This document shows, one piece after another, positions 1 through 27,625 of a stretch of 27,625 nucleotides of DNA. Within the stretch, counting starts at the first letter, position 1. Each line of letters opens with the position of its first letter. This DNA is from a virus. Under the pieces are notes generated by a model, which was not told where the DNA came from, ran no database searches, and saw only the letters and a list, made by a program, of their open reading frames with translations. The translations under genes were made by a program, and so were the position numbers. The stretch is taken from IMG/VR virus record IMGVR_UViG_3300025011_000162, positions 1 to 27,625 of that record; one strand, 5' to 3'.

Positions 1-32
1 CTCGACATCCCCGAGGTTGAAAACTTTTTCAT
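1..32 (-). CDS. 5' end of a gene after HNH, probable small terminase (partial)
   Basis: An ATG overlaps the HNH stop codon as ATGA and opens a frame (MKKFSTSGMS...) that runs off the left edge after ten codons. In many siphophages the HNH gene is followed by the small terminase subunit, and TerL sits at the opposite edge of this window. TerS is therefore the expected identity, but only position supports it; the ten visible residues are not diagnostic. Confidence 0.4.
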   Translation of the reverse strand, partial: MKKFSTSGMS

Positions 33-367
33 GCCCCCTCCCCTTGCTGCTCGATCTTTGTAGCTTTGGAGTGGCACGAATGACACAGCGACTCGAGCGC
101 CGACGTAATAAATATTTGACGATCACCCCGGTGCGGCACCAGGTGATGCACGTCTGTGGCTGGCACAAATGCCCCGCCGCGCATGCATTCAGCGCACCAC
201 GGATGACTAGCCAGGTGAATCCGACGCGTCCGCTGCCACTTGCGATCGTATAACCTCTGCCTCTCAGGTGAGCGCTGATCCTCTCCCTGGTGTAAATCAC
301 ACCGCCCGCTCTTGACCAGGCGGTCGCATCCAGGGTAAATACAAGGCCGCAGCGCAGCATTCGGCAT
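29..367 (-). CDS. HNH endonuclease
   Basis: A 112-residue protein. An N-terminal Cys pair (CIYPGC, then CDLH) and a C-terminal HNH core are visible: CAEC, then DVHHLVPHRGD, then LCHSCHSKAT. This is the zinc-bound beta-beta-alpha metal nuclease of phage packaging modules, where HNH proteins beside terminase assist DNA cleavage during packaging. The start at 367 is chosen because the ATG overlaps the endolysin stop as TAATG and follows GGAGGTGATC; the frame stays open further upstream but without such a site. It is coupled to the endolysin before it and to the presumed TerS after it. HNH membership is clear; a packaging role is inferred from position. Confidence 0.9.
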   Translation of the reverse strand: MPNAALRPCIYPGCDRLVKSGRCDLHQGEDQRSPERQRLYDRKWQRTRRIHLASHPWCAECMRGGAFVPATDVHHLVPHRGDRQIFITSALESLCHSCHSKATKIEQQGEGA

Positions 368-1359
368 TACTCGATCACCTCCATGTAGCGCCGTCCACCG
401 ACGTACACAGCGGCGAAGGTTCCATTTGGGAACTCCGCCCATACATCTTGGCCTGCTATGTTGGCTACGCGCATAATATCGCCCAACACAAGGCGGCCGG
501 TGATTGGCGCACTCAATGATGGCGCTGAGCGTACATTCAGCCCATCCACCAATACCTTCATGCGCATCCCACTCACAGGCTCAGGTAATGGTTCTGGTTC
601 TGGTTGGGGTGCTGGGGTTGTAGCCCAGCTGGTAGAGCGGATCACCTCCCATCCATCGGCCACATAAGTGCGGGCATTCGCCCACTCCCAAAAGTTGACA
701 CCCTGCAGGCCAGCATCTTTTGCCGCCTGAATAAAAGCAGCCACCTCACTGGCAGTAGGTTTCCATCCGCTTTGCAGGAAACATGCTCCCGTGGGGAATA
801 CCTGGCGCTGGACCTTCAAGACCGCATATTCTTTGATTGTTCGCTGCAGCTGAAAGGTCGGATTATGCGCCTGCATCCAGTACACCTGGGGCATGGCCAA
901 ATCGCAGTATTCCAGGAAAGCATCGAACGGAAATTCAGGGTGATAGGTTGGCCAGCGATAGGTGCTCAGCGCGATCGGTAAATTACCGCCAACGCCTGCC
1001 CGCAAAGTTTGCATGTAGGTTTTGGCTTTAAACGCGCTGCCTGCCCGTTTATATTCCACCTCGGCATTGACCACGAATCCATCCAGATCCATACCCTGGA
1101 TGATCGAACTGGCGATCATCGCCTCGCCGGTTGGGTTGTTTCCATAAACGTACTGCCAACCCCATACCTGGATTCCGGCTGATTTCAAACCATCGACCAG
1201 CTGAGGCAGCAAAGCGGCATTATAGGGATAGGCCCCATCGGCGATTTTCACCAATACGTGAGAAAAACACATTCCGACCGCCATTTTGACGATCGCATCA
1301 ACGTTTCCCCCTTCGGTTTTGCCAACCTGCCAGAGATATATTCCTTTGCCGTTTAGCAT
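367..1359 (-). CDS. Endolysin: TIM-barrel glycosidase-like domain plus C-terminal SH3 domain
   Basis: A 330-residue protein that probably cuts peptidoglycan to release phage. Residues 1-245 resemble a glycosidase TIM barrel: it opens GKGIYLWQVGK, and alternating strands follow, such as VWGWQYVYG, GFVVNAEVEYK, CDLAMPQVYW and GVNFWEWANA, with acidic residues at strand ends as in GH25-like folds. A Pro/Glu linker (PQPEPEPLPEP) joins an SH3-type module with VLVDGLNVRSAPS, a usual wall-binding domain. The start is set by GGAG before an ATG that overlaps the upstream stop as TAATG. There is no signal peptide, so export fits holin-dependent release. The exact glycosidase family and bond cut are not certain. 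Confidence 0.8.
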   Translation of the reverse strand: MLNGKGIYLWQVGKTEGGNVDAIVKMAVGMCFSHVLVKIADGAYPYNAALLPQLVDGLKSAGIQVWGWQYVYGNNPTGEAMIASSIIQGMDLDGFVVNAEVEYKRAGSAFKAKTYMQTLRAGVGGNLPIALSTYRWPTYHPEFPFDAFLEYCDLAMPQVYWMQAHNPTFQLQRTIKEYAVLKVQRQVFPTGACFLQSGWKPTASEVAAFIQAAKDAGLQGVNFWEWANARTYVADGWEVIRSTSWATTPAPQPEPEPLPEPVSGMRMKVLVDGLNVRSAPSLSAPITGRLVLGDIMRVANIAGQDVWAEFPNGTFAAVYVGGRRYMEVIE

Positions 1360-1739
1360 TAGGTCTCCTTGTCCGGATCCCACGGCTCGGGTGTCCAATC
1401 CGGCTTATGTCCGAGCCCGGTGATTTGTGACACCAGCTGCTCGATCCCGCGCATCAAATAAATGACTCGGTTGCCATACCGTCGAATCGTGCAGCCCTGA
1501 TCTTTTGTTTCTTGCTCGAGATCCTCGATGCGTTTTGCCAAATTTGGCACAATAAGATCGATAGCTTTTTTCGCTGCCTCCACCAAAACATTGGCGGTAT
1601 CAGCTTCGATATTGGCAGTCTCAGCAATGACCTTTTTTGTTTCATGCCTGGACTTTTTACGATCGAGAAATCTCGTAAAATAAGCCCCTGCCAGGCCGCC
1701 GCCGACGGTAATGAGAGCAATCAAGATGGCATCAGGCAT
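1359..1739 (-). CDS. Lysis-cassette protein with N-terminal TM and coiled coil (holin/spanin-like)
   Basis: A 126-residue protein. One N-terminal membrane helix (ILIALITVGGGLAGAYF) is followed by a basic stop-transfer stretch, then a long helical, coiled-coil-like segment (ETANIEADTANVLVEAAKKAIDL, shown by charge pattern). It sits between the holin-like gene and the endolysin. The ATG at 1739 lies five bases after the previous stop, so translation by reinitiation is likely; an alternative in-frame ATG at 1763 has no better ribosome site. TM plus periplasmic helix resembles an inner-membrane spanin or a small accessory holin, but no family motif is recognised. Confidence 0.6.
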   Translation of the reverse strand: MPDAILIALITVGGGLAGAYFTRFLDRKKSRHETKKVIAETANIEADTANVLVEAAKKAIDLIVPNLAKRIEDLEQETKDQGCTIRRYGNRVIYLMRGIEQLVSQITGLGHKPDWTPEPWDPDKET

Positions 1740-1743
1740 AGGG

Positions 1744-2223
1744 TTAGCCGAATGACTGGGCATCGTGCTCGTCGAGCGCTTTCTCTAACACTTTTACTTG
1801 TGCTGACGCTTCCGACGTTGCTTTTGACTCAGCCGCAGCCACTTTTACTGCCGCAGGAAGAGGTGTAAGGCCGTAAGCGGATTGGTTGGTGATCACAGCG
1901 AAAATAAAGATCGAGGCCAGCTGAATTATGCCGGCTCGATCGCACGTCACCCCTGTGCTGATAATCCCGCCGCAGTTTAATCCGTAGATCACTCCCGATG
2001 CAAACAGCAGCACCCCTACCATGATTAGCCGTTTCCATTCGGGGGATAGCGCGGCAAACTGTACGTTTAGTTTAGGAATATGCGAGAACGCGACGCTGAG
2101 CACCATACCAGCGATGGCGCCCAACATTTCCGGCGTCAGCTCTTTTACAGGCGTCAAAACCGGCACAACCAGGATCAAGAGCAGCGCCAGAGTAATGACC
2201 AAAGTGAAAGCAATCTTTTTCAT
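1744..2223 (-). CDS. Holin-like membrane protein, first gene of the late lysis operon
   Basis: A 159-residue protein with hydrophobic segments near residues 5-25, 33-50, 65-83 and 97-115, then a hydrophilic, Ala/Lys-rich C-terminal tail (about 120-159). Several membrane helices, a charged tail and a place directly before the endolysin fit a holin, which makes membrane lesions at a set time. It starts with GGAGGTTTTCC ATG. The intrinsic terminator at 2241-2304 ends only about 17 bases before this start, so its expression depends on transcription passing that terminator. The second segment is weakly hydrophobic, so the exact topology is unsure. Confidence 0.65.
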   Translation of the reverse strand: MKKIAFTLVITLALLLILVVPVLTPVKELTPEMLGAIAGMVLSVAFSHIPKLNVQFAALSPEWKRLIMVGVLLFASGVIYGLNCGGIISTGVTCDRAGIIQLASIFIFAVITNQSAYGLTPLPAAVKVAAAESKATSEASAQVKVLEKALDEHDAQSFG

Positions 2224-2240
2224 GGAAAACCTCCGCAGGT

Positions 2241-2304
2241 TAAAAACGAAAAACCCGGTTGCTGAATATTCCTTACCGAAATAAGGAATACGCAGCCCCG
2301 GGTT
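2241..2304 (-). terminator. Strong intrinsic terminator ahead of the lysis operon (tR'-like)
   Basis: Read on the minus strand, AACCCGG and TATTCCTTA arms pair with TAAGGAATA and CCGGGTT arms, with a CTG/CAG block between and small internal mismatches. The loop is TTTCGG. The hairpin is followed at once by TTTTTCGTTTTT. The tract lies only on the minus-strand side, so the terminator works leftward. It separates the early operon and the promoter at 2327-2355 from the holin gene. Confidence 0.85.
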
Positions 2305-2326
2305 CTATGCCTCGTGAGCTAGTTCA

Positions 2327-2355
2327 ATTATACGATGTTAGCGTATTAATTACAA
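2327..2355 (-). promoter_or_regulatory. Candidate late promoter (pR'-like)
   Basis: On the minus strand, TTGTAA (2355-2350), a 17-base spacer and a perfect TATAAT (2332-2327). Transcription would begin near 2320 and meet the terminator hairpin about 16 bases later. It lies just after the stop of the 103-residue gene at 2377. Confidence 0.6.
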
Positions 2356-2376
2356 TAAGGAAATTGAATATTTATT

Positions 2377-2688
2377 CTATTGATAACGTTTTCTATTGCC
2401 TGATTTTCTTGCCCGTTGATTATGTTTTCCGGTGGTCATACGTAGATAACGAGCTCGCCGCCTTTCCTTTAGGGACTTTTGATAGTCTAATTCCAAAACA
2501 GCTTTGTTGTATTCATTCATAAAAGCAACAATGGGCTTTGATATTTCATCGACAAGATACAGCATCCCTCGCCGCATTCCCTGAGCGATAGTAACCATCA
2601 AATCCGCGGAACCTTTAAGTAGATTTAGATATTCATCAAGTGGGTCCATTTGTCCATCCCCGTTCTCCATTATATCCATTTTGCTCAT
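2377..2688 (-). CDS. Small protein with basic C-terminus, candidate late regulator
   Basis: A 103-residue protein coupled to the gene before it by an ATGA overlap. The N-terminus is acidic (MDIMENGDGQMDPLDEY), the middle is helical (residues 15-65), and the last 35 residues are strongly basic (LKERRRARYLRMTTGKHNQR, then RKSGNRKRYQ). No family is recognised. It is the last early gene and lies 22 bases before the late promoter, the place Q occupies in lambdoid phages, and an Arg-rich tail fits RNA or polymerase binding. That it is an antiterminator is inference from place and charge only. Confidence 0.6.
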   Translation of the reverse strand: MSKMDIMENGDGQMDPLDEYLNLLKGSADLMVTIAQGMRRGMLYLVDEISKPIVAFMNEYNKAVLELDYQKSLKERRRARYLRMTTGKHNQRARKSGNRKRYQ

Positions 2689-2888
2689 TCAGGCCGGCTG
2701 GTGGTTTTGACCGCTATCTCATACACCCGATGGTTGCGAACATCAAAAGTGATTAATCCATATCCCTTTTTCCTCACATCCTCCAGCGCCTCGATCATGC
2801 AGCCGATCTCGCTGATGGTGAGTAAAACCTGCAGCCGCTGCCAGGAAGCTTCCTGTTGGGTGATGGTGTCCTCATCGATGTTCGCCAT
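2685..2888 (-). CDS. Small hypothetical early protein
   Basis: A 67-residue protein beginning MANIDEDTITQQEASW. It contains a helical central part (LQVLLTISEIGCMIEALEDV) and a beta-like end (YGLITFDVRNHRVYEIAVKT). AGGTG lies six bases before the ATG at 2888; two codons of frame upstream begin with GTG and are unlikely. Its stop overlaps the next start as ATGA. It is not recognised as a known family. Confidence 0.6.
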   Translation of the reverse strand: MANIDEDTITQQEASWQRLQVLLTISEIGCMIEALEDVRKKGYGLITFDVRNHRVYEIAVKTTSRPE

Positions 2889-2894
2889 AAGCAC

Positions 2895-2963
2895 CTAAAT
2901 CCAATACACCTGCGGACTGCCCTGATACCCCCTCACCCACACGAACCAGGCAAAGGCGATCAT
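2895..2963 (-). CDS. Possible 22-residue aromatic peptide
   Basis: A minicistron starting with an ATGA overlap with the stop of the previous gene and ending inside the ribosome site of the next. Its product, beginning MIAFAWFVWVRGYQG, is rich in Trp, Tyr and Phe and could be membrane-active or simply a coupling device. The perfect fit between its two neighbours is the main support; no homology is recognised. Confidence 0.4.
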   Translation of the reverse strand: MIAFAWFVWVRGYQGSPQVYWI

Positions 2964-3109
2964 GCCGCGCATTCCCGGCGATGCTGGTAATAATTTTTCT
3001 TCGCCTGGATCCGCGCCGGGTTGTGATCATCCTCCAGTTGAGACCAGATCAAATATTGCCGTCGACCCTCTGGACACAAGTCAAAATCAGTGCTGTATAA
3101 CGCCGTCAT
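2960..3109 (-). CDS. Small Cys-containing protein overlapping the end of the replication initiator gene
   Basis: A 49-residue protein, MTALYSTDFDLCPEGRR onwards, with two Cys and a basic helical C-terminus (IQAKKNYYQHRREC). The ATG at 3109 follows GAGAG and lies 23 bases inside the end of the initiator gene in another frame, so the two are probably coupled. The frame is open further upstream, but that would deepen the overlap to 131 bases and is not preferred. Function unknown. Confidence 0.5.
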   Translation of the reverse strand: MTALYSTDFDLCPEGRRQYLIWSQLEDDHNPARIQAKKNYYQHRRECAA

Positions 3110-3806
3110 ATTTACTCTCGATGTATTTGCGCCGCCGCTCATGGTCAGTGGGTGGCTTTGGCAGGTTAAACAGACGCCAGATAAATACCGCGCCGCCCTC
3201 GCCCGGGCCCCGTTCATCCAACACGATCTCCGCCAGCTTTTGAATCTGTTCTGGCAGCCATCCCGACTCCGCCACCGCTTTGAATTTCTCGCGGTAAACG
3301 CCTACACGGTCCAATAGATCAGCCAGATCATCATCGATCACCTCGTGCCAGCCGTTATTACTGTCCAGATTTCTGGACACCTGTCCAGATTTTTGGACAC
3401 TTTGAGCGCGATTCTTTTGATTAACAGGAGGATGTTTAATAATTTTGGTTAACGTAAGATCTGTTAAACCATCCTCATTAAGCGAATCCAGATTCTTGGA
3501 CAGTGTGTCAAGTGCATCACGGGCCACATCCGAAATAAATCGAACGGTTAAGCCGGCATGGTGAGTCGAATTGAACAGAAGCCAACCCGAATCTCTCAGA
3601 ATGCCCAGGTGCCCGTAGATAGTTGATCTGGATTTACCTGTTAACTCCATCAGCTTTTTGACCGAAATTTCCGGCGTCTCATCTTCCCCCCAGGCCGTTC
3701 CGCGGATCTGAATATAGGTGGCCAGCACCTGCGGCGGTATGTCTTTGTCGTAGACAATGCCAACAGGGACGTTTATATAGTGTGGAGGGACCAGTGGACG
3801 CGGCAT
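3087..3806 (-). CDS. Winged-helix replication initiator
   Basis: A 239-residue protein. The N-terminal winged helix (about 20-95) includes LMELTGKSRSTIYGHLGILRDSGW (helix-turn-helix near 50-75; written in part), as in phage replication initiators and DnaD-family N-domains. Residues 100-150 are a polar linker, and the C-terminal domain contains VYREKFKAVAESGW and a conserved-looking end, WRLFNLPKPPTDHERRRKY. The linker DNA carries tandem iterons (3361-3400), so the gene likely holds its own origin, as lambda O does. No helicase or loader gene is seen, so it presumably recruits host proteins. The start has a weak ribosome site and follows the previous stop by three bases. Confidence 0.75.
   Translation of the reverse strand: MPRPLVPPHYINVPVGIVYDKDIPPQVLATYIQIRGTAWGEDETPEISVKKLMELTGKSRSTIYGHLGILRDSGWLLFNSTHHAGLTVRFISDVARDALDTLSKNLDSLNEDGLTDLTLTKIIKHPPVNQKNRAQSVQKSGQVSRNLDSNNGWHEVIDDDLADLLDRVGVYREKFKAVAESGWLPEQIQKLAEIVLDERGPGEGGAVFIWRLFNLPKPPTDHERRRKYIESKYDGVIQH
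3361..3504 (+). repeat. Iterons and AT-rich segment: candidate replication origin inside the initiator gene
   Basis: Two tandem 20-bp copies at 3361-3380 and 3381-3400 differ at one base. The first holds a perfect palindrome, TGTCCAGA-TT-TCTGGACA. A third, diverged copy (about 15/20) lies at 3484-3503. Between copies 2 and 3 is an AT-rich stretch containing an inverted pair, GAGGATGTTTAA (from 3429) and TTAAACCATCCTC. Dyad iterons next to an AT-rich element inside the initiator gene match the plan of lambda ori. Confidence 0.65.
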
Positions 3807-3809
3807 AGA

Positions 3810-4082
3810 TTAGGGGTGCTTTTCCTTGCGGAGTTTACGAGCCAGCGCAGCTCGCCTGCGCCGGTCGTGACGGTTGGCCTTGTAGTAAAGTTTGGCTGGC
3901 GGTGGATCTGCCGGCGTCTCTTCCGTTGGATCCACTGGTGGCTCGGTCATTTCGCCAGCAGGGTCATAGTTCTGGACTTCTAAATCGATCATCATAAGCG
4001 CAGCCTGCTGCTCATCTGCCATCGCCGCGGCCGTCTCGGTGGCTTCTTGTTCCAGTTGCTCGGTGAGAGTTGGGTCGGTCAT
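3810..4082 (-). CDS. Acidic protein with a strongly basic C-terminus
   Basis: A 90-residue protein. Residues 1-63 are acidic, Glu/Pro-rich and probably disordered (TEPPVDPTEETPADPPP). The end is basic (NRHDRRRRAALARKLRKEKH) and could bind nucleic acid or a partner. It starts after GGAAGTAAACC. It lies directly upstream of the replication initiator in the operon. No family is recognised. Confidence 0.65.
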   Translation of the reverse strand: MTDPTLTEQLEQEATETAAAMADEQQAALMMIDLEVQNYDPAGEMTEPPVDPTEETPADPPPAKLYYKANRHDRRRRAALARKLRKEKHP

Positions 4083-4095
4083 GGTTTACTTCCAA

Positions 4096-4437
4096 TCAGA
4101 ATTCTGTTGAGCACAAAAAACAGCGACCGTGCCATAGACACCACAACCAGGCTGGCGCTGTGATGTATGGCAAATCTTTATCGTTGTGGATTTTCGAGAA
4201 TGGTGGGCGCGTTTTCTTTGCATCATCGAAATCCTCTGGATAAGAGTAAATTCGGAAGATCTCACTATCCTTCAATACTTGATTGAACGGTTCGAAGCTC
4301 TCATCCCATTCAGCCCCGATATTTTTCAACCAAGCCTTTTTGGCATCTTCTGGGTCATAAGCCACCATGTAGGTGCCGTTATCATCGGTGAAAATATGCA
4401 GCCTTTGAATTAGAATTCGGATCGGAAGTTTTAGCAT
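4096..4437 (-). CDS. Hypothetical early protein
   Basis: A 113-residue protein. Visible segments are a basic N-terminus (MLKLPIRILIQRLHIFTDD), YMVAYDPEDAKKAWLKNIG, and an aromatic, Cys-containing end (APAWLWCLWHGRCFLCSTEF) with a CxxxxxCxxC-like pattern that might bind metal. The start follows a G-rich ribosome site (GGGGGATGGG). It lies between the zinc-ribbon microproteins and the acidic/basic protein. No function is recognised. Confidence 0.65.
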   Translation of the reverse strand: MLKLPIRILIQRLHIFTDDNGTYMVAYDPEDAKKAWLKNIGAEWDESFEPFNQVLKDSEIFRIYSYPEDFDDAKKTRPPFSKIHNDKDLPYITAPAWLWCLWHGRCFLCSTEF

Positions 4438-4446
4438 CCCATCCCC

Positions 4447-4596
4447 CTAATTTCTGATCTCAATGTCACCGCAGCGGTCACAAGAGCGGTACGAAAAGCG
4501 CAGCGTTCCCCTCCAGGGGTGGCTGTGTTTATGGATCCCGATCATGCACAATAACAAACCCATCGCATTCCGAAAAGAAGTAAATGTGATTCTCAT
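4447..4596 (-). CDS. Zinc-ribbon microprotein, DUF1660-like
   Basis: A 49-residue protein. The C-terminal part has the pattern LLLCMIGIHKHSHPW then YRSCDRCGDIEI: a Cys and His pair followed by CxxCG, as in the small prophage family DUF1660. It probably binds one zinc ion. The neighbouring upstream gene has the same pattern, so the two look like a diverged tandem pair. AGGTG lies six bases before the ATG at 4596. An upstream extension overlapping the previous gene is possible but unsupported. Confidence 0.65.
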   Translation of the reverse strand: MRITFTSFRNAMGLLLCMIGIHKHSHPWRGTLRFSYRSCDRCGDIEIRN

Positions 4597-4604
4597 ATCG
4601 GCAC

Positions 4605-4772
4605 CTATTTCCTTACCTGGGCGTACCCGCATTTTTTACATTGGCGAAACATGTAGCGATCTCTCAGCATCCAGCTACGCGAATATGTGTGAAAGCCAAG
4701 AAAACACAGCAGCTTGCGGCCAAAACTTGATTTAACTTCTGGCGAATAAGGGGAAAAATCAATGCCGCTCAT
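4605..4772 (-). CDS. Zinc-ribbon microprotein, DUF1660-like (paralogue)
   Basis: A 55-residue protein, MSGIDFSPYSPEV onwards, with LLCFLGFHTYSRSW and then FRQCKKCGYAQVRK. This is the same Cys/His-Trp-CxxCG plan as the next gene, over about the same distance. The start is fixed by an ATGA overlap with the stop of the winged-helix gene. The DUF1660 assignment rests on pattern, not alignment. The role is unknown; such proteins are common in phage early regions. Confidence 0.65.
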   Translation of the reverse strand: MSGIDFSPYSPEVKSSFGRKLLCFLGFHTYSRSWMLRDRYMFRQCKKCGYAQVRK

Positions 4773-5164
4773 ATCGGCAGTCCTAACTGGACGCCATCGC
4801 CGAATCTCGCCCGGGCGGCCGCGTCCATGACCTTCACCGTGGAGGACATATCCGAGATCTTGGAAATAAATTCCTTTTGGCGGAATTTGAAATATTGCTC
4901 CATCGTTTTGGCGAGCCAATAACCGCCATTTTTGCCGGATCGAGCACAGATCAAAAAACCAATGTTGCGCAGCCGGTGGATAGCGTCCCGCACGTCTTTT
5001 TCATCGTTTATGACGTACCCGAGCATCGCCATTGTCGATATCAGCTCACCGCGTTTCATCGGCCGCACGTCGGAATATTTCGCGATCGCTTTCCCTACCG
5101 ACTTATCGAGCCCAGGAGGTAAAGCCTCCAGCTCAGCCTCATAGTCAATATTCTGTTTCTTCAT
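4769..5164 (-). CDS. Winged-helix protein under a T-box-like leader
   Basis: A 131-residue protein, MKKQNIDYEAELEALPPG onwards. Residues 30-80 form a winged-helix-like domain: RGELISTMAMLGYVINDE, DVRDAIHRLRNIGFLI, then a wing with SGKNGGYWLA. The rest is helical (FRQKEFISKISDMSSTVKVM). Chosen start: GGAGG four bases before the ATG at 5164. The same frame stays open to 5455, but that part is low-complexity and covers structured RNA, so it is not coding. The DNA-binding function is inferred from fold; the target is unknown. A tiny eight-codon frame (5187-5163) ends on this start as ATGA. Confidence 0.7.
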   Translation of the reverse strand: MKKQNIDYEAELEALPPGLDKSVGKAIAKYSDVRPMKRGELISTMAMLGYVINDEKDVRDAIHRLRNIGFLICARSGKNGGYWLAKTMEQYFKFRQKEFISKISDMSSTVKVMDAAARARFGDGVQLGLPI

Positions 5165-5387
5165 CGCACCTCCGATCGTGCTATCATGGAGGGGTGGCGC
5201 CCACGAGGTTCCACCCTGCCGGCCAGCTGTTAGAGCAGCTGGCCGGCGTACATAAACGGTGCGGCTTCGATATGCCCCGGAGGGCAGAGATCCATGCCAG
5301 ACAAAAGCGCTAAGCAGCGCAGGGGAAACGGACGGAGTTGAACCGCCACCGGGTGGGGGGGGGACACCTGGCCTGCCGTGCGTTTCC
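5165..5387 (-). promoter_or_regulatory. Structured leader with a T-box-like element (candidate tRNA-sensing riboswitch)
   Basis: Minus-strand hairpins in order: GGAAACG/CGTTTCC (5387-5324) with an inner ACGG/CCGT helix; GCGCT/AGCGC (5320-5307) followed by TTTT; TGCCC/GGGCA (5286-5273); a perfect 12-bp stem GCCGGCCAGCTG (5247-5218). Directly after comes AGGGTGGAACCTCG (5217-5204), one base off the T-box consensus AGGGUGGNACCGCG. AGGG pairs with CCCT (5193-5190) and GTGG with CCAC, leaving TGGAACC in a bulge as in T-box antiterminators. The next bases, CCTCC (5192-5188), are complementary to the GGAGG ribosome site (5173-5169), which suggests control of translation. Stem I is short and its specifier codon is not assigned. 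Confidence 0.4.
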
Positions 5388-5412
5388 GTGTGAAGGTGCT
5401 GTTGGTAACGTC

Positions 5413-5550
5413 CTAAATCTTTATGATGAAAAGCCAGAAAAACCACCCTAGCCAAATTGACTTTTCTCCATCCACGCGGCTATAGCCGATCAATGGAGTG
5501 AGATAAAAACCATGCGTGTCCGTCTCGAATTTGCAGCTTATGAACTTCAT
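5413..5550 (-). CDS. 45-residue microprotein with aromatic C-terminal hydrophobic segment
   Basis: MKFISCKFETDTHGFYLTPL begins a 45-residue protein that ends in a Trp/Phe-rich hydrophobic stretch (IWLGWFFWLFIIKI), long enough to sit in or on the membrane. A clear AAAGGAG lies before the ATG at 5550. It lies between the tRNA-like RNA region and the T-box-like leader. No family is recognised. Confidence 0.6.
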   Translation of the reverse strand: MKFISCKFETDTHGFYLTPLIGYSRVDGEKSIWLGWFFWLFIIKI

Positions 5551-5689
5551 TACGTTCTCCTTTCGTAAAATTAATGCCGGTTACTCTATCCGGCTCGCCG
5601 TCCTCGCCGCCTTTCGGTCGGGATGCAATTTGGGCCCTGCGGTAAGCGAAGCTGATTACCCGAATTTCAAAACATTTAATGTTGGGCAT

Positions 5690-5798
5690 TATGAGCGGTC
5701 AGGATTTGAACCTGATAGGCTTTCGGACTTCGCAACGGTTTGGTTTCCGTCTGCCTTTTGCCGAGTAGGTGCTTATTCCTGGGAGTCGCCCTTCCCTG
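5690..5798 (-). other. tRNA-like structured RNA remnant (canonical T-arm, no cloverleaf)
   Basis: On the minus strand, TCAGG-TTCAAAT-CCTGA (5715-5699) is a complete T-arm: five-pair stem and a TTCRANY loop. Upstream, GGCAGACGG resembles the 3' half of a class II (Leu-type) D-arm, and ACGG/CCGT with a flanking GCA/TGC forms a hairpin. A proper anticodon loop is missing: its loop has eight bases and no U33. The only match for the 3' acceptor strand CCGCTCA is far upstream (TGGGCGG, 5828-5822). It may be a degenerate tRNA or a tRNA mimic; it is not called a functional tRNA. Confidence 0.3.
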
Positions 5799-5918
5799 TT
5801 AACGCGGTTCCCACCACGCCGCCGCCCATTCAATCAATTTCTGCCGCGCTGCCGTAAAGGCAGGCCTATTATCGAGGCCCACCGGAACGCCGTCCGATAT
5901 TCGCGAACAGCGCAGCAT
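5799..5918 (-). CDS. Possible 39-residue microprotein
   Basis: A frame beginning MLRCSRISDGVPVGLDN and ending in a Trp-rich helix (RQKLIEWAAAWWEPR). It lacks a good ribosome site, although the frame is open upstream through the REP-like element. The protein-like C-terminus and placement in an otherwise dense operon are the only support. Function unknown. Confidence 0.35.
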   Translation of the reverse strand: MLRCSRISDGVPVGLDNRPAFTAARQKLIEWAAAWWEPR

Positions 5919-5951
5919 TTTTATTCGTTTGATAAGGTTCTGATCATTCTT

Positions 5952-5978
5952 CCCTCTCCATTCCCCGAATGGGGAGGG
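5952..5978 (+). repeat. REP-like palindrome, copy 1
   Basis: CCCTCTCCATTC, loop CCC, GAATGGGGAGGG. The stem has 12 pairs with one T-G pair. It lies two dozen bases after the stop of the excisionase-like gene and is followed by GAGGGAGGGG. It shares its outer eight pairs with the copy at 19359-19386, while the inner four pairs differ on both sides in a matching way. Confidence 0.65.
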
Positions 5979-5996
5979 ATCGAGGGAGGGGTTGGG

Positions 5997-6194
5997 TTAG
6001 TGATGATCAACCCGACTGGCGATGAACTGGTCCAGATCGCTCTCGCGCACCCGCACGATATCTTTGCCAAGGCGCACCACCGGCAGATCCTCGCGCATCA
6101 AACGGTATGCCGCCGACCGGCTGATCGACAACCGCCGGGCGATATCCATCACCTTCAAAAGAGTTTCAACGGGTTTTTGGACGGGTTGTTCCAT
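5997..6194 (-). CDS. xis: Excisionase-family DNA-binding protein
   Basis: A 65-residue MerR-like helix-turn-helix protein of the excisionase/HTH_17 family: LLKVMDIARRLSISRSAAYR, then LPVVRLGKDIVRVRESDLDQF, the usual helix-turn-helix plus wing with VRVRESDL. Such proteins direct integrase toward excision. The start at 6194 follows GAAGGA; a GTG at 6251 would add 19 residues but lies inside a strong hairpin and has no good ribosome site. It is transcribed from the early promoter, away from the integrase gene, as suits expression on induction. A different transcription role is possible. Confidence 0.75.
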   Translation of the reverse strand: MEQPVQKPVETLLKVMDIARRLSISRSAAYRLMREDLPVVRLGKDIVRVRESDLDQFIASRVDHH

Positions 6195-6230
6195 TTTGCG
6201 TATTCCTTCGAAAGCGTTTGTTCGTTCATT

Positions 6231-6270
6231 CCCCGCCGGCGAGTGGTTCACCGCTAAATCGCCGGCGGGG
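6231..6270 (-). other. Perfect GC-rich hairpin upstream of the excisionase-like gene
   Basis: CCCCGCCGGCG (6231-6241) and CGCCGGCGGGG (6260-6270) form a perfect 11-bp stem with an 18-base loop. No T-run follows on either strand, so it is not a standard terminator. It ends 37 bases before the excisionase-like start and could set mRNA processing or pausing. Confidence 0.6.
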
Positions 6271-6306
6271 TGGCCTACCTGGCATAGGAGGGATGCCAGT
6301 TCGCAC

Positions 6307-6510
6307 TTACTTCAAAGGCTCCAGCTGATCCGGCAAATAGCGCCGCAGCACCCAGATCCCGCGAATAAAATCTTCCTTGACCACTTCCGCTACTGCCGGA
6401 TCATGCGGGTCGTGCGAGACAACGATCTTTTCTGTGTCTATCTCAAACCCTTGGACCAGCCCGGGACCATTCGGCGTGTTCACCCTTTGATGAAACTGCA
6501 GTTCCGTCAT
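6307..6510 (-). CDS. Small beta-rich hypothetical protein
   Basis: A 67-residue protein: QRVNTPNGPGLVQGFEID, then KIVVSHDPHDPA and IRGIWVLRRYLPDQLEPL. The TPxGPGxVxGF turn with following strands looks like a small beta-barrel (KOW/SH3-like) fold. The start overlaps the previous stop as ATGA, so it is translationally coupled to the TM/coiled-coil gene. Function unknown. Confidence 0.65.
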   Translation of the reverse strand: MTELQFHQRVNTPNGPGLVQGFEIDTEKIVVSHDPHDPAVAEVVKEDFIRGIWVLRRYLPDQLEPLK

Positions 6511-6845
6511 TTGATCACCTCGCGTTTGCTATTCGGCCGGTCCTCATCGTATCCATTTGGATCCGTGTGGATCTTCCGTAAAATATCCTGGATGACCTTG
6601 CTGCGCAGGTTAGCGTATTCAATCGACCGCCGCACATCATCTGCCACGGAGAAGGCGTCCTCCAGCCCGCAGTTGGTGAGATAGGGATTGCGCGACTTGG
6701 TATTCGCTGCTTTCTTCAAGTCGTCTATTTCCTGCTGCAACTTCTGGATCACGTTGCGGTACGACTCTCGGAATTTCCCTAATGCATAGCCAGCTGCCAG
6801 TGCAATGCAAATTGCCAGAGAAATTGCAATAAACATTATTTCCAT
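6507..6845 (-). CDS. Membrane-anchored coiled-coil protein
   Basis: A 112-residue protein. One N-terminal TM helix (MEIMFIAISLAICIALAAGY) is followed by a coiled coil (YRNVIQKLQQEIDDLKKAA) and a charged helical C-terminus. GGTGG precedes the ATG at 6845, which lies inside the end of the preceding microprotein gene (ATGGAAATAA). It is the fourth of four consecutive single-TM genes. A role in superinfection exclusion or membrane-bound replication is possible but not shown. Confidence 0.65.
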   Translation of the reverse strand: MEIMFIAISLAICIALAAGYALGKFRESYRNVIQKLQQEIDDLKKAANTKSRNPYLTNCGLEDAFSVADDVRRSIEYANLRSKVIQDILRKIHTDPNGYDEDRPNSKREVIK

Positions 6846-6937
6846 AGTGCCACCGCGATGATTAAGAGAAGCATCAATCCAATGAGGACTGCGACGATTC
6901 CGATCCACTTGTCGATCTTGCTGTAATCATCTTTCAT
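6836..6937 (-). CDS. 33-residue single-TM microprotein
   Basis: MKDDYSKIDKW followed by a single hydrophobic helix (IGIVAVLIGLMLLLIIAVAL) and WK. GAGGC lies before the ATG at 6937. The stop overlaps the start of the next TM gene. A charged N-terminus with one helix suggests a membrane peptide. No family is recognised. Confidence 0.6.
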   Translation of the reverse strand: MKDDYSKIDKWIGIVAVLIGLMLLLIIAVALWK

Positions 6938-6980
6938 TTCTGCCTCGAAGTTCTGACAAATAGTTCTAAAAGTGCTACGC

Positions 6981-7085
6981 TTAAATCAGACCGAAGCCCC
7001 AGGCCAGACCGACAATCACGATGACCAAGAAAACCTTCCAGATAAAATCTCCAGCAGCTTGTTCTGCCCTATATCCGTATTTCAT
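6981..7085 (-). CDS. 34-residue single-TM microprotein
   Basis: MKYGYRAEQAAGDFIWK and then a hydrophobic helix (VFLVIVIVGLAWGFGLI) up to the stop. A strong GGAGGGTGAA ribosome site lies directly before the ATG at 7085. It is 15 bases after the stop of the preceding microprotein. Confidence 0.65.
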   Translation of the reverse strand: MKYGYRAEQAAGDFIWKVFLVIVIVGLAWGFGLI

Positions 7086-7100
7086 TTCACCCTCCATCAC

Positions 7101-7193
7101 CTATCCCCAGATACTCAGAGTGATCACAATAATGATGGCTGCAATGACCGGTGACCAACTTTCCCAATTCTTCAATGAAAAATATTCGCGCAT
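7101..7193 (-). CDS. 30-residue single-TM microprotein
   Basis: MREYFSLKNWESWS and then a hydrophobic helix (PVIAAIIIVITLSIWG) up to the stop. GGGGAGG lies before the ATG at 7193, which is ten bases after the stop of the Cro-like gene. It is the first of four TM genes. Confidence 0.65.
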   Translation of the reverse strand: MREYFSLKNWESWSPVIAAIIIVITLSIWG

Positions 7194-7203
7194 GGATCCT
7201 CCC

Positions 7204-7485
7204 CTAGCGACGCCGCTCAATTTCTTCATCCAGGGTGGGTTCGAATTCGATCCCCGCCTGGGCCTGCAGCACGTTGATACATTCCCGCGCCCATTCTCTT
7301 GCCGCGTGGGTAGCCTTGTCCGATCCGATTACCCGGAAAAGAGTCATGAGCCCAGGCTCGTGTTTCCCGTTCACCCACTGAGACACCGATTGCTTTTCGG
7401 CATCGATGCCCAGCTCAGCGGCGAATTCGTCCTGGGTTTTGCCTTCGAGGTATTTTTTTGTGATTTGCGGGATTGTTAAGCTCAT
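7204..7485 (-). CDS. Cro-like helix-turn-helix regulator, first early gene
   Basis: A 93-residue protein. The N-terminal helix-turn-helix (about 5-45) is KYLEGKTQDEFAAELGID and then QSVSQWVNGKHEPGL, the XRE/Cro pattern. The C-terminus is helical and ends in ERRR. It is transcribed leftward from the promoter at 7523-7551, divergent from the repressor gene, and is the first gene of the early operon, so a Cro-like role in shutting repressor synthesis is likely. The start is ATG at 7485 after AGAGAG. Confidence 0.75.
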   Translation of the reverse strand: MSLTIPQITKKYLEGKTQDEFAAELGIDAEKQSVSQWVNGKHEPGLMTLFRVIGSDKATHAAREWARECINVLQAQAGIEFEPTLDEEIERRR

Positions 7486-7507
7486 TGGTAGCTCTCTGCT
7501 TTATTTT

Positions 7508-7520
7508 GTAGCTGTGCTAC
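7508..7520. promoter_or_regulatory. Candidate operator at the early promoter start
   Basis: GTAGC-TGT-GCTAC is a perfect 5+3+5 palindrome over the predicted start of early transcription. A wider inverted pair, TTGGTAGC (7485-7492) and GCTACCAA (7516-7523), shares its half-site. Binding here would block the early promoter. Which protein binds is not shown. Confidence 0.5.
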
Positions 7521-7522
7521 CA

Positions 7523-7551
7523 ATATTAGCAACATTTAACTGGTTTGTCAA
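7523..7551 (-). promoter_or_regulatory. Early leftward promoter
   Basis: TTGACA (7551-7546), 17-base spacer, TAATAT (7528-7523). This is a near-consensus housekeeping promoter for the Cro-like gene and early operon. Its -35 box is six bases from that of the divergent repressor promoter. Confidence 0.8.
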
Positions 7552-7557
7552 GTGGTT

Positions 7558-7586
7558 TTGACAAAATGATTACAAATTGCTATATT
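7558..7586 (+). promoter_or_regulatory. Repressor promoter producing a leaderless mRNA
   Basis: TTGACA (7558-7563), 17-base spacer, TATATT (7581-7586). Transcription would start six or seven bases later, at or next to the ATG at 7593, so there is no room for a ribosome site. The two divergent -35 boxes form an inverted repeat, TTTGTCAA/TTGACAAA, which may also be an operator. Confidence 0.7.
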
Positions 7587-7592
7587 TCTTAT

Positions 7593-8066
7593 ATGAATAA
7601 GGGCGAATTATCAAACTGGTTTGAACGTGTGTTCATTCAGTTCCAGGTGGTCAACGGACGAAGTTCTTTGGATAGATTCGCTGAGCACATAGGCATAAGC
7701 AGAGGATATTTAAGCCAATTGCTTAATGGAACAAGGACTACAGTTAGCAGAAATACAGCTGTAGCAATTTGCGAAAAACTTAGTGAATACACCCTCTTGG
7801 ATATACTAGGTTATGCCCGGCCAGAACCCAAGCCGGTCCCATTTTCCTCGCTTCCCCCTGAGTTCGTAGAGCTGCTCAAAACCATCGATCTGGAGATCGA
7901 AAAGACCCTGCGCGAACGGTCCATCACCGAATATTCGCCAGAAGCTGAGGCGGTTGCTTTCTCCATTTTGGAAAAGTCACTTGCATTACACCCTCCCCAC
8001 CATTGCATTATAGAAGTTATTTTCTATTTTGCAACCCTCCTCAGCGTTTTGCCAGGGGTGAATTAA
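7593..8066 (+). CDS. XRE-family phage repressor without a peptidase domain
   Basis: A 157-residue protein. The helix-turn-helix lies near residues 20-65: SLDRFAEHIGISRGYLSQLL, NGTRTTVSRNTAVAICEKL. The C-terminal half is helical (FVELLKTIDLEIEKTLRERS) and shows no LexA-like Ser/Lys autopeptidase, so RecA-driven self-cleavage is unlikely. The ATG at 7593 is chosen because it sits at the predicted transcription start, as for lambda cI from pRM; an in-frame extension to 7545 would begin upstream of the promoter. The 5' part is clearly AT-richer than its neighbours. A repressor role follows from divergence with the Cro-like gene. Confidence 0.75.
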   Translation: MNKGELSNWFERVFIQFQVVNGRSSLDRFAEHIGISRGYLSQLLNGTRTTVSRNTAVAICEKLSEYTLLDILGYARPEPKPVPFSSLPPEFVELLKTIDLEIEKTLRERSITEYSPEAEAVAFSILEKSLALHPPHHCIIEVIFYFATLLSVLPGVN

Positions 8067-8322
8067 GGGGTAGCCCTTTGGTTATTCAGAGCAGTAGATT
8101 AAGTAAAATGAATGAATGCGATTGAAATGAAAGTTTTGATGTGCCTGGCCCCATATCGATCAAATAACTCACTCCCCATAAATCGATTTGACCTTTTTAT
8201 TCTACATGAAAAACAAACAAATAAAATACCGAATTGTCTATTCAGCCGTCCTTAGAGAATCTAAAGAATTAATCACCCCTGAAAATGGTACAATGCAATA
8301 GAACATTTGTTAGGGGTAGAAA
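8067..8322 (+). other. Non-coding interval between repressor and integrase
   Basis: An AT-rich 256-base stretch without a credible gene. ATCGAT occurs twice, with CAAAT and ATTTG flanks in inverted order (about 8156-8191). TACAAT near 8289 could be a -10 box for integrase, but its -35 is weak. GGGG before the integrase ATG is the ribosome site. No clear terminator is seen. Confidence 0.5.
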
Positions 8323-9456
8323 ATGCCAAAACGATCCCACGGCGAAGGTCAACTTTATAAGCGGGAGAATGGTTCCTACACCGCCCGCGTCACCCTTGAC
8401 GGCCGGCGCCTCTCCAAAACGTTCCGGCTGCGCCGCGAGGCCCTGAAATGGATCGAGACCCTGCGCGGCCAGGGCCAGCAGGGGCTCACTTACGACTCCG
8501 CCCAGACCACGGTTAGCGAGCTGCTCGAGCGTTGGCTGCGCCTCAAGGCAGCTCAGTCCAGACTCTCCACGATCGAGAGCTACACGCGCATTGCCCGGCT
8601 GCACATTATCCCGGAGATCGGCCGCATGCCTCTCATGGAGTTAAACGCCGCCCGCATTCAGGCGCTTTATGACCGGATGGCGCAAAATGGCGTCAAAAAT
8701 CCGACCATAAAATACACCCACACCGTCCTGCACGGTTTTTTCTCCCACGCTAAGAAGCTCGGTATGATCGGCCAGAACTGGACCGAGATGGCCAGCGTCC
8801 CGCGCCGCGCCAAGCGCGAAGAGACCAAGGTCTGGAATGAAAACCAGGTTAACTTGTTCTTGAATTACATGAAAGGCGATCTCTTTTACCGCCTGGCTTT
8901 CAGCACCGGCATGCGCCGCGGTGAGCTGCTGGCGCTCCAGTGGAAGGATCTGGACTGGGCTTCGGACATGCTCAAGGTTCAGCGTCAGGTTTACCGGCCG
9001 GATGGCGGCGGGTACGTTTTTCAGGGCCCAAAAACGGACCGCGGCACCCGCTCGATTCGGCTCGGGCATGGTTTGATGGATGCGCTAAAAATCCAGTTTA
9101 GCCGGACCATCCCGCTCATGCAACTCGCGGCTGGATCTAGCTGGAAAAACCATGATCTGATCTTCCCGTCTTACCAGGGCGGACCGCGCCAGGGGGATGC
9201 CGTCTCGAAGGAATTTCACCGCCTGGCAGCTGCAGCTGGACTCCCGGTCATCCGCTTTCACGACATCCGCCACACTGCCGCCAGCATCATGCTGCTGCAT
9301 GGAGAACCGCCGGTCCGCGTCGCCGGCATACTTGGTCAGACCGTGGCCGTTTTGCTCACCACCTACAGTCACTACATCCCAGACAGTCAGGAGTCCACCG
9401 CCACCCTGATGGATTCCATCACCACGGTTACCAGCATTTCGCTGGAAAAAAATTAA
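8323..9456 (+). CDS. int: Tyrosine-recombinase integrase
   Basis: A 377-residue integrase. Residues 1-60 form an AP2-like arm-binding domain (GEGQLYKRENGSYTARVTLD), 64-150 the SAM-like core-binding domain, and 170-355 the catalytic domain. Catalytic residues visible: Arg198 (TGMRRGEL), Lys237 (GPKTDR), His313 and Arg316 (HDIRHT), Tyr348 (TTYSHY). The usual His of LGH is Gln339 (LGQT). It inserts phage DNA between attP and attB and removes it with Xis. GGGG lies before the ATG. The gene ends exactly where the left attP repeat starts, and the integrase probably binds those repeats. Confidence 0.95.
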   Translation: MPKRSHGEGQLYKRENGSYTARVTLDGRRLSKTFRLRREALKWIETLRGQGQQGLTYDSAQTTVSELLERWLRLKAAQSRLSTIESYTRIARLHIIPEIGRMPLMELNAARIQALYDRMAQNGVKNPTIKYTHTVLHGFFSHAKKLGMIGQNWTEMASVPRRAKREETKVWNENQVNLFLNYMKGDLFYRLAFSTGMRRGELLALQWKDLDWASDMLKVQRQVYRPDGGGYVFQGPKTDRGTRSIRLGHGLMDALKIQFSRTIPLMQLAAGSSWKNHDLIFPSYQGGPRQGDAVSKEFHRLAAAAGLPVIRFHDIRHTAASIMLLHGEPPVRVAGILGQTVAVLLTTYSHYIPDSQESTATLMDSITTVTSISLEKN

Positions 9457-9730
9457 AAGATTGGCACCGATTGGCACTGAAAGAGAAGCGAATCAAAGCG
9501 CAACCCGTATATATGGAATTCTCAAGCGTAAAAATCGTACATGTGGTGGTGAAATGGAAATAATCTCGCAAAGTATGTATAATTATAAGTTGTCCTACCC
9601 GCCATTTCTATTGGTTTTTAGCCCCTTTTTTAAGTTCTATCGTTCATTTTCACGGCTAAATTTTAGATATTTTGTTCCATCAATTTCCCCACGTGCCAAA
9701 ATTTTTAAAAAGATTGGCACCGATTGGCAC
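9455..9730. other. attP: attP region with paired arm-type repeats
   Basis: A 23-bp direct repeat occurs at 9455-9477 and 9708-9730. Each copy is itself a tandem pair, GATTGGCAC-C-GATTGGCAC, after AAAA. An inverted half-site, GTGCCAA, lies at 9693-9699. The roughly 230 bases between are AT-rich and show no convincing gene. Short direct repeats on both sides of an AT-rich core beside the integrase gene fit arm-type sites of an attP. The left copy overlaps the integrase stop and the right copy ends eight bases before the next start. The crossover core cannot be placed. Confidence 0.6.
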
Positions 9731-9738
9731 GGGGGGCT

Positions 9739-10605
9739 ATGAATACATTACCCCTGCGTTCAATCCAGTGGCACTATATTGCGCGAATTTTGATCCGCGC
9801 CAGCATCCTGGCCAGCGGTTTGTTCTTATTTATCGCCCTCTTCGCCCCGTCCTTGATTCTCACCGCGCTGCCCCTTGGTCTAGATTGGACCGGCACGTTT
9901 CTCCCGGCGATCTCCAGCGACGCACCTTACGATCATCCTGGTTTTTATTCCCCGCCCTGGGTGATCACATTATTCACTCCCCTCACCTGGCTGCCAGCCC
10001 CTATTGCGGTCTGGATTATTATCCTCGGTTCGATCATCGCGTGGATCCTGGTCATGAGGAAATTAGGCGCCAGCCTAATGGTGATTTTGATGATGCTGCT
10101 GACCCCTCAGTTATGGTGGGGGGTGCTTTACGCCAATCTTTATTTTATGATTCCTCTCGGTCTGCTGCTGCCCCGCCCGCTTGGCCTTATATTTGTTCTG
10201 GCCAAACCGCAGGCCGGCATCGGCATCGCGATTTTCTGGATTATCGATAGTTTCCTCCAGGGTGGCTGGAAGTCGTTATTGAAAACCGTGACACCGATCT
10301 GTGTTATTTCCCTGCTCTATTGCATCCCCTATGGCGTGTGGCCGCTCGAGCTTTTCAGTGCCGTGAAAGTGGGCTGGAATCTGTCCGTGTTCCCGTACCT
10401 TGCCGGCGCCGGTGTGATACTATTAATCCATGCAGTTCGCAGCCGAAAACCCGGTCTAGCGATCGCTGCCGGTCCTTTTATTTCGCCCTACGTCGGTGCT
10501 CAGTCGCTTCCAGTGGCTGCTCTTGGCCTGCTGCCATCGGAATTAGAGACCGGCATCACGTTGGTTGCTCTGTGGGCTGCCTGGTTGATGCGGGGAAATA
10601 TGTAA
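9739..10605 (+). CDS. Polytopic membrane protein, candidate lysogenic-conversion gene
   Basis: A 288-residue protein with about eight hydrophobic segments, for example ILASGLFLFIALFAPSLIL, VWIIILGSIIAWILVM, and further ones to LVALWAAWLM. A first external loop with LDWTGTFLPA before a Pro-rich turn recalls GT-C/GT87 (DUF2029) glycosyltransferases, but no catalytic motif is certain. ATG at 9739 is chosen after a G-run; an in-frame TTG at 9724 lies inside the attP arm site. It lies on the plus strand with integrase, opposite to the tail genes and converging on the fibre, a usual place for cargo that alters the lysogen surface. The function is inference. Confidence 0.65.
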   Translation: MNTLPLRSIQWHYIARILIRASILASGLFLFIALFAPSLILTALPLGLDWTGTFLPAISSDAPYDHPGFYSPPWVITLFTPLTWLPAPIAVWIIILGSIIAWILVMRKLGASLMVILMMLLTPQLWWGVLYANLYFMIPLGLLLPRPLGLIFVLAKPQAGIGIAIFWIIDSFLQGGWKSLLKTVTPICVISLLYCIPYGVWPLELFSAVKVGWNLSVFPYLAGAGVILLIHAVRSRKPGLAIAAGPFISPYVGAQSLPVAALGLLPSELETGITLVALWAAWLMRGNM

Positions 10606-10679
10606 CCAGCGCCCAGCCCTCCATGCGCGGCGCAGCTGCAATCAGCAGCACCGTGTCGATGAACCAGAGGGCGAGAAAA

Positions 10680-13600
10680 CTAAGCATGATTCTTGTACCC
10701 AACGATGACACACAGCGTACCTTCGGCAAAGTCAGAACCGCTTGCAGTGGTCAGAGTTATTCTATTAATGGCAGTTGTTGATTCCCAAGTGCCGCCGTAA
10801 TGCTGGATATAAAGATCGTCCCCAACCCGAAGTGTGGTTTTTGTGTTGAAAGTTTTTCGAAATGCACCCGCGTAGTTGATGATTGTTATTTCGTTTTGGG
10901 CAATATCGTTTGTGCTGCCGCCCATCCACCCTGCGACACGGGTGTCAATTACTTCTGCGCCAGTATATGATCCGCTCCAGGAACGTCCGGTTCTGTAATT
11001 AGCGTCGGTTGTATCATTGTTAAACGTCATCAAAATCTGCTCAATACCCGACCCACTCTCGCTCTTTCCTTGCAGAAATATACTGATGATGTCATATCCG
11101 GCGTCAATACTGGATACATCAAAGTTAGCCTGCCCACCTGCTCCTACAAGTGTTCGTAGCAATTGTGTGCCATAAAAACCAGATGCGCTCGCTGACGCCG
11201 TTCCCCACTCAGCTGCTGTTGCGCCAGCATTTACTTTAAGAACCTGTCCGGCAGTACCAATTGCCAGGCGTGCCGCTGTGTTTGCACCAGTACCTTGCAC
11301 GATGTCTCCGGCCGCATCCCAAATCGCATCGGTGGCAACTGCACCCCCACCAGCCGGAACCGCCCCGCCGTCTGTCAGCGTCTTACTGTTTGTGCCGTCC
11401 CAAACTGCCAGGTGTCCATCAGTTGACGTGGCAGGGCCCAGCACATCGCCGCCGCCCGCAATCGTGGCAAACTCCAGCCCGTCCACGGTTGTCTTCACCT
11501 TTATAAACTTACCGCCGTGCCCTGTGTAATCAGCGGGTACGTCTGTTAATTTATTGAATGCGAAATATTGGCTGATCCAGGTGCCAATGCCAGAAAGCAC
11601 CTGCGTTGCCACATTCGACAGTTTTGGCAGTAGCCCATGTTTCGCCGCAGATGCGTTCAGGTCGGTGTTATCGTCCGGCGCGCCTAGATCATCCAGCTTG
11701 ATACCCGCCGGAATGACCGCCGCGCTCAATGCCTGCCCGGAAAGCGTCAGGTCAACCGTGCTAGTGTCGGATACCGTTACAGCGTCATGAAATTCTGCGT
11801 GAGTATGATCGTCCGCCGCAATCCCCGCCCCTGCCAGCGTTTTGTTTTCCCACTTTGGCTTTGCTTCTGCAACGTATAGTTCAATTTCGGTGATGTCAAC
11901 GTTGTATGGAGTTGAACCAAAATCGAATTTATAGTAGCGATACCCGGTTCTTGGTGCGGCTATCGTTATCGTGGTTCTTCCGGGAATACCGGAAAAGCCC
12001 GTTGTTTTATTGACAATCAGCGTTTCTTCGCCGCCAAACGCGCCAGTGTCTGATCCATAAATCGCGCAGGATCGCACATCATTCAATGGCCAGCCAGTAA
12101 CAGTTTGATCTATGATTACCTTGGATAGGAAAACCCTGTGAGGAAATGCAGCAGTAGTCCAGTTGGGCGGTGGATCGGCTCGCCAGTAATTCGCGTAACT
12201 TCCGTCATAGGCGTTGGCATAATCCCCGTTGCCATCGACCACCAGTAGCGAAGAATCATACAGGCTTTCAGCCCCACCCGGTATCTCTAGCCAGTCGGTT
12301 TGCTGTAAAAGATCCCCAATAGCCGGAGTTGTACTTGTAACATTAACTAAATCTTCCACCTCGTGTGTTTGATGATCTCCTGCTGCCGCCTGCTTTCCTT
12401 CAACCCCTAATGTGTGATGAAGTGCGGTTGCCGAATCATCCGCGTCATTCGTGTGCCGATCCGGGTACAACTTTGTATCCCACACCGACCGGTCACCCCA
12501 TTCCGGCACGCCGCCCGGCTGATTCTCGAATATTGATCCGGCTACTGTGTAATTCGGGTCGTACTCACTCACCTGCCCGACAATGGATAAATCATCGAAC
12601 CACCATGTTGAGGCAAAAACATTATCCCAACCGTCCAGATATTCGCCAAAATAGACGCGCTGGATGGTTTTACCATCGTCTCCCGCTGGTACGGTCAAAG
12701 TCCATTGCGTCCAATCGTGTGACGCGTCCTGGTCATAGTCGAAAATTAATGTAGTGTTGTCTGTATAGACTACTTTGATATAAATTCTCTCGCCTCGGTA
12801 GCTTCCTGGCGCGAGTTTAGTCCACAATGTGATTTCATCATCGGTGTGCACCACCTGCGAAATGTCTTTATACAACGTCAGCGGCCCTGTGTAGGTGTAA
12901 TCCAAACTCCCCATATCTGCCGATGTAATTTTTATCGCGCCGGGCGAGCCGTGATAAGTGGTGGTGTCAATCGAAAGAACGTGATTCGGGTGCGGGTCCC
13001 ACTCAGACGCGACCTTTTGAAACCCCTGATAATCACTGTCAAAGGTGTACGTTCCCGCTGTTTGTCCGTTGCTGACGGCTACGCTGGCAGTGATCCGGTC
13101 ATGGTAAGATTTCCACTGCCCTACTCCGCCCCACACCACGCCTGCCGTTGTGCCAAAAATGGTTGACCCGTAGCTTTCAAGTTTGCCGCCCAACACGCGC
13201 AGTCCATAGCCCGTTCCCGCCCCGGCTTGTGTCACGCTAATTTTGCAATCCTGGATGTAGGCCGTGCCGGAGGCCGGTCCAACCATGCCATAATAGACGC
13301 TGGCATCGTTAAGGCTGCGAACCACGCCAACATCGATCAGAGCCGCGCCAGCGCCAAGCGTGAGCTGGCCGGTGAGTACACTGACCTCACGCCCCAATCC
13401 AACCAGCGCCACGCCGGCCGGCAGGGTGTGGGCGCCGCTGATGCTGCATGCCGGCAACCAGATTCCATCGCCATCCGCGGAGGCGGCTGCAGCTGCCTGT
13501 AAGCCCTCATCGGTCACTGAATATGGACTCACGACCTGCGAGCTTGCCTTGTATAGAAGAATTACGTAAGGATTTTGCCCGCCCTTCGTGCTCTTCTTAT

Positions 13601-13682
13601 TATTCTGCATACCGTTGATCGATTTTAGGGCATGCGGCTGCAATCGATCCCAGAGCTCAGAGTATTTTACTGGTTGGCTCAT
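10680..13682 (-). CDS. Modular tail fibre/tailspike
   Basis: A 1000-residue protein, last of the tail operon, starting with ATGA overlap. Domains by pattern: a short N-terminal attachment part (1-55); a Gly/Ala-rich beta-helix-like region (60-210); a beta-sandwich carbohydrate-binding-type domain (205-390) with SHDWTQWTLTVPAG and TWWFDDLSIVG; a discoidin-like domain (about 470-610) with YANYWRADPPPNW and GYRYYKFDFGS; fibre-shaft repeats with HTHAEFHD, DVPADYTG and GTAGQVLKVN; and a C-terminal beta domain from YGTQLLRTL to VGYKNHA. It likely binds the host surface. The beta-helix could carry depolymerase activity, but no catalytic residues are identified. A short hydrophobic frame begins just after its stop and is not called. 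Confidence 0.8.
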   Translation of the reverse strand: MSQPVKYSELWDRLQPHALKSINGMQNNKKSTKGGQNPYVILLYKASSQVVSPYSVTDEGLQAAAAASADGDGIWLPACSISGAHTLPAGVALVGLGREVSVLTGQLTLGAGAALIDVGVVRSLNDASVYYGMVGPASGTAYIQDCKISVTQAGAGTGYGLRVLGGKLESYGSTIFGTTAGVVWGGVGQWKSYHDRITASVAVSNGQTAGTYTFDSDYQGFQKVASEWDPHPNHVLSIDTTTYHGSPGAIKITSADMGSLDYTYTGPLTLYKDISQVVHTDDEITLWTKLAPGSYRGERIYIKVVYTDNTTLIFDYDQDASHDWTQWTLTVPAGDDGKTIQRVYFGEYLDGWDNVFASTWWFDDLSIVGQVSEYDPNYTVAGSIFENQPGGVPEWGDRSVWDTKLYPDRHTNDADDSATALHHTLGVEGKQAAAGDHQTHEVEDLVNVTSTTPAIGDLLQQTDWLEIPGGAESLYDSSLLVVDGNGDYANAYDGSYANYWRADPPPNWTTAAFPHRVFLSKVIIDQTVTGWPLNDVRSCAIYGSDTGAFGGEETLIVNKTTGFSGIPGRTTITIAAPRTGYRYYKFDFGSTPYNVDITEIELYVAEAKPKWENKTLAGAGIAADDHTHAEFHDAVTVSDTSTVDLTLSGQALSAAVIPAGIKLDDLGAPDDNTDLNASAAKHGLLPKLSNVATQVLSGIGTWISQYFAFNKLTDVPADYTGHGGKFIKVKTTVDGLEFATIAGGGDVLGPATSTDGHLAVWDGTNSKTLTDGGAVPAGGGAVATDAIWDAAGDIVQGTGANTAARLAIGTAGQVLKVNAGATAAEWGTASASASGFYGTQLLRTLVGAGGQANFDVSSIDAGYDIISIFLQGKSESGSGIEQILMTFNNDTTDANYRTGRSWSGSYTGAEVIDTRVAGWMGGSTNDIAQNEITIINYAGAFRKTFNTKTTLRVGDDLYIQHYGGTWESTTAINRITLTTASGSDFAEGTLCVIVGYKNHA

Positions 13683-15229
13683 CCCTGCACCGCCCCGCCG
13701 ATTTCAAACACATCCACTTGGTCCCGCGTGCGCAGGATGTTGTAGCTCCCGCTGGCCACGTCGTATTCAGCCTCTTCAATGAAAAACAGGCCGGGATCCG
13801 CTACCAGCGCCAGATCCACCGTCGGCGGAATCACATCCACCAGGTGGCACCAGATCGCCACCGGGCAGCTGGCCGGATCCACCGGCGTCAGCGCTGATGT
13901 GACCAGGATCCGATCCTTCGTCAGCCCGTAGCTGGTCTTTGGATCTGCAGGCGTCGCCGGCTCCTCATACACGCGCAGGTAAAGCGTGTGAGTTACCTCA
14001 CACAGCAGCCGCCGGTAGTTCGTCGTACCGCCGTCCAGAATTTTCTCCAGCTCAAATAATCCCGGCGTGTCTCCGTCCCGGAATGGGTTGGATTGGATCC
14101 CGGATAGGTTTTCTACTATGACACCCTCAAAGAACTGTCCGGAGACTGCGACCAGCGTGGCGATCTGGCTGGTCGTTTCAGTTGTGCCTACTACGTTGAA
14201 TAGCAAATCACCTGGCTGACCCACCTCAGCGGCCCATGCGCTCAAATTGGTGTTGTACAGCAGAATGCTCCCGTTGGCGTAGCCGCCGTCGGCGTTGGTG
14301 TCCACCATAAAATAATCCGGCCCTTCGAATACCACCGCCCCGCTTCTCGCAACGTGGATCCAGTAGGTGGTCGCCGGCTGCAGCTCCACGCCGATATTTA
14401 ACACAAACTCCAGCCAATCGGCCTCTGTTGCAATATCAGCCCCGCCGATTTGCCCGCTGGCCAGCGTCGTACCAGGTACACCGGCATTGTCGGCTTTCAG
14501 GCTTACCACCAGGTTATCGGAAGGGACTCCGACTTTCCACGGCCGCAGCCAAATAGAAGTCGCCGTCCAGGCAGTCGCAGACGCGATCTGGATGCTTTGC
14601 CCCAAGATCGGCCGATCATCCTCGCCGATCTCCCGCCCGCCGCTGCCGGTCGTCTCGTAGGATTCCTTTCCGGTGGAGTTGGCATAATATTGCCAGTCCA
14701 GGGTGTAATACCATCCCAAAAGGGTGATGGTTGCCTTTTTCTCGCCGCTGCCGGAAAGATTAGTGTTGGCCATGATCTTTTTTCGTCTGGCTAGAAAATT
14801 ATCCCTGGCCGCCAGCGCGGTAGTTTCATTCACATCCGAGACCGACAGCAGCATCTCTTTTTTGCCATACTCCGCCACCAGCTCAGCGTCCTCGCTCCAC
14901 TGGGTTGTATAGCGGATGTTTTGATCGGTGAATGCCACCGCCACCCGGTTAAACATATTCGCGATGCTTGCGCCAAATCCAACCAGCTCATCTGAGTTGA
15001 TATCGGCAACGTAGCCCCACCACACCCGGTTGCCGCGATCGTCAAGGATCTCCACTGGCGCCCGGAAGTGATTCAACAGCGACCATAATGCCGACCGGTC
15101 GCCCTTTGCTGTGATGGTCGCCTGTTTCGGACCGCCTTTCGCGTCCCACGAATAACGCTCGATATTGAAATCCAGCTCGAGCGGCACCGGCATTTCCGTG
15201 AAATCGCGGTTCATCATCACGAATTTCAT
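13679..15229 (-). CDS. Tail hub/baseplate protein with inserted lectin-like domain
   Basis: A 516-residue protein. The N-terminal part (1-190) looks like a tail hub: MKFVMMNRDFTEMPVPLELD, then VEILDDRGNRVWWGYVADIN. Residues about 215-320 are a beta-sandwich module seen in phage and surface proteins (SIWLRPWKVGVPSDNLVVSL, then GTTLASGQI and TTYWIHVARSG), probably sugar-binding. The C-terminal third resumes hub-like sequence. The start at 15229 is fixed by an ATGA overlap with the Dit-like gene; the frame extends eight codons upstream without support. It sits between Dit and fibre, the normal place of a Tal-like protein. Confidence 0.7.
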   Translation of the reverse strand: MKFVMMNRDFTEMPVPLELDFNIERYSWDAKGGPKQATITAKGDRSALWSLLNHFRAPVEILDDRGNRVWWGYVADINSDELVGFGASIANMFNRVAVAFTDQNIRYTTQWSEDAELVAEYGKKEMLLSVSDVNETTALAARDNFLARRKKIMANTNLSGSGEKKATITLLGWYYTLDWQYYANSTGKESYETTGSGGREIGEDDRPILGQSIQIASATAWTATSIWLRPWKVGVPSDNLVVSLKADNAGVPGTTLASGQIGGADIATEADWLEFVLNIGVELQPATTYWIHVARSGAVVFEGPDYFMVDTNADGGYANGSILLYNTNLSAWAAEVGQPGDLLFNVVGTTETTSQIATLVAVSGQFFEGVIVENLSGIQSNPFRDGDTPGLFELEKILDGGTTNYRRLLCEVTHTLYLRVYEEPATPADPKTSYGLTKDRILVTSALTPVDPASCPVAIWCHLVDVIPPTVDLALVADPGLFFIEEAEYDVASGSYNILRTRDQVDVFEIGGAVQG

Positions 15230-16536
15230 ACGGTCCGCCTCCGTGGGTGGCATTTGACCGTCACTGTGGCGGTCCTGGCGATCGGAGCTGTACCGGTGTC
15301 CGTGTCATGCAGGAAATACAGGATGTTTTTCACGCCCGGCTGCAGCATGATTGGCTGCCCGCTTTCCACCAGGTGCGTCACCTCGTAGGCGGTAAGGTAA
15401 TTGGTCACCAGTAGATCCAGCAGCGGGTTATCGATTAGCGTTTTGTTGTAGGCCAACCCGGTGATCGCGCCGTAATGCCTCCAGCTATCCTGCGGCACCA
15501 GGGCGATGTAATCCAGATTGATGGTTCCATCGCCGCCGGCGCGTTTCTCGTATAGCGCCACGGTCAGGGTACCAAGATCGACGTAGCTGCCGTGTTTGAA
15601 CGGCGGAATCTGCATCGTGCCGATCAGCTGCAGTTCTTTACTGGCGCCCATCATCTCCCAGCGTGTCTCCGCCAGCACCAACGTCCCCGCCATTAACTTG
15701 GCTTTCAGCCACAGATCGGTATAGGCGAAGGTATCCCGGAATCGCGCAATCAGTTTAAAGTGCCGCTGCCCCATGAAGGTGGTCACCAGACTCCAGGTCG
15801 TCAGCTGATTAATGCCCGTGCCCGTCCACGGCAGCGCGGCGTAGGATCCACCGCTGCAGGCCGCGTCGACTGTACCAGCCCCCTCCAGTATCAGGGTTTC
15901 TACCGTTGGCGCCCCGATCGGTTTGCTCTCCGCAAAATGACCCACATACAGGTTATCTACCGTTCTGGCGTCATTCACCGTGTTCTTGAATTCGATGATC
16001 GCCGGGGTTGGCAGCATGCCGGTCACCTGGGTATCTGCGATCTCCAAATAGAAATCGTGCCCGGTCCCCGCGTCCTCATGGTTGACCACCGCCCCGGCGC
16101 TGCCGATGGTGTTACTGGTGGCCAGGGTGACCGGCGCCTCTGTCTCGAAATACGGCATGCGCTCAATGACCACTTCCACCCGGGCTTTGATTTCCACCCA
16201 GCGCCTGGCCAGCTTTTTATCATGCAGCACCGCTCCGCCGGTGATCCGGCTCTGCCAGGCGGTGATGGTCGATTTTGGCGAATACAGCAGCCACACGCCA
16301 TCTGGACCGGTCTGGTGCTGCCCGGCAAAATCCAGCGCCAGCTCCACTGCCCGCACTTTAGCCTGCAGATCGGCGTCGCTGGTTCCCAGAATGGCCAGGT
16401 CGAAATGATCGGTCACCCGCTCGCCTTCGCTGGTCTCTGGAAAATAACCCTCCAGCACTGTGTACCCGCTGGCATGCAGGTCGATGACCGTCCGATCGCT
16501 CGATCCGGACCGCATCTCGAGAGACAAATGCTTCAT
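15226..16536 (-). CDS. Distal tail (Dit-like) protein
   Basis: A 436-residue protein. Its start overlaps the tape-measure stop by one base (TAATG), the usual gene order TMP-Dit-Tal. The N-terminus (MKHLSLEMRSGS, then IDLHASGYTVLEGYFPE) and the middle (VWLLYSPKSTITAWQSRITG, KARVEVVIERMPYFE) match long Dit-like proteins of siphophages with an added beta domain (about 150-400: beta-rich, YVDLGTLTVALYEK). It should form the hexameric ring joining tube to hub. The assignment relies mainly on order and general pattern. Confidence 0.65.
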   Translation of the reverse strand: MKHLSLEMRSGSSDRTVIDLHASGYTVLEGYFPETSEGERVTDHFDLAILGTSDADLQAKVRAVELALDFAGQHQTGPDGVWLLYSPKSTITAWQSRITGGAVLHDKKLARRWVEIKARVEVVIERMPYFETEAPVTLATSNTIGSAGAVVNHEDAGTGHDFYLEIADTQVTGMLPTPAIIEFKNTVNDARTVDNLYVGHFAESKPIGAPTVETLILEGAGTVDAACSGGSYAALPWTGTGINQLTTWSLVTTFMGQRHFKLIARFRDTFAYTDLWLKAKLMAGTLVLAETRWEMMGASKELQLIGTMQIPPFKHGSYVDLGTLTVALYEKRAGGDGTINLDYIALVPQDSWRHYGAITGLAYNKTLIDNPLLDLLVTNYLTAYEVTHLVESGQPIMLQPGVKNILYFLHDTDTGTAPIARTATVTVKCHPRRRTV

Positions 16537-18794
16537 TATCGGCTCCTCTGGATTTCTTCGGCTACCTGCCGCGCCAGCCGGCGGATGTCGATATTGTTGC
16601 CAACCGCTGCATTGACCTGCACGCTTATCGACGCTGCACCACCACGCGTTCCGAGTCCGCCAAAGTCCGTTGCTCCAGCAAAGGACGGGCTTATGGTCGG
16701 ATTCAGCGCTCCGATCGCGCTATTGATATCCCGCTCGATGGCTCCAAACGCCCCGCTCCATCCCTTACCCAGACCCAGCGCCAGGTTCTCTCCAATTCCG
16801 GAAAATACTGTCGATGGAGACTTGATCCCTAATACTTTTTTTACGCTATCAACAATCCCCTTAAAGAAGCTCTTTACCTGATCCGTGAACCAGGTCGCTC
16901 TGGCTTTAATTCCTTCCCATACGCCGGTGACTATACTGCGGCCAACCTCACCGATCGTGGATCCCAGGTTCTTGACCCCGTTCACCAGCGCGGTGATAAT
17001 TCTTCCGGCCGCCGTGCCCAGTTTGGGTAAGTTCTTGCCGATGCCGTCTACCAGCGCCAGCACGATCTTGACCGCTGCATTGCCGATTTTTGGCAGAAGC
17101 TGGATGATGGTCGTGATCAATGATTCGATCAGCTGCGGCACAGCTGTGATTAATATCGGCAGTGAACTGATCAACCCTTCGACCAGTGCCAGGATGATCT
17201 GAATAGCCGCGTCCAGCAGCAGCGGTAGATTTTCGATCAGTGTCTGAATAATCTGAGGAATAATAGCCACGATCGCCGGGATCAACTGCGGGATCGCCTC
17301 AGCGATTCCCGTGGCCAGTGTAATGATCATTTTCAGCCCGGCATCGATCAGCATGGGCAGCTCTTTCAGTAGCCCGGTCACTAGTGCCAGGATCAATTGA
17401 ATGCCGGCTTTGATTAAGATCGGCAGATTTTGCACGATGAATTTCACGATCGTAGAAATGATCGAAATAATCGCCGGGATCATTACCGGCAGGTTGCTCA
17501 CAATAGCATTGATCAACCCCTGCAGGATCCCCAGCCCGGCGTTCATCAGCTCAGGCGCTTTGGCTGCAATATCATTGATGATCGTCCCCAGCAATCCGCC
17601 TATTCCCTCAGCCATCTTGCCAAGGTCCCCATCCGAGCCGCTCAAAATCTTGGACAGCTCTTGCATGTAGCCCTTGGCCGCACCGGTAATGCCCTTGAAT
17701 CCGGGTAAAAATGCGCTGGCCAGCGTCCCCATCATGCCCTTCGCGCCGGCCTTGAGCCCTTCTACTTCATCCCCGAAGGATTCAAGCGCCTCCACATCCT
17801 CTGTTTTCATCACCGCGCCAACATCGTGCGCTTCCTGTTTCAGCGCATCCAGCTCATCCGTGCTGGCTTTGATCAATGGATTCAGGTCCTGGGCACTTTT
17901 TCCCAGCAGCTGCATGGCCAGCACATCGCGTTCAGTTTCATTGGGAATCTTTCCCAGCGCCGTGATCGTGTCCTGGAAAACGTCCTCAGAATCGCGTAGG
18001 TTGCCGTTAGCGTCGGTGACCTTCACGCCCAGTTGATCGAAACCTGCTATTACGTCCTTACTGCCATCCTTTGCGGCCCCCATCGCTTTAACCAACGTGG
18101 ACATACTGCCGGTCATTGTCTCCTGAGAGACGCCCAGCTGATCGCCTACGTATTTCATTTCCTGTAATTTTTCGACGCTGATTCCGGTCTGCAGGCTCAG
18201 ATCCACCATCTCGCCGGCCGCATTCGAGGCATTCATCACCATCCCTCCGATCGCCGCGCCGGCCGCGATTGCGCCAGCTGCCACACCTGCGATCACCTTG
18301 GCGGATGTTTTTATTCCGGATCCCAGACCGTGCATCACGTCTTTTAAGTTCAACGATTTCTTGGCGAGATGATCTTCCTTTTCACCAAGGGTATCCAGTG
18401 ATTTTCCGGCCTGTTTGGCTTCATCGCCCATGCCGTCCAGAGCGCCTTTGGCATTTTTGAGCTCGGTTTCCATCTTTCCGAGCGTCTCAGTCTCTTTATT
18501 GAGCTTGATCAGCAGCTCCTGAGCGCCGCGGGAAGATTCTCCCTGCTCTTTGGCAATGCGCTCGTACTCACCGCGCAGCCTGGCAACCTTCTCAGCCTGG
18601 ACTTCCATCTGACTGCTGAGCGATTTAATCCGCATCTCCAGCCCGCTAGCCTGGCTCGCCCAATCTCCCAGACTGGATGCGCCGGCGCGGAAAGTGGATT
18701 CCATCACCCGCAGCTCACGGTTTAGCGTCGTGATCTGTGTCTTAAAATCGGTACTATCGAGTCCCAGACGGCCGCTGAGATCGTTATCTGGCAT
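16536..18794 (-). CDS. Tape measure protein
   Basis: A 752-residue protein. The N-terminal third is coiled coil (LRVMESTFRAGASSLGDW, LKNAKGALDGMGDEAKQAG), followed by a Gly/Ala hydrophobic segment (IAGVAAGAIAAGAAIGGMVM), the TP901-type tape-measure core, then from about 405 to 640 a series of near-repeats of roughly 35-40 residues built on LPxLIxAGIxxIxALVxGL. The C-terminus contains a VKSFFKGIVDSVKKVLGIKS segment with SPSTVFSGIGEN, typical of these proteins. At about 1.5 angstrom per residue it predicts a tail near 110 nm. GAGGTGGTAA lies before the ATG. Confidence 0.95.
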   Translation of the reverse strand: MPDNDLSGRLGLDSTDFKTQITTLNRELRVMESTFRAGASSLGDWASQASGLEMRIKSLSSQMEVQAEKVARLRGEYERIAKEQGESSRGAQELLIKLNKETETLGKMETELKNAKGALDGMGDEAKQAGKSLDTLGEKEDHLAKKSLNLKDVMHGLGSGIKTSAKVIAGVAAGAIAAGAAIGGMVMNASNAAGEMVDLSLQTGISVEKLQEMKYVGDQLGVSQETMTGSMSTLVKAMGAAKDGSKDVIAGFDQLGVKVTDANGNLRDSEDVFQDTITALGKIPNETERDVLAMQLLGKSAQDLNPLIKASTDELDALKQEAHDVGAVMKTEDVEALESFGDEVEGLKAGAKGMMGTLASAFLPGFKGITGAAKGYMQELSKILSGSDGDLGKMAEGIGGLLGTIINDIAAKAPELMNAGLGILQGLINAIVSNLPVMIPAIISIISTIVKFIVQNLPILIKAGIQLILALVTGLLKELPMLIDAGLKMIITLATGIAEAIPQLIPAIVAIIPQIIQTLIENLPLLLDAAIQIILALVEGLISSLPILITAVPQLIESLITTIIQLLPKIGNAAVKIVLALVDGIGKNLPKLGTAAGRIITALVNGVKNLGSTIGEVGRSIVTGVWEGIKARATWFTDQVKSFFKGIVDSVKKVLGIKSPSTVFSGIGENLALGLGKGWSGAFGAIERDINSAIGALNPTISPSFAGATDFGGLGTRGGAASISVQVNAAVGNNIDIRRLARQVAEEIQRSR

Positions 18795-18802
18795 TTACCA
18801 CC

Positions 18803-19015
18803 TCATAGGAAGGGTACTTCGTCACAATAGGCTCTGGTGCCTTTCCGGCCGCCTGACAGCCGGTGTAAGAACGGGAAGAGCGATTCGATTGATGTTTGAT
18901 CGATCTCCCACAGCGACCAGCCAATATTTTTTACCAGGCTGATCTCCAGGTCGATCATAAGTTCCACCAGGTCTGTCTCCTGTATATTATTTCCGGGTTC
19001 TACCCCGGAGGCGTA
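18803..19015 (-). CDS. Tail assembly chaperone, frameshift extension (gpT-like)
   Basis: A 70-codon stretch in the -1 frame after the chaperone gene, without its own good start: it reads YASGVEPGNNIQETDL and later LVKNIGWSLWEIDQ, SIESLFPFLHRL, and ends RAYCDEVPFL. The end pattern is typical of the second chaperone frame before the tape measure. Joined at the slippery site it gives a 172-residue fusion with the upstream product. The stop lies eight bases before the tape-measure start. Confidence 0.8.
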   Translation of the reverse strand, partial: YASGVEPGNNIQETDLVELMIDLEISLVKNIGWSLWEIDQTSIESLFPFLHRLSGGRKGTRAYCDEVPFL

Positions 19016-19320
19016 GGGTTTGCCGCGCGGTTCCAGGCATTGGCTTTGGCCATGATCGTGTTGAGTACCGTGATCATTTCGCCTGGTTCCGCTCCCTTGT
19101 TGAGGTCATCCACCGAGAACCGCTCGCTGAAAGCCATCACGACCAACCCTGCGACCGCGTCCATGTCTTCCTCGGTTGGGTTGTCCTCGTTGAAATTCTT
19201 GGCTACTCTCAGCGCAACTTTTAGCACACCCCAGGGCACGATCATCTGGGAAAATTCCTTATATTCGCCTTCCGGGTTGTATAACCGGATCTTCAGCGGT
19301 GTTGGTTTCTGTTCGTCCAT
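19000..19320 (-). CDS. Tail assembly chaperone (gpG-like)
   Basis: A 106-residue protein, MDEQKPTPLKIRLYNPEG onwards, with a helical middle (MIVPWGVLKVALRVAKNF, EEDMDAVAGLVVMAFSERF). Position between major tail protein and tape measure and the frameshift at its end identify the gpG-type chaperone that keeps the tape measure soluble during tail assembly. GAGGTCAA lies before the ATG. Confidence 0.8.
   Translation of the reverse strand: MDEQKPTPLKIRLYNPEGEYKEFSQMIVPWGVLKVALRVAKNFNEDNPTEEDMDAVAGLVVMAFSERFSVDDLNKGAEPGEMITVLNTIMAKANAWNRAANPTPPG
19015..19021 (-). promoter_or_regulatory. -1 ribosomal frameshift site A AAC CCT
   Basis: In the zero frame GCA AAC CCT, the heptamer A AAC CCT fits X XXY YYZ and permits slipping to AAA CCC. 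It lies four codons before the chaperone stop TAG, and the -1 frame then stays open for 70 codons. A run GGGG directly before the stop is a second possible slip point. Confidence 0.7.
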
Positions 19321-19346
19321 TTGACCTCTTTCTTTTACTCCCGTTA

Positions 19347-19396
19347 CCCTCTCCGGTCCCCTCTCCAGCCGTTAGGCTGGGGAGGGTTAGGGAGGG
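19347..19396 (+). repeat. REP-like palindrome, copy 2
   Basis: Core hairpin CCCTCTCCAGCC (19359-19370), loop GTTA, GGCTGGGGAGGG (19375-19386), with one T-G pair. A further CCCTCTCC (19347-19354) and GGGAGGG (19390-19396) flank it and can pair as an outer arm. It fills the 117-base gap between the major tail protein and chaperone genes. No T-run follows, so it should not stop transcription as an intrinsic terminator. Confidence 0.7.
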
Positions 19397-19437
19397 ATAT
19401 AGGGGTCGAAAATCTGAGGGCCGCAGTGAAGCGGGTA

Positions 19438-20349
19438 TTACGCAGTTCCGAAGTTGACCGCGCCGTTCAGCGTTTGACCGTAAATGTCGGTCACACCGTA
19501 GGCCACGATGTAGGTGCTGGCGGCGTCCAGACTTGCATCCGGATTGACCGTCATGATCTTCGATGTGGCATCCAGACTATTGGTGCAGGCGACTGCACCG
19601 CCGTCTGCCTTGACCACGACCACATTCGCGATCGCATCTGCCGGCAGCGCGTTGTTGAAGGTCAGGGTGATGGTCTTGGTGACCGCCACAGCTGCAGCGC
19701 CGTCAGCAGGATCGCTGGAGGAAAGCGCCAGAGCAGACGGAGCAACTACGCCCGGAACCTGTACCAGGGTGAACCAGCCGGTTGCCGAGAAATTGGTGGT
19801 GTCTTCATCGCCCCAGACCCGTTTGACTGAGTCGGTGATGGAGCCACCCAGATCCCACTGGTGGACCGGCTTGATGGCCTTGATGTTCAGCTCACGGGTT
19901 TTGAAATCCGGGGTGTCGGTCTGGGTGGAGGCTTCTTCAGCTGGAACGCTGAATTTGACCTTCATGAACCAGTAGTACCGGTACTTCCCGTTGGATTTCT
20001 TAGAGCGGAAACCAAAGGCATAATAGCTCGGGGTCGACTCGCGCTCATAAACGCGGCCGGTGGTGGTGTCGAACTTCTGTCCGGTGATCTCAGCGTACCG
20101 TTCTGCCGGCAGGTTGGTGATAGTGGCCACGATATCGGTCTCGCCAACCGAGCTCATGGTGTCGTATGCCTGGTTATCGGCATACTGAGTCTCCGCGTTG
20201 GAGACCGGTGTTTGCTTCAGATCAGCAGCTGGCGCCAGCCACACAGGGGTATCGGTCACATAGCCGGCCGCGTCATCCTGAGTGATCTTGGCGATGTAGA
20301 GCTGATCGATGCCAACAACGCTTTTATATTCATCTTGTTGAATTGTCAT
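19438..20349 (-). CDS. Major tail tube protein with C-terminal Ig-like domain
   Basis: A 303-residue protein. Residues 1-200 are the tube fold: VGIDQLYIAKITQDDAAGY, ETDIVATITNLPAERYAEIT, and YRYYWFMKVKFSVPAEEAST, as in phi13-type major tail proteins. Residues 207-303 are an Ig-like (Big_5/SbsA-type) domain: ALALSSSDPADGAAAVAVTK, ITLTFNNALP, ASTYIVAYGVTDIYGQTL. Such domains project from the tube and may hold weak surface contacts. GGAGTAACG lies before the ATG. The 117-base gap after it holds a REP-like element. Confidence 0.85.
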   Translation of the reverse strand: MTIQQDEYKSVVGIDQLYIAKITQDDAAGYVTDTPVWLAPAADLKQTPVSNAETQYADNQAYDTMSSVGETDIVATITNLPAERYAEITGQKFDTTTGRVYERESTPSYYAFGFRSKKSNGKYRYYWFMKVKFSVPAEEASTQTDTPDFKTRELNIKAIKPVHQWDLGGSITDSVKRVWGDEDTTNFSATGWFTLVQVPGVVAPSALALSSSDPADGAAAVAVTKTITLTFNNALPADAIANVVVVKADGGAVACTNSLDATSKIMTVNPDASLDAASTYIVAYGVTDIYGQTLNGAVNFGTA

Positions 20350-20351
20350 CG

Positions 20352-20693
20352 TTACTCCTTAATCGTCATGAAATCTAGTGCATACCCAAAATGACGGGTC
20401 TGCTGGTTGTAGGGTAATTCGCGCTGCGGTCCGGCAAAGAATCCGGCCGCAACCATCGCGCCTTGAATGTCTGGCATTCCTGCCAGCCCGGCGCGGTTGT
20501 AATACGTGACCTGCACGTTTTGCGTGCGTTCTTTTTCAACATTATCCGCATGCTGAGCCGCGGGGGAAGCCACCACAAAAAATACCAGGTAAACATCCGG
20601 CAGCTGGTTGGATCCATTCAACAGCATGACCGATTCAGCCAGGGGCAGATTCAGCGGTGTCAACGCAGTTACAACCCGTTCCCAGATCGTCAT
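20352..20693 (-). CDS. Tail terminator/completion protein
   Basis: A 113-residue protein, VTALTPLNLPLAESVMLLNG and later DVYLVFFVVASPAAQHADN and VQVTYYNRAGLAGMPD, resembling small tail-terminator proteins that cap the tube. Its place between the HK97 gp10-like protein and the tube protein supports this. Its start overlaps the previous stop as ATGA. Confidence 0.7.
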   Translation of the reverse strand: MTIWERVVTALTPLNLPLAESVMLLNGSNQLPDVYLVFFVVASPAAQHADNVEKERTQNVQVTYYNRAGLAGMPDIQGAMVAAGFFAGPQRELPYNQQTRHFGYALDFMTIKE

Positions 20694-21082
20694 AGCGTGC
20701 CGTCCTGGACCAGGCTGTCTTTCATAGCCTTTTTGATCTTTCCAGCGTCCTCTGACATCGCCGGACGGATGTACGGCTGAGCGGGCATCGATGCCGTCCC
20801 GTATTCCTGGGCGTTGCCATAACGGGCTGTCTCAGCGTCGGCATGCAGGACCCCAACCTCTACATACGAGAAGTTCCCATCGCGTTTGATTTCGCTCACC
20901 TCGATGTGCTCCTCCAGGTTGTGGGTATCTTTTGCCACACGCCTTTCCATACCTTCCTTGGCCACTTCTGCCCCGGCCTGCAGCGCCTTTCCGATGGATT
21001 GATCCACGTCAGCGCCGGCTAGAGCCAGTTTCTCCAGGTATTCAGCAAAGCCCTTGGTCTCGATCTTGGCTCGGGTCGTCAT
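20690..21082 (-). CDS. HK97 gp10-like head-tail protein
   Basis: A 130-residue protein with a helical N-terminus (FAEYLEKLALAGADVDQSIG) and the family's end motif, YGNAQEYGTASMPAQPYIRP. It belongs to the HK97 gp10 family of neck/tail completion proteins. ATGA overlap with the gene before it. Confidence 0.9.
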   Translation of the reverse strand: MTTRAKIETKGFAEYLEKLALAGADVDQSIGKALQAGAEVAKEGMERRVAKDTHNLEEHIEVSEIKRDGNFSYVEVGVLHADAETARYGNAQEYGTASMPAQPYIRPAMSEDAGKIKKAMKDSLVQDGTL

Positions 21083-21435
21083 CCTGCCCTCATCCGTTTC
21101 ACTTTAAGCTCGAGCAGCTCGCCGTATTCGCGGATATTGTCCATTGAGACGATCTCAAACCAGCTGGTCCCAGCGTCTTTGCTGATAAACCAGGTGGCAT
21201 TGAGTCCCGTCCGATTCCGGATGGTGACCGTGGCCGCCTCTAGCACGCCCTCAGCGTTCGCCGCCCACACTTCCGGACCGTGAAGGTTTACCCACTTGGC
21301 CAGAACACTCACCTGGTTGGCGGTGTCTGGGGCCCGGCTCTGAAATCCGCCCGTTCCCGTGGCAACAGTTGCCGGCGCCAGCAAAACCGGCGTTCGCAGC
21401 TCACCCGGGTTGAACGGTTTATCATTTATTTTCAT
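21079..21435 (-). CDS. Head closure/head-tail joining protein
   Basis: A 118-residue beta-rich protein: NPGELRTPVLLAPATVATGT at the N-terminus, VLAKWVNLHGPEVW, and a C-terminal ELLELKVKRMRAG. This is the plan of the head-tail joining family (SPP1 gp16-like). Coupled by ATGA to both neighbours. The order connector, closure, gp10-like, terminator is the standard one. Confidence 0.75.
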   Translation of the reverse strand: MKINDKPFNPGELRTPVLLAPATVATGTGGFQSRAPDTANQVSVLAKWVNLHGPEVWAANAEGVLEAATVTIRNRTGLNATWFISKDAGTSWFEIVSMDNIREYGELLELKVKRMRAG

Positions 21436-21938
21436 AGTTCACCTGGAGTGACCATGAACGCCCGGAACCACTTGGTAGAGAGATCGCTGCCGCTGATTTG
21501 TTGGATCTGATCATCGACCGTGATCACGGTTTCAAACGAGCTGGCCTGGTCTCCGGAGAGACCGATCAACCCGATCACCGATGTCACTGAATCCCCGATC
21601 GTTACACCCGGCATCACGCACCCGCCGGCGCCATTGCGCCCCAGAAATTCCCGGTAGCTCAGCGCCAGGGCCTCCAGCTGCACCAGCACAGCCTGCAGCC
21701 CAAAATTCAGGCTGGTCAACCCGCTGGCGGTCATGGCCGGATTCTCGTACCATTGCACCAGCAGCATCTGAGCCGCGGCTTTGGCCTCTGAGCGAATCGA
21801 TGTATCCGCCGCCCAGTCATGTCCAGTAGCCTGTTTAAGGTAGGAGTCCACCAGCGGCAAAAGTTGCACCATCGCGGCATCGGTTGATGTCGTTTTCAGC
21901 ACGATTGCAGCTTCGCTTGCAGTTAAGATGTTTGCCAC
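21432..21938 (-). CDS. Head-tail connector (gp6-like) with C-terminal extension
   Basis: A 168-residue protein starting with GTG after GGAGGTCCACCA. The N-terminal helices (LTASEAAIVLKTTSTDAAMV, LVDSYLKQATGHDW, AKAAAQMLLVQWYENPAM) are those of gp6-like connectors that sit under the portal. The last 55 residues (SSFETVITVDDQIQQISG, WFRAFMVTP) are an added beta-like part. Slightly long for the family. Confidence 0.75.
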   Translation of the reverse strand: MANILTASEAAIVLKTTSTDAAMVQLLPLVDSYLKQATGHDWAADTSIRSEAKAAAQMLLVQWYENPAMTASGLTSLNFGLQAVLVQLEALALSYREFLGRNGAGGCVMPGVTIGDSVTSVIGLIGLSGDQASSFETVITVDDQIQQISGSDLSTKWFRAFMVTPGEL

Positions 21939-21960
21939 TGGTGGACCTCCAAAATTACGA

Positions 21961-23121
21961 TTAACCTAACAGGATGGCGATGTGCTCGGGTTTGATCGCG
22001 TCATAGCCCCAGGCGATGGCGATTTCCCATGCCACCTGGCGGTACTGGCGGTATTCCCGCAGTTCGAAGGCCAGACCGGAAACCGGGTCCACCAGCATGG
22101 TGGCATCAGTGGCAGCGTCTCCGCCTTCCGGAACAGCCGGAGCGCGGGTGGCCAGCCAGATCGCGTTGCGATGGAAGGCTAGATTCGGGGTGTAACTGTT
22201 GCCAACAGCCAATGGGTCATTGTTCACCCAGTCGACTTTGTTGCCGGGATTGGCCAGCACGAGATCAACATCCAATCCGGTTCCGCCGGTCACCCCGGTT
22301 TTTACGACGTATTTATTGGTGTCCCGGCTCGTCTTGGTATTGGTCAAGATGTCGCCGGCCAGGATCGTCCCGAGACCAGTATCGGCGTGGATCGCGGTGC
22401 TGCCGGCCGCGTAACCGGCCGTCAGGTCAACCAAAAATCCCGTACCGGTACCTTTGGTATGCAGGGTCAGCCCGCCGCTGTGGTGGATATCGAACCCGCC
22501 CATCTGGTCCAGGATGCCGCGTTTCAGCAGGTCCGGCCCGCTGTTCAACAGGTTGGCCTGTTTGGCCCGCAGGTTATTGATCGCCGCGTGATTCAACACC
22601 AGGTGCCGATCGGTGATCGGGCAGCCGTTTTCATCCAGGATTCGCGCCACACCGGCCGAATCGCTCATATCCGCGGCCGTTGCGAAGGGGGCGGTTCCAG
22701 CGGTGCCGTAAGCGCGGGAGGCTTTTTGCTTGGCCACGGTCGCCAGATCGACCTCGATCAGGTTGACCAGTGTGCGAAAACACTGCGCCATAACGTCCCG
22801 CATGAAAGTGGATTTCGCCGAAGTCTTCCCGAGGCCCTTGTCCTGCTCGCCAGTCAGGTAGAACGGCACGGCGTAGCTTTTGGAGATGGTCACCGTGGTG
22901 CCAGGGGCTGCGGTGTCAACCGTTGTCGGACCGGTTGACGCGGGAGTCGTGGCAACTGCCGACCGGGCAGCGACTACCGGGAAGACGATCGACTGGCCGA
23001 CTGCCGCCTGTTCGGCGGATGAATCGCGGTTCACAGCCGGGATCATCCCGACCATCTCTCGCGATACGATGTCCAGCGCTTCTACAGCCGCTGGAATGAG
23101 GTTGGTTAACGTGTTTGCCAT
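21961..23121 (-). CDS. Major capsid protein, P22 coat family
   Basis: A 386-residue protein beginning [20 protein letters not shown] and then [17 protein letters not shown], the typical start of the P22 coat (gp5) family, followed by [19 protein letters not shown] and [12 protein letters not shown]. The middle ([23 protein letters not shown]) and end ([31 protein letters not shown]) also fit. It forms the icosahedral shell with an HK97 fold. GGAG lies before the ATG. Its pairing with a ClpP-like protease and HK97-type portal is noteworthy. Confidence 0.9.
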
Positions 23122-23167
23122 AATAAGTGCTCCTTTTCAAAAAGCGTCTGAATGAATATTTCCCGGC

Positions 23168-23545
23168 TTAATCAACCGGGTTGTCAACAATTGCACCGCC
23201 CGCAGCCAGATAATCATGGCGATCGGAATACGCCATCGCCTCATACTCGGATCGGGTGATCTCTTTGGCCCCGCTGTTCTGCGAATTTCCATCGCCAGCC
23301 GGGACAAATTTGCGGGCGTTCACATCCGGATCAACTTCCTCGGATGCATCACGAGCGCTGACATACAGCTGGTTGGCGTCTTCCGACTCTTTCTTCGCCT
23401 CGTCCAGTGTCGGGCGAAGGTCAAGAGCCTTCTGTTTGCCTTCCTCTGTTCCGCTCTCGAAGGCGTCGGTCATCTCTTGTAAGATGGATTTCACCTTCGC
23501 GTCGGCCGTTTTGGCCGCGTCCAATAAAGGTTTTAGTTTCGACAT
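23168..23545 (-). CDS. Scaffold-like protein (delta-domain analogue)
   Basis: A 125-residue protein. Residues 1-70 are a long charged helix (MSKLKPLLDAAKTADAKVKS, LRPTLDEAKKESEDANQLY) like the cleaved N-terminal delta domain or scaffold of HK97-type capsids. The C-terminal part (ITRSEYEAMAYSDRHDYLAA) is a short helical motif. It lies between protease and coat genes, so it probably guides shell assembly and is degraded by the protease. No direct family match is claimed. AAAGGAG lies before the ATG. Confidence 0.6.
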   Translation of the reverse strand: MSKLKPLLDAAKTADAKVKSILQEMTDAFESGTEEGKQKALDLRPTLDEAKKESEDANQLYVSARDASEEVDPDVNARKFVPAGDGNSQNSGAKEITRSEYEAMAYSDRHDYLAAGGAIVDNPVD

Positions 23546-23547
23546 GC

Positions 23548-24426
23548 TTACTCCTTTGGGCCAAATATGGCCAAATAATTGCGCAGCGCCTGCGCTTCTT
23601 TTTCCAGGTCGCTGACCGTCTCGGGATCCACTGGGGTCTCGATCGGTTCAGTTTCCTCTGCAGCGGATTCCTCAGCCTCACTGTCAGCTGATTCATCCGG
23701 AACATTCTCATCAATGACCGCATCCTCTGGCTCTGTGGCTTCTTCCAACAGCGCATCCGGAACGTGTTTGTAATTCTCCAGGCAGTTCAGGAACGCCCGA
23801 TTCTGAGCGTACCTGCCCGACTTTGCCGCGTTGCCGGTGATCACCTCGTCCACAAACCCAAGTTCCATAGCTTCCTGGGCGGTCATCCAGGTCTCATCGA
23901 GCATCATTTTTGCCAGCTTATCGGCGTCCAGGCTGGTTTTGCTCTGGTAGGTTTGAACAATCCCGTTCTTGACTACCTTCAACTCTGCTAGGGCCGCTTT
24001 AAGCTCTTCGATGTTTCCCCATGCCAGAATGGAAGGGTCATGGATCATGAAGAAAGCCGAGTCCTGCATCTTGACCACGTCACCCGCCATTGCCACAAAA
24101 GTGGCAGCGCTGGCGCATAGGCCATCGATGCGGGTGGTCACTCTACCCGGGTAATCCATGATCATCGCCCGGATCGCGCTGGCGGCAAAACATTCACCAC
24201 CGCCCGAGTTGATCCGCACGGTAACCGGTCCGCCCTGGCCGAGCGTGTTCAAATCTTCTTTGAACATCGCCGGGGTAATCTCATCGCCAAACCACGAAAA
24301 TTCGCTGATGTAGCCATAAAACTCAATCTCTGGCTCTCCACTTTCGGAGTCGGCAGCATTTCGCAGCCCCCAAAAACGCTCAAAGGGTTTTGCCGTCCCT
24401 TCGATGACTCGCATAGGGTTTTTCAT
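23548..24426 (-). CDS. ClpP-like prohead protease
   Basis: A 292-residue protein. The ClpP fold spans 33-205: INSGGGECFAASAIRAMI, nucleophile Ser106 in GLCASAATFVAMAGD, His129 in FMIHDPS, and a probable Asp177 in LDETWMTAQEAMELGFVDE. The C-terminal 70 residues are acidic (SADSEAEESAAEETEP) and probably disordered, possibly a scaffold segment. The start is fixed by an ATGA overlap at 24426; the frame runs on upstream without support. It should cut scaffold or coat during maturation. Confidence 0.9.
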   Translation of the reverse strand: MKNPMRVIEGTAKPFERFWGLRNAADSESGEPEIEFYGYISEFSWFGDEITPAMFKEDLNTLGQGGPVTVRINSGGGECFAASAIRAMIMDYPGRVTTRIDGLCASAATFVAMAGDVVKMQDSAFFMIHDPSILAWGNIEELKAALAELKVVKNGIVQTYQSKTSLDADKLAKMMLDETWMTAQEAMELGFVDEVITGNAAKSGRYAQNRAFLNCLENYKHVPDALLEEATEPEDAVIDENVPDESADSEAEESAAEETEPIETPVDPETVSDLEKEAQALRNYLAIFGPKE

Positions 24427-24980
24427 ACAACCTCGCTTCCTTGAAACGATCCAAAGATATTGATCAACGGTCCGCTCATCGCCTTGAGCCGTTCCACATG
24501 CGGCAGCAGATTCAGCCCGTCCTCTTGCCACGGGCGCAGGTGATGCTCGAGCGGATAATGAAAGGTAGGTACGTCGTGGCTATAATCATGGAAATAAACC
24601 TTGTCGCCCTGGTAGCAATCCATGCCGCATAAAATCACCGGATCGCAGCCCATCCATAAGGCAAACCAGGCTGCCGTATTGGATGAATAGAACCCGGTCC
24701 ACACCGGTACATCGAACAAAATATCCGATGTCGGATCAGCGCTGACTTTTACCGTCTTTAGGGTTTCCACCGCCTCCAACAGCCGCGGGTCAGATTCGGG
24801 GTGATCGTTGTACACCATGAAATCTGCCTGGACCAGCTTGAAAGCGTGATAATTGACCGCGATCAGCACCGCACCTTTTGGAACCCGCGCCAGATCGGCG
24901 GGCAAACTCGGACCGCCACCCAGAACCGCCGCCGGCCGCCCAATATAGCGATCGCGCAACTTGCTCATTAACCGCTTCAT
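24423..24980 (-). CDS. DUF115/GT42-like protein inside the head operon
   Basis: A 185-residue protein. Motifs: AAVLGGGPSLPADL (Gly-rich loop near 17-30), LIAVNYH (39-45), FMVYNDHP with Asp59, then GFYSSNTAAWFALWMGCDP and VILCGMDCY (113-123). This matches the nucleotide-sugar-binding pattern of DUF115/MptE-like and Cst-type sialyltransferase proteins (GPSL, then Ser-Asn/Ala helix, then GxD). It is coupled by ATGA on both sides to portal and protease genes. It may modify a sugar or a capsid component. The enzyme activity is inferred from pattern. Confidence 0.6.
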   Translation of the reverse strand: MKRLMSKLRDRYIGRPAAVLGGGPSLPADLARVPKGAVLIAVNYHAFKLVQADFMVYNDHPESDPRLLEAVETLKTVKVSADPTSDILFDVPVWTGFYSSNTAAWFALWMGCDPVILCGMDCYQGDKVYFHDYSHDVPTFHYPLEHHLRPWQEDGLNLLPHVERLKAMSGPLINIFGSFQGSEVV

Positions 24981-26257
24981 GCGCCGCTCTCCAGTGCCTT
25001 GGTCTCTGCAATGGAAGTCAGACCGGTTTGCAGGCTGCCGTCCTCAGCCACCCGCGCCATGTTGGCCGGGATGTAGTAAGCGTCGCCGCCATCGTAAGCC
25101 GATAGATCCTCGATCTGCCGCGCCTCATTGGGACTCATCTGCCCGGAAAGAATCTTTTCTTTCAGGTACGTGCTGCGGGTTTTGGCGTCGGTGCGCAGCA
25201 GCGCCTCGCGGATAACTCGGAAATAGGTATCCTTTCGCTCATCCAGCGTCAACCATTTCAACCGGCCAACCTCTTCCAGCTGCACCAGGTACGGATTCAG
25301 CGTGGTACCCAGGTAATCAAGCTGCTGAGCCTCGTTGCTCTGGTAGCTCTGTTTACCCATGTTGATCTTGTGCAGCGGCATGCCGAAGAAATTGGCGATT
25401 TCTCCATCTGTTGCGCCCACCGTCTCTAGAAACTGGGCATCGGCCGGGGTGATGGAGATTGGTTCGAATTTAGCGACCTTGTTATCGAAGACCGCCACCC
25501 CACCGGCATTTTCAGATCCACGGATCGAAGCCAGGTAACTTTCTTTCAGCTTCTGCCGCGCTTCTGGGTTCACTTCACCGTTGACCCATAACACGCCGGA
25601 TGGATTCAATCCCTGCGAATGCAGTTTGTTCTGGGTTTGGTGCGCACCCAGCTGCCGCCCCATCGTCTCGCGTGCGTAGGTCAGCACGCTTTTACCCGAA
25701 AGGCCGTCGGTGGAGTTGATCATCAAATGCGCCACTTCGTCACCAGGCAAAATTTGTTCATCGCCGTTGGGGAAGACGGTTTTATAAACCTTGTCACCGT
25801 TGGGATTGAATCCCGGGGTTGTTTTATCCGCATCCAGAATGTAAAACTCGCGGTACTCGCTCTGTGGATCCCAGATGTAGGCATTCCCGTAATAGAGCAG
25901 CCACAGGATGATCGTCTTTTTGAAAATAAAGGGGGTCATCCAGCGGTTAGGCTCTACCTCCAGTAGGTACGCCGGGTTGCGCGTCACGCCATTGGGCTCC
26001 ACCTGGTCGATTGACCGGCCCATTTTTTTGAACACCTGGAAGGGCAGCGACGCGATATCATCGCTCAAAATGTTGCCGCAGCGGTAAGCCGTCGCCAGAG
26101 ATTTGGCTTTTTCAGCAGAGACCCGCTGCCCGGCATCTGTCATGCGGCCCCAGGGCACGATGAACTCCGGCCTGGTCTCTGGTTGCATCGGCGCAGCTGG
26201 CAGCTGAGGGCCCTGCAGCGCGTTGATTACCCGGATTACAGAGTCTAAAAAGGTCAC
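24977..26257 (-). CDS. Portal protein, HK97 family
   Basis: A 426-residue protein. Family marks: AKSLATAYRCGNILSDDIAS, LPFQVFKKM, KKTIILWLLYYGNAYIW, DEVAHLMINSTDGLSGKSVL, GVLWVNGEVNPEARQKLKES, and MPLHKINMGKQSYQSNEAQQ. It forms the dodecameric ring for DNA passage and terminase docking. ATGA overlaps on both sides couple it to the methyltransferase and DUF115-like genes. The length is normal. Confidence 0.95.
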   Translation of the reverse strand: MTFLDSVIRVINALQGPQLPAAPMQPETRPEFIVPWGRMTDAGQRVSAEKAKSLATAYRCGNILSDDIASLPFQVFKKMGRSIDQVEPNGVTRNPAYLLEVEPNRWMTPFIFKKTIILWLLYYGNAYIWDPQSEYREFYILDADKTTPGFNPNGDKVYKTVFPNGDEQILPGDEVAHLMINSTDGLSGKSVLTYARETMGRQLGAHQTQNKLHSQGLNPSGVLWVNGEVNPEARQKLKESYLASIRGSENAGGVAVFDNKVAKFEPISITPADAQFLETVGATDGEIANFFGMPLHKINMGKQSYQSNEAQQLDYLGTTLNPYLVQLEEVGRLKWLTLDERKDTYFRVIREALLRTDAKTRSTYLKEKILSGQMSPNEARQIEDLSAYDGGDAYYIPANMARVAEDGSLQTGLTSIAETKALESGA

Positions 26258-26718
26258 TCAGCCCTCTTTTCTAGAATCACATTTACATTGCCATCCCGCG
26301 TCCAGCTCAGCGATGCGATTCGCCACGGCTTTGGCTGGTAGGTCAGATACCGGGGATAATCCGGATCGAAATGCTCAAAGGTGATTTCATCCACCGGGTT
26401 GCAGTGGGTAGGGTCGTGCAGGAATCCATCACTGGATCCGTAAGGCGTCTCAATATAGATTCTGGCACCCACCTGCAGCACCCGCCAGCACTCATCCATG
26501 AATTCAATGAACGGCCGGCGCGTCCCTCGCTCTGTGACGCCCACTGGCGGAATGTGCTCAATGATGTGCCAGGCCTTCGCCGCCTCGATGCTGTCTGAGA
26601 AGATCGGCCAGGGGTGAATGTTCAAATCGTGGACAATGTCCACGCCCGGCAGCCGCTGGATGTCGATTCCTGTCCAGCCGAGGTCTTTGTGATTCCCGCA
26701 GGCAATATCGAGTTTCAT
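26254..26718 (-). CDS. Class I SAM-dependent methyltransferase between terminase and portal
   Basis: A 154-residue protein beginning at motif I (MKLDIACGNHKDLGWTGIDI), then a D-rich acceptor loop (VDIVHDLNIHPWP), KAWHIIEHIPP (motif IV region), and FMDECWRVLQVGARIYIETP (motif VI region). This is the Methyltransf_11 plan, short at both ends. TGATG overlap with the terminase stop sets the start; a GTG three bases earlier is possible. The substrate is unknown. Its coupling suggests production with packaging proteins, so DNA, portal or capsid are candidate targets, but none is shown. Confidence 0.8.
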   Translation of the reverse strand: MKLDIACGNHKDLGWTGIDIQRLPGVDIVHDLNIHPWPIFSDSIEAAKAWHIIEHIPPVGVTERGTRRPFIEFMDECWRVLQVGARIYIETPYGSSDGFLHDPTHCNPVDEITFEHFDPDYPRYLTYQPKPWRIASLSWTRDGNVNVILEKRAE

Positions 26719-27625
26719 CACATGCCCCAGTCAGGAGAGAGAATCGCAGCGCTCAGATCCACGCTGCCCTTATAGAATCGCGCCCGGCACATAGCCGTGA
26801 TCCATGCGGCTACCGGATCGATCCGTTTGGTGCGAATGACCGACTTGCCCCTGGTCTCTTTGACGTACTTGATCAACCCGCTGCCGTTCTTGGCGATGGA
26901 AGTATTGCCAAATGTCCACCTGGCCAGCGGGCTGGAGCTATGTGTAAGTTTGTTTTCCTTTAAAAGGATCTCCGCCTGATTCATCGGATCGGTCAGGTTG
27001 ATGAAAGTTTGCGGCACCGTCACCACGGTCAACCCATCCGCCTGCAGCTCCTGCAACATCATGGTTGCGAAGGCCGGGTCCGCCACCACTTCCCGAATTT
27101 TGTACAGCTGGCTCAGCTCCATAATTCGATTCTTGATGGTCATGTAATCGATCACGTTGCCTTCCGTGGCAGTCACCCACTTGCCCTCTACCCATTTGTC
27201 GTATGGCACATGGTCCTTGGCAATCCGCTCCACCATGTTTTCTTGCGGGATCCACGCCTCCCAAAGTAAGCGCCAGTCCAGCTGGGAATCCTGCGGCGGG
27301 AAGAGGATCGCGATCGCTGAAAGGTCCGTGGTGGTGGATAGATCCAGCCCTATGTAGCACTCGCGCCCGCTCTGTTCCACCGGTGACCAATCACCCACCG
27401 TCTGATCAAACAGATCGATCGGCAGCCAGGTGGTCAGTTTGCTGGTGATCCATTGATTCAGGCGCAGCCAGCGGAACAGCCGTTCATCCGCCGGTTTGAC
27501 CCTGGCTTTGGCGGCCGCCTCGGGGTCCCGCTCGGGTTCCGCGAAGCCGGGTGCGGCGGCGGCCTCCAGAGCAGGCGCGTGCTCGGCCAGTTCCGCCTCC
27601 GGTCCCGCGGCCGCCATGTATTCCT
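26718..27625 (-). CDS. terL: Large terminase subunit, nuclease part (partial)
   Basis: About 302 codons, open to the right edge; the N-terminal ATPase is outside. The RuvC-like nuclease domain shows CYIGLDLSTTTDLSAIAIL (first metal Asp), VVADPAFATMMLQELQADG, and the final RIDPVAAWITAMCRA. The normal LFRWLRLNQW joint precedes it. Upstream of that joint (27510-27625) the sequence becomes Ala/Glu/Pro-rich and much GC-richer, without the NP-x-LG motif usually found there, so the edge may be chimeric. The enzyme packages DNA through the portal. Confidence 0.9.
   Translation of the reverse strand, partial: EYMAAAGPEAELAEHAPALEAAAAPGFAEPERDPEAAAKARVKPADERLFRWLRLNQWITSKLTTWLPIDLFDQTVGDWSPVEQSGRECYIGLDLSTTTDLSAIAILFPPQDSQLDWRLLWEAWIPQENMVERIAKDHVPYDKWVEGKWVTATEGNVIDYMTIKNRIMELSQLYKIREVVADPAFATMMLQELQADGLTVVTVPQTFINLTDPMNQAEILLKENKLTHSSSPLARWTFGNTSIAKNGSGLIKYVKETRGKSVIRTKRIDPVAAWITAMCRARFYKGSVDLSAAILSPDWGM

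Follow-up and report, generated by a model that had tools for sequence, protein, structure and literature searches.

A putative promoter-terminator gate ahead of the lysis genes in a temperate phage and its Chloroflexota-phage relatives

A promoter-terminator gate probably precedes the lysis genes of the phage represented by the window, a 27,625-base IMG/VR virus record analysed here in full, and those of roughly twenty relatives among Chloroflexota phages, suggesting that their late genes can be switched on only when the terminator is bypassed. We favour, at a probability of roughly 0.6, an attenuated late promoter that is relieved by antitermination, most likely via an early phage protein for which a DUF2292-like product is the best candidate. 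A host sigma70-type promoter located just past the early operon would drive a late operon starting with the lysis genes, and its transcripts would be cut off ~75 nt downstream by a strong intrinsic terminator that would also stop read-in from the early operon. RNA polymerase would then have to acquire resistance to termination in the vicinity of the late promoter or at it, most likely through an early phage protein, with the DUF2292-like protein encoded at 2685-2888 as the best candidate for this relief. Promoter activity, termination at the hairpin, relief by a phage protein and the identity of that protein are all predictions from sequence.

The window phage is temperate, with genes for an integrase, a portal, a P22-like coat protein and a terminase, and its hosts are likely Chloroflexota, judging from its relatives and from homologues of its lysin. 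Its minus strand carries the early genes, ending at 2377, and a late operon that runs from 2223 through overlapping genes to a lysin and an HNH endonuclease. The first late gene (ORF at 1744-2223) encodes a holin-like membrane protein of 159 amino acids with homologues in about 38 viral contigs and no match in Pfam or PHROGs; the "holin" label is drawn from its membrane segments and position. It is overlapped by an ORF for a 134-amino-acid protein resembling phrog_1397 in PHROGs (1359-1763), and the operon goes on with a lysin-like protein bearing an SH3_3 domain (367-1371, identified by Pfam and homologues) and the HNH endonuclease, a usual terminase neighbour (29-442, identified by Pfam/PHROGs), all on the minus strand. 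Divergent consensus sigma70 promoters (TTGACA-17-TAATAT on the minus strand and TTGACA-17-TATATT on the plus strand) were found at 7522-7586, between the cro-like gene (7204-7485) and the repressor, suggesting that this phage uses ordinary promoters.

An initial annotation had described a promoter with a perfect TATAAT, a strong hairpin, a T-tract and then the holin-like gene, and all of these are present on the minus strand at 2355-2223. The putative late promoter, identified by consensus scan (TTGTAA-17-TATAAT at 2327-2355, with the -35 at 2355-2350 and the -10 at 2332-2327), matches the consensus at 10 of 12 positions including the perfect TATAAT. A 6-kb scan returned five promoters of this kind against 6.8 expected, placing the match alone within chance; it rises above chance because the promoter is conserved in two relatives (L002 and L030) and because promoters are enriched across the loci described below. 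The likely start site is near 2320 and the hairpin stem starts at 2306, which is 20 bases past the -10 and ~14 past the start; the annotation had given ~16 bases. Between them lies the initially transcribed leader AGCTCACGAGGCAT (2307-2320), part of the motif TAGCTC..G.GGCAT.G..CCCGG defined by alignment with L002 and L030, which occurs once in the window and not at all in shuffles. Folding predicts an intrinsic terminator hairpin of 23 pairs and -32.2 kcal/mol at 2252-2306 with a UUUUUCGUUUUU tract, the U-tract TTTTTCGTTTTT (2242-2253) overlapping the last paired hairpin bases. Relative to shuffles the hairpin region has z-scores of -5.8 to -7.5, with 0 of 200 shuffles folding as well, and an Rfam search gave no match. 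The ~18 nt separating the T-tract from the holin-like ATG (2223) are mostly taken up by the Shine-Dalgarno sequence GGAGG (2231-2235) of this first late gene, and the late genes downstream overlap. As the annotation had proposed, no other promoter fits between the terminator and the late genes; late transcription must therefore pass the terminator.

The closest relative found, L002, has a holin-like gene 62% identical to that of the window and repeats the layout as TTGTAA-16-TATAAT, TTAGCTCAGCGAGGCAT, a hairpin whose base is unchanged and whose upper stem differs, TTTTCGTTTTTAACCTGCGGAGG and the ATG, its U-tract TTTTCGTTTTT being conserved relative to the TTTTTCGTTTTT of the window. Both promoter hexamers of the window are identical in L002, and L030 keeps the -10 together with TAGCTC, GGCAT, CCCGG and a terminator with a third upper stem. 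The terminator base and U-tract are kept in both relatives and the upper stem is wholly rewritten with pairing retained. Folded separately, the window, L002 and L030 hairpins form 23, 21 and 19 pairs respectively (counted from single folds of each hairpin) with differing upper-stem pair types, and the second stem changes from GCUG/CAGC to GCGG/CCGC in the same comparison. The differing upper-stem pairs with pairing kept in three phages indicate that the hairpin structure is under selection. Across these phages the transcribed leader is better conserved than the -35/-10 spacer, in which TAC.CTAA is partly common to the window and L002 but not to L030. A search of viral contigs with the leader pattern recovered genuine matches only in L002 and the L030/L031 pair; the other matches were a low-complexity repeat in coding-like sequence and were discarded as not being genuine copies.

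A profile search with the holin-like gene yielded 43 viral loci. Terminators were counted as strong when the hairpin reached at least -15 kcal/mol in stability and its U-tract ended no further than 95 nt from the gene start. Of 37 holin-like loci, 22 have such a terminator ahead of the gene, compared with 12 of 195 control starts (Fisher p=6e-13). The remaining 15 of 37 have none by the same criterion, indicating that the layout is not universal. Promoters were assessed in a set of 20 loci, comprising the 22 less four judged doubtful on inspection (L041, L044, L053 and L054) plus L045 and L085. In the 130 nt preceding the hairpin, nine of these 20 have a sigma70 score of at least 10/12 (shuffle mean 0.36) and five a score of at least 11/12 (shuffles 0.03). 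L033 has a perfect TTGACA-17-TATAAT, and the -35 box is perfect in L008 and in L085. The gap between hairpin and ATG is 12-53 nt in most terminator-bearing loci, leaving no room for a promoter. In L009 the layout precedes a first gene weakly related to the other holin-like genes, and three loci (L049, L064 and L068) have the promoter with the terminator absent. Holin-like loci in Chloroflexota genomes mostly have another gene order without the terminator, with one clear case that has it (L136).

Several leader types were recognised, namely CTAGA.CA..GGGTATCC in L009 and L010, GAGATGAGCGCC in L033, L039 and L045, and CAACTGAATA..CGGAGTT..ACCGCCCGGC in L038 and L085. In the second of these the common leader (L033 3750-3902, L039 3920-4004, L045 2600-2720) includes a hairpin, GGYCCGA..TCGGRCC, with GAGATGAGCGCC before the terminator. 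L045 retains the hairpin and has lost the U-tract, hinting at a role beyond termination. Related small helix-turn-helix-like proteins are encoded just before the cassette in L044, L048, L060 and L067, most of which are without a strong promoter-terminator unit (L044 being doubtful), and perhaps represent an activator-type late switch.

The antiterminator had initially been sought in the 103-residue basic protein encoded just upstream (2377-2688, minus strand), a proposal that our analysis does not support. This protein is not conserved: searches of viral contigs, of phage records and of the loci retrieved gave no homologue, and in L002, despite its almost identical switch, the genes at that place are unrelated and do not match it. 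Its predicted fold is one long helix according to single-sequence prediction. We reasoned that an antiterminator should be common to phages with the same leader. The window and L002 have in common a repressor, a replication-like protein, a cro-like gene, several small proteins and a 67-69-amino-acid protein; the last of these, a DUF2292-like protein, is the only upstream gene common to the window and L030 (by profile) and likewise the only one common to L009 and L010 (54% identical). This 67-69-amino-acid protein (2685-2888, minus strand), with relatives in L002, L009, L010, L030, L050, L062 and L071, is the best candidate for a trans-acting factor and a better one than the 103-residue protein, although a lead and not proof. 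It was detected in 8 of 20 terminator-bearing records versus 0 of 19 others (p=0.003) using a profile trained on those eight, in loci without phylogenetic independence, and it may be that the gene merely accompanies the lysis cassette. Only the L010 relative passes the Pfam DUF2292 model (PF10055; 22.9 vs 22 bits) and the 69-amino-acid protein of the window has no match to it, hence our use of "DUF2292-like" for a protein below the Pfam cut-off. The latter is modelled as helix-helix-strand-strand (pLDDT 85), and a structure search with this model gave no match in PDB or BFVD; nothing relevant on DUF2292 was found in the literature. A more far-reaching and rather unlikely reading is that 60-70-residue DUF2292-like proteins, working at attenuated late promoters across Chloroflexota phages, form a new family of late antiterminators with no relationship to Q, AlpA, N or GafZ.

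The initial annotation likened the region to the Q-controlled late genes of lambdoid phages, and the order of promoter, terminator and lysis genes is indeed real, conserved and recurrent; the likeness was not seen to extend to a lambda-Q or Q21 protein or to a pause element. Searches of 20 records for the lambda-Q and Q21 families gave no match to PF06530 and none over the cut-off to PF03589, and in the PF06323 (Q82) search the control itself gave no signal. A consensus scan of the initially transcribed region for a -10-like pause element, which is part of Q loading (PMC7171158), detected none in the window or L002 and no enrichment overall, with 5 of 17 loci having one where 3.1 were expected. 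Like the window, lambda pR'-tR' (Q-lambda, Q21, Q82) combines a constitutive-looking promoter at the early/late junction with an intrinsic terminator ahead of lysis genes that belong to a single late operon, reachable only through that terminator; it differs from the window, where the terminator begins ~14 nt past the start and no pause element was detected. AlpA acts at alpBCDE of Pseudomonas aeruginosa, where 54 nt separate the start site from the beginning of the terminator tB (PMC7969949), a short promoter-terminator distance with the terminator immediately upstream of cell-lysis genes that resembles the window (PMC7969949, PMC9371919). However, AlpA requires a -10-like pause sequence (PMC9371919) and binds a defined element between the -10 and -35, a spacer that in the window is conserved partly with L002 and not with L030. 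A further parallel is GafZ, a promoter-loaded antitermination factor for the phage-like late cluster that encodes the gene transfer agent of Caulobacter, but there the terminator comes only after the first gene, and GafY and IHF are required for activation as well (PMC11150451). HK022 put is likewise a promoter-proximal phage RNA element that affects termination, although it acts in cis on early transcripts with no protein, and the window leader before the terminator is only ~14 nt (PMC9378689). We suggest that the window switch works like pR'-tR'/AlpA, its promoter-terminator layout not establishing membership of the Q-type class.

Other readings of the same layout were considered. All early genes point the same way into the terminator, and the hairpin might mainly be the end of the early operon, insulating the lysis genes and leaking enough for readthrough to grow with template copies and no antiterminator. 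Consistent with this, the terminator may depend on the cassette following early genes, as L138 and L139 are among several terminator-less relatives in which the lysis cassette follows a structural-looking gene. However, the conserved promoter sits upstream and not downstream of the terminator, which would be wasteful for a mere operon end, and hairpins this stable (-25 to -35 kcal/mol) that carry U-tracts should leak little; we consider an operon end an unlikely explanation overall. The promoter and terminator could alternatively delimit a ~75-nt small-RNA gene, with the lysis gene driven by readthrough of other transcripts. The single-stranded 5' leader TAGCTC..GGCAT is conserved in three phages within a unit that ends in a strong terminator, and terminated late-leader RNAs are known from lambdoid phages. 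We regard a small-RNA gene as very improbable, given that placement at the Shine-Dalgarno sequence of the first late gene recurs in ~20 phages with different leaders, so that it is the layout and not the RNA sequence that is kept.

An antitermination mechanism operating through RNA would account for some of the same observations. In place of a Q-like DNA-loaded factor, antitermination might come from the leader RNA alone, in the manner of HK022 put, or from a protein that binds this RNA (BglG/RAT, N/nut), as suggested by the conservation of the leader over the -35/-10 spacer in the window, L002 and L030, by small hairpins directly before the terminator in several loci including L009 and L010, and by the lack of a detected pause element. 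The ~14 nt of RNA preceding the window terminator stem are, however, too little for a put-type structure, and we consider an RNA-based mechanism improbable. A protein-dependent antitermination switch at the late promoter appears to be the most economical reading. We found no description of late-gene control in Chloroflexota/Chloroflexi phages in the literature searched. If this reading is true, the late-switch design of lambda has a counterpart in a distant phylum that probably relies on another protein, and the leader sequence around which the gate is built varies from phage to phage. It would also provide a compact system for finding a new antiterminator class, consisting of ~130 bp and one small gene.

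Elsewhere in the window, a lone plus-strand gene (9724-10605) between the integrase and tail genes encodes a multi-pass membrane protein of 293 amino acids with no Pfam match. In the early region, two 12-bp arms form a perfect inverted repeat, GCCGGCCAGCTG, around a 6-nt loop, and no T-tract accompanies it (5218-5247). A perfect 23-nt direct repeat, AAAAGATTGGCACCGATTGGCAC, is present at the end of the integrase gene (9455-9477) and again 253 nt later (9708-9730), and may represent attachment-site repeats.
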